From an uncultured Dehalococcoidia bacterium (GTDB lineage: Bacteria > Chloroflexota > Dehalococcoidia > Lucifugimonadales > UBA3495): a stretch of 64,000 bases of DNA. A program made the position numbers and the translations under genes. The stretch spans positions 2,748,981-2,812,980 of the forward strand of contig OY282494.1 of the NCBI GenBank assembly GCA_958296385.1, read 5' to 3'. Shown one piece after another: positions 1-64,000 of this stretch (the first letter of the stretch is position 1; each line of letters starts with the position of its first letter). A model generated the notes under the pieces. The model was not told the DNA's origin, did not search any database, and worked only from the letters and a program-made list of their open reading frames with translations.

Positions 1-190
1 GGTTTGCGAGCCTGCGCCGCGTGGGACCCGGCCGTCAGCGCCATTCCCTGGGACATTGGCCCTTGCGCCTTGCCGAGGGGAGGGATTCCACCCCGCTATG
101 GCGGGTTGCGGGTATAGGGCACCGCCAGCTCCCCGTGTAGCACGACCACCCCTCAATGTTAGACCCCAGCCGGGATGGTGTCAATAAACA

Positions 191-221
191 ATCGGGCCCC
201 GTTACGGAAACGGGGCCCGAT
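191..221 (-). terminator. Hairpin terminator of the MBL lipoprotein gene
   Basis: A perfect 12-bp inverted repeat (arms 191-202 and 210-221, 7-nt loop) lies 28 bp past the stop of the minus-strand lipoprotein gene. In the direction of that gene the stem is followed by a T-rich stretch (TTGTTTATTG). This fits an intrinsic terminator. Bases 1-190 hold no gene I can support. Confidence 0.7.
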
Positions 222-248
222 TTGCTTGCCATTCTTGGAGGCCGCGAT

Positions 249-1319
249 TTAGTCTCCGTGATAAATGGACAGCAGCATCCGCTCCACGTGGGACGGGAAG
301 GATGTGTCGTAGTTCACCCAGTCCTGGTACTGCTCCAGCTCCAGCGTTTGCGGCAGGGTGTCGTACAGTGGATACGCGCCATAGGCCCCGCCGGCCTGCG
401 TGATGGCCTCGGCCACGGCGGCGCTGACGGCATCGTACAGGTCGTTGTAGTAATCCACGTTCTCGTACAGGTCAATGGGGTCGGTTCCCTGAGAATGGGC
501 GTTGATGGCGTGCTTGAGGTCCCACTCGCTGATGGTGTTGAGGATGTAGCGGGTGCCGACAAAGTTTTTGTCGTGAACCCAGTTTTTATGCGTGAGCGCC
601 CGCGGCTCGTACATATCGGAAGTGACGACAATCTGCTCCTCCGGCATATAGACGACCGTGGTAGCTTCGCCGTCGCCGGGGCCCATGTAGTGCAGCTCGA
701 CGACCTTATCGCCAACCATAATCGCTTGGTACGTGTCAAAGGTTTCGTCCACTTCGGGAACGTCGCCCACCTCAGCCACCATAAAGAGGTCAAAAGCCTG
801 CTGGCAGTTCTGCTGGCAAACGATGGTGGCATCCGGGAAAACGCCGGTGCCGCCAACGTGGTCGTAATGCTCGTGAGTCAACGCGATGATGCTGACCGGA
901 GTATCCGTGATTTTGGCAATCTCCGCCTTGAGGGACTGCGCCCGGGGGAAGTTGTACACGTCGGTAGTCAGCACGGCGTCATCGGAAATAACCACCAGGC
1001 TGCTGCCGAAAAACCCGAAGTAGTGATACACGCCGTCGGCAAGTTCAGTCATCGTCGCCGGCGGCATCTGGGCAGCCGGCTGCTCCTCGGCCGTCGGTTC
1101 GGGCATCGGCGTGTCGGTAGCCGCCGGCGGAACGGGCGTAGCCGTCGGCGGGGGTTCCGTCGGCAAGGCCGTAGCCTGCGGAGCCACCGCCACCGCCACC
1201 GCAGCCGCCGCCGGGGCCGCCGCCGGTTCCGGCTGTGGCTGCGACGTGCAGCCCGCCACCGCCAGCGCAATCAAGACGGCGCAACACCCGGCCGCCGCCA
1301 ACTTAAACTTTCCGTTCAT
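249..1319 (-). CDS. MBL-fold metallohydrolase, lipoprotein
   Basis: A predicted surface lipoprotein with a metallo-beta-lactamase fold, 356 aa. The N-terminus is a lipoprotein signal with the lipobox VAGC (Cys24). A low-complexity Ala/Pro/Thr linker (about residues 25-90) follows, then the hydrolase domain. The metal motif HEHYDH is at 149-154, an Asp ligand candidate lies in VVTSD (235), and a His candidate in the AINAHSQG region. The usual third motif GPGH reads GPGD (Asp216), so metal binding or chemistry may differ from typical members. The substrate is unknown. It is a single gene with its own terminator, and the speD promoter region starts on the other side. The fold is certain and the reaction is not. 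Confidence 0.85.
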   Translation of the reverse strand: MNGKFKLAAAGCCAVLIALAVAGCTSQPQPEPAAAPAAAAVAVAVAPQATALPTEPPPTATPVPPAATDTPMPEPTAEEQPAAQMPPATMTELADGVYHYFGFFGSSLVVISDDAVLTTDVYNFPRAQSLKAEIAKITDTPVSIIALTHEHYDHVGGTGVFPDATIVCQQNCQQAFDLFMVAEVGDVPEVDETFDTYQAIMVGDKVVELHYMGPGDGEATTVVYMPEEQIVVTSDMYEPRALTHKNWVHDKNFVGTRYILNTISEWDLKHAINAHSQGTDPIDLYENVDYYNDLYDAVSAAVAEAITQAGGAYGAYPLYDTLPQTLELEQYQDWVNYDTSFPSHVERMLLSIYHGD

Positions 1320-1452
1320 CCTATCCTCTCCTCAAAGCAACCTAACCACGCAGCAGCAAAGCACCGCCAACAGCAAAACATCATAACACACCACAGCAGC
1401 GCGATGGCGGGCCGTTCTGTCACTCCCTTTGTCATTCTGAGCGCCTCCCGGC

Positions 1453-1481
1453 TTGAATAGCCGGGGGGGATTCGGTAGAAT
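1453..1481 (+). promoter_or_regulatory. Sigma-70-type promoter of speD
   Basis: TTGAAT (1453-1458) and TAGAAT (1476-1481) are separated by 17 bp, the ideal sigma-70 spacing. They lie upstream of speD, giving a leader of roughly 80 nt. The -35 box overlaps a 7-bp hairpin (1447-1465, loop TGAAT), which could act as an operator or as the end of the preceding unit. Confidence 0.55.
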
Positions 1482-1567
1482 TGGCAGTTACGATGCTGGT
1501 TGGCGCGGTTCGTTTTGCAGCGGTGCGGCGCTTACCGGGTTGCTTATCCTATCTGGAGGAAAGGTGA

Positions 1568-1957
1568 TTGGATGTACTAGGCACTCATTTGCTGCTGGAG
1601 CTGCGGGATTGCGACCCGCAGCTGCTTGACGATTTGGCGTATATCCGGCGGGAGCTGCTGCGCGCCGCCGACACGGTTGACGCTCAGGTGGTGGGCGAAT
1701 CCTTCCACCAGTTCACCCCCCAGGGGGTTACCGGCATCCTGTCCATCGCCGAGTCGCACATCTCCATCCACACGTGGCCGGAGCACGCGTATGCGGCGGC
1801 GGACATCTTTACCTGCGGCAACCAGACCATGCCGGAGCGCGCCGCCGCTTACATCGTGGCCGCGCTGCGCTGTCAGAACCCGGAAATCACGCAGATTCAG
1901 CGCGGCTTGAACGGCGCTTTCGTCGCCGACCCGCAAGCGGCGCAGCTCGTCCGCTAG
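1568..1957 (+). CDS. speD: S-adenosylmethionine decarboxylase proenzyme
   Basis: Decarboxylates S-adenosylmethionine to supply the aminopropyl donor for polyamine synthesis. The 129-aa length matches the short bacterial/archaeal class that self-cleaves to form a pyruvoyl cofactor. The cleavage motif ESHISIHTWPEH is at residues 62-73, with Ser63 as the expected pyruvoyl precursor; the conserved Cys lies in FTCGN near 83. The TTG start is chosen because GGAGG (1556-1560) sits 7 nt upstream and no in-frame ATG precedes the conserved N-terminus. The next gene, an aminopropyltransferase, uses its product, so the two probably form an operon. Confidence 0.95.
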   Translation: MDVLGTHLLLELRDCDPQLLDDLAYIRRELLRAADTVDAQVVGESFHQFTPQGVTGILSIAESHISIHTWPEHAYAAADIFTCGNQTMPERAAAYIVAALRCQNPEITQIQRGLNGAFVADPQAAQLVR

Positions 1958-2008
1958 ACGGCTTTCCCGGAGTCGGGAATACCCGAATCTTATCGGTTTG
2001 GTGTTGTT

Positions 2009-2938
2009 TTGGCCAGTTACCCAATGGATGAAATCACCGGCAAGTGGGTTATTGAAACCGTAATGCCGGACTTGGCGATAATGCTCAAGGTTGACGACGT
2101 GCTCTATTCGGGGCATACCGGGTTCCAGCGGGTAGAGGTTGTCCATTCCCAGGTGTACGGGCGCAGCCTGCTGCTGGACGGCAAGACCCAGTCCACCGAG
2201 CGGGACGAGCATATCTACCACGAAACGCTGGTGCATCCGGCGCTGCTGATGCACCCCAACCCGCAGCGCGTCTTTATCGGCGGCGGCGGCGAGGGCGGCA
2301 CCCTGCGCGAGGCCCTGGCCCACCGCAGCGTGGAAAAAGTGACGATGGTCGATTTGGACCGGCAAGTGGTGAACCTGTGCCGGGAGCATCTGCCGCAGCA
2401 CCATCAGGGCGCCTTTGACGACCCGCGCACCGAGCTGATTATCGGCGACGCCCGTCAATATCTCGCCGACACCGACCAGCAGTACGACGTGATGATAATG
2501 GACCTGGTTGACCCCCTGGAGGGCGGCCCGGCATATTTGCTGTACACTGCGGAGTATTACAGCATCGCCCGGGCCCGACTGAAACCGGGCGGCATACTGG
2601 TGACGCAATCCGGCCCGGCGGGATACCTGAGCCTGCACGAGTGCTTTACCACCATCTACAACACGCTGGACAGCGCCTTTGCCCACGCCGCTCCGTACCA
2701 GGCCCACGTGCCATCGTTCATCACACTGTGGGGCTTTACGATAGCATCCGACGCGCCGCTGCCCAAGCTAACGCCGGCCGCCGTAGATGCCGCCATCGCC
2801 AGCAAAATAACCAAACCCCTGCGCCACTACGACGGCGAAACCCACGCCGCAATGTTCACCCTCCCCCGCCACATCCGAGAGGGCATAGCCAACGAAACCC
2901 GCATCAACCGCGACGATGCGCCGGTGTTTATGGTTTAG
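2009..2938 (+). CDS. speE: Polyamine aminopropyltransferase (spermidine/thermospermine synthase family)
   Basis: Transfers an aminopropyl group from decarboxylated SAM to a polyamine acceptor. About 309 aa from a TTG start, or 304 aa from the ATG at 2024; neither has a clear ribosome site. The SAM-binding glycine motif GGGGEGGTLRE is near residues 90-100, the acidic VDLD follows, and the active-site block reads DLVDPLEGGPAYLLYT. Classical spermidine synthases carry DSSDPxGPA here, whereas thermospermine synthases of the ACL5 type carry DLADPxEGGP, so the acceptor may be spermidine. It lies 51 bp downstream of speD, as expected for an operon. The family is certain; the product specificity is inferred from this one motif. 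Confidence 0.9.
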   Translation: MASYPMDEITGKWVIETVMPDLAIMLKVDDVLYSGHTGFQRVEVVHSQVYGRSLLLDGKTQSTERDEHIYHETLVHPALLMHPNPQRVFIGGGGEGGTLREALAHRSVEKVTMVDLDRQVVNLCREHLPQHHQGAFDDPRTELIIGDARQYLADTDQQYDVMIMDLVDPLEGGPAYLLYTAEYYSIARARLKPGGILVTQSGPAGYLSLHECFTTIYNTLDSAFAHAAPYQAHVPSFITLWGFTIASDAPLPKLTPAAVDAAIASKITKPLRHYDGETHAAMFTLPRHIREGIANETRINRDDAPVFMV

Positions 2939-3336
2939 GCCGGGCCGTCCGGGCCGGGTGGCGGCGCGTATCCGGGAACCCATTGTGTCTGGCTGACTAT
3001 ACTTTTCAGCCGGCCTTTCGTCTTGCGTCCGGTAATGTCGCAGTGACCGGGGCCGCCACTTTCGGGAGATCGGATAATCCCCAGACCGTTCTCCCTCAGC
3101 ACACCTACGCTTACAGTGCACTGGTAAGGCTGGTCGCCCTCTTTAGCTACGTCGTCGGGCGTGGTTTCCGACCACAGGGACACCGAAACTAGCCCATTTC
3201 GTCCGTCCTGCAAGAACGCTTGGGTTGTGGGACGGCGGCGGCCCAAGTTGTCATCGCACACCTGCTCACGACGCTCTACCCGTCTGATGACCGTTTCATC
3301 GTTGCCGATGGTAAGGTCATCCTGAGGGTCGTTCAC
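2935..3336 (-). CDS. Uncharacterised protein, second gene of a two-gene module
   Basis: A 133-aa protein of unknown function with a GTG start that overlaps the stop of the preceding minus-strand gene by 4 bp, so the two are translationally coupled. The central segment contains RRPTTQAF, LVSVSLWSE, GVLRENGLG and PGHCDITG. From memory this pattern (RRP.sQAF, short beta strands, VgVLRe.G, PGH..i.G) occurs in the partner of a widespread uncharacterised gene pair. There is no signal peptide and no membrane segment. Its 3' end overlaps the 3' end of speE by 4 bp on the opposite strand. A toxin-antitoxin-like role is possible but unproven. Confidence 0.65.
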   Translation of the reverse strand: MNDPQDDLTIGNDETVIRRVERREQVCDDNLGRRRPTTQAFLQDGRNGLVSVSLWSETTPDDVAKEGDQPYQCTVSVGVLRENGLGIIRSPESGGPGHCDITGRKTKGRLKSIVSQTQWVPGYAPPPGPDGPA

Positions 3337-3848
3337 TGGGCACCACCCTGCTGATGCGGGGAAAGACGAGACGCCAGACCCATCAGTTTCTTCTGGTTGC
3401 CATCCACAGGTTCCTCATATTCCTCGGTGGAGCTGTGGAAGTAGTATTCGCCGGGTTCAGTAGGGTCAACCTCAATCTCCAAGTCCACGCCGTTTTTGTG
3501 CCATTCGGCCTGGACGCCGCCGCGCCAAGTTGGAACTATGGATGGCGGCGGGGCGGCGTCATCCAGGATAGACGTCAGCAGGCGGAACAGGTTGGCAGCG
3601 GCGACGGGGTCAGTACGCTTGGCGTCGTCGTTCCAGTTGTCGTCGTCCCACGGCAAATCCAGCATCCGCAGGATAGTGGGCTCCAACCAGTTCGGCAGCG
3701 GATGAACGGGCGTCATCATGGGGCGACTCTCCCACGTCGGGCTCGGGTCAGCCAAGTGCATTGCCGAGGTAGTGCGCCCCCAAAAGTTGATTAGCCCCGC
3801 GGGAACATTTTCAGCGCCAATGCTGTTCGAGGCGGTAAGCATAGCCAT
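3333..3848 (-). CDS. Uncharacterised protein, first gene of a two-gene module
   Basis: A 171-aa soluble protein starting at the ATG at 3848, chosen because GAAAAGGAG lies about 9 nt upstream; an in-frame TTG at 3881 lacks such a site. The most recognisable part is residues ~115-150, with TWRGGVQAEWHKNG followed by LEIEVDP and an acidic aromatic stretch. I recall the motif WRGG(V)Q.EWH.nG.dLEie from many small bacterial proteins encoded beside a partner like the next gene, with no assigned activity. AT-rich sequence upstream (3881-3912) contrasts with the surrounding GC-rich DNA and probably holds the promoter. Confidence 0.65.
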   Translation of the reverse strand: MAMLTASNSIGAENVPAGLINFWGRTTSAMHLADPSPTWESRPMMTPVHPLPNWLEPTILRMLDLPWDDDNWNDDAKRTDPVAAANLFRLLTSILDDAAPPPSIVPTWRGGVQAEWHKNGVDLEIEVDPTEPGEYYFHSSTEEYEEPVDGNQKKLMGLASRLSPHQQGGAQ

Positions 3849-3997
3849 CGCTAGCGGCTCCTTTTCAATTGGGTATTGCAATCAATTTTCATTGATAATT
3901 TTTTTGTTGGACGATTTTACCACCGGACGAAATCCTTTGGCAACATAGGGAAGGACCCTCTATTAGAATCCTCTGTATGGACCCTGATAAAGGGCCC

Positions 3998-4519
3998 CTA
4001 TAGTGTAACACCATCATCCACCCTGCCACCCTGCGCCGCCGCCAGTTCGGGAAAGTCGGCCAGCGGCCTAACCTCTCCGGCGTGCTCCCATCGCTCCACC
4101 AGCGCGCGTATGGCGTCGGGAACGCGGCGGGTGTGGCCGGTGTCGGCGTGGTAGCCGACGTAGATTGCCTCGATGGTGGTCATCGGCGCATCGTCGGGGC
4201 CGCCTGCTTCGGGAAAGATGCCCGCTTCCAGCGTCAGGCTGGTGTTGCCGATGCGGGGGATGCGGGCGCGCAAGTCCAGCATCTGGTCAACCCGCACCGG
4301 CGCTTTGTACTCAATGGTAGCCTTCACCACCGCGCTGTCAAAGTAGCCGGCGGCGGCGATGCGATAGATGCTGAACCCCAGGTTGCGAAAGTACTCGGCC
4401 TGCGCCACTTCCAGCCAGCCCAGGTAGCTGCCGTTGAACGCAATGCCCTGCGCGTCGCATTCCTGCCACCGCACGCGGACGGGAAAACCGAACCGGAAAT
4501 CGCTACGCTGCATCGTCAT
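3998..4519 (-). CDS. Acyl-CoA thioesterase, 4-hydroxybenzoyl-CoA thioesterase/YbgC type
   Basis: A 173-aa hotdog-fold thioesterase that would hydrolyse an acyl-CoA in the cytoplasm. The family signature is near the N-terminus: [20 protein letters not shown], with the catalytic-type Asp in ECDAQG followed by the N-x-x-Y/W helix. The rest follows the single-hotdog pattern ([11 protein letters not shown], the usual beta strands) with an extended C-terminus. Its start lies 17 bp inside the end of trmD on the same strand, so the two are co-transcribed. The substrate cannot be told from sequence. Confidence 0.85.
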
Positions 4520-5264
4520 CGTCGTTCCCGCCCAGGCCGGCCAGATACGCGCGGTCGGCGTTGGTCAGGCGCGCGGCGTCCAGCAAGTCGGGGCGCTGGC
4601 GCCGGGTGCGTTCCAGCGACTGCCGCCGCCGCCAGCGTTCAATCTCGGCGTGATTGCCGGAGCGCAAAATCTCCGGCGCCGCCATCCCGCGAAACTCGGC
4701 GGGCCGGGTGTACAGCGGATGTTGCAGCAGCCCGGACGTAATGCTGTCCTCCTGCACGTTCTCCGCCGAACCAACCACGCCCGGCACAAAACGGGATACG
4801 GCGTCAATGATAACCAGAGCCGCCAGCTCGCCGCCGGTAAGGACGTAATCGCCGATGGAAACCTCGTGAGTAACCAGCCCGGCGCGGATGCGCTCGTCCA
4901 CGCCGGCATAGTGGCCGCAGATGATGATAAGGCCGGGCGCAGCGGCGAACTCGTCAACAATGGACTGGTCAAGCAAGCGGCCCTGCGGCGAAGTAAGAAC
5001 AACCGGCGTTGCCCCCCGCTCAGCATCGGGAACAGCCGCCAGCGCATCATCCACAGCCGCAAACACCGGCTCCGGCTTCAGCACCATACCGGGGCCGCCG
5101 CCAAACTGGTAATCGTCGGCCGTGCCGTGCCGGTCAGTAGTAAAGCGGCGAATGTCGGTGGCGGTGATCGACAGCAAGCCGTTCTGAATAGCGCGCCCGA
5201 TGATGCTGTACCCGGCAAGCGCGCGCAAAGCCTCGGGGAACAGAGTCAGTACCTGAAAGCGCAT
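4503..5264 (-). CDS. trmD: tRNA (guanine-37-N1)-methyltransferase
   Basis: Methylates N1 of G37 in tRNAs to prevent frameshifting. The 253-aa length is typical. Diagnostic parts are the N-terminal [24 protein letters not shown] near 75-87, the knotted SAM site ([12 protein letters not shown], then [19 protein letters not shown]) and the C-terminal [12 protein letters not shown] with the basic helix after [11 protein letters not shown]. In many bacteria trmD sits with rpsP, rimM and rplS; here it is followed only by a thioesterase that overlaps it by 17 bp. Confidence 0.97.
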
Positions 5265-5297
5265 TGGGCCGGTTTTTTGCAGGTGGAGACGCCGCCG

Positions 5298-5627
5298 CTA
5301 TTGCGGAGCAACCCCCGTCGGAGTGTGATCGTGGTTGGCGATGACGTCCTGAAAGGCGTCAATCCTGGTTTCCATCCGTAGCAGCGACTGCTGCATTTCG
5401 ACAAGTCGGGCATTGCTGGCTTCAATTTTCTCCGTCAGCCGACGTTCCATAGCAGCTAAATTTTTCCGCAGGCCGATAACGTCGCTCCTGACTCCGATGA
5501 CATCGCCTCTGACATCGGTGATTTCGCTGATAACCCAGCTAATGCCAACGCCTCCCAGCGTCAACATAGCAACGATGACCAGAATGGCGCCGCTGTTTTG
5601 ACGCAGGCAATGTAGCATGGCGTTCAT
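5298..5627 (-). CDS. Membrane-anchored coiled-coil protein
   Basis: A 109-aa protein with one hydrophobic segment (about residues 13-33, GAILVIVAMLTLGGVGISWV) followed by a heptad-like, charged stretch to about residue 95 (VIGLRKNLAAMERRL, ARLVEMQQSLLRMETRI) that should form a coiled coil. The ATG at 5627 is chosen because it follows the stop of the upstream membrane protein by 2 bp; a longer frame upstream would overlap that gene. No function is recognised. It is probably co-expressed with the four-helix membrane protein before it. Confidence 0.7.
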   Translation of the reverse strand: MNAMLHCLRQNSGAILVIVAMLTLGGVGISWVISEITDVRGDVIGVRSDVIGLRKNLAAMERRLTEKIEASNARLVEMQQSLLRMETRIDAFQDVIANHDHTPTGVAPQ

Positions 5628-5629
5628 TT

Positions 5630-6043
5630 TTACTCGCCCCGCTGTCTCCGCAGCAGCATCGTGCCGGTGGCTATGGCCAGTGGTACGTAGAGGGCGTAGG
5701 CAATCCCCCATACTACGTCCAGGGAGATGTCCGAGGCGGCGTTGCCGGTCAAATCGCCGAACCAGCTGCGGAAGAACAGCAGCGTTACGAACAGGAACCC
5801 GTAGAACAGTATCCGGTTTGTCCAGATTTGCGCCGTCGTTCCGGCGGTTTTGCGCTGGCCCAGGTAGGCGAAAATCAGCCCCAGCAGGATGCCGGCGGCC
5901 GATACCGGGTCCAGTACCAGCCACACCGGACTGTAGCCCAGCGTCGCGATGTCCCAGGCCAGCGGCTCAATCACCGAGTACAGTATTGCCGCCGCCGCCG
6001 CCAGTATGAGGTAGATTCCAACGATGCGATTGACGACGTTCAT
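5630..6043 (-). CDS. Small integral membrane protein, four predicted helices
   Basis: A 137-aa protein with about four hydrophobic helices (residues ~7-28, 41-62, 73-95 and 108-130) and a basic C-terminus (LLRRQRGE). No conserved motif is recognised. It is followed after 2 bp by the membrane-anchored coiled-coil gene, so the pair probably forms one transcript. A role in transport or membrane-stress sensing would be speculation. Confidence 0.75.
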   Translation of the reverse strand: MNVVNRIVGIYLILAAAAAILYSVIEPLAWDIATLGYSPVWLVLDPVSAAGILLGLIFAYLGQRKTAGTTAQIWTNRILFYGFLFVTLLFFRSWFGDLTGNAASDISLDVVWGIAYALYVPLAIATGTMLLRRQRGE

Positions 6044-6098
6044 CAGATAGCTGCTCCCGGCATACTGGCCACGGCGGACGACAAGGCAAACGGCGCGG

Positions 6099-7352
6099 CT
6101 ACGCCGGCATCAGCTCCATAACCGGCAATCGGTTTTGGTACGCCTCGCCGCCTTTCATAATCAGCAGCAGCTTGCTGCGGTCGCGCAGGATGGAGATGTT
6201 GCGCAGCGGGTCGCCGTCCACCACCAGCACGTCGGCCAGCTTGCCGGCGGCCAGCGTCCCCACGTCGTCGCCCAGGCCGCAGCACTCGGCGGCGTGGCCG
6301 GTGGCCGCCTGGATGGCCAGCATATTGCTCATCCCCTTCTCCACCATCAGCTCCAATTCGCGGGCGTTGTCGCCGTGGACAAACCCCCCGGCGTCGGTGC
6401 CGGCCACGATGCGGACGCCCTCCTTGATGGCCAGTTCCACGCTTTTGATGTGAATGTCCATCAAAGCCTCTGCCCGCACCTTGATGTGGGGCGCGCTGAC
6501 GGTGCTGTGGAAGTCGTACACCTCAAAGGTAGGCGTAAAGAAAGTTCCCTGATCGGCCATCATTTTGAGCCAGTCCGGGTTGGCGGCCAAATAGCAGCCG
6601 TGCTCGACGGAACCGGCGCCGGCCTTAATGGAGATGGGCAGTCCGGTGCCGCCGACGGCGTGGCAGAGGGTGCCCCGGCCCAGAGCGGCGGCCTCGTCCA
6701 CCAGCGCTTTGGCCTCGTCCAGCGCGTAAGCCTGGTCCAGCGGGCCGTTGCCGGGGCGGCCGGAGGCCCCGCCGGTGGTGGCAAACTTAATCTGGTCGGC
6801 GCCGCAGCGCACCAGCTCCCGCACCTTCGCCCGCACGCCATCCACCCCGTCGGCCACGCCGTGCGGCGAAAGCGGGTCGTGTCCCAGCAGCAGCTTGCGG
6901 TGCCCGCTGGGGCTAACCTTGTCCTCAATGCCGCCGGTGGGCGACATTATATTAATGGAGATAACCAGACGCGGCCCCTTGATAAGCCCCTGCTCCACGG
7001 CCATCTTGAACCCGGCGTCCAGCCCGCCGGCATCGCGCACGGTGGTATAGCCGGCGGCCAGCGTATCCTCAATGACCTGCGCCGTCTTGAGATTGCCCAG
7101 CGACAGCGGCTCGTCCATCCCCCAACGCCCGGTCAGCCCATAGCCGCCGGACGCCAGATGGTCGTGCACGTCAATCAGGCCGGGCATGACGGTATGACCC
7201 GCAGCATCCAGCACCTCCGCGCCCTCCGGCACGCTAACCGCCGCCCGTGGCCCCACCTCCAGAATACGGTCGCCGTCAATCAGCACCGTCGCGTTTTCCA
7301 GCGGCGGCCCGCCGGACCCGTCAATCAAATTACCGCCAACAATAGCCAGCAT
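6099..7352 (-). CDS. Amidohydrolase family metal-dependent hydrolase (imidazolonepropionase/prolidase-like)
   Basis: A 417-aa cytoplasmic amidohydrolase. It opens with the small beta-sandwich (AIVGGNLIDGSGGPP), then the metal motif HDH in MPGLIDVHDHL (residues ~60-70), a TIM barrel with further ligands (CHAVGGTG, VEHGCYLA) and the terminal Asp in RIVAGTDAGG, and it closes with the beta-sandwich strand ADVLVVDGDPLRNI. Members cleave cyclic amides or peptidic bonds; the substrate is unknown. The start has GAGGTG about 5 nt upstream. It is separate from the neighbouring methyltransferase, with a repeat element between them. Confidence 0.88.
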   Translation of the reverse strand: MLAIVGGNLIDGSGGPPLENATVLIDGDRILEVGPRAAVSVPEGAEVLDAAGHTVMPGLIDVHDHLASGGYGLTGRWGMDEPLSLGNLKTAQVIEDTLAAGYTTVRDAGGLDAGFKMAVEQGLIKGPRLVISINIMSPTGGIEDKVSPSGHRKLLLGHDPLSPHGVADGVDGVRAKVRELVRCGADQIKFATTGGASGRPGNGPLDQAYALDEAKALVDEAAALGRGTLCHAVGGTGLPISIKAGAGSVEHGCYLAANPDWLKMMADQGTFFTPTFEVYDFHSTVSAPHIKVRAEALMDIHIKSVELAIKEGVRIVAGTDAGGFVHGDNARELELMVEKGMSNMLAIQAATGHAAECCGLGDDVGTLAAGKLADVLVVDGDPLRNISILRDRSKLLLIMKGGEAYQNRLPVMELMPA

Positions 7353-7521
7353 AGCGCACCTCGCAAAGGGTTGAACCAGTCAAAACAAAACGCCGCCCGC
7401 AGCACAAAGCCGCCGCAAAACCGAACCCCGGAATCAGCCCCGATGCTAATAAGGCCGCCGGCGCTTGTCAAGGATGGGGAATGGCGGGGTAGCGTTGCGT
7501 TTTAGGTGGTTGGGTTTCCCC

Positions 7522-7627
7522 AATGTCATTCTGAGCGCAGCGAAGAATCTCGACAGCGTAGCAACGGCGTTGCCCCCAAAGTGTGCCCTACGTCATCGAG
7601 ATTCTTCGCTGCGCTCAGAATGACATT
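7522..7627. repeat. 106-bp interspersed inverted repeat, copy 1
   Basis: Two 32-bp arms (7522-7553 and 7596-7627) are perfect reverse complements; the left arm begins AATGTCATTCTGAGCGCAGC. The ~42-bp centre reads through AGCAACGGCGTTG. This full copy is one of at least six in the window (others near 13.97, 28.77, 52.09, 53.22 and 60.76 kb). The 353-bp gap between the amidohydrolase and the methyltransferase holds nothing else. The frame across it gives the peptide CHSERSEESR, a well-known spurious product of this repeat class. Confidence 0.9.
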
Positions 7628-7705
7628 AGGAATGGCCGGCGGTAGGCTGATTGCGCAGTTGTCAAATACCGGGCGGTGGCGCCGTGAGCAGCGCGCGCGG
7701 CCGGC

Positions 7706-10700
7706 CTAATCAGGCGGGCCGGTCGCTTTGGCGGCGGTGACGGTGGGTTCTTTGCACCACTGCCGGCGCAGGATGTCCAGCTGGGCAACGGCGTCGTCGT
7801 CCAGGTTCAGTACCTCGGTGAGCAGCCGCCGGTCCAGCTCCTGCCGGACGGGGTCGTTCCAGGCTTCGTTGGCGGCTTTCAGCTCTCGCTCTTTGATGTC
7901 GTCAAAGATTTTTACCGCAGCCTGGAGTTGCGCCGCGTTGAGTTTCGTAACGTCCAGTACGGGAATGTCCGGGATATGGGTAACGGTCGTTCCGCCGCGT
8001 CCATCCTGTCCACGGTCCGACTCCAGCCAATAGGCCGCCATGCCTGGCGTGCTGTTCAGCCACACGCACAACGCCTTTTCCAGCTCCGGCGAGTCCAGCA
8101 TTACGGTCGGCCACATGGCCCCGCCCAGCGACTTTTGCGGCGTGTAGGCGGCTGCGGTAGAGTTCGCGTTGAACTGAAACCTGATGTTGATGTGGAGATG
8201 CGCAGCGTTACCCCGAAAGAACGCAGCGGCAGTTGCGTCTTGCTCGGCCTTCGTTTCACCGTGAGAGTCCGGACGGGTGAGCAGCGATTTCTGCGGGTCT
8301 TTGCCCTGGCGCAGCTCTATCTTAAGCGGGTAGTGGTTCCAGAGCATCGGGTACTCGTGGTCAGTGCGGCAGCCGTCGTATCTGACGAAAGGGCCGCGCG
8401 CCACGATGTCCCGGTGCAGTGGGCCTACTTCGGCTATGGCCCCGATTTTGCTGACGGGTACGGCAATTTCGCTGCCGCTTTGGGGCAGGTTCAGGACGCC
8501 TTGCGCCAGTTGGTGGAGCCTGGCGGCCAGTGTCAGGTTGGCGATGCGGACGTTGCTCCACCGGCGGTTACGCGGGGCGGCCTCCCGGCTGACGACTCCG
8601 ACAACTTCGTTGCCGATGCGTATGTCCTGTCGGGAACCGGATTCAGCGGCTTTCGGGATGGCCAACTTGATGGCACGCGCCGTTTCCTGTGCTTCCAGTT
8701 TCGTGGCCGGGGCAGCTTTAAGATTGACGAAATGTGCGTAGCCGCCGGGTTTTTCCCCGGTATTGATGCGCCGGGCGATAACCATGCAGTCGGCGAAGTC
8801 GCTGTCCGCGGAAAAAGCGGAGTCTTTCTTGCGGGGTTGCGCGATGGACACCACTACGATTTGGTCATAGTTGTCGCAGAGCAGATTGCGCAGGCGCTGC
8901 CAGCTGTACGCCTGCTTTTTGCTGGCATCGTAGCTGCCGCCCATCATCGCGGTGGTCGGCAGTATCAGGGCGATGCGGCCGCCGCGTTGCACCATGTTGT
9001 TGGCAATGGCCGTGAACGTAGTACCCAGCCCGGCGTTGCCGTCGCTGATCGTGTCCTTCCCCAGGCTGCGCTCCAGGCGTTTCATTGCCTGCTGTTCCGC
9101 GTCGGTAGTGCCGAAGGCCGCGAAAGCCGGGTTTTTCGGTTCCACGTTGTCGGTGCTCCCGAAAGGGGCGTGCTTGGTTGGCTTGGTGAACGGCGGGTTC
9201 ATCGCAATCAGGCTTTGGCTGTACGGCGCCATCGGTACGTAGGTGCCCTTTCTTTCGCCACGGGCGCCCAGGGCGGCCTGCTCGTCCGGCGGCAGTACCG
9301 CTTGCACCGAGCTCCCCTTGAGGTTCAGCAAAGTTATTGAGCCCAGATCGACAATCGGTTTCCCCCTGCTGTTGGTCAACTTCACCGGGTTTCCCTTGTC
9401 GTCGGTTACCAGTCGTCCGTTTTCGGTTTTGCGCTGGCCGCCAAACGGAAACAGGATGCAGCGGGTGCCTTCGTAAGGAACGGTTGGCACGGCTGATGAA
9501 AGCAGGGATGCGGTGAGGTGGACGGCCGCCGGCATTATGTCGCAAGCGGTCAGGCACTCCTGCATCATGTAGGCGTGGAGGTCGTCCGGATTGCCGTGGT
9601 GCAAGCGGTGCAAATCACGCACCCGCTGGTAGCTGGCCAGCATAATGCCTCCGCTGCCGCAGGCGTAGTCGGCGATTTTGTACCCTTTCAGTGTTTCCGG
9701 ATTTGCCCAGTCCAGGTCTTCGGGTATCGCCAGGTGGGCCAGCAGCGTGGTGGCCTCGGGCGTAGTGTAATAGGTCTTGAGGGTTTTGCGGTCGGCAATC
9801 AGCTTCTGGAACAGTGTTCCGGCGATGTCGTTGTGGCGCACCGCCTCAATAATCCCGTCGGCGGTGCCGGCCATTTGCTCCAGCACGCTGTTGGCGGTGC
9901 TGGCCGGAATCTGGAGGAGCATTTCCTTTGCCACGTGAAAGATGGGCCAGAAGTTGACGTTCAGGATGTGGTCAAAGCCGGCGATGACGGCGTCTTTGGT
10001 AAGGCGTCTGCCGGTCGTCCCTTCGCGGATTTGAGCCAATCCCTTGATGCCTTCGTAACCGTCCAGGTTTTGCTGGTAAGCCAGGGCGTTGATGATGATG
10101 GTGGCGGCCATGTTGGCAGTTTGCCGGCGCGCTTCACGGTTGGCCTGGTTCTGCCTGGCATCTGCCGATTCCCCGATGGGCCAGGGCTGGCGCAGCTTTT
10201 CAGCAATTTGGCTGCCGATTGCGGTGTTCAGTGCGGCTGCGTCCATTATGGCGTTGGCGGCAATCGCAGTGCCGTCGGCCAGCGTTTCGGCCGCTTGGCG
10301 TATCAGGTCGGCCGGTTCTGCGGCGGGCCGCACGAACTCAACGAGGTTGCGGATGTTTCCGGTTATGAACCCTGATTTCGGGAACCGGGTGTACTCATCC
10401 GGTGTTCCGTTGTAGGCGGCGTAGCGCAGCGTTGCGCCATCGCGCAGCATGGCCTCTGCCTGGTCGCCGTTGGCAGCGTCCTGGAGTTCTTTGGGGCTGT
10501 GCACGCCGATGACCGTGTGGATAGTCTGTCCGCCAAGCGCCGGCTGCAATGCCTGCCCAAGTTTGTTGAGGCAGTCGCCTTCTACCCTGGCGACGCTGTA
10601 CTCGTTTTCAATTACGACCGGCGGTTCCGGCCCAGCCCGTGTGATTAGAATGTCGGGACGCCGGCCGGAGGTGGCCAGGCTGCCGTCGTTCTCCTCAGCT

Positions 10701-10780
10701 ATCGTCCATCGGGCGCCGGCAATGCACTCCCTGATGATGGTAGCGATGCGTCCGTTGAGCTGGTCTTCCCTGATGGTCAT
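7706..10780 (-). CDS. N6-adenine DNA methyltransferase with N-terminal nuclease-like domain
   Basis: A 1024-aa putative restriction-modification protein. The start at 10780 follows AGGAG by about 10 nt. Residues ~35-65 (RRPDILI, then PVVIENEY) resemble the PD-(D/E)xK core, though the third position reads E-N-E instead of E-x-K. A helical region follows, then an N6-adenine methyltransferase: SAM motif DYACGSGG at 371-378 and the catalytic NPPF at 528-531. The C-terminal ~300 residues include AMWPTVMLDSPELEKALCVW, plausibly a target-recognition and DNA-binding part. The one-polypeptide plan recalls type IIG/type I-like enzymes. No S or R subunit gene is adjacent. It could be a defence enzyme or an orphan methyltransferase; the methyltransferase call is firm and the nuclease call tentative. 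Confidence 0.85.
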   Translation of the reverse strand: MTIREDQLNGRIATIIRECIAGARWTIAEENDGSLATSGRRPDILITRAGPEPPVVIENEYSVARVEGDCLNKLGQALQPALGGQTIHTVIGVHSPKELQDAANGDQAEAMLRDGATLRYAAYNGTPDEYTRFPKSGFITGNIRNLVEFVRPAAEPADLIRQAAETLADGTAIAANAIMDAAALNTAIGSQIAEKLRQPWPIGESADARQNQANREARRQTANMAATIIINALAYQQNLDGYEGIKGLAQIREGTTGRRLTKDAVIAGFDHILNVNFWPIFHVAKEMLLQIPASTANSVLEQMAGTADGIIEAVRHNDIAGTLFQKLIADRKTLKTYYTTPEATTLLAHLAIPEDLDWANPETLKGYKIADYACGSGGIMLASYQRVRDLHRLHHGNPDDLHAYMMQECLTACDIMPAAVHLTASLLSSAVPTVPYEGTRCILFPFGGQRKTENGRLVTDDKGNPVKLTNSRGKPIVDLGSITLLNLKGSSVQAVLPPDEQAALGARGERKGTYVPMAPYSQSLIAMNPPFTKPTKHAPFGSTDNVEPKNPAFAAFGTTDAEQQAMKRLERSLGKDTISDGNAGLGTTFTAIANNMVQRGGRIALILPTTAMMGGSYDASKKQAYSWQRLRNLLCDNYDQIVVVSIAQPRKKDSAFSADSDFADCMVIARRINTGEKPGGYAHFVNLKAAPATKLEAQETARAIKLAIPKAAESGSRQDIRIGNEVVGVVSREAAPRNRRWSNVRIANLTLAARLHQLAQGVLNLPQSGSEIAVPVSKIGAIAEVGPLHRDIVARGPFVRYDGCRTDHEYPMLWNHYPLKIELRQGKDPQKSLLTRPDSHGETKAEQDATAAAFFRGNAAHLHINIRFQFNANSTAAAYTPQKSLGGAMWPTVMLDSPELEKALCVWLNSTPGMAAYWLESDRGQDGRGGTTVTHIPDIPVLDVTKLNAAQLQAAVKIFDDIKERELKAANEAWNDPVRQELDRRLLTEVLNLDDDAVAQLDILRRQWCKEPTVTAAKATGPPD

Positions 10781-10985
10781 AACTGTGGCGCTCCTGATTG
10801 GCCGGTGATGGTTGGCGGGATGGTACGACAGACAAATCGGATGGAGCAATGGGCCAGTGTCACTTTCAGGTCTGTTGTGAGGTTTGGATATTGGCGGTAC
10901 GGTTTTCCATAGTAGGCAGCGCAGTGCATTGACGACTTGGCAACCGCCGCATCCAGCCTCTGCTGTCCCTCCGGCAGCCTAAATG

Positions 10986-11037
10986 CCCACGATGCGCCGT
11001 TGTTCTGCGGGCGGCGCATCGTGGGCTGCGCTATAAT
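10986..11037 (+). promoter_or_regulatory. Perfect palindrome and TATAAT box of the beta-propeller lipoprotein gene
   Basis: A perfect 14-bp inverted repeat (10986-10999 and 11012-11025, 12-nt spacer) lies just before TATAAT (11032-11037), which ends 7 nt before the ATG at 11045. No T-tract follows the palindrome in either direction, so an operator is more likely than a terminator. The spacing implies a leaderless mRNA. No consensus -35 box is seen; the palindrome occupies that position. Confidence 0.5.
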
Positions 11038-11044
11038 GGCGGGG

Positions 11045-12091
11045 ATGAACCAGTCCGGCAGTACATTCTCCAAGCTGGCGAGCCGGCTCACGGCCCTATC
11101 TGCGGCGGCGCTGTTGTCGGTGGCTGCGGTGGGGTGCTTTGTTGGCGGTTGGTTTGGGGGCGGTTTGCCTCAGATTGCCTACGTTTCCAGTCCCGGCGGC
11201 GCGGCGGGGGTATGGGTTCACGATCCGGCCGCGGCGGACAGCGTGCGTATGTCCGGGCGCAATGCCATCGCCGGGCATCCCCGCTGGTCTCCGGGGCAGG
11301 CGTTTCTGGCGTGGGTTTCCGCCGAGGCCGACGACATCCGGCTGATGCTTTACGATGCCCTCGCCGGCGATACTACTATGCTGGTGGGCGACCTGGATCC
11401 GGAGCAGCCCCCGGTCTGGTCGCCGGACGGCGCGCACATCGCCTACGTGTCCGATGCCGACGGCGATTACGACATCTACATGATTGACCTGGAAACCCGC
11501 ACGCCCACCCGCCTTACGTTCAGCGCCGAACGCGAGCGCATCGGCGATTGGTCGCCCGATGGCCGGTGGCTGGTGTTCACCGAATCGGGCCGCGATGGCC
11601 TGCTGCTGCGCAACCCCGACGGCGTGAACCGCATCTCGCTTACCGACGGCGCCGACAGCGCGGCCGTCTGGTCGCCCAAGGGCGATCGCATCGCCTTTCT
11701 GCGCGATACCGGCGATGGCCGCGACGTGTACGTGCTGCGCCCCACCGACTCCGGCGATTGGACGCGCGACACCGAGGAGCTGGCCGTTTCGGGAATGCTC
11801 GGCGATGAGTTCTCCCCGTCGTGGTCCGCCGACGGGCGGCGCATCGCCTTTGTCCATCGCGGCGCGGAACCCTCCGAGATTTACAGCGTGCTGGTCGATG
11901 GCAAAGACCAAAAGCAGCTCACCCACAACCGCGTCGATGACTTGTCGCCCGTCTGGGCCAGCACGGGCGATATGATTGTATTCGTGTCCTATGCCTACGG
12001 CAACGCCGAAATCCTCTACATGAACGGCGATGGCGCCGACCAGCTCCGCATCACCGCCAACGACCACCCCGATACGTCCCCTGATTGGTAA
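11045..12091 (+). CDS. TolB-like beta-propeller lipoprotein
   Basis: A 348-aa exported protein. The N-terminus (Lys/Arg, hydrophobic core, then SVAAVGC) is a lipoprotein signal with the acylated Cys near residue 31. The rest consists of about six PD40/WD40-like blades, each with a W-(S/A)-P-(D/K)-G core followed by (I/L)(A/V)(Y/F)(V/L): PVWSPDGAHIAYVS, GDWSPDGRWLVFT, AVWSPKGDRIAFL, PSWSADGRRIAFV. It probably mediates protein or ligand contacts at the cell surface; no catalytic motif is seen. The start at 11045 is set by the signal peptide and by the TATAAT box 7 nt upstream. Confidence 0.85.
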   Translation: MNQSGSTFSKLASRLTALSAAALLSVAAVGCFVGGWFGGGLPQIAYVSSPGGAAGVWVHDPAAADSVRMSGRNAIAGHPRWSPGQAFLAWVSAEADDIRLMLYDALAGDTTMLVGDLDPEQPPVWSPDGAHIAYVSDADGDYDIYMIDLETRTPTRLTFSAERERIGDWSPDGRWLVFTESGRDGLLLRNPDGVNRISLTDGADSAAVWSPKGDRIAFLRDTGDGRDVYVLRPTDSGDWTRDTEELAVSGMLGDEFSPSWSADGRRIAFVHRGAEPSEIYSVLVDGKDQKQLTHNRVDDLSPVWASTGDMIVFVSYAYGNAEILYMNGDGADQLRITANDHPDTSPDW

Positions 12092-12136
12092 GCCGGGGAC
12101 TGGTAGGCCGGACGCACGGACGATAAGAGCAACACC

Positions 12137-12760
12137 ATGTCCCAATCTCCAAACAGCGACACCCCAAACATCAACCCCGCCTCCGTCGGCCCGCTGCTGG
12201 CCCAGCTGGGCGCGCCGCTGCTGGCCGTCTCAACCCACGCCAACGGCGTTGACAACGCTCAAATTGCGGTTACGGCGTCCGCTGCCTCCATCGTCCTGCA
12301 TCGCCCCCGCGTCATCGTCCAGATTTACCACACCAACTACACCCATCAGTTGATTGCCGAGAGCGGCGTAATGGCGCTGAACTTTCTGTCCCCGGAGCAG
12401 CTGCCCCTGATTTGGCAGCTGGGGATGCACTCCGGCCGCGATGGCGATAAGCTGGTGGACATCCCCTACGAGAGGGGCGTCACCGGCAGCCCAATCCTTA
12501 CCGGCGGGTTTGGCTACCTGGACTGCCGGGTGGTCAACGCAATGGACGGCGGCGATATGACGGCCTTTCTAGCCGAAGTAGTGGCCGGCGCAACCCACGG
12601 CGGCCAACCCCTGCGCTGGCGCGACGCCCGCCCCCGTCTGCCGCAGCAATGGGCCGACGAATGGGACCGCAAAATTGCCGGCGAGATGGCCGTTTCCGAG
12701 ATTGCAATGGATACGGTCAACCCGGCGGCCTGGGCCAACCGGACGTTTAAAGGAAGCTGA
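12137..12760 (+). CDS. Flavin reductase-like, FMN-binding split-barrel protein
   Basis: A 207-aa protein with the flavin reductase-type split barrel. The region NYTHQLIAESGVMALNFLS (about residues 68-86) matches the helix and strand that pack on FMN in this family, preceded by RPRVIVQIYHTN. It probably binds FMN and reduces it with NAD(P)H, or acts on a flavin-linked substrate. It ends 1 bp before the next gene, so the two are co-transcribed; the partner carries NAD-metabolism-like domains. No signal peptide. Confidence 0.75.
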   Translation: MSQSPNSDTPNINPASVGPLLAQLGAPLLAVSTHANGVDNAQIAVTASAASIVLHRPRVIVQIYHTNYTHQLIAESGVMALNFLSPEQLPLIWQLGMHSGRDGDKLVDIPYERGVTGSPILTGGFGYLDCRVVNAMDGGDMTAFLAEVVAGATHGGQPLRWRDARPRLPQQWADEWDRKIAGEMAVSEIAMDTVNPAAWANRTFKGS

Positions 12761-12761
12761 T

Positions 12762-13952
12762 ATGACAACACCCGACCCCGGCATCGCTACCGACCCGGCG
12801 ATAACTGACCCGGCGATATTAGACGTGGTAGCGGAGATTCACGACACGCCGCAGCAGGCAACGCTGGCGGTGGCCGGCGCCGGCAACTACGCCCTGGCCT
12901 GGCTGCTGGGCGTGGGCGGCGCCTCCCGCACCGTGCTGGAAACGCGGGTGCCCTACGGCTACCGCGCAATGACCGATTTCCTCGGCGGCTACGCCCCGGA
13001 GCAAACGGTTTCGGCCGACACCGCCCGCCGTATGGCCCGCGCCGCGTGGCAGCGGGGGATGCTGCTGCGGGAGAACCCCATGCCCATCGTCGGCGTAGCC
13101 GGCACCGCCACCATCGCCACCGACCGGACGAAACGCGGCGAACACCGCGCCTACGTTGCCACCTGGGACGATGACGGCGTGTGCGTTGATTCGCTAACGC
13201 TGGATAAAGGACTGCGCGAACGCGCCGGCGAGGAGGACGTAGTAAGCCGCCTGGTAATCGCCGCCATCGCCCGCGCCTGCGGCGTGGACGCCGAGATTGA
13301 CCTGCGCTTGGCCTCCACCGAACGCGTGATTACCGAGTCAACGCCCCACGAGCACCCCATCCGGCGCCTGCTGTCCGGCGACGTGTCGTGGGTTACCGTG
13401 CATCCCGACGGGCGAATGGCCGCCGACGCCGACCCGCCGGCGGCCCTGCTGCCCGGCTCGTTCAACCCGCTGCACGAGGGACATACCGCGCTGGCCGATG
13501 CCGCCGCAACCGCCCTGGGCGTCCCGGTAGCCTACGAACTGGCGGTAGTCAACGTGGACAAGCCCCCGCTAACCTTTGACGAAATCAGCCGGCGCGCGGC
13601 GCAATTCAACGGCGCCGGCACGCTGGTGCTAACGTCAGCGGAAACCTTTCAGAAAAAAACTAAACTATTCCCCGGCTGCGGTTTCGCCATCGGCTGGGAC
13701 ACCGCAACCCGCCTCATCGAACCCCGCTACTACGACAACTCAGAGCCGGCCATGCTAACCGCCCTCGCCGAAATGTGGGCGGCCGGCTGCCGCTTCGCCG
13801 TAGCCGGCCGCACCGACAACGCCGGCAACTTCCGCACCCTCGCCAACGTCAACCTCCCCGCCGGCTTCCACCCCCTATTCACCAACATCCCCGAAACCAA
13901 CTTCCGCGCCGACGTATCATCTACGGAACTGCGGAAAAGCGGTTTGCGTTGA
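12762..13952 (+). CDS. CinA-C/PncC-like domain fused to a nucleotidyltransferase domain
   Basis: A 396-aa two-domain protein. Residues ~15-180 follow the CinA C-terminal (nicotinamide-nucleotide amidase) pattern: GASRTVLETRVPYG, the VSADTARRMARAAW helix and PIVGVAGTATIATD. The usual ESCTGG at its start is replaced by VAGAGN, so amidase activity is doubtful. Residues ~225-390 are a nucleotidyltransferase with GSFNPLHEGH (HxGH motif) and a C-terminal SSTELR, as in NMN/NaMN adenylyltransferases. The pairing suggests a role in NAD or pyridine-nucleotide salvage, which is an inference. The start at 12762 has AAAGGAAG upstream and follows the flavin reductase stop by 1 bp. Confidence 0.8.
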   Translation: MTTPDPGIATDPAITDPAILDVVAEIHDTPQQATLAVAGAGNYALAWLLGVGGASRTVLETRVPYGYRAMTDFLGGYAPEQTVSADTARRMARAAWQRGMLLRENPMPIVGVAGTATIATDRTKRGEHRAYVATWDDDGVCVDSLTLDKGLRERAGEEDVVSRLVIAAIARACGVDAEIDLRLASTERVITESTPHEHPIRRLLSGDVSWVTVHPDGRMAADADPPAALLPGSFNPLHEGHTALADAAATALGVPVAYELAVVNVDKPPLTFDEISRRAAQFNGAGTLVLTSAETFQKKTKLFPGCGFAIGWDTATRLIEPRYYDNSEPAMLTALAEMWAAGCRFAVAGRTDNAGNFRTLANVNLPAGFHPLFTNIPETNFRADVSSTELRKSGLR

Positions 13953-13967
13953 TTAGGGACTTACCCC

Positions 13968-14073
13968 AATGTCATTCTGAGCGCAGCGAAGAATCTCGAC
14001 GACGTAGCAACGGCGTTGCCCCCAAAGCGTTCACTACGATAGCGAGATTCTTCGCTGCGCTCAGAATGACATT
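13968..14073. repeat. 106-bp interspersed inverted repeat, copy 2
   Basis: Left arm 13968-13999, right arm ending at 14073, with one mismatch at the inner end of the right arm (GCGAG instead of TCGAG). It lies 15 bp after the PncC-like gene. Transcribed, it would fold into a long hairpin at the 3' end of that mRNA. Confidence 0.9.
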
Positions 14074-14138
14074 GGGGTGCTTGGTACCATTGGTGGTGCT
14101 CGGATTGACCAAATGAGGTCTGTCTGATACGTTATATC

Positions 14139-14197
14139 CAGTCGGCAGGGCCGCTAGCTGGGCCCGTTGAAGCTACGCTTCAGCCGACTGCTTTTTT
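14139..14197 (+). terminator. Three-way-junction RNA structure ending in a T6 tract
   Basis: An 8-bp outer stem (CAGTCGGC 14139-14146 with GCCGACTG 14183-14190) encloses two hairpins: GGGCC/GGCCC (14148-14152 with 14161-14165) and TGAAGC/GCTTCA (14168-14173 with 14177-14182). CTTTTTT follows directly. It acts most simply as an intrinsic terminator for the 12.1-13.9 kb unit, but the junction is more elaborate than needed, so a small stable RNA is an alternative. Confidence 0.6.
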
Positions 14198-14219
14198 ATG
14201 TATATCCCGGTAGTGGCGG

Positions 14220-14340
14220 CGTTGCCCTCAAAATGTTCGCTACGTCGTCGAGATTCTTCGCTGCGCTCAGAATGACATTGGGGGGATCAGTCAGAATGAC
14301 ATTGGGGGGATCAGTCAGAATGACATTGGGGGATCAGAAT
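14220..14340. repeat. Half copy of the interspersed repeat with tandemly reiterated end
   Basis: Only the right half of the 106-bp element is present (14220-14279). Its outer end is then repeated directly: TCAGAATGACATT followed by GGGGGATCAG occurs three times with a ~23-bp period up to 14340. This marks an element degraded by recombination or replication slippage. With copy 2 and the three-way junction it fills the 500-bp gap before the nuo operon. Confidence 0.8.
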
Positions 14341-14452
14341 GGTAGGTTTAGGCCCCTATGGTGACCGTTACAAAATTGACACCGTAGCGGCCCGTTGCTA
14401 GGATAATTCCGTCAATCCATCCATCCGAACCGTTGCGGCCACCTGACTAACC

Positions 14453-14866
14453 ATGCCAACCCCCATCCTGCTGCAAGCCTTCAACCCCGCCACCTACGCC
14501 GGCAACTGGCTGGCGGTGGCGCTTGCTGTCGTTATTGCGGTGGCGGCTATTGGCGCGATGTTTGCCGGGTCGCAGCTGCTGTCGGCGCGGCGGCGGTCGG
14601 CGGTCAAGCTGACTACCTACGAGTGTGGCATCCCGCCTACGCCGTTCTCGTGGTCTAACATCAACATCCGCTTTTACATCTTTGCCATCCTGTTCCTGAT
14701 TTTTGACGTTGAGGCGGTGTTCCTGTTCCCGTGGGCGGTGGTGTTCCTGCAAGAGAAAGCCGCCGGCAATCCCATACCCTTTTACGCGATGCTACTGTTC
14801 CTGGCGATGCTGTTTTTCGCCGTCATCTACGGCTGGCGCAAGGGGGTGCTGGATTGGCAGAAATGA
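14453..14866 (+). CDS. nuoA: NADH-quinone oxidoreductase subunit A
   Basis: Small membrane-arm subunit of complex I, 137 aa with three helices (about residues 18-42, 80-102 and 107-130). The conserved loop [11 protein letters not shown] and the [21 protein letters not shown] segment are diagnostic. It is the first gene of the nuo operon. The stop overlaps the nuoB start as ATGA. No clear ribosome site precedes the ATG at 14453. Confidence 0.97.
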
Positions 14867-15459
14867 CGAATCAGACCGGCGATGACGCCGCCTCTCCATT
14901 GGCCTTGCCGCCCCAGCCCACCGAGATAATCCTCGGCGCCGGCAACCGGCCCGGCCCCAGCCTGCTGAATCAGGCCACCGATGGACGCGTGCCCGGCGTC
15001 ATCACGGCCACCACCGAGCAGCTGTTCGCCATGGCCCGCAAGTCGTCGCTGTGGACTTTGAGCTTTGGGCTGGCCTGCTGCGCCATCGAGATGATTTCCA
15101 CCTACATGGCGCATCACGACTTTGACCGATTCGGCGTCGTAACCTGGCCGTCGCCCCGTCAGTCCGACGTGATGATTGTCTCCGGCACGGTGGTTAAAAA
15201 GATGGCCGAGCCCATCCGCCTGCTTTACGAGCAGATGCCGGAGCCGAAGTGGGTTATCGCCATGGGCAGCTGCGCCACCAACGGCGGCCCCTATTACCGT
15301 TCCTATTCGGTGGTGATGGGCGTTGACCACATCATCCCGGTGGACGTGTACGTGCCGGGCTGCCCGCCCCGCCCGGAGGCCCTGCTCTACGGCATCCTGA
15401 AACTCCAGGAAAAAATTATGTCCGATGCTGGTGAACGTGGCGGAACCACCCCGGAATAA
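14863..15459 (+). CDS. nuoB: NADH-quinone oxidoreductase subunit B
   Basis: Carries the terminal iron-sulfur cluster N2 that hands electrons to quinone. 198 aa. The cluster ligands are visible: the adjacent cysteines in GLACCAIEM, the Cys in MGSCATNGG and the Cys in VPGCPPRPE. The ATG at 14863 overlaps the nuoA stop by 4 bp; longer in-frame starts lie inside nuoA. About 40 residues precede the conserved core, and the C-terminus overlaps nuoC by 35 bp. Confidence 0.97.
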
Positions 15460-16006
15460 CCCCCCGGATAACGCCCCGGCGCCGGCCCGCGCGGAGCAAC
15501 CGGAAACGGCCCCGGAGCCGGAGCCGAACCCCGTTGACGCCTTGCCATCCCGCCACCGGGACACGCTGGAGCGGGCCCTGGCGGTAACCGATGCCTGGCA
15601 GCCGGCCGCCGGCGTGCTGGGCGACTTGCCCCAGGTAACCGTCCCCGCCGCACACATCGTTGCAGTCTGCCGGGCCTGCCGGGATGACGCCGCCCTGGAT
15701 TGCCAACTGCTGCTGTGCCTCGCCTGCGTGGACTACGAGGAACGGTTCGAGCTGGTGTACTTTTTGCAGTCGCTAAAGCAGGAACGAACGCTGGTCGTCA
15801 AAGCCGGCGTACCCTACGATGCCCCGTCGCTGCCGTCGGTTGCCGGCGTCTGGCCTGCCGCCGACTGGTACGAACGGGAGGCCCACGACCTGTTCGGCAT
15901 CGTATTCCAGGGCCACCCGGATTTATCGCCCCTGCTGCTGTACCCGGAGTTTGAGGGATTCCCCGGCCGCAAATCCTACTCGTTCTTTGAGTACCGGGAA
16001 TTTTAA
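15425..16006 (+). CDS. nuoC: NADH-quinone oxidoreductase subunit C
   Basis: Peripheral (30-kDa type) subunit linking the hydrophilic arm to NuoD. 193 aa; the first ~45 residues are a Pro/Ala/Glu-rich extension unlike usual NuoC. The family core follows: the [15 protein letters not shown] strand, then the signature [20 protein letters not shown] (about 147-166) and [16 protein letters not shown]. It overlaps nuoB by 35 bp in another frame, indicating translational coupling. Confidence 0.95.
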
Positions 16007-16020
16007 GGCGTATCTCATAG

Positions 16021-16536
16021 ATGTTAGAGGATGCTATGCCGACGCAAACCGCAACGCAAATAGGCGATGCTCCGGTGAGATTCACGGCTTGCCTGGCCGG
16101 CGCTGACAAGCCTTTCGCCGGCGGTATGGACGCCGTAAAGTTTGTCGTGCGAACCGCCGCCGACGGCAAAGATTGGGTTGCCGCCGTTGCCGGCTTGGAA
16201 TTGCAGGACGCCGACGGCAACCCAATCTTTGCCGCCCTGGACGGTCTGGAACTGGCCGGCAGCGGCAGCACGCCGGCCGCCGCGCAAAACGCTCTTATCC
16301 GGGTGATGCGCGGCTGGCTGGAACGCCAGGACACCGCCGGCAGTCTGGCCGAATCGCTGGGAATGGAGCACGTTGACGAGGAAACCGATATAATCTTGCA
16401 GCTGGCCGACCCCACTGACGCCAGCCTGCCCCGCGCCGCCCTGCTGCCCGGACACGCCATCCCCGGCGCCTACGGAGTTTCGGAATCATCCTGGGATATT
16501 GACCGTCCGGTGAGCGTATGGACGTATCGCGGGTGA
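16021..16536 (+). CDS. Uncharacterised protein inside the nuo operon
   Basis: 171 aa from the ATG at 16021, or 166 aa from the ATG at 16036, which has AGAGG 5-6 nt upstream and is more likely. No signal peptide or membrane segment. The central part (FVVRTAADGKDWVAAVAGLELQ, then GSTPAAAQNALIRVMRGWL) alternates strands and a helix somewhat like HicB-type folds, but no motif is decisive. It lies between nuoC and nuoD with the HicB-like gene after it. It is not a known complex I subunit. Confidence 0.65.
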   Translation: MLEDAMPTQTATQIGDAPVRFTACLAGADKPFAGGMDAVKFVVRTAADGKDWVAAVAGLELQDADGNPIFAALDGLELAGSGSTPAAAQNALIRVMRGWLERQDTAGSLAESLGMEHVDEETDIILQLADPTDASLPRAALLPGHAIPGAYGVSESSWDIDRPVSVWTYRG

Positions 16537-16549
16537 ACACGGGTGAACA

Positions 16550-16852
16550 ATGGACCGCATCGTGTATCAGATTGAGGAAACCCGCGCCGGTTCCGGCTGG
16601 TCAGCCCACTGCCCGGAGCTGGAAGTTACGGCCTTTGGCGATACCCGGGACGATGCCCGAACATCCCTGCGGCGGCAGGTCAGCGACTATCTGGAGGACT
16701 GCGAGGCGCTGGGCGCACTGGAGGACGTATTAGAGGAAGCCGGGTTCTACGACAACGGCGACGGCTGGATGAGCAGCCTGGTCGAACCGCCGCAGCCCAA
16801 CTTCCGCTTCTTTGGAACCCCTTTCCCCGCTAACGACGACCCGCCACGCTGA
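16550..16852 (+). CDS. HicB-like antitoxin family protein
   Basis: A 100-aa protein. The first ~45 residues (YQIEETRAGSGWSAHCPELE, then FGDTRDDARTSL) follow the HicB partial RNase H-like fold: strand, G-x-W-x-A-x-C/S-P-E-L, strand, and a helix introduced by T..eA...l. The C-terminal half is acidic and lacks an obvious DNA-binding domain. No HicA-type toxin (small dsRBD-like protein) is adjacent, so it may be a stand-alone regulator or the remnant of a pair. It ends 6 bp before nuoD. Confidence 0.6.
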   Translation: MDRIVYQIEETRAGSGWSAHCPELEVTAFGDTRDDARTSLRRQVSDYLEDCEALGALEDVLEEAGFYDNGDGWMSSLVEPPQPNFRFFGTPFPANDDPPR

Positions 16853-16858
16853 CGAACA

Positions 16859-18007
16859 ATGTCAACACAACCTACAATATCCCCCGCTAACGCCGCGGCG
16901 CGGGCCGACTCGCAGCCGGTGGAGATGCTGCTCAACATGGGGCCGCAGCATCCATCTACGCACGGCGTGTTTCGCATGGTGCTGTGGGTGGACGGCGAAA
17001 AGATTATCGACGTTGAGCCGCACATCGGCTACCTGCATCGCGGTTCCGAAAAGCTGTGCGAGGGCGAGCAGTACCATCAGATTGTCACCCTGTTTGACCG
17101 GATGGACTACATCGGCAACTTCAACAACGAACTGGCCTACTGCATGGCCGTTGAGTCGCTGATGGGCGTGGCCGTGCCGGAGCGGGCGGAGTACATCCGC
17201 GTCATCCTGTGCGAGCTGAACCGCATCGCCAGCCACCTGCTTTACGTCGGCACAATGGGCCTGGACGCCGGGGCGATGACCCCGGTGATGTTCTCCTTTC
17301 GCGGGCGGGAAAGAGTACAAGCCCTGTTTGAGGCGGTGTCCGGCGCCCGGATGATGCACAACTACTTCCGCGTCGGCGGCCTGAAAGAGGACGTGCCGGA
17401 CAACTTCCGGCAACTGGTCGACGAGTTGATGCCCCTGCTGCGGGAGGACGTGGAGCAGAGCGACCGCATCCTTACGTTCAACGAGATATTCCTGTCCCGC
17501 CTGAAAGACGTCAGCCCCATCAGCGCCGACGAAGCCATCGCCCTGGGCCTGACCGGCCCCCTGCTGCGCGCCTGCGGCTACGAGTACGACGTCCGCAAGG
17601 CCCAGCCCTATTCCGTCTATGACCGTTTCAACTTTGACGTCCCGGTGGGGCTGGACGGCGACTGCTGGGATAGGCATTGGGTGCGGGTGCAGGAGATGTA
17701 CGAGTCGCTGCGCATCGTAGAGCAGGCAATGGCGCAGCTGCCCGACGGCCCGGTTGCCTCCCCCCTGGGCCGCCGTCTCATCCGGCCGCCGGCCGGCGAA
17801 GTGTACGTCCGGGCCGAGAACCCCCGGGGCGAAATCGGCGTGTACCTGGTCAGCGACGGCACCGACAAGCCCTACCGCCTCAAGGTCAGGCCGCCGTCCT
17901 TCTGCAACCTGTCCGCGCTGCGCCGCCTGCTCCGCGACACCTGGCTGGCCGACAGCGTGGTGGTGCTCGGTTCGCTGGACATCGTGCTGGGCGAGGTTGA
18001 CCGATGA
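16859..18007 (+). CDS. nuoD: NADH-quinone oxidoreductase subunit D
   Basis: The 49-kDa-type subunit that forms the quinone site with NuoB. 382 aa, normal for stand-alone NuoD. Key segments: NMGPQHPSTHGVFR (about 26-39, with the quinone-contacting His), PHIGYLHRGSEKL, the RIASHLLYVGTMGLD helix and the C-terminal SVVVLGSLDIVLGEVDR. The stop overlaps the nuoH start (ATGA). Confidence 0.98.
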   Translation: MSTQPTISPANAAARADSQPVEMLLNMGPQHPSTHGVFRMVLWVDGEKIIDVEPHIGYLHRGSEKLCEGEQYHQIVTLFDRMDYIGNFNNELAYCMAVESLMGVAVPERAEYIRVILCELNRIASHLLYVGTMGLDAGAMTPVMFSFRGRERVQALFEAVSGARMMHNYFRVGGLKEDVPDNFRQLVDELMPLLREDVEQSDRILTFNEIFLSRLKDVSPISADEAIALGLTGPLLRACGYEYDVRKAQPYSVYDRFNFDVPVGLDGDCWDRHWVRVQEMYESLRIVEQAMAQLPDGPVASPLGRRLIRPPAGEVYVRAENPRGEIGVYLVSDGTDKPYRLKVRPPSFCNLSALRRLLRDTWLADSVVVLGSLDIVLGEVDR

Positions 18008-19101
18008 GCTTTCTGATCGACCTAGGCTGGAGCGCGCTGGGCCTGGCCGTGATGTTCCTCGCGCTGTCGGTAATAGTGCTGTCAATGGTATGGCTGGAAC
18101 GCAAGACGCTGGGCCGGTTGCAGCGGCGCTACGGCCCCACCCGCACCGGAATGTTCGGCCTGATGCAGCCCATCGCCGACGCCGTAAAGCTCATCATCAA
18201 AGAGGACATCATCCCCGAGGATTCCGAGAAGGCCATATTCTGGATTGCGCCGGTCATCGTCGTAGTGTCCGCGTTCATCATCTGGGTAACCATCCCCGGC
18301 GGCGACAACGCCGTGGTGCGCAACCTGCCCCTGGGCCTGTTCTACATTGTCGCCTTTGCCGTCATCGGCATCCTGGGGCTGGTGCTGGCCGGCTGGGGTT
18401 CCGCCAACAAGTACGGCATCATGGGCGGCCTGCGTTCCGCGGCGCAGCTGATTTCCTACGAGATTCCGGTAGTGCTGGTGGCGGCGGCCGTCGCCATCCT
18501 GGCCCAGTCGCTGGACATGAGGGAGATTGTAAGCCAGCAAGCCACGCTGCCCTACATCGCCCTGATGCCGCTGGGATTCGTCGTCTTTTTCATCGCCGGC
18601 CTCGCCGAAGTAGGACGCACGCCCTTTGACATTTACCACGCCGAAAGCGAAGTAGTGGGCGGGCCATTCGTGGAATACAGCGGGGCGCACTGGTCGGTAT
18701 TTTTTCTGGCCGAGTACATCAACACCTTTGCCATCGCCGCCCTCACCGCGCTGCTGTTCCTGGGCGGCTGGGGCGGCCCGGCGCTGCCCGACGTAGTGTG
18801 GTTCCTGCTCAAAACCTACGCCGTAGTGCTGGTCGTATTCTGGGTGCGCGGCACCTTCCCCCGCCTGCGCATCGACCAGCTGATGTCCTTCGCCTGGAAA
18901 GTAATGGTTCCCCTCTCGTTCTACACCGTAATCAGCGCGGCAGTGTACCGTTTCTACGAATGGCCCTGGTGGAGCCTGACCCTGATGTCCGCCGCCGGCC
19001 TGGCCGTAGCCGGGTGGATAATCTACCGCCGGATGACCGCCCCCGTCCGCCGGGTAGCCGAAGTGCGGGCCCGCGTAGCAGCAATGCGCCGCAGCTCGTA
19101 G
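18004..19101 (+). CDS. nuoH: NADH-quinone oxidoreductase subunit H
   Basis: Membrane subunit at the base of the quinone tunnel, 365 aa with eight or nine helices. Signatures: the VWLERKTLGRLQRRYGP helix near 35-50 and the strongly conserved AEVGRTPFDIYHAESEVVGG (about 203-222), then YSGAHWSVFFLAEY. It ends with a basic C-terminal tail. Start overlaps nuoD by 4 bp. In related operons nuoI follows directly; here about 2.5 kb of Uma2 genes intervene. Confidence 0.98.
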   Translation: MSFLIDLGWSALGLAVMFLALSVIVLSMVWLERKTLGRLQRRYGPTRTGMFGLMQPIADAVKLIIKEDIIPEDSEKAIFWIAPVIVVVSAFIIWVTIPGGDNAVVRNLPLGLFYIVAFAVIGILGLVLAGWGSANKYGIMGGLRSAAQLISYEIPVVLVAAAVAILAQSLDMREIVSQQATLPYIALMPLGFVVFFIAGLAEVGRTPFDIYHAESEVVGGPFVEYSGAHWSVFFLAEYINTFAIAALTALLFLGGWGGPALPDVVWFLLKTYAVVLVVFWVRGTFPRLRIDQLMSFAWKVMVPLSFYTVISAAVYRFYEWPWWSLTLMSAAGLAVAGWIIYRRMTAPVRRVAEVRARVAAMRRSS

Positions 19102-19182
19102 CAAACTGCGCAACCCGGCCGGCCGGCGCATCCGGGCCAGAATACTGGTATCATAGGTTGCAACTTTCGGAGACGATGCCGC

Positions 19183-19773
19183 ATGGCCACCCAAACGCGT
19201 AAAATAACCGCCCAGGAATTCTGGGCAATGCCGGAAGACCCCGGCCATCGCTATGAGCTGGTTGACGGGGAATTGGTAGATATGGATGGAGCGCCAATAC
19301 ATGGCATGGTAACGGGGCACCTTCACCTGCTGCTGGGCAATCACATCATTGCAACCGGGCTGCCGCTGGTCGTAGGCGTGAGTACCGGCTTTCAGATGTC
19401 CCCCTACACGCTGCGGTTCCCGGATGTTCACGTTACCACTTGGGAGCGTATGGCCGCGTATGATGCGGATGCCGGCGGGTTCCCCCGTTTCGCCCCGGAC
19501 GTGGCCATCGAGGTAGTATCGCCCAGCAACACGCCGGCCGCGCTGGCCCGCAAAACCGACGAATACTTCGCCAACGGAGCCCGCGCCGTCTGGATTGCAA
19601 ACCCCGTCAACCGCACAATGGCCATCCGCCGCCCCGGTGCGCCGGAGCAGGTTTTTGGCCCCGGCGATACACTGTCCGGCGAACCGGAAATCCCCGGCTT
19701 CGCCTGCCCCGTCGCTGACATTTTCGCCGTCCTGGACTACCAGCCGTCCGACCAAACGGCCCCCGGCCGCTAG
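19183..19773 (+). CDS. Uma2 family endonuclease-like protein, tandem copy 1
   Basis: A 196-aa PD-(D/E)xK superfamily protein of the Uma2 (DUF820) type. Landmarks: YELVDGELVDMDG (about 25-37), the LRFPDVHVTTWE strand, the presumed active-site strand APDVAIEVVSPSNTPAAL with Asp and Glu, and a lysine in ARKTDEYFANGA, followed by AVWIANP. The ribosome site is probably GGAG about 11 nt upstream. The target is unknown; the family is abundant in cyanobacteria and Chloroflexi, often in many copies. It lies between nuoH and nuoI on the same strand and should be co-transcribed with complex I. Confidence 0.88.
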   Translation: MATQTRKITAQEFWAMPEDPGHRYELVDGELVDMDGAPIHGMVTGHLHLLLGNHIIATGLPLVVGVSTGFQMSPYTLRFPDVHVTTWERMAAYDADAGGFPRFAPDVAIEVVSPSNTPAALARKTDEYFANGARAVWIANPVNRTMAIRRPGAPEQVFGPGDTLSGEPEIPGFACPVADIFAVLDYQPSDQTAPGR

Positions 19774-19799
19774 GTTGCAACTTTCGGAGACGATGCCGC

Positions 19800-20390
19800 A
19801 TGGCCACCCAAACGCGTAAAATAACCGCCCAGGAATTTTGGGCAATGCCGGAAGACCCCGGCCATCGCTATGAACTGGTTGACGGGGAATTGGTAGATAT
19901 GGATGGAGCGCCAATACATGGCCGGGTAACGGTACACCTCGGTACGTTGCTGGACAATCACATCAGCGCAACCGGACTGCCGCTGGACGTGGGTGTGAAC
20001 ACCGGATTTCAGATGTCCCCCTACACGCTGCGGTTCCCGGATGTTCACGTAACCACCTGGGAGCGTATGGCCGCGTATGATGAGGATGCCGGCGGCTTTC
20101 CGCATTTCGCCCCGGACGTGGCCATCGAGGTAGTATCGCCCAGCAACACGCCGGCCGCGCTGGCCCGCAAAACCGGCGAATACTTCGCCAACGGCGCAAG
20201 CGCCGTCTGGATTGCAAACCCCGCTAACCGCACAATGGCCATCCGCCGCCCCGGTGCGCCGGAGCAGTTTTTTGGCCCCGGCGATACACTGTCCGGCGAA
20301 CCGGAAATCCCCGGCTTCGCCTGCCCCGTCGCCGACATTTTCGCCGTCCTGGACCGCCGGCCGTCCGGCCAAACGCTCCCCGGCCGCTAG
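19800..20390 (+). CDS. Uma2 family endonuclease-like protein, tandem copy 2
   Basis: 196 aa, nearly identical to copy 1. The presumed catalytic residues (Asp and Glu in APDVAIEVVS, Lys in RKTGEYFANGAS) are retained. Most changes fall in residues ~45-75, where the loop reads GRVTVHLGTLLDNHISATG, and the C-terminal tail differs slightly. The 26-bp gap from copy 1 repeats the leader of the first unit. Confidence 0.88.
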   Translation: MATQTRKITAQEFWAMPEDPGHRYELVDGELVDMDGAPIHGRVTVHLGTLLDNHISATGLPLDVGVNTGFQMSPYTLRFPDVHVTTWERMAAYDEDAGGFPHFAPDVAIEVVSPSNTPAALARKTGEYFANGASAVWIANPANRTMAIRRPGAPEQFFGPGDTLSGEPEIPGFACPVADIFAVLDRRPSGQTLPGR

Positions 20391-20416
20391 GTTGCAACTT
20401 TCGGAGACGATGCCGC

Positions 20417-20989
20417 ATGGCCACCCAAACGCGTAAAATAACCGCCCAGGAATTCTGGGCAATGCCGGAAGACCCCGGCCATCGCTATGAGCTGGTTGAC
20501 GGGGAATTGGTAGATATGGATGGAGCGCCAATACATGGACGGGTAACGGGACATCTTCACCTGCTGCTGGGCAATCACATCATTGCAACCGGGCTGCCGC
20601 TGGACGCAGGCGTGAACACCGGATTTCAGATGTCCCCCTACACGCTGCGGTTCCCGGATGTTCACGTAACAACATGGGAGCGTATGGCCGCGTATGATGA
20701 GGATGCCGGCGGCTTTCCCCGTTTCGCCCCAGACGTGGCCATTGAAGTGGTATCGCCCAGCAACACGCCGGCCGCGCTGGCCCGCAAAACCGGCGAATAC
20801 TTCGCCAACGGCGCAAGCGCCGTCTGGATTGCAAACCCCGCTAACCGCACAATGGCCATCCGCCGCCCCGGTGTGCCGGAGCAGGTTTTTGGCCCCGGCG
20901 ATACACTGTCCGGCGAACCGGAAATCCCCGGCTTCGCCTGCCACGTCGCCGACATTTTCGCCGTCCTCGACCGCAGTCGGAGGCAATAA
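20417..20989 (+). CDS. Uma2 family endonuclease-like protein, tandem copy 3
   Basis: 190 aa, again nearly identical through residue ~184, with the catalytic set intact. Its 45-75 segment matches copy 1 (HLHLLLGNHIIATG) rather than copy 2, which suggests gene conversion or a different duplication order. The C-terminus is replaced by a short SRRQ tail. The stop overlaps the start of the fourth Uma2 gene by 1 bp (TAATG). Confidence 0.87.
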   Translation: MATQTRKITAQEFWAMPEDPGHRYELVDGELVDMDGAPIHGRVTGHLHLLLGNHIIATGLPLDAGVNTGFQMSPYTLRFPDVHVTTWERMAAYDEDAGGFPRFAPDVAIEVVSPSNTPAALARKTGEYFANGASAVWIANPANRTMAIRRPGVPEQVFGPGDTLSGEPEIPGFACHVADIFAVLDRSRRQ

Positions 20990-21612
20990 TGACAACCGCA
21001 ACCCTAACTGCCACCGCGACTCCAACAGAATTGGCCCCAACCGACATCGACTGGTACGACCTGATGCCCAACGACGGCAAGCGGTACGAACTGGTTGACG
21101 GCGAGCTAAAGGAACTGCCACCAATGCGAATGTCTCATACGACCGTTGCCGGTACGATTACCTTTTTGTTCGGCCAGCACATCAGAAGTCAAGGACTGCC
21201 CTTTGTATTCGGCCCGGGCGCGGCCTTTCGGTTGGGGATGTCCGGGGCCAACTTCAGGGTTCCGGACGTTAGCGTAACTCCGCGGGAGCGGATTTCCGGC
21301 AATCTTGACAACGAACCAGGTATAGCCGCGGGTTTCCCGGACATTGCCGTTGAAGTCGTTTCGCGCACTGATACCTACGAGGAGGTAGTGGCCAAGGCCC
21401 TGCTCTATCTGGAGCGAGGCGTTGCCGTCGTTTTGCTGGTTGACTTGTATAATCGGGAGGTTGTCATCCGGCGTTCCGGCGGCGCGATTCATACTTTGAC
21501 CGGGGATGATACGCTTACGCTGGACCCGGTACTGCCCGGATTTTCGTGCTCGGTGTCCGAAATTTTTTCCGATCTGGACCAGATGGCGGCAATGGAAGGA
21601 GGGGATGATTAG
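20989..21612 (+). CDS. Uma2 family endonuclease-like protein, divergent copy
   Basis: A 207-aa Uma2-type protein clearly older than the triplicated set. It shares YELVDGELKELPP, the FRVPDVSVTPRER strand, the active-site strand FPDIAVEVVSRTDTYEEVV and the downstream lysine (VVAKALLYLERGVAVVLLVD), but little else. Its start overlaps the stop of tandem copy 3 by 1 bp, and nuoI starts 2 bp after its stop, so translation is coupled through this gene into the respiratory operon. Confidence 0.88.
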   Translation: MTTATLTATATPTELAPTDIDWYDLMPNDGKRYELVDGELKELPPMRMSHTTVAGTITFLFGQHIRSQGLPFVFGPGAAFRLGMSGANFRVPDVSVTPRERISGNLDNEPGIAAGFPDIAVEVVSRTDTYEEVVAKALLYLERGVAVVLLVDLYNREVVIRRSGGAIHTLTGDDTLTLDPVLPGFSCSVSEIFSDLDQMAAMEGGDD

Positions 21613-21614
21613 CT

Positions 21615-22154
21615 ATGCTGGAAAGCATTAAAGGTATGATGCTCACGCTGGCGTCCACGGTGGCGGGGTTCCGCCGGCCGGTTACGCAGCAGTATCCCAA
21701 GCAGGCCACGCCCGTTCGCCCCCGCTTTATGGGCTTTCCCGCGCTTACGTGGGATGGCGCCGTTAGCGAACCCTACTGCACCGGCTGCATGGTCTGCATC
21801 CGCAACTGCCCCACGCAGTGTATGTCGGCCAGCATGATGGACAACCCCAAGCACGCTGACGGCGAGAGCAAGCGGCGCAAGATTGTTGACTATTTTGAAA
21901 TCAACCTCAACCGTTGTATATTGTGCGGGATTTGCGTTGAATACTGCAATTTTGACGCCATCGTGATGAGCCACGAGCACGAGATGAGCACCTACCAGCG
22001 CAACGGCGACCGGGTGGATTTGCCCGCGCTGCTGGACATCGGCAAGAAGTACCAGGACGTTACCGACTGGGTTCCACCCACCGTGCTGGCCAAACAGAAA
22101 GCGGACGCCGCCAAAGCCGCCGCCGCCGCATCAGCAACCTCAACCGAATCCTAA
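21615..22154 (+). CDS. nuoI: NADH-quinone oxidoreductase subunit I
   Basis: Ferredoxin-like subunit carrying two 4Fe-4S clusters that wire electrons toward NuoB. 179 aa. The cluster motifs are CTGCMVCIRNCP (about 55-66) and CILCGICVEYCNF (about 97-109). The C-terminus extends into an Ala-rich tail (AAKAAAAASATSTES) beyond the usual family end. The start has GGAGGGG about 12 nt upstream, inside the end of the Uma2 gene. Confidence 0.97.
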   Translation: MLESIKGMMLTLASTVAGFRRPVTQQYPKQATPVRPRFMGFPALTWDGAVSEPYCTGCMVCIRNCPTQCMSASMMDNPKHADGESKRRKIVDYFEINLNRCILCGICVEYCNFDAIVMSHEHEMSTYQRNGDRVDLPALLDIGKKYQDVTDWVPPTVLAKQKADAAKAAAAASATSTES

Positions 22155-22194
22155 CCCGCCCAATCCGGACTGTCCCAATCAAACCGGGGGAACC

Positions 22195-22503
22195 GTGCCC
22201 AGAGAAGACGAACGCTATCGCAACCTGTCGTCCCGCCATCCGGAATACTGCACTTGCGTGGAGTGTGTGGAGAAGCGGAACAAAGGCGGCGACTTGCCCA
22301 ACCCGGTGCGCGCCGTCGGCGGCTTGATGGGCAAGCTGACGGGCAAAGGCGCCGGCAAACTTGGCAAGAGCAAAGGCAAAAAGCGGGGCAAATCCGGCGG
22401 CTCCGGCAACGCCAAAGGACGCTCGCAAGTCGTCAGCGAGCCCGTCCGCAAGCACAAGAAAGACTGCCAGTGCGCCACGTGCACGCTGCTCAAGTCCATC
22501 TAG
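22195..22503 (+). CDS. Small basic protein with two CxC/CxxC clusters
   Basis: A 102-aa protein of unknown function in the nuo operon, GTG start with GGGGGA just upstream. Two similar cysteine segments frame it: HPEYCTCVECVEKR near the N-terminus and HKKDCQCATCTLL at the C-terminus. Each is H-x3-C-x-C-x2-C, so together they could bind a metal ion or clamp around one. Between them is a highly basic Gly/Lys linker (KGKKRGKSGGSG) suggesting nucleic-acid contact or disorder. It is not a known complex I subunit. The 150 bp between it and nuoJ hold no gene. Confidence 0.75.
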   Translation: MPREDERYRNLSSRHPEYCTCVECVEKRNKGGDLPNPVRAVGGLMGKLTGKGAGKLGKSKGKKRGKSGGSGNAKGRSQVVSEPVRKHKKDCQCATCTLLKSI

Positions 22504-22654
22504 TCGGCAAGCCGCCGCAAGCCCGTCCGGCCCGTCCGCTCATCCATCCCGCCATGCCTGCACCGGAGCCCAACCCCTGCTATCCGAGCCGCCGGCCGGG
22601 CGGCTCCAGGTTTGACGCCGGCGGCCGGCGGGCCGAAAACTCGGACGGCTGACG

Positions 22655-23173
22655 GTGCAACTGGCCCTTTTCATACTGGTGTCCGCGCTCACGCTGGGCG
22701 GCGCGCTGGGCGTGGTGGCTACCCGCAACGTGGTGCACGCCGCCCTCTTTCTGCTGCTCTCGCTGTTGGGCGTGGCCGGCGTGTACCTGCTGCTGTTCGC
22801 CGAATTCCTGGCCCTGGTGCAGGTGCTCATCTACGGCGGCGCCGTCACCATCGTGGTGCTGTTCGCCGTGATGCTCACGCGCTCCTCCGAGTACCCTCGG
22901 ATTAGCGACAACCGGCAATGGCCGCTGGCGCTGCTGGTGGCATTGGCAGTTGCCGCCGTGCTGGGTACGGCGTTCTGGGTTGCCCCGCAGGTGGACGCAC
23001 AGCCCCAGGCCCCGGTGTTCACCGGACTGGCCGCGTCCCTGTTCACCAAGTGGGCGCTGCCCTTTGAGATTGCCTCCCTGGTGCTGCTGGTAGCGCTGAT
23101 TGGCGCAATCATCATCGCCCGCACGCCGGCGGCATCAGATGCCGACGAACCGGCGGCGGACGGAGGGCGGTAA
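22655..23173 (+). CDS. nuoJ: NADH-quinone oxidoreductase subunit J
   Basis: Membrane subunit next to NuoH/K/A, 172 aa with five helices. The conserved third helix with the pi-bulge region is visible as LVQVLIYGGAVTIVVLFAVM (about 52-71). The start is GTG at 22655. The C-terminus ends in a short acidic tail (SDADEPAADGGR). Confidence 0.93.
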   Translation: MQLALFILVSALTLGGALGVVATRNVVHAALFLLLSLLGVAGVYLLLFAEFLALVQVLIYGGAVTIVVLFAVMLTRSSEYPRISDNRQWPLALLVALAVAAVLGTAFWVAPQVDAQPQAPVFTGLAASLFTKWALPFEIASLVLLVALIGAIIIARTPAASDADEPAADGGR

Positions 23174-23180
23174 CCGCGCG

Positions 23181-23501
23181 ATGGTGCCGCTGCTGTACTT
23201 TCAACTCTTGGGGGCCGCGCTGTTTGGCATCGGCCTGTACGGCGTGCTGGCCCGGCGCAGCGCCGTCCTGATTGTGCTGTCTATCGAGTTGATGCTCAAC
23301 GCCGTGAACATCAACCTGATTGCGGCGGCGTCTTACCTCAACGGAACCGGCCGCTTTGAGGCTTTCGACGGGCAGATTATCGCCATATTCGTCATCACCG
23401 TAGCCGCCGCCGAAGTCGGGCTGGCGTTCGCGATTATCCTGCGAATGTACCGCAACCGCGGCACCGTCAACGTGGACGAAATCAACGTGCTGCGCGGCTA
23501 A
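23181..23501 (+). CDS. nuoK: NADH-quinone oxidoreductase subunit K
   Basis: Small three-helix, proton-path subunit of 106 aa. The start at 23181 is chosen because GGAGGGCGG lies just upstream and the protein then begins with the family's first helix. Helix 2 contains the conserved glutamate in VLSIELMLNAVNINL and helix 3 a second one in VITVAAAEVGLAFAII. Confidence 0.95.
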   Translation: MVPLLYFQLLGAALFGIGLYGVLARRSAVLIVLSIELMLNAVNINLIAAASYLNGTGRFEAFDGQIIAIFVITVAAAEVGLAFAIILRMYRNRGTVNVDEINVLRG

Positions 23502-23559
23502 GCGCATCGTCAACCGCACTTGCCATCATCCTGACTTAACCGTTTGACTTAACCTGATT

Positions 23560-25497
23560 ATGCCCCTCGCCTTTCTCATACCCGTATTCTCGTTTGCGGC
23601 CTGCCCGCTGATAATCCTCTTTCAGCGCTGGCTGCCGCTGCGGGGGGCGCCGCTGGCAATTCTGGCCATCGCCGGCGGGTTCGCCGTGTGGGTCTGGACG
23701 CTGTTCGGATTCCTGGGCGCCAGCGAGTCCAACCCGGCCTGCGCCGTGAACGGCATCACCCACGCCCTCACCTGCCATTTCAGCACCGACTGGTTTGAGG
23801 CCGGACTGCCCGGCGTTGCCGCTACCGTTGACCAGGCCATCCACCTGGATTGGGGCATCCTGATTGACCCGCTGACCATAGTGCTGCTGGGCCTAATCAC
23901 GTTCGTAGCGTTGGGCGTGCAGCTGTACTCGCTGGCCTATATGAAAGGCGACCCCCGTTTCGGCTGGTACTTCGCCTGGCAGGCCCTGTTCGTAGCCGCC
24001 ATGCTGACGCTGGCGCTGGCCGACAATTTCCTGCTGCTGTACATCGCCTGGGAGTTGGTGGGCCTGTGTTCCTATCTGCTGATTGGATTCTGGTTTGAGC
24101 AGCCGGGGCCGCGCGAGGCCGCCAAGAAAGCCTTTGTCGTTACGCGCATCGGCGACGTGGGCCTGCTGGTGGGCATCCTGCTGCTGTGGGTGAACGTGGG
24201 CAGTTTCAGCATGACCGAGGCGTTTGCGGCGGCCCAGTCGGGCGCGCTGTCCAGCGGCGTTACCACGGCGGCGGCCCTGCTGCTGCTGCTGGGCGCAATG
24301 GGCAAGTCGGCGCAATTCCCCTTCCACGTCTGGCTGCCCGATGCAATGGAAGGCCCCACCCCGGTCAGCGCGCTGATCCACGCCGCAACTATGGTCATCG
24401 CCGGCGTGTACCTGGTGGCCAGAGCCTACCCCATCTTTGCCGCCTCGCCGGAAGCCCTGCTGATTGTCGCCAGCATCGGATTGATAACCGCCCTGGGCGC
24501 GGCCACCGTTGCGCTGGTGTCAACCGACCTGAAACGCATCCTGGCCTACTCCACCATATCGCATCTGGGCCTGATGATGCTGTCGCTGGGCGCGTTGGGC
24601 TGGACGGCGGCGGTGTTTCACCTGATGGCCCACGGGTTCGCCAAAGCGCTGCTGTTCCTGGGCGCCGGCAGCGTAATGCACGGCGTCGGCGCCCACGGCG
24701 ACGTTGACATCCGGCGGGTGGGCGGCCTGCGCCGGGCCATGCCCATCACGGCGGTAGTATTCTCCATCGGCGCCCTGTCCCTGGGCGGCATCCCCATCCT
24801 GTCCGGGTTCTGGAGCAAGGATGAAATCCTGCTGGCCGTATCCGGCAACCTCCCCGTCGTGTTCATCGTCCTGACGATATTGACCGCCGCCTTGAGCGCC
24901 CTGTACATGGCCCGCGCCATGTTCGTCGTGTTCTTTGGCCCGGAGGGCGAGGACTCGGCCCACGCCCACGAATCGCCGGCGTTGATGCTGGTAGTAATGG
25001 GCGCGCTGGCGGTGCTGGCCGTCGGGTTCGGCTGGATTGCCTTTGACTGGCCGGGCAGCTTTGGCGGTTTCGGCGGCTTTGTATTCTACGACCACGCCGA
25101 GGGGTTCCACTTCAACATCGTGCTGGCCGGCATCTCCGGTGTACTGGCGATAGCCGCCTTCGTCGGAGCGTGGCTGGTGTACGCTCGCCGGTCAATCTCG
25201 GTGGCATCATGGCGCGCCCGGCTGGCCCCGCTGCTGAAAGTAGTCGAGAACAAATACTACGTCGACGAGTTCTACCAGTGGGCCATCGACCGGGTGATAC
25301 TCACCACGTCGGCGGCGGTGGCGTGGTTCGACCGGGCGATGGTGAACGACGTTGCGGTCAACGGCCCCGCCGATGTGGTGCGGCGGGCCGGATTCGCCCT
25401 GCGGCTGCACGTAACCGGACACGTCTATTCCTACGCGCTGGCGGTGGCCCTGGGCGTCATCGCGCTGGCCGTTTTCTGGTGGCTGCGGTCGGCATAG
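23560..25497 (+). CDS. nuoL: NADH-quinone oxidoreductase subunit L
   Basis: Distal proton-pumping antiporter-like subunit, 645 aa, with about 15-16 helices and the long lateral helix region at the C-terminus. Signatures: the key glutamate in LLYIAWELVGLCSYLLIGFW, then GKSAQFPFHVWLPDAMEGPT and PVSALIHAATMVIAGVYLV, and the lysine helix STDLKRILAYSTISHLG. Length and order match standard NuoL. Confidence 0.97.
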   Translation: MPLAFLIPVFSFAACPLIILFQRWLPLRGAPLAILAIAGGFAVWVWTLFGFLGASESNPACAVNGITHALTCHFSTDWFEAGLPGVAATVDQAIHLDWGILIDPLTIVLLGLITFVALGVQLYSLAYMKGDPRFGWYFAWQALFVAAMLTLALADNFLLLYIAWELVGLCSYLLIGFWFEQPGPREAAKKAFVVTRIGDVGLLVGILLLWVNVGSFSMTEAFAAAQSGALSSGVTTAAALLLLLGAMGKSAQFPFHVWLPDAMEGPTPVSALIHAATMVIAGVYLVARAYPIFAASPEALLIVASIGLITALGAATVALVSTDLKRILAYSTISHLGLMMLSLGALGWTAAVFHLMAHGFAKALLFLGAGSVMHGVGAHGDVDIRRVGGLRRAMPITAVVFSIGALSLGGIPILSGFWSKDEILLAVSGNLPVVFIVLTILTAALSALYMARAMFVVFFGPEGEDSAHAHESPALMLVVMGALAVLAVGFGWIAFDWPGSFGGFGGFVFYDHAEGFHFNIVLAGISGVLAIAAFVGAWLVYARRSISVASWRARLAPLLKVVENKYYVDEFYQWAIDRVILTTSAAVAWFDRAMVNDVAVNGPADVVRRAGFALRLHVTGHVYSYALAVALGVIALAVFWWLRSA

Positions 25498-25521
25498 CCG
25501 GCCCTTTGGTGTCTGTCGCGC

Positions 25522-27039
25522 ATGATGGCTAACTTCGACCAGGTATCGCTGCTGCTGCTGGTATTAGTGCCGCTGGCCGGGGCGGTGCTGACGATGTTTC
25601 TGCCCGCCAGCCGTCCCCGCGATGCGTGGCAGTTCGCGATATTCGTATCCGTCATCTCGCTGGCCCTGTCCATCGCCGTGTTCCTGCGCTACGACTACGG
25701 CGTCGGCGGCGTGCAGTTCGTCCGGCAGTACGACTGGATTGGCCATCCCGTCAACATCGGCCTGGACTTTGGCGTGAACGGAATCGGCGCCCCGCTGGTG
25801 CTGCTCAACGGCATCGTGCTGCTGGGCGCGGTGCTGATCAGCCAGACCATCCGCACCCGCACGCGGGATTTCTTCGTGTTGCTGCTGGCCTTGGGCGCCG
25901 GCGTGTACGGCGTCTTTATCGTGCGCGATTTGTTCTTCCTGTTCTTCTTCTACGAGCTGGCCGTGCTGCCCATGTACCTGCTCATCGGCGTGTGGGGCAG
26001 CAGCACCGACTTTACGACTTTCCTGCGCACCAAAGAGTACGGCGCGATGAAGTTGATGCTGATGCTGGTAGCGGGCAGCGTCCTCATCTGGATTGGTATT
26101 CTGGCCGCCTACGTAGCATCGTCGCAAGCCGGCTCCCCCACGTTCAACATCGACGAACTGTCCCGATTGCAGCAGGACGGGGCCCTCCCCCGTTCAATGC
26201 AGCTGTGGGTGTTCCCCCTGTTCGCCGTCGGCTTTGGCACGCTGGCCGGCCTCTGGCCTTTCCACACCTGGTCGCCCGACGGCCACGTAGCCGCCCCCAC
26301 CGGCGTAAGTATGCTCCACGCCGGCGTGCTGATGAAGTTAGGCGCTTTCGGCATCATCCAGGTTGGCATGATACTAACCCCGCAGGGCGCCGAAGTCTGG
26401 ATGCCCGTGCTGATTGGACTGGGCACGGTGAACGTCATCTACGGCGCAATCTCGGCCCTGTCCCAGCGGGATTTAAAGTACGTCATCGGCTACTCCAGCG
26501 TAAGCCACATGGGATACGTAATGATGGGCATTGCCACCCTGCACCCCGTAGGGCTGGCCGGCGCCGTGCTGCAAATGTTCTCCCACGGCATTATGACGGC
26601 GCTGATGTTCGCCATGGTAGGCGCCATCTACGAACGCTCGCACATCCGCGATTCAATGATACTGAACGGCCTGGTCAAGCGGATGGGCGTTACGACGTTC
26701 TTCTTTGCGGCGGCGGGCCTGGCCTCCCTGGGCCTGCCGGGGATGAGCGGTTTCATCGCCGAATTCATGGTATTCACCGGCGCATTCCGCACCTACTGGC
26801 CGCTGGCCGTGCTGGGCGTAATCGGCGCGGCAATCACCGCAGTGTACATCCTGCGCCTGCTGGCCCGCTCCTTCTTCGGCGAAAGCGACCCGCAATGGGA
26901 CAACCTCACCGACGCCAGCACAATAGAGAAAGGCGTAGGCGCCGCCTTCGTAATCATCCTGATCGCCGTAGGTGTCTGGCCCGCCCCCCTACTCCGCGTA
27001 ATCAACACCGGCGTAGCCAGCGCCCTGTCCGTATTCTAA
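25522..27039 (+). CDS. nuoM: NADH-quinone oxidoreductase subunit M
   Basis: Second antiporter-like subunit, 505 aa with 14 helices. Signatures: the glutamate in FLFFFYELAVLPMYLLIGVW, WPFHTWSPDGHVAAPT, VSMLHAGVLMKLGAFGIIQ, and the lysine helix QRDLKYVIGYSSVSHMGYV. It starts 24 bp after nuoL; two consecutive ATG codons make the exact first residue uncertain by one. Confidence 0.97.
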   Translation: MMANFDQVSLLLLVLVPLAGAVLTMFLPASRPRDAWQFAIFVSVISLALSIAVFLRYDYGVGGVQFVRQYDWIGHPVNIGLDFGVNGIGAPLVLLNGIVLLGAVLISQTIRTRTRDFFVLLLALGAGVYGVFIVRDLFFLFFFYELAVLPMYLLIGVWGSSTDFTTFLRTKEYGAMKLMLMLVAGSVLIWIGILAAYVASSQAGSPTFNIDELSRLQQDGALPRSMQLWVFPLFAVGFGTLAGLWPFHTWSPDGHVAAPTGVSMLHAGVLMKLGAFGIIQVGMILTPQGAEVWMPVLIGLGTVNVIYGAISALSQRDLKYVIGYSSVSHMGYVMMGIATLHPVGLAGAVLQMFSHGIMTALMFAMVGAIYERSHIRDSMILNGLVKRMGVTTFFFAAAGLASLGLPGMSGFIAEFMVFTGAFRTYWPLAVLGVIGAAITAVYILRLLARSFFGESDPQWDNLTDASTIEKGVGAAFVIILIAVGVWPAPLLRVINTGVASALSVF

Positions 27040-27075
27040 CCCCCACCGATACCGCCCGATTAAAGACGCAGCTCA

Positions 27076-28662
27076 ATGACTACCGGATTAACCGCCAATC
27101 TGTACCTGCTTACGCCGGAGTTTGCGCTTACGGCGCTGGCGTTTCTGGTGTTCACTGTTGACTTGTTCCTGCCGGAGCGGAGCAAGGAATGGCTGGCCGG
27201 GCTGTCGGCCCTGGGGCTGGTGGGCGTAATCATCCTGTCGCTGCTGATGCTGCCGGGGCAGACTGCCGAGCTTTACGGCGGCTTGCTGGTGGTGGACGGG
27301 TTCGGGCTGTTCTTTAAGATTTTCTTTCTGGCCATCGGCATCGGCATCATCGCCCTGTCGGTAGAGTACGGCAAGGCCCGCTTGCAGCATCGCGGCGAGT
27401 TTTACGGGCTGCTGCTGTTCTCCATCCTGGGCATGAATCTGATGGCGATGTCGCGGGAGCTGCTCACGGCCTACATCTCTCTGGAGCTGCTGTCGTTCAG
27501 CCTGTTCGTGCTGGTAGCCTACGGCCTGCGGGAGGCCCGCTCCAACGAGGCCGGCATCAAGTACATCATCATCGGCGCGCTGTCGTCGGCGGTGATGCTG
27601 TACGGGTTGAGCAACGTGTACGCCGCGCTGGGCACTACGTCATTCGCCGGCATCGCCGCCGAGCTGTCGTCGCCGGATACCGTCAGCCCGGTGCTGTGGG
27701 TTGGCATTGCGCTGCTGGTCGTCGGATTAGGGTTCAAGCTGTCGGCGGCGCCGTTCCATATGTGGGCGCCCGACACCTACGAGGGCGCGCCGCTGCCGGT
27801 TACGGCTTACCTGGCCATCGGCTCCAAAGCGGCGGCCTTTGCCCTGACCCTGCGCCTGTTTGCCGAGGCGATACTGCCGGCCGCCGACCGCTGGGGCGAG
27901 TGGCAGCTGGTGATTGCGGCGCTGGCCGCCCTGACCATGCTGGTGGGCAACCTGGTGGCGCTGGCGCAAAGCAACCTGAAACGGCTGATGGCGTACAGCA
28001 GCATCGGACACGTGGGCTACGCGCTGGCCGGCGTCGCCGTGCTGGGCAGCGACTTCGCGCTGGCCGCCAAAGCCGTCATTTTCTACCTGGTGGTGTACGC
28101 CGTAACCAACCTGGTGGTATTCGCCGGCATCGCCGCCTACTACAACCGGGAGGGCAAAGACGACATCGCTGACCTGGCGGGCCTGGCCGACCGGCAGCCC
28201 TTTGTAGCGGCAACCATCGCCATCGGACTGTTCTCGCTGGCCGGACTGCCCATATTCGCCGGGTTCACCGCCAAGTTCTACCTGTTCGTAGCGGTAGCCG
28301 ACGGCGGTTTCCTCTGGCTGGCCGGCGTCGCCATATTCGCCAGCCTGATTTCGCTGTACTACTACCTCCAGGTACTGCGCCAAATGTACATCCAACCCGC
28401 CCACGCCGCCGCCGACAATGCTGACGATGACGCCGCTGCCGCCGCTGTCGCCCCCGCCGATAGCGATGACGCCGCCGCTGCTCACGGCCACAACCATGGC
28501 CACAATGCGCCGCCCCCGGACATTGCGCCGCTGCCCCGCCCGTCAATCCTGCTAACCGCCACAATGGGCATCGGCCTGCTGGCCGTAACCTGGCTGGGAG
28601 TCTATCCCGCCCCCCTGCTGGCCCTGATTGAGGTAGCAAGCGCTGCCATCGTGCCCTATTAG
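27076..28662 (+). CDS. nuoN: NADH-quinone oxidoreductase subunit N
   Basis: Third antiporter-like subunit, 528 aa. Signatures: YISLELLSFSLFVLVAYGL (glutamate helix), KLSAAPFHMWAPDTYEGAP, AIGSKAAAFALTLRLF and QSNLKRLMAYSSIGHVGYAL. Before the last helix there is an unusual ~50-residue insertion rich in Ala, Asp and His (ADNADDDAAAAAV, then AAHGHNHGHNAPPP). It could bind metal ions or be disordered. Last gene of the operon; two repeat elements follow. Confidence 0.96.
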   Translation: MTTGLTANLYLLTPEFALTALAFLVFTVDLFLPERSKEWLAGLSALGLVGVIILSLLMLPGQTAELYGGLLVVDGFGLFFKIFFLAIGIGIIALSVEYGKARLQHRGEFYGLLLFSILGMNLMAMSRELLTAYISLELLSFSLFVLVAYGLREARSNEAGIKYIIIGALSSAVMLYGLSNVYAALGTTSFAGIAAELSSPDTVSPVLWVGIALLVVGLGFKLSAAPFHMWAPDTYEGAPLPVTAYLAIGSKAAAFALTLRLFAEAILPAADRWGEWQLVIAALAALTMLVGNLVALAQSNLKRLMAYSSIGHVGYALAGVAVLGSDFALAAKAVIFYLVVYAVTNLVVFAGIAAYYNREGKDDIADLAGLADRQPFVAATIAIGLFSLAGLPIFAGFTAKFYLFVAVADGGFLWLAGVAIFASLISLYYYLQVLRQMYIQPAHAAADNADDDAAAAAVAPADSDDAAAAHGHNHGHNAPPPDIAPLPRPSILLTATMGIGLLAVTWLGVYPAPLLALIEVASAAIVPY

Positions 28663-28680
28663 CATCTGACTACTTACCCC

Positions 28681-28758
28681 AATGTCATTCTGAGCGCAGC
28701 GAAGAATCTCGATGACGTAGCAGCGGCGTTGCCACCAAGGTGTGCGCTACGCATCGGA
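28681..28758. repeat. Interspersed repeat, truncated copy
   Basis: Left arm and most of the centre of the 106-bp element (28681-28758) without the right arm; it breaks at GCATCGGACT. It lies 18 bp after nuoN and 13 bp before a full copy in the same orientation, so one of the two may derive from local duplication followed by deletion. Confidence 0.85.
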
Positions 28759-28771
28759 CTACTTTTACCCC

Positions 28772-28877
28772 AATGTCATTCTGAGCGCAGCGAAGAATCT
28801 CGATAACGTAGCAACGGCGTTGCCCCCAAAGTGTGCGCTACGCTGTCGAGATTCTTCGCTGCGCTCAGAATGACATT
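28772..28877. repeat. 106-bp interspersed inverted repeat, full copy after nuoN
   Basis: Complete element with both 32-bp arms (28772-28803 and 28846-28877). As RNA it forms a strong hairpin at the 3' end of the nuo transcript and may stabilise or terminate it, although no T-tract follows. Confidence 0.9.
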
Positions 28878-28884
28878 GGGGGTA

Positions 28885-29006
28885 AAGGGCCCGCCCCTTC
28901 TGTCAATGTGAGGGCCCTTACAATAAGGGTGACGCCTCACGGGGACGGCAGGGCCGCCGGCCCAAAGCGCAGTTTCGCAATTTTTCTACCACGCAAGAGA
29001 GGTGAG
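28885..29006 (+). promoter_or_regulatory. Promoter and structured leader of the LOG-like gene/enolase unit
   Basis: An 8-bp inverted repeat (AAGGGCCC 28885-28892 with GGGCCCTT 28912-28919) ends at TACAAT (28919-28924), a plausible -10 box. The ~85-nt leader that follows contains a GTGA/TCAC hairpin, a GGGCC/GGCCC hairpin and a short T run (28981-28985) before the ribosome site AGAGAGGTGA. An attenuator is possible; no known riboswitch is recognised. Confidence 0.35.
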
Positions 29007-29012
29007 AACGCA

Positions 29013-29543
29013 ATGATTATCGCAGTAATTGGCAATAGCGACCCGCCGCCGCACATTTACGCGCTGGCTGAGGAAGTGGGCCGGGAGATGGCCCGGCGGG
29101 GCGTTACGCCCGTTTGCGGCGGGCTGACCGGCGTGATGGAGGCCGTCTGCAAGGGCGCCAAGTCCGGCGGCGGCACCACCATCGGCATCCTGCCCGGCGG
29201 CTCGCCCGACACCGCCAACGCCCACGTGGACATCCCCATCGCTACCAACATGGGCTACGCCCGGAACGTGGCCGTCGTCAGCACCGGCCGCGCCGTCATC
29301 GCCGTCGGCGGCGCTTTCGGCACCCTCTCCGAAATCGCCTACGCCCTCAGCTACGGCATCCCCGTCATCGCCCTGCACAGCTGGCCCCTAACCGTGCGCG
29401 GCGATGGCATCCCGGTTGGCGATGAATACACCATCGCCGATGACCCGGTGGACGCCGTCAACAAGGCCATCCACGCTGCCGAGAACCGCACCGAAGCCAC
29501 GCAAACCGTCGCTTTTTCCGTCCCCATCGCCGGAGGTATCTGA
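29013..29543 (+). CDS. LOG/SLOG-family protein (TIGR00725 type)
   Basis: A 176-aa Rossmann-like protein. It begins IIAVIGNSD, then has [21 protein letters not shown] (about 33-53) with the nucleotide-binding glycine pattern, GILPGG, and the family block ALSYGIP preceded by [13 protein letters not shown]. Members resemble lysine decarboxylase-like/LOG proteins but lack the full PGGxGTxxE catalytic motif: here it is [10 protein letters not shown]. They probably bind nucleotides. The ATG at 29013 is preceded by AGAGAGGTGA; longer starts run into the upstream repeat and are not credible. It overlaps eno by 1 bp. Confidence 0.85.
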
Positions 29544-30850
29544 TGCCCAACGCAACTATAACCGCCATCACCGGACGGGAAGCCCTGGACTCGCGGGGCA
29601 ACCCGACGGTGGAAGCCGAAGTTGTCCTGAGCGACGGCAGCGTTGGCCTGGCGCTGGCGCCGTCCGGGGCCAGCACCGGCAGCTACGAGGCGCTGGAACT
29701 GCGCGATGGCGACGCCGCCCGCTACGGCGGCAACGGCACGCTAACCGCCGCCGCCAACGTCAACAACCGCATCGCCCCCGCCCTGAACGGCGTATCCCCC
29801 CTTGACCAATCCGCCCTGGACGCCCGGCTCATTGAACTTGATGGCACCGACGACAAGAGCAATCTCGGCGCCAACGCAGTGCTGGCGGTGTCCATTGCAT
29901 CGGCCCGGGCCGCCGCCGCATCCGCCGCCGGCGGCTCGCTGTGGCGGCATCTGGCCGGCAACGGCCCGGTTTCCCTGCCCGTGCCTTTGCTGAACATCCT
30001 CAACGGCGGCCGCCACGCCTCCAACTCCGCCGACGTGCAAGAGTTTATGGTTGCCCCGGCCGGCTTTGACCGATTCGCCGACGCCCTGCGCGCCGGCGTG
30101 GAGATTTACCAGTCGCTGAAGTCCATCCTGCGCGCCGGCGGCCACAACCTGAATGTGGGCGACGAGGGCGGTTTCGCGCCCACGCTGCCCTCCAACCGCG
30201 ACGCCATCGAGGTAGTGCTGCAAGCGATTGAGGCCGCCGGCTACGCACCGGGCCGCCAGGTTCACATCGCCCTTGACGTAGCTGCGTCCGAGCTGTGGAA
30301 CGCCGCCACCGGCCGCTACGACCTGGAACGGGAGGGCCGCTCGCTAACCGCCGCCGAGTTGGTTGACCTGTACGCCCAATGGCGCGCCGAATACCCCATC
30401 ATCAGCGTCGAGGACGGCCTGTTCGAGGACGATTGGGACGGCTGGACGGCCCTAACCGCCAGGCTGGGTTCGCAGGCGCAGCTGGTGGGCGACGACCTAC
30501 TGGTAACCAACATCGGCCGCTTGCAGCGCGGCATCGCCCAGGCCGCCGGCAACGCCATCCTGCTGAAGCCCAACCAGATTGGCACGCTGTCGGAAACGGC
30601 GGCGGCGTTGGCCATGGCCCGCAGCGCCGGCTGGACGGCGGTAATGAGCCACCGCTCCGGCGAAACGGAGGACACCACCATCGCCGACCTGTCCGTAGCC
30701 TGGAACGTCGGCCAAATCAAAACCGGCGCCCCCGCCCGCTCCGAACGCGTCGCCAAATACAACCGCCTGCTGCGAATCGAAGCCGAACTAGGTGCCAACG
30801 CACACTACGCCGGAATGGAGCCGTACCAGGCATTAGGCCGGGGAGGATGA
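29543..30850 (+). CDS. eno: Enolase
   Basis: Interconverts 2-phosphoglycerate and phosphoenolpyruvate in glycolysis. 435 aa, normal length. Visible elements: [16 protein letters not shown] at the N-terminus, [16 protein letters not shown] (flexible loop), [16 protein letters not shown], the Mg ligands in [18 protein letters not shown] and VGDDLLVTN, the catalytic Lys in LLKPNQIGT and [15 protein letters not shown]. Some positions are unusual (SDVQ-type region reads SADVQ), but all core residues are present. The start follows GGAGGT by 5 nt and overlaps the LOG-like gene stop, so the two are co-translated. Confidence 0.96.
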
Positions 30851-30882
30851 ACGGTGGTATAACTCAACAGGGGTAACGGAAT

Positions 30883-31149
30883 ATGGGAACGACACTGCTG
30901 GACTTGATAACGAGGCTGCCGCCTGAGCTGCTGAACGGCGCGGTGCTGGCCCTCGTCATAGTGCTAATCAACGGACTAAGCCTGCAGCTTATCTGGTTCG
31001 CATTCCGGGTAGAATTGCTGTCCCCGGGTAACGCCCGGTACTTCACGCTGGCAATATTTGCCACGACTGTAATCTGCGTGCTGGTTTTGATAATCAGTCA
31101 AGTGGTTCTATATTTTCTGGGCGCGTTTGGCAGCGCGACGGTCTTCTGA
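30883..31149 (+). CDS. Small membrane protein, two helices
   Basis: An 88-aa protein with two predicted helices (about residues 18-42 and 53-82) joined by a short polar loop (RVELLSPGNARY). No motif recognised. It follows eno by 32 bp and its last 42 bp overlap the 3' end of the convergent membrane-protein gene, so the two are mutually antisense at their ends. Confidence 0.65.
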   Translation: MGTTLLDLITRLPPELLNGAVLALVIVLINGLSLQLIWFAFRVELLSPGNARYFTLAIFATTVICVLVLIISQVVLYFLGAFGSATVF

Positions 31150-31425
31150 TATAGCGCGGGTCAGCAGCCAGACGTAGCGAACGCCGGCAACTAGCGCGGC
31201 GCAGAGTGACAAGCTGTACAGCACAACCCCACCGAGGGCAATCACGCCCTGCTCGTATTGCACCCCCAGATAGGCAATCAGCATACCCAGCAGCATGGCA
31301 ACGCCGAAAGCCGGGAAAACCCACCACGTCGGCATATAACCACCGGGCGAAGTGCGGGCGTCCGCCGTTGCCGGGCTTTCGCTTGCGGTTGGGCTTGGGC
31401 TGTTCTGCACGTCCGGCGTTGCCAT
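31108..31425 (-). CDS. Small membrane protein, two to three helices
   Basis: A 105-aa protein with a Ser/Pro/Thr-rich N-terminal tail (~30 residues), then helices at about 33-54 and 60-88 and a strongly basic C-terminus (RRAAKRAQKI) that should stay in the cytoplasm. GAGGAT lies about 9 nt before the ATG, and TATAGT (31448-31453) is a plausible -10 box. Function unknown. Confidence 0.65.
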   Translation of the reverse strand: MATPDVQNSPSPTASESPATADARTSPGGYMPTWWVFPAFGVAMLLGMLIAYLGVQYEQGVIALGGVVLYSLSLCAALVAGVRYVWLLTRAISEDRRAAKRAQKI

Positions 31426-31519
31426 AATCGCACCATCCTCTACCCAAACTATACCAGCCGGATGCGCCGGCTACAAATCTTTGCCCTGATGCCCGTCATC
31501 ATACCCGGCCATTTTGTAC

Positions 31520-31525
31520 TATAAT
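31520..31525 (+). promoter_or_regulatory. -10 box upstream of the DUF3467-like gene
   Basis: A perfect TATAAT lies 54 bp before the ATG at 31580, in an AT-richer patch (TTTTGTACTATAATGG). No convincing -35 hexamer is present. The leader would be about 45 nt and ends in a strong GGAGGT ribosome site (31571-31576). Confidence 0.45.
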
Positions 31526-31579
31526 GGCGGCGGGCTGCCGCTTTTGAGGGCGGCGCCGCGCCGCAGGGTTGGAGGTATT

Positions 31580-31984
31580 ATGCCCATCATTCAGCGTCCC
31601 TATGTTCCGCCGGAGGATAAGCCGCCGCAAGAGGAGGCGTTTCTCAATCCGGGCGATGTTGCGCCGCTCAACGTGAATACGGCGGCGGCCGCCGCCCCCG
31701 CGCCGGCCGAGGCGCCGGGCGTCCTGGACCCCATCACTTTCTACTCCGATTCGTTCCACATTTTCAGCAGCATCTATTCCGCCGTCCTGTTCTTTGGCGA
31801 GCAGCTGGAGGAGCGGGAACCCATCCTGCGGGCCCGCATCAAAGTCAGCCCGCAGATGCTCAAAGCCATTGCGCTGCTGGCCAGCAAGCACGTCAAGGAA
31901 TACGAGGACGCCGTCGGCCCGATTACCCTCCCCGAGCAGGTGTACGCCGCCTGGGAGGTTGACCACGATGGCCACGGCCACTAG
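31580..31984 (+). CDS. DUF3467-like protein
   Basis: A 134-aa protein. After a Pro/Ala-rich N-terminus, residues ~52-125 read DPITFYSDSFHIFSSIYS, FFGEQLEEREP, RARIKVSPQMLKAIALLASK and YEDAVGPITLP. This resembles the DUF3467 layout, in which a short beta-rich part precedes a helix introduced by a (M/V)SP motif and ending before Y-E..fG.I.lP. The ATG is fixed by GGAGGT 4 nt upstream. It ends 20 bp before the next uncharacterised gene, so the two are likely an operon. Confidence 0.65.
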   Translation: MPIIQRPYVPPEDKPPQEEAFLNPGDVAPLNVNTAAAAAPAPAEAPGVLDPITFYSDSFHIFSSIYSAVLFFGEQLEEREPILRARIKVSPQMLKAIALLASKHVKEYEDAVGPITLPEQVYAAWEVDHDGHGH

Positions 31985-32004
31985 CCGCCCGCCCAATTGA
32001 CCCG

Positions 32005-32556
32005 ATGACTACTCCCAACAACCCGGCAAACGCCAACGAGCGCCGCCACGACCTGCGCCCGGCGGACGACCCCGGCGGTGACGGCCGACCGCTGGCCGAG
32101 GATTTATCCCTGCCGGTAGTCGTAGAACCCAACGGCAACACGGCCGACACCGGCCCGGCCTGGGCGTGGCACATCACGTCGGCCAGCCAGCCCAACGCCG
32201 CTACGTTTCACATCAACCACAGCGACGTAACCCGCTCTTTCGCCGGCGTGCTAACCCCGGCCGACACCCCGCCGGATGCGCCCTTTGTCATCACGCAGGA
32301 CATCCCCATCGTAATCATTGACAGCCTGGACAAGTATTGGGCCGGAGAATCCCGGCGGGCGCTGCCGCTGCACGGGCTGCGCGTGCCGGTGGAGGGCGAT
32401 ACCGTAGCCGAGGCCAAGTCCAAGCTGGCGTCCGATTTAGCGGCCCAAATCCGACTGCTGCTGCTGCTTTCCCGGGGCGGCACCGAGCTGGCCCCGCAGC
32501 TACAAGCGAACCTGGCCATGCTGGGCCAGTTCTTTGCGCCCCGTGAATCCGGCTAA
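32005..32556 (+). CDS. Uncharacterised protein downstream of the DUF3467-like gene
   Basis: A 183-aa soluble protein. The first ~45 residues are polar and probably disordered. The middle (FVITQDIPIVIIDSLDKYWAGE and RVPVEGDTVAEAKSKLASDL) suggests a small alpha/beta domain in which the T..eA...L helix resembles HicB-like proteins. The C-terminal helix region is Leu-rich (AAQIRLLLLLSRGG). No catalytic motif, signal or membrane anchor. Its stop is 11 bp from the stop of the convergent RDD gene. Confidence 0.6.
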   Translation: MTTPNNPANANERRHDLRPADDPGGDGRPLAEDLSLPVVVEPNGNTADTGPAWAWHITSASQPNAATFHINHSDVTRSFAGVLTPADTPPDAPFVITQDIPIVIIDSLDKYWAGESRRALPLHGLRVPVEGDTVAEAKSKLASDLAAQIRLLLLLSRGGTELAPQLQANLAMLGQFFAPRESG

Positions 32557-32566
32557 CCATGTCCTG

Positions 32567-33163
32567 CTAACGGCGTTCCGTCGCCCCGTCCCGTCCCGTC
32601 AACCAGCCCAGCGCCTTTGACCAGACGCTTTCGGTTGCCGTTGCCGGCTCCTCCTCAACCGGGCTGCCGACTACCACCATCGTGCCGGAAATCAGGTCGT
32701 ACAGCGACCGGCGGCGTTCCCGGTCAATCAGCACAATCAGGACGGACAGGATGTCCAGTATGCGTAAAAATCGGATATAGCCGTTGGCGATTTGCAGGAC
32801 GCTCCGCACCGCCTTTTGCCAGTTTCGCATCCGGCGGCCCGTTCTGGCGTCCACGATATGGGCGTACACCACCATATGCCCCAGCGAGCGGCTGAACGAG
32901 AAATAGAACACGGCGTAGGCCCCGTTCGCCAGCATGAACGGCACGTAGTACGTGTCAATGATGTCGATATGGATGCCCAGCCCGGCGTCAAAGCCGGTGA
33001 TGTAGCGGATAAAGTGCCAGAAGCTCAAGTCCGGCCCGCTCAAAATCGTGAACAGTATCCGCAGAAATATCAGCATAAAGGAGCTGGGGATGCTCCCGTA
33101 AAGGGTGGATATGCCCCGCTCCGTAATGCTGAGCGGGCGCAGTTCCGGTGCGCCGGACGGCAA
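32567..33163 (-). CDS. RDD family membrane protein
   Basis: A 198-aa RDD-domain protein with three or four membrane helices (about 28-45, 65-95 and 125-145). The family hallmarks are SLGHMVVYAHIVDARTGRR, where a helix leads into a strand with a basic turn, and the C-terminal RERRRSLYDLISGTMVV. RDD proteins act in ion transport or osmotic tolerance in some bacteria, and are unassigned in most. The start is TTG at 33163 with GGGAG about 10 nt upstream. The C-terminal ~25 residues are polar. Confidence 0.8.
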   Translation of the reverse strand: MPSGAPELRPLSITERGISTLYGSIPSSFMLIFLRILFTILSGPDLSFWHFIRYITGFDAGLGIHIDIIDTYYVPFMLANGAYAVFYFSFSRSLGHMVVYAHIVDARTGRRMRNWQKAVRSVLQIANGYIRFLRILDILSVLIVLIDRERRRSLYDLISGTMVVVGSPVEEEPATATESVWSKALGWLTGRDGATERR

Positions 33164-33201
33164 GGTTATCCCACTCCCGGAGAATCACGAAACCGCGCTA
33201 A

Positions 33202-34905
33202 TCACGGAACCGCCAGCATAGCGCGGGCGGCGTCCACCACGTCGTCCAGCGCAATCATCGCGGCGTCCGGCGCCGTGCGGCGGCGCGCCTCCACCATACC
33301 CTGGCGCAGGTTGCGGGGACTGACCACCAGACGCAGCGGCAGGCCGATGAGGTCAGCGTCGTTGAACTTCACCCCGGCGGCGGCGTCCTCCCGGTCGTCA
33401 AACAGCGTTTCGATACCGGCGGCCCACAGCCGGTCGTACAAATCGCCGGCCGCCTCAGCAACGCCGGCATCCGACATATTCAGTCCCACCAGATAGACCT
33501 GATAGGGCGCGATTGGCGGCGGAAAGATGATGCCGTTGTCGTCGTGATTCTGCTCGATAGCGGCGGCCAGCACCCGGCTGACCCCGATGCCGTAGCAGCC
33601 CATCGTAACCGGCTGCTGCCGCCCGTCCGCGTCCAGGTAATTAGCGCCCAGGGCCTCGCTGAAAAAGGTGCCCAGCTTGAAAATATGCCCCACCTCAACG
33701 CCCCGTGTTGACTCCAGCGCCGTTTCGCAGCGGACGCAGCGCTGGCCGGGCTGGGCCAGCGCGATGTCGGCAATCAAGTCGGCGTCAAAATCCCGGGGAT
33801 AATTGGCGTTGCGATAGTGCGTGTCGGCCTGGTTGGCCCCGACTACAAAGTTGCCGCCGCCGGAGATTGACGGGTCGGCGATGCGGCGCAATCCGGTTAT
33901 GCCAATCGCCGACGCGGAGCCGGCCACCAGTCCCGCCGCCGCCACTTCATCGTCGTCGGCCAGACGCAAATCATTGCAGTGCAGGGCGTTTTTGAGCTTG
34001 ACCTCGTTCACTTCCAAATCGCCCCGGATGGTAACGAACACCACTTCCCCGTCGGCGGCGTAGAACACCGCTTTCAGGGTTTGCGACTCCGGCACGCCGA
34101 GAAACTCGGCCAAGCCGGCGATGGTCTTGACGCCCGGCGTGCTCACCGCCTCCAGCGGCAACGGTTCCGGCGTTTCCTGTACCGGATACAAACCCTCCGC
34201 TTTCTCGGCGTTGGCGGCATAGCCACAGCCGGGGCAGGTGATAATCGTATCCTCGCCGGCGCCGGTGGGCAGCAGGAACTCGTGCGAATCCTTGCCGCCG
34301 ATAGCCCCGCTGTCGGCCTCGGCCATCACCACCGGGATGCTGCACCGGCGAAACACGTTGCGATACGCCTGCGCCATCGCCTGATAGGAATTGTCCAGCC
34401 CGGCGTCGTCGGCGTCAAAAGAATAGGCGTCCTTCATCGTGAACTCGCGCACCCGCACCAGCCCGGCCCGCGGACGCGGCTCATCGCGAAACTTGGTCTG
34501 CATCTGATACAGGATAACCGGCAAATCCCGATAGCTCTGCACGTTGCCCTTGACGATGTTGGTAACCACTTCCTCGTGAGTAGGCGCCAGGGCCAGCGGC
34601 CGCCCCCGCCGGTCTTCCAGCGAGAACATATTGTCGCCAAAAGCCGCCGCCCGCCCGGTCTGCTCCCAGAGTTCCAAAGGCTGCAAAGCCGGCATCCGCA
34701 GCTCCTGGCTGCCGGCGGCGTCCATCTCCTCCCGCACAATCTGCTCAATTTTGAGCAGCGCGCGCCACGCCAGCGGCAAATAAGCATAAACGCCGGCCGC
34801 CACTTGCTGGATAAGCCCGGCCCGCAGCATCAGCCGGTGGCTGGCCGTCTCCGCCTCCGGCGGGTCATCACGCAAAGTTCGGGTAACTAGCTTGGTAATA
34901 CGCAT
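33202..34905 (-). CDS. proS: Prolyl-tRNA synthetase, bacterial type with editing domain
   Basis: Charges tRNA-Pro. 567 aa, the normal length for the bacterial form with the insertion domain. Visible elements: the N-terminal SHRLMLRAGLIQQVAAGVYA, the ATP-site THEEVVTNIV, motif 2 KFRDEPRPRAGLVRVREF, DSGAIGGKDSHEF, the YbaK-like editing insert (about 235-370, with KTIAGLAEFL and KAVFYA) and motif 3 MGCYGIGVSRVL, followed by the anticodon-binding domain. A TATTAT box ends 7 nt before the ATG, suggesting a leaderless mRNA. It starts 3 bp after the vapC stop. Confidence 0.97.
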   Translation of the reverse strand: MRITKLVTRTLRDDPPEAETASHRLMLRAGLIQQVAAGVYAYLPLAWRALLKIEQIVREEMDAAGSQELRMPALQPLELWEQTGRAAAFGDNMFSLEDRRGRPLALAPTHEEVVTNIVKGNVQSYRDLPVILYQMQTKFRDEPRPRAGLVRVREFTMKDAYSFDADDAGLDNSYQAMAQAYRNVFRRCSIPVVMAEADSGAIGGKDSHEFLLPTGAGEDTIITCPGCGYAANAEKAEGLYPVQETPEPLPLEAVSTPGVKTIAGLAEFLGVPESQTLKAVFYAADGEVVFVTIRGDLEVNEVKLKNALHCNDLRLADDDEVAAAGLVAGSASAIGITGLRRIADPSISGGGNFVVGANQADTHYRNANYPRDFDADLIADIALAQPGQRCVRCETALESTRGVEVGHIFKLGTFFSEALGANYLDADGRQQPVTMGCYGIGVSRVLAAAIEQNHDDNGIIFPPPIAPYQVYLVGLNMSDAGVAEAAGDLYDRLWAAGIETLFDDREDAAAGVKFNDADLIGLPLRLVVSPRNLRQGMVEARRRTAPDAAMIALDDVVDAARAMLAVP

Positions 34906-34908
34906 AGC

Positions 34909-35340
34909 TCAAATAATAACATCCGCCGCCCACGGATTGAGCACTCTGACGCCGCAATTGCGAAAATCGCTAACATTGCGGGTAGCTACGGCCATACCCT
35001 GCGCCCGGGCGATGGCCGCAATTTGGCAATCGGCCCGGTCAATAGGCCGGCCCAGCGCGCGACGGCTGGCGAATATATCAGCGTAAGCGCGGGCGGCGGC
35101 CCGGTCAAAAGGGAGAATACGGCCGGCAAAATAACCAAAGAGAAAATCCGCTCGCACAGTCAGGTCGTCGCGTCGCCGTCCCGCCGGCATAATAGCAAAG
35201 CCATAGCGCATTTCCGCCTCGGTTATGGCCGTGGTGAACAAGTCCGTAGCAACCTGACTGCGCCACCAGGCTCGCACCACCGGATGCGTTCGGGGGGAAA
35301 TTATTTCAGACGCCACGTTGGCATCGACAACTATCGCCAT
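34909..35340 (-). CDS. vapC: PIN-domain ribonuclease toxin, VapC/FitB type
   Basis: A 143-aa predicted RNA-cleaving toxin. PIN-domain acidic residues are visible: Asp6 in VVDANV, Glu in ITEAEMRYG (about 42), Asp in RPIDRADCQIAA (about 104) and Asp in TRNVSDF near 122. The pattern ITEAEMRYGFAIMP and RNVSDFRNCGVRVLNPW is that of the FitB subfamily. The ATG overlaps the antitoxin TGA by 1 bp, as usual for vapBC operons. Confidence 0.9.
   Translation of the reverse strand: MAIVVDANVASEIISPRTHPVVRAWWRSQVATDLFTTAITEAEMRYGFAIMPAGRRRDDLTVRADFLFGYFAGRILPFDRAAARAYADIFASRRALGRPIDRADCQIAAIARAQGMAVATRNVSDFRNCGVRVLNPWAADVII
34913..34918 (-). promoter_or_regulatory. -10 box of proS, leaderless spacing
   Basis: TATTAT on the minus strand ends 7 nt before the proS ATG (34905). 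There is no ribosome-binding sequence between them. This matches the spacing seen before the genes at 11045 and 44638. The box lies inside the last codons of vapC. Confidence 0.4.
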
Positions 35341-35858
35341 CAGTCAAGCCAGTAAAACCTTACCACGTGGTCCGGATGCTCGCTTCTGCGCCGGACTTCC
35401 ACCCCGACGTTCAGGTCTTTGAACAGATTGCTGATAGCCTCGCCCAAGTATCTCGGCTGGGGCAGGCAGGCCGGCTTGGACAGGGCGAAGCTCAGGACAT
35501 TCTGCGCATCCTGCGCCAGCGAACATTCGCTGACTAACGCCCGGCTGCGCAACCCTTCGGCAAACTCGTCGCCAAGGCTGATTACCCTGGCGGCGTTCTC
35601 CTCCTCGTCATCTCCGAAAACAGCCTGTACCGAACTGTACGGCATATAATCGACATCCGTAATACCGAGGTCTGCGGCGCGCTCGTGGATGCCCGCGTTC
35701 GTCTTTTCCGGCGGTGGCAATTCCATACCATGCTCCACCAGGGCAAAGCGCAGGACGCTCAGCGCCTCTTCCTCAATAGAACATTCGTTGCCGGCCGCCC
35801 GGGCCCGCAGACGCACCGCCGTCTCGTTGTCAAGGTCGTACAAGTTCAGCCTTATCAT
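35340..35858 (-). CDS. FitA/VapB-like antitoxin, internally duplicated
   Basis: A 172-aa antitoxin, about twice the usual FitA size. Two segments share the ribbon-helix-helix pattern: residues ~3-40 (LNLYDLDNETAVRLRARAAG, then IEEEALSVLRFAL) and ~92-130 (VISLGDEFAEGLRSRALVSE, then LAQDAQNVLSFAL). The C-terminal tail probably wraps around the PIN toxin. GGAGGT lies 5 nt before the ATG. A single chain may replace the usual homodimer on DNA. It is the first gene of the pair and is probably autoregulated through the palindrome upstream. Confidence 0.8.
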   Translation of the reverse strand: MIRLNLYDLDNETAVRLRARAAGNECSIEEEALSVLRFALVEHGMELPPPEKTNAGIHERAADLGITDVDYMPYSSVQAVFGDDEEENAARVISLGDEFAEGLRSRALVSECSLAQDAQNVLSFALSKPACLPQPRYLGEAISNLFKDLNVGVEVRRRSEHPDHVVRFYWLD

Positions 35859-35886
35859 AAGCCACCTCCGGCGGCAGGATAGGCAA

Positions 35887-35913
35887 AGTATAGCACGACG
35901 GCATCGCCGTCAA
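35887..35913 (-). promoter_or_regulatory. Promoter and operator of the antitoxin-toxin operon
   Basis: On the minus strand TTGACG (35913-35908) and TATACT (35892-35887) are 15 bp apart, somewhat short of the optimum. The space between them is a perfect inverted repeat, GACGGC-ATC-GCCGTC (35897-35911), which also covers part of the -35 box. This is where an antitoxin would bind to repress its own operon. Confidence 0.6.
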
Positions 35914-35926
35914 AGACGGGCAACGG

Positions 35927-37765
35927 CTAGGGAACTACAAACTCCGCTTGCCAAGTGTTGCCCTCGTCGGGTACGTACTGCCCGGTGCTTATGCTGCTGA
36001 TGGCGTAGTCCGGCAGCCGTATGGTTGCCATGCACCGGCCGTCGCGCATCGCGCCTGCCCACCGAAAATCCAGGTTGTCAAACCCATATTGGCGACGCTC
36101 TCCGGGCAAGTCGTCCAAGTTGGCGGGAGTCAGATGCAGAAAGAACACATCCTCCGTGTCCGCCGGTTCGCACGTCTCCTTAACATAGGTCAATTCGCTG
36201 CCAACAAGATACACGTCAAAAGTGGCGCGGACGACCGGCCCGCCGGACGTGCCCATCGTGATGGAACGGTACTTCTCCTCAAATTCGTCTGCTTCGTCAC
36301 CGGCATTAATTAAAATGGGAAACCGCGAACTCCACTCCGCCGTCCAAATGTTGCCCAAGTCGGGTACGAACTGCCCGGTGCGGATGCTGCTGATTGTATA
36401 GTCCGGCAGCCCTATGGTTGCCAGACACCGGCCATCGTGCCGTTCGCCGGCCCAGTCAAAGTCCAGGTTGTCAAACCCATATTCGCGACGCTCTCCGGAC
36501 AGGTCAGCCACGTTGGCGGGAATCAGATGCAGAAAGAATCTGACCTCCGTATTCGGCCGGTCGCACGGCTCCTTAACGTAGGTCAATTCGTTGCCGATAA
36601 GATACGCGTCAAAAATGGCCCGGACGACCGGCTCGCCGGCCGTGCCCGTCATGATTGAACGGTATCTTTCCTCAAAGTCGGCCGCTTCGGCCCGGCCCAT
36701 AAAATACTGCAAAAGCGCCAACCCGATACTGCATAAAATTATCAAAGCGCACATCATCAACCAGGGTTCCCACAGTCCCCTCCTGGCCAGCCGGGCTCTC
36801 ACAAAGTTCGGGCTATCATTCCTGGTGGTGGTGGATTCCCGTCCCCCCGGCAGTTTTATGCCCTTGACTAGCGCATCAATCCGGCGGCGCGCCGGGGCCT
36901 GCGCCAGCAGCAGCTCCAGAGCGTAACAAATGCAGACGATGGCGAGTAGGTATTCCCCAACCTCAGGCTGCCTGCTCGACTGAATGGGGTTGTACTTGTG
37001 TACATACGCGGTGGCCAGGAGGAGTCCCATTGTTGTAACGACGGTGCCACTGAATTGTTTGGCTTGCCTGAAAAGCAGAGCGTAGATGACAAGGAGTATT
37101 ATCAGATTGCTCCCTTGGCTGAAATTAAAGTCCAAGCTGAAAATAGAATCCAAAAGGTGCGGTGGGCGGCTTGGAATAACATAGTAGGCCATTGCTGTCA
37201 AGAAGCCCAGCGTCAGCAGAATTGACGGCAGTGGGATCCCATAGAGCGCATCTTTCCGGCAACAGATAGCGGCGCAAGACATTGTACACAGCAACAGTGC
37301 CAAAATCCTGACGACCGCATTCGCTATAGGCGTTACGATGTTGTGAGCATTGAATTCGCCATGATCATTCAAGCCCATCAAAAAATCGGGCGTTCCAAAC
37401 CCAAGTATGCGCTGCCCCCAGCTGATTTCCTCGCCGGCGGCGAACAGAAACGCAATCCCGGCCAGAATATAGACGCTGCGCCGGACCAGACTCCGCTCCG
37501 ACAGAGCCGTGACGAGCAGCAACAGGCCCGTCATAAAAAACAGGATTGCGGTCAGATACTCTGCCCAGCCGTCTTCCCGTGCCAGCACACGATAAAGTTG
37601 CACGTCAACGGCAGCCAGACAGCCAAAGGCAAATACGTTCAGGCACAGAAACAGCCACCCAAAGACGGCAACCCTGCTTTCCAAACCCCTTTTCTCGGTG
37701 GGTGGGTAGTTATCAGATTGGATACCGGGAGCATCCTCCGGTTCGGTTTGTGCTGACGCCGCCAT
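35927..37765 (-). CDS. Multi-pass membrane protein with EEISWGQR motif and two C-terminal repeat domains (copy A)
   Basis: A 612-aa protein of unknown function. Residues ~40-350 form about nine helices with the motif AAGEEISWGQRILGFGTP (about 115-132) and GEFNAHNI, known to me from uncharacterised bacterial membrane proteins. After a last helix (~340-365) come two copies of a ~115-residue domain, each with FDxYLxGxELTYVKE, C, FFLHLxPAN, YGFDNLDF, RC(L/M)ATI, LPDY(T/A)ISSI and TGQ(F/Y)VPD. The same domain ends the glycosyltransferase at 48.2-50.2 kb. The start at 37765 has AAAGGA upstream. It is the tandem paralogue of the next gene and somewhat less GC-rich than its neighbours. Confidence 0.8.
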   Translation of the reverse strand: MAASAQTEPEDAPGIQSDNYPPTEKRGLESRVAVFGWLFLCLNVFAFGCLAAVDVQLYRVLAREDGWAEYLTAILFFMTGLLLLVTALSERSLVRRSVYILAGIAFLFAAGEEISWGQRILGFGTPDFLMGLNDHGEFNAHNIVTPIANAVVRILALLLCTMSCAAICCRKDALYGIPLPSILLTLGFLTAMAYYVIPSRPPHLLDSIFSLDFNFSQGSNLIILLVIYALLFRQAKQFSGTVVTTMGLLLATAYVHKYNPIQSSRQPEVGEYLLAIVCICYALELLLAQAPARRRIDALVKGIKLPGGRESTTTRNDSPNFVRARLARRGLWEPWLMMCALIILCSIGLALLQYFMGRAEAADFEERYRSIMTGTAGEPVVRAIFDAYLIGNELTYVKEPCDRPNTEVRFFLHLIPANVADLSGERREYGFDNLDFDWAGERHDGRCLATIGLPDYTISSIRTGQFVPDLGNIWTAEWSSRFPILINAGDEADEFEEKYRSITMGTSGGPVVRATFDVYLVGSELTYVKETCEPADTEDVFFLHLTPANLDDLPGERRQYGFDNLDFRWAGAMRDGRCMATIRLPDYAISSISTGQYVPDEGNTWQAEFVVP

Positions 37766-37773
37766 TGTATCCT

Positions 37774-37841
37774 TTACCCCATCGGGTTGACGCCGGTCAT
37801 TCCGAGCCGATATTGGCCCAGGTTGTCGTAGGCGCAAGGGG
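37774..37841 (-). pseudogene. Duplicated 3' end of the acyl-CoA dehydrogenase gene
   Basis: About 68 bp upstream of copy A match, with few changes, the last ~68 bp of the acyl-CoA dehydrogenase gene (39736-39802), including its stop and the gap to the next start. The match ends abruptly at GTCGTAGGCGC. The remnant marks the left breakpoint of a ~1.96-kb tandem duplication that carried the membrane-protein gene plus this fragment. Confidence 0.85.
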
Positions 37842-37891
37842 GCTAGATTATAGCACGACGGGCTGGCCTTGCCGGCAAAGATGGGCCATGG

Positions 37892-39727
37892 CTAGGGAAC
37901 CGCAAACTCAGCGTTCCAAATCTGTCCCTCATCCGGGACGTACTGCCCGGTGCGGATGCTGCTGATAGCGTAACCCGGTAGCCGTATAGTTGCCATACAC
38001 CGGCCGTAGCGTATCGCGCCTGCCCACCGAAAATCCAGGTTGTCAAACCCATATTGGCGACGCTCGCCGGGCAAGTCGTCCACGTTGGCGGGAGTCAGAT
38101 GCAGAAAGAACACATCCTCCGTGTCCGCCGATTCGCACGGATTCTTAACGTAGGTCAATTCGCTGCCAATCAGATACACGTCAAAAGTGGCCCGGACGAC
38201 CGGCTCGCCGGCCATGCCCGTCGTGATTGAACGGTACTTTTCCTCAAATTCATCATTGGAAACCGCGAACTCCGCTGTCCAAATGTTGCCACCGTCGCGT
38301 ACGAACTGCCCGGTGCGGATGCTGCTGATGGCGTAGTCCGGCAGCGGTATGGTTGCCATGCACCGGCCATCGCTCATCGCGCCGTACAATTTCCATCTAA
38401 AGTCCCGGTTGTCAAACCCATATTCGCGACTATATTCGGGCTGGTCATCCCTGTTGGCAGGAATCAGATGCAGAAAGAATGTGTCCTCCGTATTCGCCCG
38501 GTCGCACGGCTCCTTAAAATAGGTCAATTCGTTACCTATAAGATACGCGTCAAAAATGGCCCGGACGACCGGCTCGCCGGCCGCGCCCGTCGTGATTGAA
38601 CGGTATCTTTCCTCAAAGTCGGCGGCTTCGGCTCGGGCGTCAAAATACTGCCAGAACATCAGCCCGGTACTGCATACGATTGCCAAAGCGCACACTGTCA
38701 GCCAGGGTTCCCGCAGTCCTTTTCCGATTCTGGCCGGCACAGCTTTTGCCAAGTTCGGGCTATCATTGCTGACAGCGGCGGATTGCCGTCGCTCTCGCAG
38801 ATTCAGGCCCGCGACTAGTAAATCAATCCGGCGGCGCGCCGGAGCCTGCGCCAACAGCAGCTCCAAAGCATAGCAAAGGCCGAGGATGCCGAGCAGATAT
38901 TCCACTACTTCAGGCTGTTGCCCGGTACCGCTGCTCCTGTTCACAACCCAGCTAGCCAGTAAAATTGCCGCTGTTGCAACGACGGCGCCACTGCACCGTT
39001 TGGATTGCCCGGAAAGCAGAGCCCAAATAACAAAGAGCAGCAGCAGGTTTCTCCCTCTTGCGAAAATAAAGTCGCTGTTAAAAAGAAAACTATAGTCTAA
39101 CTCGCCGAACCCCCTCGTATTGTAAGCTACCGACGCCAGGAAACCGAACACCAGCAGGATGGATGGCAGCGGAATCCCGACCAGCGTATCCTTCCGGCAG
39201 AAAAAGGCGGCACAAGTCACTGTACACAACAACAGTGCCAAATTCCTGACGACCACATTTACTGTATATGATTCGATGTTGTGAGCATTGAATTCGCCCT
39301 GTTCATTCCAGCCCAGCAAAAAATCGGGCGTTCCAAACCCAAGTATGCGCTGCCCCCAGCTGATTTCCTCGCCGGCGACGAACAGCAGCGCAATACCCCC
39401 CAGGATATAGACGCCGCGCCGGAATAAACTCCGTTCCAGCCGGGCCGTAACGAACAGCAACGGGGCCGCCAGCAGAAACCAGACTGCGGTGAGATACTCG
39501 ATCCAATAGTCTTCCCGCAGCAGCTCATCGTAGCGGTACGGGTCCGCAACGGCAAGGCAGCTCACGCCAAATACGTTCAGGCATAAAAAAAGCAAGCCAA
39601 AGACGGCAACCCTGCTTTCCAGACCCCTTTTCTCGGGGGGGGGGGGGGGGGGGGGGGGGGGTAGGACTACATTATCAGGTTGGACACCGGGAGCATCCTC
39701 CGGTTCGGTTTGTGCTGCCGCCGCCAT
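37892..39727 (-). CDS. Multi-pass membrane protein with EEISWGQR motif and two C-terminal repeat domains (copy B)
   Basis: A 611-aa paralogue of copy A with the same plan: N-terminal polar tail, about nine helices with AGEEISWGQRILGFGTP, a late helix, and two ~115-residue repeat domains (FDAYLIGNELTYFKEPC and FDVYLIGSELTYVKNPC). The ATG at 39727 lies 8 bp after the acyl-CoA dehydrogenase stop, with AAAGGA upstream. After about 22 codons the frame runs through 27 consecutive C residues (nine Pro codons), absent from copy A, which reads PPT there. Any length change not divisible by three would truncate the protein at about residue 35. Confidence 0.8.
   Translation of the reverse strand: MAAAAQTEPEDAPGVQPDNVVLPPPPPPPPPEKRGLESRVAVFGLLFLCLNVFGVSCLAVADPYRYDELLREDYWIEYLTAVWFLLAAPLLFVTARLERSLFRRGVYILGGIALLFVAGEEISWGQRILGFGTPDFLLGWNEQGEFNAHNIESYTVNVVVRNLALLLCTVTCAAFFCRKDTLVGIPLPSILLVFGFLASVAYNTRGFGELDYSFLFNSDFIFARGRNLLLLFVIWALLSGQSKRCSGAVVATAAILLASWVVNRSSGTGQQPEVVEYLLGILGLCYALELLLAQAPARRRIDLLVAGLNLRERRQSAAVSNDSPNLAKAVPARIGKGLREPWLTVCALAIVCSTGLMFWQYFDARAEAADFEERYRSITTGAAGEPVVRAIFDAYLIGNELTYFKEPCDRANTEDTFFLHLIPANRDDQPEYSREYGFDNRDFRWKLYGAMSDGRCMATIPLPDYAISSIRTGQFVRDGGNIWTAEFAVSNDEFEEKYRSITTGMAGEPVVRATFDVYLIGSELTYVKNPCESADTEDVFFLHLTPANVDDLPGERRQYGFDNLDFRWAGAIRYGRCMATIRLPGYAISSIRTGQYVPDEGQIWNAEFAVP
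39635..39661. repeat. 27-bp poly-G/poly-C homopolymer tract inside a gene
   Basis: Twenty-seven consecutive G on the plus strand (C on the coding strand) lie in frame near the 5' end of copy B. The paralogous position in copy A is interrupted (GGTGGGTGGG). Tracts like this change length by slippage in phase-variable genes. Sequencing or assembly error in the homopolymer is an alternative. Confidence 0.9.
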
Positions 39728-39735
39728 CGTATCCT

Positions 39736-40974
39736 TTACCCCATCGGGTTGACGCCGGTCATCCCCAGCCGGTATTGGCCCAGGTTGTCGTAGGCGCTGG
39801 TGTTGACCATGAAGTGCTGCGCGGCGGCGTTGATGTCCCGCAGGCATCGCTGCAACACCCGGTCGTTGTAGATGGCGTTGCCGCCGCCGTAGCGAAAGGC
39901 CGTCGTCGTCACCTGGCACGCCACGTCGGTAGCGTAGGCGCAGGCCCCTCGCAGCCGCAGTTGACGCTCCAAATCGGGGCGTTCGTGGCGCAAGCAAAAC
40001 TCCCAGGCATCCTCCAACGCCTCCCGGCACAGGGCGCGGGCGGCCCGCAGCTGCTGGTCGCACTTGCCCAGGTCGTGCTGCAACGCGCCCCGTTGCGCAA
40101 TCGGCGAAGTCAGATACCCCCGCTGGTAAGACCCGGCCTGCAACGCGATTTCGTCCAGCGCGCGGCGAGCCACCCCCAGGGCAAAAGCGGCGTGGTCGGT
40201 AGTGACGAAACCCGGCCGCCCCAGCCAGAACAGCGCCCCGCCGCGCTTGGGGACGGCAGTAAGCAGGTCAAAAGCGAACTCAGCGGGCAGAAAGTAGTCG
40301 TCAAGGACAAAATCCCGGCTGCCGGTGCCTTTCAGCCCCATCACCTGCCAGTTGTCCAAAAACCGCACGTCGGCAACCGGCGCAGTCAGCACCATATGCT
40401 CCGGCCCCGGCTCCCCATCCCGGACAATGCGAAAACCGGCCAGAATCCAGGATGAATGTCCGGAACCGCTGGCAAAAGGCCAACGCCCGCTGATACGCCA
40501 GCCGCCATCCACCGGCGTAGCCAGCCCCCGGGGAATCACCGCGCCCGACATGATGGGCAGACGGCCGCCGGCGAATATCTCAGCGACGGCACAATCAGGC
40601 AGAAACGCCCCACTCCAGGCGGTGCTGGTGCCGTTGATAAAAGCGCACCAACCCGCCGACGGATTGACGTAGCAAAGTTCGTCAACCAGTTCCAGATACA
40701 GCAGCGGGTCAACCTCCGGCCCGCCCAACTCCCGCGGCGCTTTCAGCGACAGCAAACCCTCCCGGTACAAGGCAACCACCGACGGCCAGGCCAGCGTCCC
40801 ACCCGCATCATTAGCCTCAGCATCCCCCTCCAGCACAGGCCGGACACGCCCAACAGCATCCAGCAAACACCGCCGCAAAGCATCCCGCTCCGCCGGCAGC
40901 AACGGAATACCGCCCGATTCCAAAGCGGCAACGTCAAAAGGAGCAATGCTTTCAGGAGCACTAACAGTCGTCAT
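39736..40974 (-). CDS. Acyl-CoA dehydrogenase-fold flavoenzyme
   Basis: A 412-aa member of the acyl-CoA dehydrogenase/flavin-dependent monooxygenase superfamily. The N-terminal helical domain (PRELGGPEVDPLLYLELVDE) leads to the middle beta domain (GAVIPRGLATPVDGGWRISG, WPFASGSGHSSWILAG, GLKGTGSRDFVLDDYFLP) and a C-terminal helical bundle containing YGGGNAIYNDRVLQRCLRD. The set G.W.aSG and W.v.GlrGTGS is typical of group D monooxygenase relatives (HpaB/IacA/DszC type) as much as of true dehydrogenases, so the reaction is open. It overlaps the small upstream gene by 4 bp and is followed after 8 bp by copy B. Confidence 0.85.
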   Translation of the reverse strand: MTTVSAPESIAPFDVAALESGGIPLLPAERDALRRCLLDAVGRVRPVLEGDAEANDAGGTLAWPSVVALYREGLLSLKAPRELGGPEVDPLLYLELVDELCYVNPSAGWCAFINGTSTAWSGAFLPDCAVAEIFAGGRLPIMSGAVIPRGLATPVDGGWRISGRWPFASGSGHSSWILAGFRIVRDGEPGPEHMVLTAPVADVRFLDNWQVMGLKGTGSRDFVLDDYFLPAEFAFDLLTAVPKRGGALFWLGRPGFVTTDHAAFALGVARRALDEIALQAGSYQRGYLTSPIAQRGALQHDLGKCDQQLRAARALCREALEDAWEFCLRHERPDLERQLRLRGACAYATDVACQVTTTAFRYGGGNAIYNDRVLQRCLRDINAAAQHFMVNTSAYDNLGQYRLGMTGVNPMG

Positions 40975-41174
40975 ACGGCAGCCTCGTTGCGTTTCAGCCT
41001 CTCGATTTCATCGTCGGCAATGCCCAACTGCTCCCGCAATATCCGCAAAGCAATACGACGATCCTCAGCGTTGCCGCCGAGCAGTTCAATCGCAGTCTGA
41101 TACCGCAGCCGGGCAAACTCCGGGTCGCGCGCCGCGCGGCCTTTCACATAATCGTCAAATCTGATTAGCGACAT
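40971..41174 (-). CDS. Small helical protein, regulator-like
   Basis: A 67-aa protein from the ATG at 41174, chosen because AGGA lies just upstream; longer frames start in poor context. SLIRFDDYVKGRAARDPEFARLRYQ resembles the leading helix of XRE-type antitoxins (FdDyl...l.DPEFA..Y), and the rest is helical (AIELLGG, RRIALRILREQLGIADDEI). The usual helix-turn-helix part is shortened. Its stop overlaps the start of the acyl-CoA dehydrogenase-like gene (ATGA). Confidence 0.6.
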   Translation of the reverse strand: MSLIRFDDYVKGRAARDPEFARLRYQTAIELLGGNAEDRRIALRILREQLGIADDEIERLKRNEAAV

Positions 41175-41274
41175 CGTTCCTGCCCCCTTATCCATAGCGT
41201 TCGCGCAGACGCCTTGCGTTGGCAAAAGGAACAACCCTTTCCGATATAGTAATAGTCGTCATACAGCAGCCTCT

Positions 41275-41637
41275 TCATCTCAAAGCCTCTATAATTCTCA
41301 CCACGCCGTAGCTGGCAATAACCGGGCCGATGACATACGTGAACCACTTAACGTACCTCTCAAACACCGAACCCAGTTCCAAGCGCTCACGGTTGGGACT
41401 TGGCGGGTTAACGTTAAAAAAGAGGTCCTGAACCAGCGTCGCCACTGCCGCGGCAGTTAGAATAGCGCCAACCAGCATAACGATGGTGATGGTCAGGCTT
41501 CCTGTTAGGCCGCCTCGCTGCTGCTCGGCGGCGGTTAGCAGCACGATGACAAAGACAACTACCGCTACCAGGGACAGTGCCACGTAAAGGAATATCAGAC
41601 TTCGCAAAATCCTCCCCGGAAATCCCCGAATTCTCAT
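41275..41637 (-). CDS. Small membrane protein, three helices
   Basis: A 120-aa protein with helices at about 12-36, 47-70 and 98-118 and a polar loop containing NPPSPNRERLELG. No motif recognised. The ATG overlaps the stop of the upstream 79-aa membrane protein by 4 bp, so the two are made together and may interact. Confidence 0.7.
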   Translation of the reverse strand: MRIRGFPGRILRSLIFLYVALSLVAVVVFVIVLLTAAEQQRGGLTGSLTITIVMLVGAILTAAAVATLVQDLFFNVNPPSPNRERLELGSVFERYVKWFTYVIGPVIASYGVVRIIEALR

Positions 41638-41873
41638 GGCGCAACTTCCTCATCTTCGGATGTCCGGTCGCTGCTCGGTCTGGGGTACAAAAACGATACC
41701 AGAATCGGAGCCGTGAGAGCTGCAATCGCCCCCGACCACAGCATCACCCCCAGGCTGTCCATGCCGAGAGTCTTGCCGCTGCCCAGCACTCCATATTCGG
41801 ACAAAGCGGCAAACAGGGCTAGCATGAGGGACAATAGATAAACCATTCGCACGATAAAAACAGCAGTCCCCAT
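41634..41873 (-). CDS. Small membrane protein, two helices
   Basis: A 79-aa protein with helices at about 5-27 and 40-62, ending in an acidic tail (SSDRTSEDEEVAP). The strong ribosome site AAAGGAGG lies 6 nt before the ATG. First gene of a two-gene membrane-protein operon; function unknown. Confidence 0.7.
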   Translation of the reverse strand: MGTAVFIVRMVYLLSLMLALFAALSEYGVLGSGKTLGMDSLGVMLWSGAIAALTAPILVSFLYPRPSSDRTSEDEEVAP

Positions 41874-41909
41874 TTTGCGCCTCCTTTCGTTCCGCCTGCT
41901 TCCATTCTA

Positions 41910-43055
41910 TCAGCCCGTCGCCGGCGCCGGCGTGTTCTCAATCTCCTCCATCAGCGCGGTCAGCATTTCCGCCTCCGGCACTACCCGCACTTTTTCGCCT
42001 TTGCGGAATATAATCGCCCGGCCGGCGCCGGCGGCGATGCCTACGTCGGCGTCTTTGGCCTCGCCGGGGCCGTTCACCTCGCAGCCCATCACGGCCACCT
42101 TGATGTTCTTGTCGCTGCGTTTCAGCAGCGCGTCCACGTCGTTGGCCAGTTTCACCACGTCCACGTCGGCGCGGCCGCAGCTGGGGCAGGCTACCAGGGT
42201 GGTGCCTTTGTCCCGCAGGTTCAGCGACTTCAGAATCTCGTAGCCTGCGGTAACTTCCTCCACGCTGTCCCCGCTCAGCGATACCCGGATAGTATCTCCG
42301 ATACCCTCGTAGAGCAGCACGCCCAGGCCCACGGCGGTGCGGATGGAACCCGATTGCACCGTGCCGGCCTCAGTAATGCCCAGATGCAGCGGGTACGGCG
42401 TCATCTCCGACAGCCGGCGATACGCCTCAACCGTAGTCGGCACATCAAACGCCTTCATCGAAATCTTGATTTGGTCAAAATCCTGCGCCTCCAGCAGGCT
42501 GATTTCCCACAGGGCGGTGGCCACCATATGGTCAACCACGCTGTAATCGCCCGATTGCGCCTCGCCGGCTTTGGGCAGCCGGTTCACCAGGTCCATGTGC
42601 CGGGAGAACCCCCGCGTCTGGCCGATGCCGCCCACCGGGGGCAGGCTGCCAAAGTTGACGCCGATGCGGATGGGAATATCCCGTTCCTGCGCCGCCTTGA
42701 CTACCTCCCGCACCTGGTCGGCGTTGCGCAGGTTGCCCGGATTCAGACGCAGGCAATCCACCCCGCCGGCGGCACATTCCAGTGCCAGCTGATAATGAAA
42801 GTGGATGTCGGCGATCAGCGGAATCCGAATCCGCTTTTTGATTTCCGCCATCGCTTTGGCGGCCTCCATGTCCGGCACTGCCGAGCGGATTATCTCGCAG
42901 CCCGCCTCCTCCAGCTCGTGAATCTGCCGCACGGTAGCCGGCACGTCCCGCGTGTCGGTCTTGGTCATCGACTGCACGGTCACGTCGGCGCCGCCGCCAA
43001 CTTTCACGCCGCCAACGTACACGGGCTTGGTAACTCGCCGTTTCGTAGTAGTCAT
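41910..43055 (-). CDS. ispG: 4-hydroxy-3-methylbut-2-en-1-yl diphosphate synthase
   Basis: Penultimate-step enzyme of the MEP isoprenoid pathway (a 4Fe-4S enzyme converting MEcPP to HMBPP). 381 aa, the short bacterial form. Visible: VGGGADVTVQSMTKTDTRDV at the N-terminus, the TIM-barrel segments IPLIADIHFHYQLAL and LRLNPGN, and the cluster ligands in ACPSCGRADVD (two Cys) and VMGCEVNGPGEAKDADVGI (third Cys with the following Glu). The start at 43055 (MTTTKRR) fits homologues; the upstream frame extension does not. Confidence 0.97.
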   Translation of the reverse strand: MTTTKRRVTKPVYVGGVKVGGGADVTVQSMTKTDTRDVPATVRQIHELEEAGCEIIRSAVPDMEAAKAMAEIKKRIRIPLIADIHFHYQLALECAAGGVDCLRLNPGNLRNADQVREVVKAAQERDIPIRIGVNFGSLPPVGGIGQTRGFSRHMDLVNRLPKAGEAQSGDYSVVDHMVATALWEISLLEAQDFDQIKISMKAFDVPTTVEAYRRLSEMTPYPLHLGITEAGTVQSGSIRTAVGLGVLLYEGIGDTIRVSLSGDSVEEVTAGYEILKSLNLRDKGTTLVACPSCGRADVDVVKLANDVDALLKRSDKNIKVAVMGCEVNGPGEAKDADVGIAAGAGRAIIFRKGEKVRVVPEAEMLTALMEEIENTPAPATG

Positions 43056-43159
43056 CGCAACACCGCCGCTTACAGGTATGGATTGTGTGGGAAAACGGGC
43101 AACCCGATGGGCAAAATAACGGCACAATCATACACGACACCGCCGGCGGGCCGCTACCG

Positions 43160-44638
43160 CTACCGCCCCGGCTGCCGCGCCAGCAGCGCAAACCACCCGG
43201 CGGCGATGGCGGCGGTGGCCGCTCCGATGCGAAACACGTCCCGATAGGCCAGCAGGAACGCCGCGCCCGCCGTTGCGCCGCCGCCGCTCCCGCCGGCGTA
43301 GTAGTCGTTCAGGACGGCGAATATCGCTCCCACCACTGCCACGCACAGCACCGTTCCCGACGCCTGCGCCAGCGACATCGCCCCCGACGCCGTGCCGTAG
43401 CGTTCCGCCGGCACACTGCCCAGCATCAATGCGTAGGCCGCCGACTGGAACCACCCGACGCCCAGCCCGACTACCGCAATCGCCGCCGCCGGATGCCAGA
43501 TTGCCGATTGCCCGTCCAGCTGCGACATCGCCAGCAGCCCCACCGCGACGCCGGCCAGCCCCACCGCTCCCACCGGACGCACGCCCCAGCGGTCGCACAG
43601 CCACCCGCCGGCCGGCGAGGACACGATGTTGCTGGCCGACATCGTAGCCAGCATTATCCCCAGCGTCACCGGCCCCCGCCCCAGCGAGTCGGTGACGTAA
43701 AACGGAAAGATGAACCAGATGGCAAACTGCGAGAAATGGCCCAGGAACATCGCGACGGTTGCCGTCTGAAAGCCTTTCAGCCGCACCAGCGCGCCGGGCA
43801 GCATCGGCGATTCGGCCCGCCGTTCCACCCGGATGAGCGCCCCCAGCAGCAGCGGCGCGGCCACCAGCAGCGCAATCACCGCCGGCGTTGCCCACCCGAT
43901 GGCCTGCCCCAGCCGCAGCCCAATCATCAGGCACAGCAGCAGCGACAGCGCCAGCGCCGCCCCCAGCAAGTCAAACCGCTGCCCCCGGCTCCGGCCTGGT
44001 CCGTCCTCCAATCCCGTCGCCGCCAAACCCGTCGCCGCCAACCGCCCCGGCACGGCCACTATCCCCACGGCCAGCGCCAGCGCCGTCAGCGGAATCCGCC
44101 CGGCGTACACCGCCGGCCAGTCAAACACCGCCACCAGCGGCCCGGCCGCCAGCGTGGACGCCACCATCCCCAGCGCCAGGCAAGCCGACGTAAAGCCCAT
44201 CGACAGGCCCCGCCGGTGTGCCGGAAACACGGCGGCGGCGATGGCCGGCGCCGTGCTGTACAGGCACCCCGTCCCCAGCGCCTGCAACACCCGAAAGCCC
44301 ACCATTACCTCCAGCGTGGGCGACAGCGACAGGCACACCATCGCCGCCAGGTAGGTAACCGTGCCAAAGATGTACACCATCCGCAGCCCGAAGCGGTCCG
44401 CAAACGCCCCCGCCCCCAGCGCCAGCCCGGCCCGCGTGGCGATGAACACCACGATAACCCACTGCACCGCGGCCAAATCGGTGTCAAACGCATCCCGGAT
44501 CGCCGGCAAAGCCACGTTCACCGAGAAATCCAGCGACGCCAGCACCATCCCCAGCGCCGCCGCAGAGCCCATAAAAATAAGACGCCAACGCGGCCAGGAG
44601 GCCACCACAGCGCCAGCAGCATCTCGTGAGGCGGACAT
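43160..44638 (-). CDS. MFS transporter, DHA2/EmrB-QacA type
   Basis: A 492-aa, ~14-helix major facilitator protein, probably a proton-driven exporter. Characteristic parts: helix 1 with LDFSVNVALPAIRDAF, the A-motif loop ADRFGLRMVYIFG, motif C-like GMVASTLAAGPLVAVFDWPAVY, and a second-half ADRWG-like loop (LCDRWGVRPVG). The substrate is unknown. The start is placed at 44638 because TATACT (44651-44646) ends 7 nt upstream. No local regulator. Confidence 0.9.
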   Translation of the reverse strand: MSASRDAAGAVVASWPRWRLIFMGSAAALGMVLASLDFSVNVALPAIRDAFDTDLAAVQWVIVVFIATRAGLALGAGAFADRFGLRMVYIFGTVTYLAAMVCLSLSPTLEVMVGFRVLQALGTGCLYSTAPAIAAAVFPAHRRGLSMGFTSACLALGMVASTLAAGPLVAVFDWPAVYAGRIPLTALALAVGIVAVPGRLAATGLAATGLEDGPGRSRGQRFDLLGAALALSLLLCLMIGLRLGQAIGWATPAVIALLVAAPLLLGALIRVERRAESPMLPGALVRLKGFQTATVAMFLGHFSQFAIWFIFPFYVTDSLGRGPVTLGIMLATMSASNIVSSPAGGWLCDRWGVRPVGAVGLAGVAVGLLAMSQLDGQSAIWHPAAAIAVVGLGVGWFQSAAYALMLGSVPAERYGTASGAMSLAQASGTVLCVAVVGAIFAVLNDYYAGGSGGGATAGAAFLLAYRDVFRIGAATAAIAAGWFALLARQPGR

Positions 44639-44645
44639 CCCCCGC

Positions 44646-44651
44646 AGTATA
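44646..44651 (-). promoter_or_regulatory. -10 box of the MFS transporter gene, leaderless spacing
   Basis: TATACT on the minus strand ends exactly 7 nt before the ATG at 44638, too close for a ribosome-binding site. The mRNA would begin at or next to the start codon. No good -35 hexamer is seen at the expected distance. Confidence 0.5.
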
Positions 44652-44749
44652 ACCAAAATACGCGCCAAGCATAATAGGCCCCTTGCCCCCTTTCCGTCGT
44701 TCTGAACGCCGGATGCGTATTCCGGGCCGGGCGCCGTATCCCGGTAGGT

Positions 44750-44755
44750 TACAAT
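44750..44755 (+). promoter_or_regulatory. -10 box of the signal peptidase-like gene, leaderless spacing
   Basis: TACAAT ends 6 nt before the ATG at 44762 and faces away from the divergent MFS promoter about 100 bp away. There is no ribosome-binding sequence between box and start, again pointing to a leaderless transcript. Confidence 0.45.
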
Positions 44756-44761
44756 TTAAGT

Positions 44762-45229
44762 ATGTTCGGCTGGCTTTGGGCGATGATTCACGCGGTTGGG
44801 GCGCTGTTGCTGCGTTCCCATTTTGTGGTGTGGGGCGACAGTATGGCCCCCGCGCTGCATCATGGCGACGTCGTCCACTGCATCCCGGCCCGACTGTCGC
44901 TGGCCCGCATCCGGCGCGGCTCCCTGGTCGTGGCAATCTCTCCGGGGCGCGCCGAGCGTATCGTAATCAAAAGGGTCGCCGCCCTCCCCGGCGAGCGGGT
45001 GCAAATCCGGGATGACGGTTTTATTGCCATAGCGGAACCATCCGCAGTCCCCTCTGATTCCGGCTGGACTTGTGCCGCATCCGAATATTTCCTGATTGGC
45101 GATAACTTGGCGCAAAGTTCCGATAGCCGACGGTACGGCCCGGTAGGCGCCGGCGATATAATCGGTTGCGTTTGGCTGACCGTTCCGGCCCACCGCTGGC
45201 GACGCAAAGGCGCCCGCCAATACCGTTAA
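44762..45229 (+). CDS. Signal peptidase I-like S26 family serine protease
   Basis: A 155-aa membrane-anchored protease of the signal peptidase I type. An N-terminal helix (about 5-22) precedes VWGDSMAPALHHGDVV, with the catalytic Ser in GDSM near residue 27, and IVIKRVAALPGERV with the catalytic Lys near 70. The C-terminal box is LIGDNLAQSSDSRRYGPV (family: GDN...S.DSR.fG.v). It probably cleaves signal peptides or a dedicated substrate; whether it is the main LepB is not known. Confidence 0.9.
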   Translation: MFGWLWAMIHAVGALLLRSHFVVWGDSMAPALHHGDVVHCIPARLSLARIRRGSLVVAISPGRAERIVIKRVAALPGERVQIRDDGFIAIAEPSAVPSDSGWTCAASEYFLIGDNLAQSSDSRRYGPVGAGDIIGCVWLTVPAHRWRRKGARQYR

Positions 45230-45280
45230 ACCGCCCTATGCATCCCGCTTTCCCCGATAACAAACTTTGACTGATTACAA

Positions 45281-46315
45281 ATGTCGTTTGAAGCAGCGCT
45301 AATCAAAGCGGCGCGCTGGGCCACCCGCAACCGGCGCCTTTTGCGGATACGGCCCATCCGGTCCCTGCTGCATCTGCGGCGGGAGATTCAGCGCACGGCC
45401 CAACGACGGCGCGGCCTGCGCGTCTTTCTGGCCATCCTGGCCGTCGTAACCCGCAACGACGCCCAGCAGATGATTGCCGGCGTAGCCTACTACGGCGTCC
45501 TTACCCTGGTGCCAATCTCTTTCGGCGTCCTGCAAATCCTCCAGGTCCTGCTCGGCTCCGACCGCACCAGCCAATGGTTCGGCCAGCTGGCCGCCTCCAT
45601 CCTGCCCCGGTACATCGACCTGCCCCTGATACTGTCGCTGCGCGTCTCCACCGGCGCCGGCCTCACCGCGGCCCTGGCCATCATCGGATTAACGTGGGGC
45701 TCCATAAAGCTGTTCGGCTCCGCCGGCGCGGTAGTCAACCGGATGTGGGGCATTGAGCCGACGCAGCTCGGCGGCATCGCCCGCCTGCGCGAGTACCTGT
45801 TTATGAGCGGAATCGCAATAATCCTGCTGATTTCCAGCGTGCTGAGCTACCTGGCCACCCCGCAGTCGCTGCCCGAACTGCTGAACAACCTGCGCGTATC
45901 CGACCCATCAGACACCTTGTATGCCCAGGGCTGGTGGTCAGATTTGCTGGCCGCATTGCTGGCCTTGTCGCTGTCGTCCGGCGCGTTCCTGCTGGTGTAC
46001 CGCTACGTGCCGGAGTGGTCGGTGCGCTGGAAGTGGGCCGCCATCGCCGGCGTCCTGGCCGGCATCGGATTCCAGCTGGCCAACGAGGGTTTCGCCTTCT
46101 TTCTGGCCTACCTCGCCCCGCCCCACCTGTCCTACGGCCCCCTGGCCGGCGTGCTGGTATTCCTGATGTGGATGTTCGCCTCGGCCATGATTCTGGCCAT
46201 CGGCGCCGCTTTCACCGCCTACGCCCAAAGCGTGTACGACGGCAACGGCCCCAAAATCCAGACCGGCTGGTTCCTGCGCGGCGAGGGCGACTCCGGCTCC
46301 TTCACCCGCCACTAG
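45281..46315 (+). CDS. YihY/BrkB family membrane protein
   Basis: A 344-aa inner-membrane protein with about six helices. Family hallmarks: the QMIAGVAYYGVLTLVPISF helix near 60-78, LTWGSIKLFGSAGAVVNRMW, the loop with VPEWSVRWKWAAIAGVLAGI, and the final SYGPLAGVLVFLMWMFASAM helix. The family was once called RNase BN in error; its role is unknown. The N-terminus is highly basic. It follows the signal peptidase-like gene by 51 bp. Confidence 0.9.
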   Translation: MSFEAALIKAARWATRNRRLLRIRPIRSLLHLRREIQRTAQRRRGLRVFLAILAVVTRNDAQQMIAGVAYYGVLTLVPISFGVLQILQVLLGSDRTSQWFGQLAASILPRYIDLPLILSLRVSTGAGLTAALAIIGLTWGSIKLFGSAGAVVNRMWGIEPTQLGGIARLREYLFMSGIAIILLISSVLSYLATPQSLPELLNNLRVSDPSDTLYAQGWWSDLLAALLALSLSSGAFLLVYRYVPEWSVRWKWAAIAGVLAGIGFQLANEGFAFFLAYLAPPHLSYGPLAGVLVFLMWMFASAMILAIGAAFTAYAQSVYDGNGPKIQTGWFLRGEGDSGSFTRH

Positions 46316-46360
46316 CGACGCCGGCCCGCATCCCGCCGCCGGCCGGCCAACCGCCGGCCG

Positions 46361-46630
46361 TTACAGCTTCCAGAAACTGCCCACCTGACACACGATGTCC
46401 ACCTTGTTGATGGACTCCGCCGGCCAGCCCACCATATTGAGCCAGTCCTCAAAGTGCGCCTGCTCCACGGCCTCGCACTCCGTTACGAGCTTGCCATTCT
46501 CCAAATCCCCGTACACCTTCAGGATGGTAGTACGCCGGTCCGGACGCCACTTCCGCACGGCGTCAAGTTTGCCCCGGAAATCCGCTTCGGTGATGCCGGG
46601 TACGTTGTGGACAGCGATAAATCGGGCCAT
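46361..46630 (-). CDS. Small DUF4242-like alpha/beta protein
   Basis: An 89-aa protein with ferredoxin-like alternation: FIAVHNVPGITEADFRGKLD, then a strand (TTILKVYGDLENGKLVTECEA), and a C-terminal helix with FEDWLNMVGWP followed by VDIVCQVGSFW. The pattern resembles DUF4242/SCO4226-like proteins, some of which bind nickel; no His cluster typical of that is evident. The start at 46630 (MARFIAV) has GGAG about 11 nt upstream. Confidence 0.65.
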   Translation of the reverse strand: MARFIAVHNVPGITEADFRGKLDAVRKWRPDRRTTILKVYGDLENGKLVTECEAVEQAHFEDWLNMVGWPAESINKVDIVCQVGSFWKL

Positions 46631-46693
46631 AGTGCGTTGCTCCAAGCGTAAGTCCGGGATAAATCCCGGATGATGCCGGAATAAATCCGGCGG

Positions 46694-47257
46694 CTAGTCG
46701 GCGGCGGGCGGTACGAAAGGATAGGGAATGGGTGGCCCATCCCGCAGCGGCAGCGCCACCGTAGCCGTGCCGGGCATACTCTCGATGCCGTCCTGCGTCT
46801 TCATCCCGATTTCCAGCTCCACGAAGCCAATCTGCTCTTTCTCGTACTTGCTGGTAACCCGCCCCCACATAATCAGAATGTCCCCCGGAACCAGCATCGC
46901 CCGGTGTTCAAACCGCGCCTTCCACGGCCACCCGTTGGGCAGCGTCCAGTCCTTCAGATACTGCGGCACCACGCTCTGTTTCCACGACCCGTGCACCAGA
47001 ATGCTCGGATTGCGGTCGTGGTTCAGCCCAAAGTCCAAATCGTAATGGATCCGGTGGAAGTTCTCGATGGCCGCGCTCCACCGGAAAAGATGCGTTGGCG
47101 TGGGCTTATAGACGTACTTGGGCAGCTCGTCGCCCTCGTTCACGTCCTCATAGTAGATTTGAGCCTTCCGGCGCAGCCCGTCCGCGTCCGGACGCTCGTT
47201 GCGCCGCCAGATTTCCTCCGGCTCCATATTCAGCAACTCTTCAAGCGGGGTACTCAT
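46694..47257 (-). CDS. MaoC-like hotdog dehydratase, C-terminal half type
   Basis: A 187-aa hotdog protein. The hydratase-2 active-site pattern appears as RWSAAIENFHRIHYDLDFGLN (Asp and His in R-I-H-Y-D) and is followed by PSILVHGSWKQS, the usual substrate-pocket strand. It probably forms a two-subunit hydratase/dehydratase with the 47.4-kb gene, which has the complementary N-terminal type. The start at 47257 is preceded by AGGAG about 8 nt upstream. Acts on an enoyl- or hydroxyacyl-CoA-like substrate, identity unknown. Confidence 0.8.
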   Translation of the reverse strand: MSTPLEELLNMEPEEIWRRNERPDADGLRRKAQIYYEDVNEGDELPKYVYKPTPTHLFRWSAAIENFHRIHYDLDFGLNHDRNPSILVHGSWKQSVVPQYLKDWTLPNGWPWKARFEHRAMLVPGDILIMWGRVTSKYEKEQIGFVELEIGMKTQDGIESMPGTATVALPLRDGPPIPYPFVPPAAD

Positions 47258-47298
47258 CCTGGTATCTCCTGCTGGCGGCCCCAACGCCGCCCGGATGC

Positions 47299-47380
47299 GG
47301 AATGTTCAGATGCGAAATGTCCAACTGAATAACGTTCAATTGAGCGGAATGTCCAATTGAATGGATAATGTTCAATGATG
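47299..47380. repeat. Short degenerate direct repeats between the two MaoC-like genes
   Basis: About five imperfect copies of (A)ATGTYCAAYTGA lie in 82 bp: AATGTTCAGATG, AATGTCCAACTGA, ACGTTCAATTGA, AATGTCCAATTGA and AATGTTCAATGA. They are AT-rich within a GC-rich region. They could be binding sites for a regulator of the dehydratase genes or a slippage product. Confidence 0.6.
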
Positions 47381-47399
47381 GCCGGCGCCGGCGTCCCTG

Positions 47400-47963
47400 C
47401 TACCGCCGAATCGTTGACGCCCGCGTGATGCACAGCGTAACGTCATCCTGATTCCAGTAGCGGGTTTCCCGGGTGATGATGAGAAACGGCGTGCCGTCCC
47501 GCCCCAGCCGCTCGCGAATATCCGAGTAGCGGTTCTGGAAAAAGATAGTATCGCCGATGCTCGGATAAGCGTACACCTCCAGCTCGTTGCCGGCGTTCAG
47601 CACGCGCACCAGATTAGTCGGCACCGGCGGCAGTTCGCCGGGCCGGGCCACCGAACCGATGCCGTCCGATTCCGGGTTCTCCTCAAAAGCGGCCGTTATC
47701 GGGTCGCCCTGGTCGGGCCGGATGCGGCTGGCCAGATAACTGACCATAATCGGAGGGGCAATCAGCTCGCCATAGCGGGTGGACTTGGCGAACTCATCAT
47801 CCCAATAGCGCGGGTCCGGGTCCATCAGGGCCTGCGTGAACCGGCGCATATACTCGCCATCCACCACCCCCCAGGACTCCACCACCTCCCCGCTAACGCC
47901 AATCATAGCCTGCACCGCCGGCGTCAAAGCGGGCGGATGTGTCTGCTGCTGCTGCTGAGTCAT
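47400..47963 (-). CDS. MaoC-like dehydratase, N-terminal (FAS1-like) domain
   Basis: A 187-aa protein of the MaoC N-terminal type. The segment AMIGVSGEVVESWGVVDGEY, then RRFTQALMDPDPRYWDDEFA and YGELIAPPIMVSYLA, is the standard layout (residues ~15-75), and the C-terminal strands include GDTIFFQNRYSDIRER and RETRYWNQDDV. It lacks the D-x4-H catalytic pair, which the partner gene supplies. A poly-Gln stretch (QQQQQT) begins the protein. Divergent from the glycosyltransferase gene across a 208-bp gap in which I see no clear promoter. Confidence 0.82.
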   Translation of the reverse strand: MTQQQQQTHPPALTPAVQAMIGVSGEVVESWGVVDGEYMRRFTQALMDPDPRYWDDEFAKSTRYGELIAPPIMVSYLASRIRPDQGDPITAAFEENPESDGIGSVARPGELPPVPTNLVRVLNAGNELEVYAYPSIGDTIFFQNRYSDIRERLGRDGTPFLIITRETRYWNQDDVTLCITRASTIRR

Positions 47964-48171
47964 ACTGCGCTGCTCCGGAATCAGTCTGGCAAATCAAACA
48001 GCGGCCCAACACCCCAGCCAGCGCCGCCGCAACCCCCCAAATGTAGCGCAGCCCAGCCCGATAGTCAATCCGAAACGCGTCACCCCACCGCCTGCTATTC
48101 TAAAATCAGCCCGGCAAAGGGAATGATAGAATTGCCGGGACCAAAACGGGTTCCCCCCTGAACAACCTCGC

Positions 48172-50154
48172 ATGAGCATCCCCACCCCCTCAATCCCCAT
48201 CCGCATTACCCCGCAGCGGCTGGCCCTGGCGGCCTTTGTCTGCCTGCTGCTGGTGGCGGCGGGGCTGCGCTTCTATGGCTTGCCGGGGCATTATCTGTGG
48301 AGTGATGAGGCGGTTGCCGCTAATATTGCCGACGGTGCCCTCACCGAGGTAATCCTCGACACGCGCCGCTATAACTCATCGCCCATCCTGTACCCCCTGG
48401 CGTTATGGGTGGTGCAGAAAGTGGACGTCTCCATATTCAGCGTCCGCGTCCTGCCGGCCACGGCCAGCGTTCTGACCGTGGCCGTGATGCTCTTTCTGCT
48501 GCCCCGCCTCGGGGTCAGCCGGTGGGCCGCCTTTCTGGCCGCCCTGCTCACCACGCTTTCCGTTGAAGCAATCCGGACCGCCCAGGATGTGCGCGAATAC
48601 TCCATTGACGCCTTGCTGGCCGTGCTGCTAATAGCCGGTTTGCTGTGGTATCTGCGGGACGGGCGCAAATCCCTGCTCTGCGTTGCGCTGTTCCTCGCCC
48701 CGCTACTCCAGTACGGTTTGGTTCTGTTCGGCGTCGCCGTAATGGGCGCCGCTATAGTTCTACCCTCCCCCTCGACTTTGGGGACGCCGGAACGGGATTC
48801 GCAACGGAGTTGGATTCGTAATTGGTTAAGGCAGCGCGTCGCCCTGGTCTGGCCGGCGGCCTGCTTTATGGCGGGGAGCGCCATCAGCTACGTAGTCACC
48901 GTCCGCTATCAGTGGCAGGAAGGCGGATTCGGCTCGGCTGGCTATTTGCAGTCCCTTTACTATCAGGGAGAAATCGCTGCGTCCGCTATATTTGAGTTTG
49001 CAGTTGACGGCATTTGGAGTTTATTGACGTATCATCTGCCGGAGGAAGTGGCGATAGCCGCGATTCCCGCGTTCGCGATTCTCCTGATTGCAGTAGTCGC
49101 CAGCAAGTTTCAGGGACATTTTCAATCCAGCCCTATCGCGGTTTTATTTTCGCTTTGCATCGTAATTTCCGTCGGCGCTGCTGTGCTGGGAATATATCCC
49201 ATTGGCAGCATTCGCGCAGTCATCTATCTGGGGCCGATTATTTTCCTGGCGGCCGGCGTCGCCGCCCATACGACGGCTGGCAGTCTGGCCGCGCTCACCC
49301 GCCAGCAGTGGCTGACGCCGACGCTCACCATCGCCGCCGCCGCCGCAATACTGCTGGCGGCCCGCGCGGATGCCCTGCATCGGGAATCCTACTGGCCGCT
49401 CTACTCGCCCCGGGACAACGGCGGTGCAATTGTTGCCCTGCTGCAAGAGCGCGCATCAGCCGAGGATGTGATTTATTTCGGCCACCGTATGCGACAGGTT
49501 ATGAATTTCCACCAAAGAAGCCAAATCGGGGAGGTTGTGCTGGATGTAAAGGCAATCTGTCGTCGGCCTCGGCCCGAAACGTGTTTCCCGGAAATGATTG
49601 CCGCCGTCACCCCGCCGGCCGACCTGAGCAAACTCTGGCTGATCTCCGAACATCCCTGGCACACTAGCGGATCTGAGTTGCGCGTGCTGCTGGCGCTGGC
49701 GGAGCACGTCACAATCGAGCATATCGTTTCCGGCGGAAGCCCTAATCTTTATCTGATTCAGGATACGGCAGCCTTGATTAAAATCGCCGCCGCTACCGAT
49801 ATGTTGCGCAACATCAAGCCGGTCTTGCCTGATCAGCCGCCAATTCGCTCCACCTTTGACATCTATCACAGCGCGGATTTGCTGATTTATCACAAGGAGC
49901 CGTGCCGCGCCGAGGACGTTCAGGAACCCTTTTTCCTGCATATCTACCCGGCAGAGACCGGCGATTTACCCCCCCACCGCCGGCAGCACGGCTTCGATCA
50001 CCTCGACTTCGTCTTCCCCGACTACAGCCTTCCACTGCACGAGGGCTGCTTCGCCCTGCGCGCCCTACCCGATTACCCCATCCTCCGCATCAACACCGGC
50101 CAATACAACGCCGCCGGCCCCCTCTGGGCAGTCAATATCAACCTGGACGAATAG
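48172..50154 (+). CDS. GT-C glycosyltransferase-like membrane protein with extra C-terminal domain
   Basis: A 660-aa multi-pass protein of the PMT/ArnT (GT39) type. Helix 1 leads to RFYGLPGHYLWSDEAVAAN with the first-loop acidic pair Asp45-Glu46; EAIRTAQDVREYSIDALL matches the R..q.aReY segment of this superfamily. About ten helices follow, then a soluble part. The last ~115 residues (STFDIYHSADLLIYHKEPCR to LPDYPILRINTGQY) are the same domain as in the paired membrane proteins at 35.9-39.7 kb. It probably transfers a lipid-linked sugar on the outer face of the membrane. No ribosome site is evident. Confidence 0.85.
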   Translation: MSIPTPSIPIRITPQRLALAAFVCLLLVAAGLRFYGLPGHYLWSDEAVAANIADGALTEVILDTRRYNSSPILYPLALWVVQKVDVSIFSVRVLPATASVLTVAVMLFLLPRLGVSRWAAFLAALLTTLSVEAIRTAQDVREYSIDALLAVLLIAGLLWYLRDGRKSLLCVALFLAPLLQYGLVLFGVAVMGAAIVLPSPSTLGTPERDSQRSWIRNWLRQRVALVWPAACFMAGSAISYVVTVRYQWQEGGFGSAGYLQSLYYQGEIAASAIFEFAVDGIWSLLTYHLPEEVAIAAIPAFAILLIAVVASKFQGHFQSSPIAVLFSLCIVISVGAAVLGIYPIGSIRAVIYLGPIIFLAAGVAAHTTAGSLAALTRQQWLTPTLTIAAAAAILLAARADALHRESYWPLYSPRDNGGAIVALLQERASAEDVIYFGHRMRQVMNFHQRSQIGEVVLDVKAICRRPRPETCFPEMIAAVTPPADLSKLWLISEHPWHTSGSELRVLLALAEHVTIEHIVSGGSPNLYLIQDTAALIKIAAATDMLRNIKPVLPDQPPIRSTFDIYHSADLLIYHKEPCRAEDVQEPFFLHIYPAETGDLPPHRRQHGFDHLDFVFPDYSLPLHEGCFALRALPDYPILRINTGQYNAAGPLWAVNINLDE

Positions 50155-50330
50155 TCCGGCCGGCATCGTCGGCACACCTTGTAACGACAATGCGGCAGCC
50201 CCCGTCTGCTACTCTGCCCCAAGTTGACGTAAACCAGCCCGCCCCTTAAACTCCGCAGGGTAATCCGGCACGGCCCCGGGCATATCGGCCCACCGCCCAT
50301 CAACCTACCCCAACGGAGAAAAATACGGCT

Positions 50331-52049
50331 ATGAAGTTGCAGATTATGTCTCCCGCCGCCGCCCGCGTGGATTTCAAGGTGCCCCCGGCGCCCCGTCTGG
50401 AATCCCTTGCTGGCAAGACCATCGGCCTGTACAACAACATGACCGGCGGTGCTGATGTTGCCGTGAACCGCGTTGCCGAGCATCTGGAACGCCGTTTCTC
50501 CGACGTCAAGTTTGAGCGCTACGGCGGCAGCCTCCGCGATGGCCGCCCGGCCCTGAGCCGTGGCACGCACATTGACGACGACGAAGCCGCCCGCATCGCC
50601 AACGAAGTTGACGCCATGGTCGGCGCCGCCGCCCATTGAGGCGGCTGCACGTCGTGGCTTGCCCACGACATGGTTGCTATGGAGAAGGCCGGCATCCCCG
50701 CCGTGGGCATCGCCGCCCGCAGTTTTGCCCGTGCCTGGCAGTCCTGCGTCGACGGCTGGGGGCAGCCCGCCGCCGCTTTCGTCACCATCCCCCACGCCTG
50801 CACCGGCCAGCAGCCCGACTACATCTGCAAAATGGTCGATGAGCAGATTGACGACATCATCCTCGGCCTGACCCGTCTGGCCGCCTCCCCCGACCGCTCC
50901 GGCATGAGCAGCGCCGCATCCGAGCTTTTCACCGTCACCCTGGACGACTCCCCCTGGGGTCTGGACGGCGTGAACCGTTTCATGGAGGAACGCGACTGGA
51001 GCGACGGCCTCCCCGTAATCCCGCCCACGCCGGCGGCGGTCGAGGCCATGCTCAAAGGCACCCGCCGCGACCCGCAGGACGTCGTTATGGTAATGGAACC
51101 CGGCTTTGGCCTGGCCACCGTCGAGAAAATCGCCGTCAACGCCGTCATGGCCGGCTGCGCCCCGGAGCAGCTCCCCGTACTGCTCGCCGCCATCGAGTGC
51201 ATCGCCCAGCCGGAGATGAACCACCGCGATATGCAGGTCTCCGGCCACACCGAAGCCCCTCTGATACTGGTCAACGGCCCCGTCGCGCAAAAAGCCGGCA
51301 TCAACTCTGGCACCTCCGCAATGGGGCCAGGCGTCGTCAACAAGCCCAACACCGCCATTGGCCGCGCCCTCCGCCTCTGCCTCATCAACATCGGCTACTG
51401 CAAGGCCGGCGCCGGCGACCCCAACTTTATCGGCCTCCCCACCAAGTTCGGTATGTGCATCGCCGAGAACGAAGCCGTATCCCCCTGGCCGGCCTACCAC
51501 GTTGACCAGGGCTACCGCCCCGACGACAGCGCCGTTACCGTCGTAACCGTCACCGGCCCCACCGACATCCTCGACGCCGCCTCCCGCAGCCACCACGACA
51601 CCCTGGCGAACATTGCCGCCATGATGTTCTACCGTCACGCCGGCGGCGGCAGCTGGATACGCGGACGCCAGACCGCCCAGGTCGGCCACACCAACCAGCA
51701 CGTGCCCTACCAGGGCCCCTACCACCCCATCATGCTCAGCCCCTCCCGCGCCGTCATCCTCGCCGAGGCCGGTTACAGCAAGCAGGACACCCAGCAGTGG
51801 CTCCACGAGAATTGCCGCGCCAGCCTGCAAGACGCCATCGGCAACCGCCCCATCCCCACCGACGCCAGCGGCAACTGGCAGGCCCACCCCGAATTGCAGC
51901 ATCTCGCCAACGACCCCGACGCTACCATCCCGGCCCTGGAAAGCCCCGAACAATACCTGCTGTTCGTCACCGGCGGCTCCACCCACTACGCCAACTTCTT
52001 CTACGGCACCTACGGCATCGCCACCCGCCCCGTAGAGGATGTGACGTAG
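50331..52049 (+). CDS. UGSC-type selenoprotein, read through an in-frame TGA (Sec103)
   Basis: Two open stretches (50331-50639 and 50640-52049) share one frame and are split only by TGA at 50637-50639. The junction reads AAAH-TGA-GGCTSW; in the UGSC family this position is selenocysteine or cysteine in a U/C-G-x-C motif followed by TSW. Translated with Sec the protein has 572 aa: an N-terminal alpha/beta domain (SLAGKTIGLYNNMTGGADV), the U-G-G-C loop at 103-106, GIPAVGIAARSF, and a C-terminal domain opening with DGLPVIPPTPAAVEAML. The start has GGAG ~15 nt upstream. A hairpin follows the TGA. A plain nonsense mutation is the alternative. The function is unknown, probably redox. Confidence 0.82.
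50648..50672 (+). promoter_or_regulatory. Candidate bacterial SECIS hairpin
   Basis: A perfect 7-bp stem (GTCGTGG 50651-50657 with CCACGAC 50663-50669, loop CTTGC) starts 12 nt after the in-frame TGA, with two more pairs beyond a mismatch. Position and size fit a bacterial selenocysteine insertion element, which lies just downstream of the UGA within the coding region. The apical features of E. coli fdhF are not strictly conserved here. Confidence 0.55.
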
Positions 52050-52093
52050 AGGTAGCGTTTCGCTTTTAGGTGGTTTAATCAGCCCTCCCACCT

Positions 52094-52199
52094 AATGTCA
52101 TTCTGAGCGCAGCGAAGAATCTCGAAAGCGTAGCAACGGCGTTGCCCCCAAAGTGTGCCCTACGTCATCGAGATTCTTCGCTACGCTCAGAATGACATT
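52094..52199. repeat. 106-bp interspersed inverted repeat, copy after the selenoprotein
   Basis: Both arms present (52094-52125 and 52168-52199); the right arm has one change (GCTACGCTC for GCTGCGCTC). It starts 45 bp after the stop of the UGSC-type gene and forms a strong hairpin at its 3' end. The rest of the 213-bp gap holds only the ribosome site of the next gene. Confidence 0.9.
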
Positions 52200-52262
52200 A
52201 GGGAAATTAAACCAACCGAAACGGAACGCTACCGGCCGTAAAGGACATCTAGGAGAACACTT

Positions 52263-53189
52263 ATGCCCCGGATACCCGCAGACCAGTACGTATCCCAAGT
52301 CCGCAAACCCGACGACATCGACCAGTTCTGGGAGGACGTACTGGCCGCCACCGCCCGCATCCCCCTGGCGCCGGAGTCCCGCTACGACCCCCTGCGCTCA
52401 TCCGCTGACGTTGAGGTTCACGAGATATTCTTCACCAGCCTTGACGATGTACGCATCGCCGGCTGGTACGCTTTGCCCCGCGAGCGCAGCGGCCCCTTGC
52501 CCGGCCTGCTGCAAGTCCCCGGCTACAACATGGAGCCGCCCGTACCCAAGCCCTGGGCGCGCAAAGGCTACGCCGCCCTCAGCGTTGCCCCCCGCGGCAA
52601 GCTCCGCAGCAACCGCCAGTTCAACCCCGGCTACCCCGGCCTCCTCACCTACGGCATCGTTGACCGCAACACCTACTCCTACCGGGGCTTTTACATGGAC
52701 GCCTGCCGGGGCGTTGACTTTCTGATTGGCCGCGATGAAGTTGACGCCCACCGCATCGGCGTAACCGGCCACAGTCAGGGCGGCGGCCTCACCGTATCCA
52801 CCGCGGCCCTGCGCCCCGAAATCAAAGCCGCCGCCGCCGGCGCCCCCTACCTCTGCGGCTACATCGACGCCATCGAACTAACCGACGCCTACCCCTATCA
52901 GGAAATCAACGACTACCTCCGCCAAAACCCCCACCGTCGCCAGCAAGTCACCGACACCCTGGCCTACTTTGACGGCATCAACCTGGCCCATCGCATCAAC
53001 TGCCCCATCATCGTCAGCGTAGGCTTGCAGGACAGCACCTGCCCCCCCGAAACCGGCTACGCCATGTTCAACGCCATTGCCACCCCCCACAAGCAAATCT
53101 ACGGCTACGACGGCCACGGCCACGACGCCAACAACCACCACCACGCCGCCATCATCGACCAATTCATGGCCCAACACCTCCAACCCTAA
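52263..53189 (+). CDS. Acetyl xylan esterase-like alpha/beta hydrolase
   Basis: A 308-aa esterase of the acetyl xylan esterase/cephalosporin deacetylase (AXE1) type. The N-terminus has FWEDVLAATAR; the body has GLLQVPGYNMEPP (oxyanion region), the nucleophile motif GVTGHSQGGGLT with Ser near 169, the acid in VGLQDSTCPP and the His in DGHGHDANNHH near the end. All catalytic residues are present. It would deacetylate a sugar or similar ester. A degenerate paralogue lies two elements downstream. AGGAGAAC precedes the ATG. Confidence 0.88.
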   Translation: MPRIPADQYVSQVRKPDDIDQFWEDVLAATARIPLAPESRYDPLRSSADVEVHEIFFTSLDDVRIAGWYALPRERSGPLPGLLQVPGYNMEPPVPKPWARKGYAALSVAPRGKLRSNRQFNPGYPGLLTYGIVDRNTYSYRGFYMDACRGVDFLIGRDEVDAHRIGVTGHSQGGGLTVSTAALRPEIKAAAAGAPYLCGYIDAIELTDAYPYQEINDYLRQNPHRRQQVTDTLAYFDGINLAHRINCPIIVSVGLQDSTCPPETGYAMFNAIATPHKQIYGYDGHGHDANNHHHAAIIDQFMAQHLQP

Positions 53190-53215
53190 CCCGTTCCACC
53201 CCTTGCTATCCCCCT

Positions 53216-53321
53216 AATGTCATTCTGAGCGCAGCGAAGAATCTCGATGACGTAGCAACGGCGTTGTCCCCAAAATGTGCCCTACGCTGCCGAGATTCTT
53301 CGCTGCGCTCAGAATGACATT
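53216..53321. repeat. 106-bp interspersed inverted repeat, copy between esterase paralogues
   Basis: Complete element with arms at 53216-53247 and 53290-53321 (inner end changed to CCGAG). It lies between the active and the degenerate esterase genes and could have helped the recombination that duplicated them. Confidence 0.9.
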
Positions 53322-53386
53322 GGGGATAATGACAGCGAGGATGGGGTATGCCCAGAATGACCGGCAATCAGAAGTGAGAACGTAAT

Positions 53387-54337
53387 ATGACCACCCCATC
53401 CAGCGCCATGCCCTCCGATTTCAACGCCTACTGGCAGCAAACCCTGCAAGAGCTGGCCCGACTGCCGGCCGCCCCCGAAGTAGCCGAGCTCCCCCTGCGT
53501 TCCACCGACTTTGCCACCGCCTACGGCGTCCGCCTCACGTCCATCGGCCCCTACCGCATCTTCGGCTATCTGAGCATCCCCAAAGATGCTGACGCTGACG
53601 CCGACACTGACGCCGCCGGCGCCGGCCCGTTCCCCGCCCGCTACTATCTGCCCCGCTACGGCAGCGTTGCCGACCTCGTTCCCCAGGGACAGGCCAACGG
53701 GCAGCGCCGCCAGCACGTCACCTTTGCCGTCTGCGTCCGCGGCCAGCGCCTCGCCGACCAGCCCTACGCCGCCGCCTTCCCCGGCCTCCTCACCGACGGC
53801 ATTGACGACCCCCAATCCTACATCTACCGGGGCATCCTCGCCGACTGCCGTCGCGGACTGGAATACCTGCTCACCCGCCCCGAAGTTGACCCCACCCGCA
53901 TCGCCGCCATCGGCCCCGACCTGGCCCTGGCCACGGCGGCCCTCTCCCCCGAAATCACCCACGCCGTATGCACCCCCGCCATATTCTGCAACACCCCCGA
54001 ACTGGCCGCCCGCACCACCGCCTACCCCCTCGAGGAAATCAACGACTACCTCCGCCAGCACCCGGAGCGGCAAGATGCGGCCCACCGCACCCTGTCCTAC
54101 TTTGACCTCCGCTGGTTCGCCCCGCAGGTCGCCGCCAGCACCCTGCTAATCGCCGGCGCCGACGGCGCCCCCCTTGACGCCGCCGCCCTGGAACCCCTGG
54201 CCCAGTCCATCCCCGGCGGCTGCGAACTGCACAAATCCGAACACTCCGGTTTCAAAGACGGCGTGCACAGCGAGCAATGGCTAACCCGCCAATTCGGACT
54301 CCCCGAACCCAGCCTCCCACCCCACTGGCAGCAGTAA
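53387..54337 (+). CDS. Degenerate acetyl xylan esterase-like protein
   Basis: 316 aa, same fold and order as the preceding esterase (FNAYWQQTLQELAR, YRGILADCRRGLEYLLTRPE, AYPLEEINDYLRQHPERQ). The nucleophile motif is lost: the position of GHSQGG reads AIGPDLALA, so there is no catalytic Ser. The acid region reads GADGAPLD and a His remains in SEHSGFKDG. An Ala/Asp-rich insert (DADADADTDAAGAG) lies near residue 70. It is probably non-catalytic: a binding or regulatory relative, or a decaying duplicate. Confidence 0.8.
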   Translation: MTTPSSAMPSDFNAYWQQTLQELARLPAAPEVAELPLRSTDFATAYGVRLTSIGPYRIFGYLSIPKDADADADTDAAGAGPFPARYYLPRYGSVADLVPQGQANGQRRQHVTFAVCVRGQRLADQPYAAAFPGLLTDGIDDPQSYIYRGILADCRRGLEYLLTRPEVDPTRIAAIGPDLALATAALSPEITHAVCTPAIFCNTPELAARTTAYPLEEINDYLRQHPERQDAAHRTLSYFDLRWFAPQVAASTLLIAGADGAPLDAAALEPLAQSIPGGCELHKSEHSGFKDGVHSEQWLTRQFGLPEPSLPPHWQQ

Positions 54338-54383
54338 CGCCGGCCGGCATTATCCCGGTTTCGTGAATGAACGGAGGGACAGC

Positions 54384-55493
54384 ATGAAAGCATCTTACCT
54401 GGGCGCGATGGGCTACTCCCAGCGGCACACTTTCCCCACCACCTGGCCTATTCCCCCGTCCTGCCACGAACCCGCTACGTCGGTGCGCAGCTACCAGGAG
54501 GGTATGGACGAGTGCCAGTTTGCCGAGGAAATGGGCTTTGACTGGATTAGTTTCTCCGAGCATCATTACTCCGGACGCATCGCCACCGGCGCCCCGGCAG
54601 TGATGGCCGCCGCCGTTGCCGAACGCTGCCGCCGCGTCAAAATCGCCATGCTCGGCCAGCTGCTCCCCCTCAACAACCCCGTCCGCTGCGCCGAGGAACT
54701 CGGCCTGCTGGACAACCTCACCAACGGCCGCCTCATCATCGGCTTCCTCCGCGGCACCCCCAACGAAGACCAAACCTACGGCGTCAACCCCGCCGAGGGA
54801 CGCGGCCGCCTCTTTGAGGGCATGGACTTAATCCGGAAAGCCCTCACCGAACCAGAGCCGTTCTCGTGGGAAGGCCGCTATCACCAGTACCGCACCGTCG
54901 CCGTCTGGCCGCCCCCCGTCCAGCAGCCCCTCCCCCCCGTAATCGTCGCCACCCGCAGCGACGACACCGTCCGCTACGCCGCCGAGAACCGCCTCGGCCT
55001 CGGCGTATCATTCGTCCCGCCGGAGCGCATGGCCGAGATTACCGCCAAGTACTTCCAATGGTGTGCCGAAGCCGGCTGGCAGCCCGAACCCGACCAAATC
55101 GTATTCCGCGGCAGCATCTACCTAACCGAAACCGACCAACAAGCCCAGGACTGGCTAGCCCAACGCACCACCGGCAACACCGCCGTCCCCGGCGGCATCG
55201 CCATGCCCCCCAGCGTAGCCCGCGCCGTAGATGCCGCCCGCCAAATCGACGGCTCCAGCCTCCGCGCCGGCGTAGCCGGCAGCCCGCAAGGCGACGTAGT
55301 AGGCGTATCCGGCCGCCTCAACTTCATGGGCAGCCCCGACACCGTAGTAAAGCAAATCAAACAATTCCACGACCAATGCGGCGCCGGCGTAATCGACCTA
55401 TTCTTCCAACAACCCGGCGTACCCCACCAGGAAGTAATGCAAGAAATAAACCTATTCGCCCAAGAAGTCCTCCCCCGCATCCGCGAGTTCTAG
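54384..55493 (+). CDS. LLM-class flavin-dependent monooxygenase
   Basis: A 369-aa TIM-barrel enzyme of the bacterial luciferase family, using reduced flavin (FMNH2 or F420). Visible: YQEGMDECQFAEEMGFDWIS, FSEHHYS (family: .SEHH), VKIAMLGQLLPLNNPVRCAEE, LDNLTNGRLIIGFLRGTPNED and, near the C-terminus, NFMGSPDTVVKQIKQF with a terminal DLFFQQPG. The start at 54384 follows GGAGGGA by 5 nt; an upstream GTG at 54363 lacks a ribosome site. The substrate is unknown. SAR202-type Chloroflexota carry many such enzymes for recalcitrant organic matter. Confidence 0.9.
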   Translation: MKASYLGAMGYSQRHTFPTTWPIPPSCHEPATSVRSYQEGMDECQFAEEMGFDWISFSEHHYSGRIATGAPAVMAAAVAERCRRVKIAMLGQLLPLNNPVRCAEELGLLDNLTNGRLIIGFLRGTPNEDQTYGVNPAEGRGRLFEGMDLIRKALTEPEPFSWEGRYHQYRTVAVWPPPVQQPLPPVIVATRSDDTVRYAAENRLGLGVSFVPPERMAEITAKYFQWCAEAGWQPEPDQIVFRGSIYLTETDQQAQDWLAQRTTGNTAVPGGIAMPPSVARAVDAARQIDGSSLRAGVAGSPQGDVVGVSGRLNFMGSPDTVVKQIKQFHDQCGAGVIDLFFQQPGVPHQEVMQEINLFAQEVLPRIREF

Positions 55494-55535
55494 GCAACAC
55501 ACCCCCCTCTACGGCAAAATCCAATCAGGAGACTT

Positions 55536-57437
55536 ATGATGGTTCCGCACGATTCCTACGTTGCCGATAACTTCCACGAAGTCCAGGCTGCCCTTAAAGA
55601 CTGCGACTTGGACGCCATAGCATACGGTACAAACCAAAGTAATCCTGCCCTGTCACAGGCGTTTTTTGAGGCGGCCCGGAAAGCCAAACCGGGTTGCGGA
55701 GAGCCCCGTTTCAGAGCGCTCAACCTTGTAGGTACAGCTTACTCTTTCATACCCTCCCTGGATAAACCCAACGCTCCTTCTGGGCCTGCGGTGTCCAAGC
55801 GGGCACAGCGCTCGGCAATTCCAGACGATTTTACGGAGGCCGAGATTAAGGTATTGGCCGGCGCAGTTGAACACGTCAACAACCCCATCCTCAAAGCGCG
55901 GTTAGCGGATGTAGTATGGGCCTGCCAAAAACCCCGGGCCATAACCTACGCTTTGACTGCCATAGACAACTACACGAAAACCTCCCTTGAAGTGGATAAT
56001 TGGTTCCGTGACGGGCATAAGCGTTGGCACCGAGCCATCATTCTAGCGCGCATGATTGGGAAAGAGGCCGGGGATCGTCTCGACCGCATTGCAGACAAAA
56101 TTGTCCAAGCGTTGCAGTCGGCCACTTCCGATGATCAGTTTTTCGCCTGTAGCTTGGCGGACACCTTAAAATCAAACGGTCTTGGCAAAACCCACTCGGC
56201 TACGGTCGCCGCCAAATTGGAATCTCTGGCCCACGAGTTAAACGCGATTGGTAATTTTCACCTCAGTAGCATATTCTACAACGCGGCCTCCGATTGGTTC
56301 AAATGGTCTGGTAACGTTGACAAGTCCGTTGACATGACGGTGGCGGAAGCAGAGGCTTTCGTCGGCGACGCGAACGCCCGGCTCTCGTCCGAAGGTTCAA
56401 ATTACACGGTGGCAGCCAGTTTCCAGGAACGAGCGGTTCAAGTTTATCGAAGCATCTGCCACGATCACCGGCCCCGTCACCAAGTTGACCAGCGAATCCA
56501 GAATATCAGACTGCTGATTAACGACTATGGGAAGCGAGCCAGCACAGAGTTGACCGCGATCAACGGCCCCGAAATTGACCCGACCGAACTCGTTAAACGA
56601 GCCCGCTATCAGGTTAGCGGGAAACCCTTGCCCGATGCGCTAAAAGCGTTTGCCAACTTGCACCAGACCAGTGCGGCAGAACTGCGTAATGGCGCAATTG
56701 ATAGCCTTTCCGACTTACCGTTGCGTGCCATCACACCGAAAGTTTTTTCAAGCCATGGACGAGTAGTCGCTAAGACTCCCGGTATTAGTAGTTCCAAACC
56801 GTCCGAAGATGACGAAGCGGAAATCAACGCTGAAGATAACAAGGCCCAAATCGACGCTGAAATGATTAGTCTGGACTTCAGGCTTCTTGTCGACGCTGTA
56901 GTCACTGGGTACATAATGCCTGCTCTTGATACGTTGAACTTGGAACACCATTTGCAAACGGTCGACTTCGTTGAACTAGCCCGGAGGTCGCCGGTAGTCC
57001 CGCCCGGCCGGGAAACGCTTTTCGGCAAAGCGCTGTCCTTTGGGTTCAACTACGATTTTGGCGTTTCCGTGCATCTGCTGGCGCCTCAAATCGAGCACAT
57101 GGTACGCACTCACCTCAATGCTGCGGGCGTGAACACAACGAACCTGGATTCTTCACACGGTATAGAAACCCAGAACAGCTTGAACTCGCTCATCAACAAG
57201 CCAGAGGCGTCAACAATCTTTGGAGACGATTTGGCCTTTGAGATTAGGGCCTTGTTCTGCGATCAGTTCGGCCCCAATCTTCGGAACAACGTAGCGCACG
57301 GCCTTTTAGATGACCATCACTCATCCTCGCCCGGCGTAATATACGCTTGGTGGTTGGCGTTTAAAATGGTGTTCAATACCTATTGGAATTCGCCCAGCGT
57401 TGACGCTGAGGAGGAAACCTTGACTGACGCCCACTAA
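55536..57437 (+). CDS. DUF4209/HEPN-like protein, probable horizontally acquired gene
   Basis: A 633-aa soluble protein. The first ~400 residues are helical (AALKDCDLDAIAYGT, ARLADVVWACQK, YNAASDWFKWSG). A charged linker with repeated acidic stretches (SEDDEAEINAEDNKAQIDAE) leads to a C-terminal domain of the DUF4209 type: FGFNYDFGVSVHLLAPQIEH, TIFGDDLAFEIRALFCDQ and NLRNNVAHGLLDD. The last contains R-x4-H, the motif of HEPN ribonucleases. It is visibly less GC-rich and uses more A/T-ending codons than its neighbours. A defence or RNase role is an inference from HEPN families. Confidence 0.75.
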   Translation: MMVPHDSYVADNFHEVQAALKDCDLDAIAYGTNQSNPALSQAFFEAARKAKPGCGEPRFRALNLVGTAYSFIPSLDKPNAPSGPAVSKRAQRSAIPDDFTEAEIKVLAGAVEHVNNPILKARLADVVWACQKPRAITYALTAIDNYTKTSLEVDNWFRDGHKRWHRAIILARMIGKEAGDRLDRIADKIVQALQSATSDDQFFACSLADTLKSNGLGKTHSATVAAKLESLAHELNAIGNFHLSSIFYNAASDWFKWSGNVDKSVDMTVAEAEAFVGDANARLSSEGSNYTVAASFQERAVQVYRSICHDHRPRHQVDQRIQNIRLLINDYGKRASTELTAINGPEIDPTELVKRARYQVSGKPLPDALKAFANLHQTSAAELRNGAIDSLSDLPLRAITPKVFSSHGRVVAKTPGISSSKPSEDDEAEINAEDNKAQIDAEMISLDFRLLVDAVVTGYIMPALDTLNLEHHLQTVDFVELARRSPVVPPGRETLFGKALSFGFNYDFGVSVHLLAPQIEHMVRTHLNAAGVNTTNLDSSHGIETQNSLNSLINKPEASTIFGDDLAFEIRALFCDQFGPNLRNNVAHGLLDDHHSSSPGVIYAWWLAFKMVFNTYWNSPSVDAEEETLTDAH

Positions 57438-57472
57438 AACTTTGACTGCACACCCCAACCAGAGAGTACCGG

Positions 57473-58108
57473 ATGACATCGCAAAAACGCATTGAAATCG
57501 CCGGCGCCAGCGTCCCCTACCGGGAATCCGGCAGCGGCCCCCCGGTAGTAATCCTCGACCCCGGCCGGTTAGGCATGGCCGAGTTGCAGGATGCCCTGTC
57601 CCCCGCCCATCGTGTAGTGCGCCTGCAACCGTCCGCCATCCCCCCCGCCGCCAGCCTGACCGATTCCGAACTTGGCGTACTGCTGTCCCAGGCATCGGAT
57701 TCAATCATCGGCGCCCCCTACACCCTGCTGGCCGCGTCCGCCGCCGCCGGCATCGCCCTGCATCAAGCCCAGGAAGCTCCCGACAACATAACCGCACTGG
57801 TCATGCTGTCCCCCCGCCTGCCGCTGCCGCACCCGGAATCCGACGACACTTACGACGACTTCCGCCTGCTGAACGAAACTGCCTGCGCTGCCCTGGTCGT
57901 AATCGGTTCCAAAGACGCATCCATACCGTCCCACGCCGCCCAAACCTACCGCACCCAAATGCTCAACTGCCACGTCGCCATCGTGTACGACGCCGGCCAC
58001 AACATCATGGCCGACCGCCCCGCTGCGCTAACCGACGTCGTAGCCGACTTTATCGAGCGTGGCGAAACGTTCGTAGTAGGCCGTCAATCCGGCATCATCC
58101 ACCCCTGA
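57473..58108 (+). CDS. Short alpha/beta hydrolase-fold protein
   Basis: A 211-aa protein with the alpha/beta hydrolase outline but shorter than usual: ASVPYRESGSGPPVVILDPG at the N-terminus, the elbow LLAASAAAGIAL near 90, LVVIGSKDASIPSHAA (Asp) and VYDAGHNIMADRP (His). The elbow is A-x-S-x-A, so a serine is present, but the glycines are replaced. The lid domain is missing. Activity is uncertain. It precedes a second hydrolase by 44 bp. Confidence 0.75.
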   Translation: MTSQKRIEIAGASVPYRESGSGPPVVILDPGRLGMAELQDALSPAHRVVRLQPSAIPPAASLTDSELGVLLSQASDSIIGAPYTLLAASAAAGIALHQAQEAPDNITALVMLSPRLPLPHPESDDTYDDFRLLNETACAALVVIGSKDASIPSHAAQTYRTQMLNCHVAIVYDAGHNIMADRPAALTDVVADFIERGETFVVGRQSGIIHP

Positions 58109-58152
58109 ACCGCATCGCCAACCGAACCACGCCGCCAACCGGAGCTGCCGCC

Positions 58153-58926
58153 ATGCCCTACCTGACTTTGCCCGGCGTAGATTTGTGGTACGAGGACACC
58201 GGCGGCCCCGGCACGCCCGTTGTTTTGCTCCACGCCGCATCCGGCGCCTGCCCGTGCTGGGAGCAGCAGCTCCCCGCGTTCACCGCCGCCGGCTACCGCT
58301 GCATCGCCTACGACCGCCGCACCTGGGGACGCTCCCGCCGCACCGACCCGGCCCAACAGCCCGGATTCGTCGGCGACGACTTGCACGCCCTCGTTGAGCA
58401 TCTCAACTTGCCGCCTTTCCACCTCGTCGCCACCGCCGCCGGCGGCATCGCCGCCCTGGATTACGCCCTGTCCCACCCGGCGCAAGTACGCAGCCTGGTC
58501 GCCGCCAACACCATCGGCGGCGTGCAAGACCCGGAATATCTGACGGTACAGCAGCGGCTCCGCCCCGACGCCATCCAAAACCTGCCCGTAGAACTCCGCG
58601 AACTTGGCCCATCCTATCGCGGCACGAACCCGCAGGGCGCCGCCCGCTGGCTGGAAATTGAGCAGGCCAGCCGTCCCCACGGCGCCATCCCGTCGCAGCC
58701 CCTCCGACAGCCCATCACCTACGCCCGCCTGTCCACAATGCGCGTCCCAACCCTGATTCTCTCCGGCGCCGCCGACCTGCTGTCCCCGCCGGCGCTGATG
58801 CGAATGCTCGCCGCCCACATCCCCACCAGCCGTTTCGCATCCCTCAGCGACGCCGGCCACGCCGGTTTCTGGGAACGCCCCGCAGTCTGGAACGGCCTGG
58901 TTCTGGAGTTTATCGGCCAACACTAG
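58153..58926 (+). CDS. Alpha/beta hydrolase-fold protein lacking the nucleophile serine
   Basis: 257 aa of standard alpha/beta hydrolase layout: LWYEDTGGPGTPVVLLHAAS, YDRRTWGRSRR, the acid region TLILSGAADLLSPP and the His in LSDAGHAGFWERP. The elbow, usually G-x-S-x-G-G, reads ATAAGG, so the nucleophile Ser is Ala (about residue 95). It may bind rather than cleave its ligand, or use an unusual mechanism. The preceding protein has the same style of altered elbow. Confidence 0.78.
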   Translation: MPYLTLPGVDLWYEDTGGPGTPVVLLHAASGACPCWEQQLPAFTAAGYRCIAYDRRTWGRSRRTDPAQQPGFVGDDLHALVEHLNLPPFHLVATAAGGIAALDYALSHPAQVRSLVAANTIGGVQDPEYLTVQQRLRPDAIQNLPVELRELGPSYRGTNPQGAARWLEIEQASRPHGAIPSQPLRQPITYARLSTMRVPTLILSGAADLLSPPALMRMLAAHIPTSRFASLSDAGHAGFWERPAVWNGLVLEFIGQH

Positions 58927-58950
58927 CCGGCCAACCTGCCCATCACGCTG

Positions 58951-58956
58951 TATAAT
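58951..58956 (+). promoter_or_regulatory. -10 box upstream of the GatC/AtzG-like gene and amidase
   Basis: A perfect TATAAT lies 33 bp before the ATG at 58990, within GCTGTATAATCAACC. The leader is about 27 nt and contains GGAGGTATT 5 nt before the start. No consensus -35 box. It probably drives the small protein and amidase together. Confidence 0.5.
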
Positions 58957-58989
58957 CAACCCGACTCCAATCGCATCGGAGGTATTCCC

Positions 58990-59202
58990 ATGCCCGAATC
59001 CAACGAAGTACCTGCGGAAGTAGCCATGTCCGAATTCAAGCTGATGGCCGACCGGGCCGGGCTCGGTATGTCCCAGCAGGAACTGGACGAACTCAAGCCC
59101 ATCTACGATTTGCACGCCGCCTACGCCCGTATGCTCCACACCGTCAGCTTTGGCGCCGAGGAAATGGTCGTCGAGTTCCATCCCGACTGGCCCGAAACCT
59201 GA
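58990..59202 (+). CDS. Small GatC/AtzG-like amidase partner
   Basis: A 70-aa protein with a helical core (EFKLMADRAGLGMSQQELDE, then DLHAAYARMLHT) and a C-terminal strand ending EEMVVEFHPDWPET. The order of an acidic helix pair followed by a short E.P.f-like tail resembles GatC and AtzG, small proteins that clamp onto amidase-signature enzymes. An amidase gene follows 52 bp downstream. GGAGGTATT precedes the ATG. The assignment rests mainly on context. Confidence 0.65.
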   Translation: MPESNEVPAEVAMSEFKLMADRAGLGMSQQELDELKPIYDLHAAYARMLHTVSFGAEEMVVEFHPDWPET

Positions 59203-59254
59203 TCCATCAAAGTCAGTCCATCCGGGCAGCGATACCAACAGGGAGGCGATACCA

Positions 59255-60661
59255 ATGGCCGCTACCGACACCCCATTGCACTTTTTGACCATCCATCAGG
59301 CCGGCGAACTCATGCGTAAAGGCGAACTCTCCCCGGTTGAACTCACCCGGGCTTGCCTTGACCGCATTGCCGACACCGACGACCGGCTCCATTCGTTCAT
59401 CCTGCTGCTGGCCGACGACGCCCTGGCCCAGGCCCGCATCGCCGAGGCCGAGATGCTGCGCGGCGATTACAAAGGCCATCTCCACGGCATCCCCTTTGCC
59501 CTCAAAGACCTCTACGACACCGCTGGCGTCCGCACCACCTCCGGCTCCCGCGTTGACATCGACCGCGTGCCCACCCAGGACGCCACCACCACCGCCCGCC
59601 TCAAAGCCGCCGGCGGCATCCTGCTCGGCAAGCTGGCCATGCACGAGTTCGCCCTCGGCGGCCCCGACTGGACTACCCCCTTTGAGCCCGCCCGCAACCC
59701 CTGGAACCTCGCCCACATCACCGGCGGCTCCAGCAGCGGCTCCGGCTCGGCGGTCGCCTCCGGCCAGTGCCTCGCCGCCCTCGGCTCCTGCACCGGCGGC
59801 TCCATCCGCGGCCCCGCCTCCCTCTGCGGCATCGTCGGCCTCAAAGCCACCTACGGACGCGTCAGCCGCGCCGGCGTCGTCACCCTCAGCTGGTCGCAAG
59901 ACCACGCCGGCCCCATGACCTGGACGGTTGAGGACACCGCCTATATGCTGCAAGCCATCGCCGGCCACGACCCCAAAGACCCCACCTCCAGCCGCGCCCC
60001 CGTACCCGATTACTCCCGCTCCCTTAAAGAGGACATCAAGGGCGTCAAGATTGGCCTGCCCCGGCGCTACTTCTTTGACGACGACCCCAGCGTGAACCCG
60101 GAAGTAGTCGCTACGGTCGAGCAAGCCGTCGCCGAGCTGCAATCATTGGGCGCATCCGTCCAGGAAGTATCCCTCCCCAGCCTGGACTACGTCCGCGCCG
60201 CCAACACCGTCATCATGGTCTGCGAAGCCTACGCCTACCACGAACCCAACCTCAAAACGCGCCCGCAAGACTTCGGCGAGATTGTCCGCGGCCGGTTCCG
60301 CATCGGCGGTATGCTCACCGCATCCGACTACCTGCAAGCCCAGCGCGTGCGTTCCTGGGCCCGCCGCGAGTTCGCCGACGTCCTCAAAACGGTAGATTAC
60401 CTCGTAACCCCCACCATGACCCAGCCCGCCCCCGCCTTCGCCGGCTACGACCCAACGGCCACCATCCGGGGCCGCAGCTTCACCGCCCCCTTCAACGTAA
60501 CCGGCCTCCCCGCCATCTCAATCCCCTGCGGCTTCACCGCCAGCGGCCTCCCCGTCGGAATGCAAATCGCCGGCAAACCCTTCGACGAACCCGGCGTAAT
60601 CCAAACCGCCTACACCTACCAGCAGCACGCCCGCTGGCACGAAACCCGCCCCCCAATGTAA
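59255..60661 (+). CDS. Amidase signature family amidase (GatA/AtzE-like)
   Basis: A 468-aa amide hydrolase. The catalytic triad Ser-cisSer-Lys is visible: Lys84 in PFALKDLYDT, the serine run in HITGGSSSGSGSAVASG (~159-161), and the nucleophile Ser183 in TGGSIRGPASLCGI. The C-terminal strand is NVTGLPAISIPCGF. The ATG at 59255 follows GGGAGG by about 8 nt. With the small partner it may form an AtzEG-like complex; the substrate is unknown. The neighbouring genes do not suggest a tRNA-amidation role. Confidence 0.92.
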   Translation: MAATDTPLHFLTIHQAGELMRKGELSPVELTRACLDRIADTDDRLHSFILLLADDALAQARIAEAEMLRGDYKGHLHGIPFALKDLYDTAGVRTTSGSRVDIDRVPTQDATTTARLKAAGGILLGKLAMHEFALGGPDWTTPFEPARNPWNLAHITGGSSSGSGSAVASGQCLAALGSCTGGSIRGPASLCGIVGLKATYGRVSRAGVVTLSWSQDHAGPMTWTVEDTAYMLQAIAGHDPKDPTSSRAPVPDYSRSLKEDIKGVKIGLPRRYFFDDDPSVNPEVVATVEQAVAELQSLGASVQEVSLPSLDYVRAANTVIMVCEAYAYHEPNLKTRPQDFGEIVRGRFRIGGMLTASDYLQAQRVRSWARREFADVLKTVDYLVTPTMTQPAPAFAGYDPTATIRGRSFTAPFNVTGLPAISIPCGFTASGLPVGMQIAGKPFDEPGVIQTAYTYQQHARWHETRPPM

Positions 60662-60757
60662 CCCCCAACCCCAACACCCCGCCGTCATCCCAGCCCCCAA
60701 CATCATTCGGAGCCCTCGCCCTACCCTTAACGTCGTTCGGATCCCCCACTCTACCCC

Positions 60758-60862
60758 AATGTCATTCTGAGCGCAGCGAAGAATCTCGATAGCGTAGCAA
60801 CGGCGTTCCCCCCAAAGTGTCGCTACGTCATCGAGATTCTTCGCTGCGCTCAGAATGACATT
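60758..60862. repeat. Interspersed inverted repeat, copy after the amidase
   Basis: Both arms are present (60758-60789 and ~60831-60862) around a slightly shorter centre (CCCCAAAGTGTCGCTACG). Two decayed versions of the arm start lie just upstream (AACATCATTCGGAG near 60700 and AACGTCGTTCGGAT near 60729), so this spot seems to have received or lost several copies. Confidence 0.85.
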
Positions 60863-60911
60863 GGGGGGATAACATGGGGGATGGAATGACAGCAGGCCAA
60901 ATGGCCCACCA

Positions 60912-61346
60912 TCAGCGGTAGCCGTCCCCGGAGTAATCCCACGACCGTATCCGTTCCGGCGTAACCCTGATGTACGCCGCTCCGGGGCGCGGTTCCGCCG
61001 GCAGGTCAGCCTCCGCAACGCCCCGCCGTCGGGCCGCTGCCCGTGCGTAGTGCAAAACATCCCCCGGCTCCGCGTGCACCGCCGCCGTCCCCTGCACCAT
61101 CACCCCCCGAATATCCGCCATCGTGCTGCCACTCTCAATCAGCAGGCTGACCTTCGGATTGCGCGCGATATTGTCCAGCTTGTGCGTATCCGCCCGCACC
61201 CCCATCAGGATTTCATCCCCCAGCCGGAAATACCCCAGCGGCACCGAATGAGGAAACCCGTCGGAGTCCAGCGTAGTCAAAACCACCCACCCCGGCTTGC
61301 TGTCCAGATAATCGTAGATTTCCTGCTGCGTCAATCGGCGCGGCAT
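60912..61346 (-). CDS. Pyridoxamine 5'-phosphate oxidase-like (PPOX) flavin/F420-binding protein
   Basis: A 144-aa split-barrel protein. Residues ~20-75 show the family course: WVVLTTLDSDGFPHSVPLGY, then EILMGVRADTHKLDNIARNP and KVSLLIESGS, where the K..Ni..nP.vsl.i block is the hallmark. It may reduce or oxidise a substrate with FMN or F420. The C-terminus ends RIRSWDYSG. The start at 61346 follows GGAGGGGG by 8 nt. Confidence 0.85.
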   Translation of the reverse strand: MPRRLTQQEIYDYLDSKPGWVVLTTLDSDGFPHSVPLGYFRLGDEILMGVRADTHKLDNIARNPKVSLLIESGSTMADIRGVMVQGTAAVHAEPGDVLHYARAAARRRGVAEADLPAEPRPGAAYIRVTPERIRSWDYSGDGYR

Positions 61347-61397
61347 AGATAGCACCCCCTCCGGCAAAATCCCCAGACGATTAGCGGCCCCGCACGA

Positions 61398-62075
61398 CTA
61401 AAAAGCCCGCGGTGGGAACACCCGGCGATACACCCCCGGCGAGCCGGCCGCGTGCCCGTAGCGCCCCCCGATGTACTCGTGCATCGTGTCCTGCTTGCGC
61501 TGATTCTCCCAGGCCACCGTTTCCGGCACCTTTTCGTGCTCAAACTCGTACATCGTCAAATACTTCGGCCCGCCCTCCACCACGTGATACCGCCGCACGT
61601 GCAAGCACCCGCTGATTTCCAAATTGGCCGGCGTCCGCACGTTGTCGTAATAGTAATTGTACTTGTCCTCCAAATCCGCCGGCACGTCCATCCGCCCAAT
61701 CTGCAAAGCCGGCGCCATCCCCCGCCCCAAGATGTTAGGGTCATTCTCCGCCGGATAGATTTGCGTAGCCGCCAGCCGCACCGTACCCCGGCCCACCACG
61801 TTAGGCGACATCCGACGCGTCCATTCAGTAGGATTGGCAAGCATCCGCCGGTACTCCGGAGTTTGCAGTGCCGCCACCGATTCCAGCTCGTACACCGCCA
61901 GATAGCGCGGCCCGCCCCGCAGCGCCTCATAGCGCGCCGCATCCAGAAACCCCGGCGCACGCAACCGCTCCGGCACGTGTTCCTCGTTGTACCAAGCATT
62001 AAACTCGGCATCGTTCTCCGTATCCACATCCGCATAAACCACCAGCAAAGCAGCCCCTTTCCTCTCAACCATCAT
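61398..62075 (-). CDS. DUF4286-like tandem alpha-beta barrel (Dabb-type) protein
   Basis: A 225-aa protein with two similar ferredoxin-like halves. The first has LLVVYADVDTENDAEFNAWY, EEHVPERLRAPGF and GPRYLAVYELES; the second has LQIGRMDVPADLEDKYNYYY, YHVVEGGPKYLTMYEFEHE. The repeated W/Y-x-x-xH(V/R)P..l..pGf and (G/g)P(R/K)YL..YE patterns are those of DUF4286-like proteins, relatives of small monooxygenases and degradation enzymes. GGAGGTGTA precedes the ATG. Substrate unknown. Confidence 0.8.
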   Translation of the reverse strand: MMVERKGAALLVVYADVDTENDAEFNAWYNEEHVPERLRAPGFLDAARYEALRGGPRYLAVYELESVAALQTPEYRRMLANPTEWTRRMSPNVVGRGTVRLAATQIYPAENDPNILGRGMAPALQIGRMDVPADLEDKYNYYYDNVRTPANLEISGCLHVRRYHVVEGGPKYLTMYEFEHEKVPETVAWENQRKQDTMHEYIGGRYGHAAGSPGVYRRVFPPRAF

Positions 62076-62351
62076 TACACCTCCCTCTCAATCGCCGCCA
62101 TTAAACCACACTTTGCCCCGCAATAGGACAGCCGGGGCTTGTAGTCCCGTGTAAAATAGGCGGTGCCCAGACAGCCAGCTGATTGTTCTACGAAATACGT
62201 AGAAATCTGCTGGATTACGGCGGTTCGTTTGGTGACGTAGTTCGTCGCTTTTGCGTGGCAACCCAGCGTTGCACTGATTAGTAAGCTGGCCGCTCCGTTG
62301 ACCGCTACCGGCCAGCAAAGTGAAAATTTCTGTGGGCTCACCTTCGCATTA

Positions 62352-62549
62352 TGCAGCGACGATGCCCATTGAGCAGACTATGTGCACGCCACCAGTTGGT
62401 GGCCGCCGGGTTTCGCCGCTGTCATTCGGTTTGGGCAGTTCGGATGCCATTGCTGACAGGGCGTTGAGCAGTTGCCGGCCGATGGTGCCGTCGCGCATCA
62501 GTGCGCTAATCCGTTCGTTGATGCTGATGGGCAGTTCGGCGGCGGCGGC
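62352..62549 (-). pseudogene. 66-codon in-frame continuation of the helicase gene beyond TAA
   Basis: Beyond the helicase TAA (62552-62550) the same frame stays open for 66 codons to a second TAA (62351-62349). The first ~40 residues look like real protein: ELPISINERISALMRDGTIG, then QLLNALSAMASELPKP. This suggests the helicase once ended later and has been shortened by one stop mutation. The last ~25 residues are less convincing. The 274 bp between this frame and the DUF4286-like gene hold no gene I can support. Confidence 0.55.
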
Positions 62550-64000
62550 TTACCCGTCCAGACGCAGTTGGCCCAGCTGAGTATTGACGTACCGCACTAT
62601 CCGGTCGGCGCGGCGGTGCGGTTCCGGATTGGCCGGCGGCGCCAGTTTATCAAGCAGGGCCGCCACCGCCGCACTGACGCGGATGTTGGTATCCGACGGC
62701 AGCGGAACCGCCGGCGTGTCCGGTTCACATTCTACCTGCCGCACCAGTTCAGCGAGGGCAAGCTCGGCAACGCTGCCCTCAGAGTTGACGGCGTAGCCCT
62801 GTCTGACGTCGTTGCGGGCAAGCAGCGTGATGGTTGCGCCGGCGTTGGGCTGATTGCCGGCCGTCATTGCAGCGCGCAGGCCGTCGGGCATCAGCAACAG
62901 CCGCTGCCACAGTTCGGGCTGCTCCCGGCGGATACGGTTCAGCAGGGCGTTGGCCTGCTGCGCCAGCGCCAGACTGTCGGTGACGTCATCCTGCTCCTCC
63001 GGCATTTCGCCGTCGTAGATGGAGTAGATGGATTCGGGGTTGACCCGTTCGCCGTTCTCCAAAACTACGTTGTCCAGGCCAATCAGGTCGTGAAACGCCT
63101 GCACCCGGCTCCCGACGGTTTCCCGGATGCTGATTTTGTCCTCCACGGCGGGGTCAGGCATCATATTGTGCAGGTAGATTTCGGCGTGTTCGGTGGTGAT
63201 GCGGTCCACCCGCCCGTGGCGCTGGATGAGCGTTACCGGGTTCCAGTGCAGGTCGTAGCTGACGACCCGGTTGCAGTCTTGCAGGTTTTGCCCCTCGGCG
63301 ATGACGTCGGTGGCAATCAGGATGCGGGTTTGCTCGCCATCCGGCAGGCTCGGCTGGTCGTTGCTGCGGGGCGAGAACCGGGCTACCTTGTCGGCGCTGC
63401 GGCGGTCGCCGCCCATCAGCAAGTCAACGTTGACGCCGAGGTTATCGGCCTTGAGCTGGCGGGACAGGTAGTTGGCGGTCACTTTGGACTCCGTGAATAT
63501 CAGCAGCTTTTCGCCGGCCACGCCGGGCAACTTGACGAAGCTCTTGATCTCGTGGAGTTTGGCGTCGTCGCTGGCGTCACCGTCGGGGTCGGCTTTGATG
63601 CCTTGCAGCGCGTCGGCAACGGCGTTCAGGATGCAGTCGTCGGCATCCAGGTCGTCCAGCCACGCCGAGCAGTCAAAGTCGCTGGCGGCGTAGGATTGCT
63701 CCTTGATCGTGATGCGCGCCTCATCCCGGTCCAGCTCGTCGGTGTCCGGCTCCTCATCGTTGGGCTGGTCGATGGTCAGGATTTCCTCGCTGTCCGTAAC
63801 GCCGTCGTCTTTGTTGACGCCGCCGTTGAGTATCTGATTGCGGAAGTTGCGGTTGCTGTCAATCAGCACCGCCAGCGTGCTGCGAAAAGCGGGGATGGAT
63901 GATTCCAGCCGTTTCCACAGGTTGGTGGTCATAATGCCGGCCAGGTTGCCCCGGTTGCTGCGCACGATGTTGGCGTACTCCGGCTGCTCTCTGGCGTCCT
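62550..64000 (-). CDS. SNF2/RapA-type helicase, C-terminal part (runs off the window)
   Basis: 482 residues of a larger protein whose 5' part lies beyond the right edge; the frame is open to position 64000. The helicase C-terminal lobe is visible: KLLIFTESKVTANYLSRQL (motif IV region), ILIATDVIAEGQNLQDCNRV (motif V) and NPVTLIQRHGRVDR (motif VI, Q..GR..R). The tail ends YVNTQLGQLRLDG before TAA. The form is that of SNF2-like translocases such as RapA/HepA or the DISARM helicase DrmD. Which one cannot be decided without the N-terminus. See the continuation entry for the possible premature stop. Confidence 0.88.
   Translation of the reverse strand, partial: DAREQPEYANIVRSNRGNLAGIMTTNLWKRLESSIPAFRSTLAVLIDSNRNFRNQILNGGVNKDDGVTDSEEILTIDQPNDEEPDTDELDRDEARITIKEQSYAASDFDCSAWLDDLDADDCILNAVADALQGIKADPDGDASDDAKLHEIKSFVKLPGVAGEKLLIFTESKVTANYLSRQLKADNLGVNVDLLMGGDRRSADKVARFSPRSNDQPSLPDGEQTRILIATDVIAEGQNLQDCNRVVSYDLHWNPVTLIQRHGRVDRITTEHAEIYLHNMMPDPAVEDKISIRETVGSRVQAFHDLIGLDNVVLENGERVNPESIYSIYDGEMPEEQDDVTDSLALAQQANALLNRIRREQPELWQRLLLMPDGLRAAMTAGNQPNAGATITLLARNDVRQGYAVNSEGSVAELALAELVRQVECEPDTPAVPLPSDTNIRVSAAVAALLDKLAPPANPEPHRRADRIVRYVNTQLGQLRLDG

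Follow-up and report, generated by a model that had tools for sequence, protein, structure and literature searches.

Does a gene that automatic annotation splits in two at a TGA codon encode two truncated products, or one polypeptide in which the codon is read as selenocysteine? This question is raised by positions 50331–52049 of a 64,000-nucleotide stretch of DNA that we analysed as a whole (the window; its features lie on the plus strand unless stated otherwise). The stretch belongs to a complete genome (3.3 Mb, 99.95% complete) of a SAR202-type Dehalococcoidia bacterium. The SAR202 lineage is prominent in ocean carbon turnover, and the papers in the literature that we searched make no mention of SAR202 selenoproteins.

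Decoding of the in-frame TGA

The reading frame starts with ATG, ends with TAG and comprises 572 codons. As proposed in the initial annotation, which took the locus for a selenoprotein gene of the UGSC family, the frame is broken by a single TGA at codon 103 (50637–50639) and is otherwise open, and its read-through translation contains AAAH-U-GGC-TSW, then GIPAV, around the putative selenocysteine (Sec103). Cys106 (50646–50648), the presumed resolving cysteine, completes the U-G-x-C motif, and a GGAG placed 12 nt before the ATG (50315–50318) may serve as ribosome-binding site. A standard gene caller indeed returns two ORFs, one of 102 amino acids (50331–50639) and one of 459 amino acids (50670–52049). 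The window DNA has a GC content of 62.5%, and the whole gene is also spanned by a 672-amino-acid open frame on the minus strand (50073–52091), which we judge to be spurious, a product of codon and GC bias. Open frames are therefore cheap in this DNA and constitute weak evidence on their own. Rather, it is conservation that excludes chance, and neither the open frame nor the folding energy of the hairpin described below does so.

All 38 distinct orthologues, which are 65–87% identical to the window gene, carry TGA at codon 103 and are free of other stops (39/39 with the window gene included); a sense codon at this position does not occur among these close homologues. The orthologues come from genomes of the same family, whose records bear the titles SAR202 cluster or Dehalococcoidia, and from one record titled Proteobacteria bacterium MAG (L139, SXND01000188.1; 75% identity), which is likely mislabelled or a mixed bin. 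Relative to the window gene, pN/pS ranges from 0.10 to 0.32 upstream of the TGA and is similarly low downstream (mostly 0.1–0.3). Purifying selection thus acts on both sides of the TGA, in line with the earlier impression that the sequence beyond it is conserved. Across 29 UGSC proteins, Sec103, Gly104, Cys106, Gly121 and Pro123 are invariant. Upon examination of synonymous sites, we found the lowest variability of the entire gene in codons 102–115 (ratio 0.34 versus a median of 0.85), a segment that coincides with the hairpin. Within it, Leu110 is encoded by CTT in 39/39 sequences, even though CTT makes up only 6% of the leucine codons in these genes.

The genome contains each of the components whose presence the initial annotation had asked to be checked: selA (530567–531916 in genome coordinates, as for the following; 537 bits), selB (2124890–2126746; 357 bits), selD (1766127–1767047; L054, G000:C1; 374 bits) and a tRNA-Sec with the anticodon TCA (449534–449626; 66 bits). 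The selD gene is itself broken by one TGA, which lies at the Sec/Cys site of selD.

The 7-bp hairpin that had been noted 12 nt after the TGA starts exactly at +12 and extends to +30 (numbered from the base after the TGA), with GUCGUGG (50651–50657) paired to CCACGAC (50663–50669) around the loop CUUGC (50658–50662). Its folding energy is ordinary (MFE −11.9 kcal/mol, z 0.14), and we rejected it as evidence. Bacterial SECIS (bSECIS) elements are modelled with a stem of 4–16 bp, a loop of 3–9 nt, a position 16–37 nt from the UGA and an MFE of at most −7.5 (PMC13188914). With its 7-bp stem, a 5-nt loop that begins 18 nt after the UGA and the energy given above, the window hairpin falls inside these limits. 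The bSECIS consensus further places a G in the first two loop positions (PMC13188914); CUUGC has none there unless the closing G-C pair opens. Among 140 UGSC genes, loop position 2 (+20) is G in 79 and +21 is U in 128. Because many members carry a G at +20 and the window's class carries CUUGC, we regard this class as a variant loop type.

Covariation was assessed in these 140 distinct genes, defined as UGSC genes that lack a proline at the fifth codon after the TGA. In the register of the hairpin (i + j = 42), 84% of cells are paired, compared to 24–50% when the register is slid and a maximum of 76% over 500 shuffles. Since kinship among the sequences inflates pairing counts, the comparison with slid registers is the fairer one. 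Pairing reaches 94–96% in the five upper pairs, and the seven pairs together display 84 double-change cells across the 140 sequences. In UGSC genes that do have a proline at the fifth codon, the register is shifted by one (to 41) and is 85% paired. An Rfam search across the hairpin returned chance matches only.

Two readings of the locus would do without selenocysteine. If the TGA were a real stop, the locus might be a pseudogene or result from a sequencing error, or it might encode two proteins, the second made by reinitiation at 50670, and both the two ORFs of the standard caller and the ATG 31 nt after the TGA agree with such a reading. It is nevertheless very improbable: the TGA is common to every distinct sequence with no other stop beside it, selection is purifying upstream and downstream, the hairpin is under synonymous constraint and covaries, and conservation extends to the ten residues from the TGA to the ATG, Cys106 among them, which would go untranslated under reinitiation. 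A changed genetic code, in which TGA specifies an ordinary amino acid, would likewise keep the frame open on both sides of the codon, yet we give it next to no credence. TGA serves as a normal stop for 3 of the 19 window genes examined, only one extra TGA lies outside the U site across 69 UGSC domains of a related genome (G097, described below), and the window's genome has the full sel set; TGA codons are restricted to Sec sites and the ends of genes. Based on genome content and conservation, the interrupted gene almost certainly encodes one intact, Sec-containing polypeptide in which a single UGA is read as selenocysteine. Genome content, conservation and covariation together indicate that SelB and tRNA-Sec decode the UGA at codon 103, aided by the stem-loop from +12 to +30.

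A UGSC domain fused to a partner domain

Residues 1–181 (50331–50873) form a UGSC domain. The family assignment made earlier stands in the broad sense, with 98 bits against Pfam PF24696 (cut-off 25), and does not extend to the NCBIfam UGSC equivalog NF041046, for which the protein scores 85.4 bits against a cut-off of 125. The window's genome encodes six UGSC genes, all of which have a TGA at the site, and the family is present in 47 of the 60 genomes searched (the window's own counted). UGSC was described as an abundant marine selenoprotein family, with 255 Sec and 21 Cys members, in a 2008 survey (Zhang and Gladyshev, 2008, PMC2398784). The window protein shares with these UGSC-containing selenoproteins (PF24696; NF041046; the GOS selenoproteome, PMC2398784) the domain, the U-G-x-C site with Sec in place, a SECIS-type hairpin downstream and an uncharacterised function. 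By contrast, it has diverged to U-G-G-C in place of U-G-S-C, it stays below the equivalog cut-off and it carries a fused C-terminal domain.

This second domain, of the DGLPVIPPT type, occupies residues 195–572 (50913–52046). Both halves of the protein also occur as separate adjoining genes, elsewhere in the window's genome and in relatives, which shows that the C-terminal domain is the product of an otherwise neighbouring gene, here fused. Throughout the class there are fusions at 34–40% identity, nearly all of which contain a single TGA. The idea that the fusion might be a new architecture is not upheld: the arrangement occurs widely in the class, and as early as 2008 a UGSC/Unknown_1 fusion selenoprotein had been described (PMC2398784). 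The reported protein likewise joins a UGSC domain to a conserved, functionally uncharacterised domain with a Cys, and Unknown_1 (Figure S1A of PMC2398784) is probably the DGLP domain. Since both UGSC proteins and this fusion were reported at that time, proteins of this kind were already known.

The partner domain has no sequence relative in Pfam, NCBIfam or the PDB. A fold search with it gave no clear match; fumarate hydratase ranked best, with a Z of 5.7 over 98 residues, and the matches also included cyclic amide hydrolases. Its kept motifs (DGLP, MAGC, NGP, GPG-RAN-IGRA-RL and C-AE) suggest a putative binding site with a conserved arginine and a conserved cysteine.

Kinship of the selenocysteine site with selenoprotein B

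The AlphaFold2 model of the protein is confident (pLDDT 90, pTM 0.91). It predicts a flavodoxin/Rossmann-like α/β fold for the UGSC domain rather than a thioredoxin-like one, and it places Sec103 between a strand (residues 95–101) and a helix (residues 104–119). Fold searches with the UGSC domain matched only the common flavodoxin/Rossmann arrangement. When the PDB was searched by sequence, neither the fusion nor the profiles of UGSC and of the partner found a relative; matches to 8p4y and GCN4 were rejected as a designed protein or coiled-coil chance.

Profile alignment of UGSC with Chloroflexota selenoprotein B (GrdB-type) by hhalign gave a P of 1e-8 and a probability of 95.7 over 96 columns. 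In this alignment, the two Sec residues coincide, and the G-x-C, E-x-x-G-I-P and H-P-x-G positions are in register. Control profile comparisons (UGSC or partner against GrdE or GrdB) reached 0.1–0.7%; at this level, we rejected both GrdE and GrdB as relatives of the partner domain. Searches with individual proteins point in the same direction. Of 45 UGSC members, 26 match GrdB (TIGR01917; best E 8e-7), 20 GrdF, 19 TIGR01918, 14 GrdH and 9 PrdB. Apart from UGSC itself and these selenoprotein B families of the reductases, no family is matched by many members. The window gene itself has no match to the GrdB models (TIGR01918 cut-off 65 bits), and its link to GrdB runs via the family; its genome has no TIGR01918 match at E <= 1e-20.

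These alignments make it highly probable that the UGSC Sec site shares ancestry with the Sec domain of GrdB-type selenoprotein B, and we can describe the window protein, with good confidence, as a selenoprotein whose Sec site has this ancestry. The literature that we searched contains no statement of a UGSC-GrdB kinship. The likeness to selenoprotein B of the glycine, betaine, sarcosine and D-proline reductases (GrdB, GrdF, GrdH, PrdB; PF07355) comprises the homologous Sec-G-x-C-(T/S) site over about 96 aligned columns and, in Chloroflexota, the location of both UGSC and GrdB-type genes beside SBP_bac_5 lipoproteins. Unlike selenoprotein B, the UGSC fusion has neither the remaining GrdB regions nor a GrdE partner, and its own partner is unrelated to GrdE. 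Separately, one Chloroflexota genome (G603) contains six glycine-reductase-type selenoprotein B genes (L199–L212), several of which have U-G-T-G, U-G-S-G or U-G-T-A in place of U-G-x-C.

The kinship bears on what kind of enzyme this may be. A thioredoxin-like fold was suggested for UGSC in 2008 (PMC2398784), and on this view the protein would be an ordinary thiol-disulfide oxidoreductase or peroxidase, with the C-terminal domain as a redox accessory. Its U-x-x-C motif is what one would expect of such an enzyme. The confident model is flavodoxin/Rossmann-like, however, thioredoxin families are absent from the matches of UGSC members, and the Sec site aligns with that of GrdB, all of which renders this view unlikely. 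Less likely still is a Sec-using racemase, epimerase or isomerase with an Asp/Glu-racemase-like fold that acts on amino or hydroxy acids. It was brought up by a hydantoin racemase among the weak fold matches (2eq5, E 0.017) and by a weak Asparaginase_C match in one relative. Fold matches of this sort are common for flavodoxin/Rossmann-type folds and have no sequence match beside them, and the only specific sequence relatives are the selenoprotein B reductases.

Because the active site is homologous to that of GrdB by profile comparison, we interpret the protein as a GrdB-like Sec reductase that is joined to its own partner subunit, and we propose the following course of events. Sec103 and Cys106 of the U-G-x-C motif would lie where a strand of the UGSC domain ends and a helix begins, and a small substrate could be held between the UGSC and partner domains. 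Sec103 might then attack the substrate to form a selenoether or similar bond, Cys106 would resolve the adduct, giving a selenenyl-sulfide, after which the Sec site would be reset by a thiol reductant of the cell. The protein would thus act as a soluble reductase component B with an own, unrelated partner subunit. That the fusion catalyses a GrdB-like reductive reaction is a tentative proposal by analogy, to which we assign slightly less than even chances.

The homology offers a mechanistic hypothesis for a long-uncharacterised family, and the fusion points to a partner subunit for co-expression. Taken together, they open the function of a major marine selenoprotein family to direct tests. The window gene is also a clear example of a selenoprotein split in two by automatic annotation.

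Copy number and gene neighbourhoods

A related genome of the same class (G097; L220–L239, L244–L323; 5.0 Mb in 110 contigs, 96% complete, 7% contamination) reveals the extent to which the family can multiply. Among 208 candidates, at least 150 match PF24696 and at least 146 have an in-frame TGA. In 1.68 Mb examined, made up of stretches partly picked for known UGSC matches, we counted 115 UGSC domains with a TGA at the U-G-x-C site. The published bacterial record is 63 selenoprotein genes, in one Methylomirabilota MAG (PMC13188914); the TGA-bearing UGSC matches of G097 amount to more than twice this number, a copy number that may reflect strain co-assembly. No selA, selB, selD or tRNA-Sec lies within the 1.68 Mb examined, and none of the 150 candidates scored, out of 734 in G097, exceeds the tRNA-Sec cut-off, the best match being a tRNA-Ser. 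In another genome of the class, G098, there are 46 UGSC matches together with a tRNA-Sec whose anticodon is TCA (loci L171, L175, L180, L185, L190, L195 and L240).

An SBP_bac_5-like gene lies within 3 kb on the same strand for 92 of the 115 G097 UGSC genes, compared to 42.8 ± 4.6 for random places. In other Chloroflexota, GrdB-type genes are found beside GrdE and an SBP_bac_5 lipoprotein. Because no solute-binding protein gene was seen adjoining the window gene, we use this association at the level of the family only. It is conceivable, at somewhat under even odds, that UGSC and its DGLP partner constitute an undescribed class of two-component selenoenzymes parallel to glycine reductase, in which the GrdB-type Sec domain was kept and the partner replaced, and which diversified with extracellular solute-binding lipoproteins to more than 100 selenoprotein genes of one family within single Chloroflexota genomes. 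We consider the combination of a GrdB-type active site with an unrelated partner, together with the copy number of the family, most worth attention.

Several loci of G097 deserve mention in their own right. UGSC genes alternate with family-5 solute-binding lipoproteins at L220, L224 and L233, and a glycyl-radical enzyme lies among those genes (L233:4566-6992). UGSC paralogues at L236, L237 and L301 have S-G-V at the site and no TGA, the Sec-Cys pair apparently having been lost. On the minus strand of L237, one UGSC gene contains two TGA codons (U-G-T-U-T-S-W), and U-G-T-U suggests a diselenide pair.

Downstream of the window gene lie two AXE1-family hydrolase genes, the first encoding an α/β hydrolase (52263–53189) and the second at 53387–54337, followed by a luciferase-like monooxygenase gene (54381–55493), a close copy of which is kept in one relative (L112). 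The AXE1 genes are kept at 7 of the 19 loci with long flanks and are absent from the others, and we therefore rejected the notion that they form a fixed operon with the selenoprotein gene. The neighbouring hydrolases and the flavin monooxygenase fit a role in the catabolism of organic compounds, and expansions of catabolic enzyme paralogues have been described in SAR202 (PMC6946804, PMC10444878). In the interval that separates the selenoprotein gene from the one after it, positions 52094–52204 contain an imperfect inverted repeat (cattctgagcgcagcgaagaatctcg ... cgagattcttcgctacgctcagaatgac) that resembles a mobile or terminator-type repeat.
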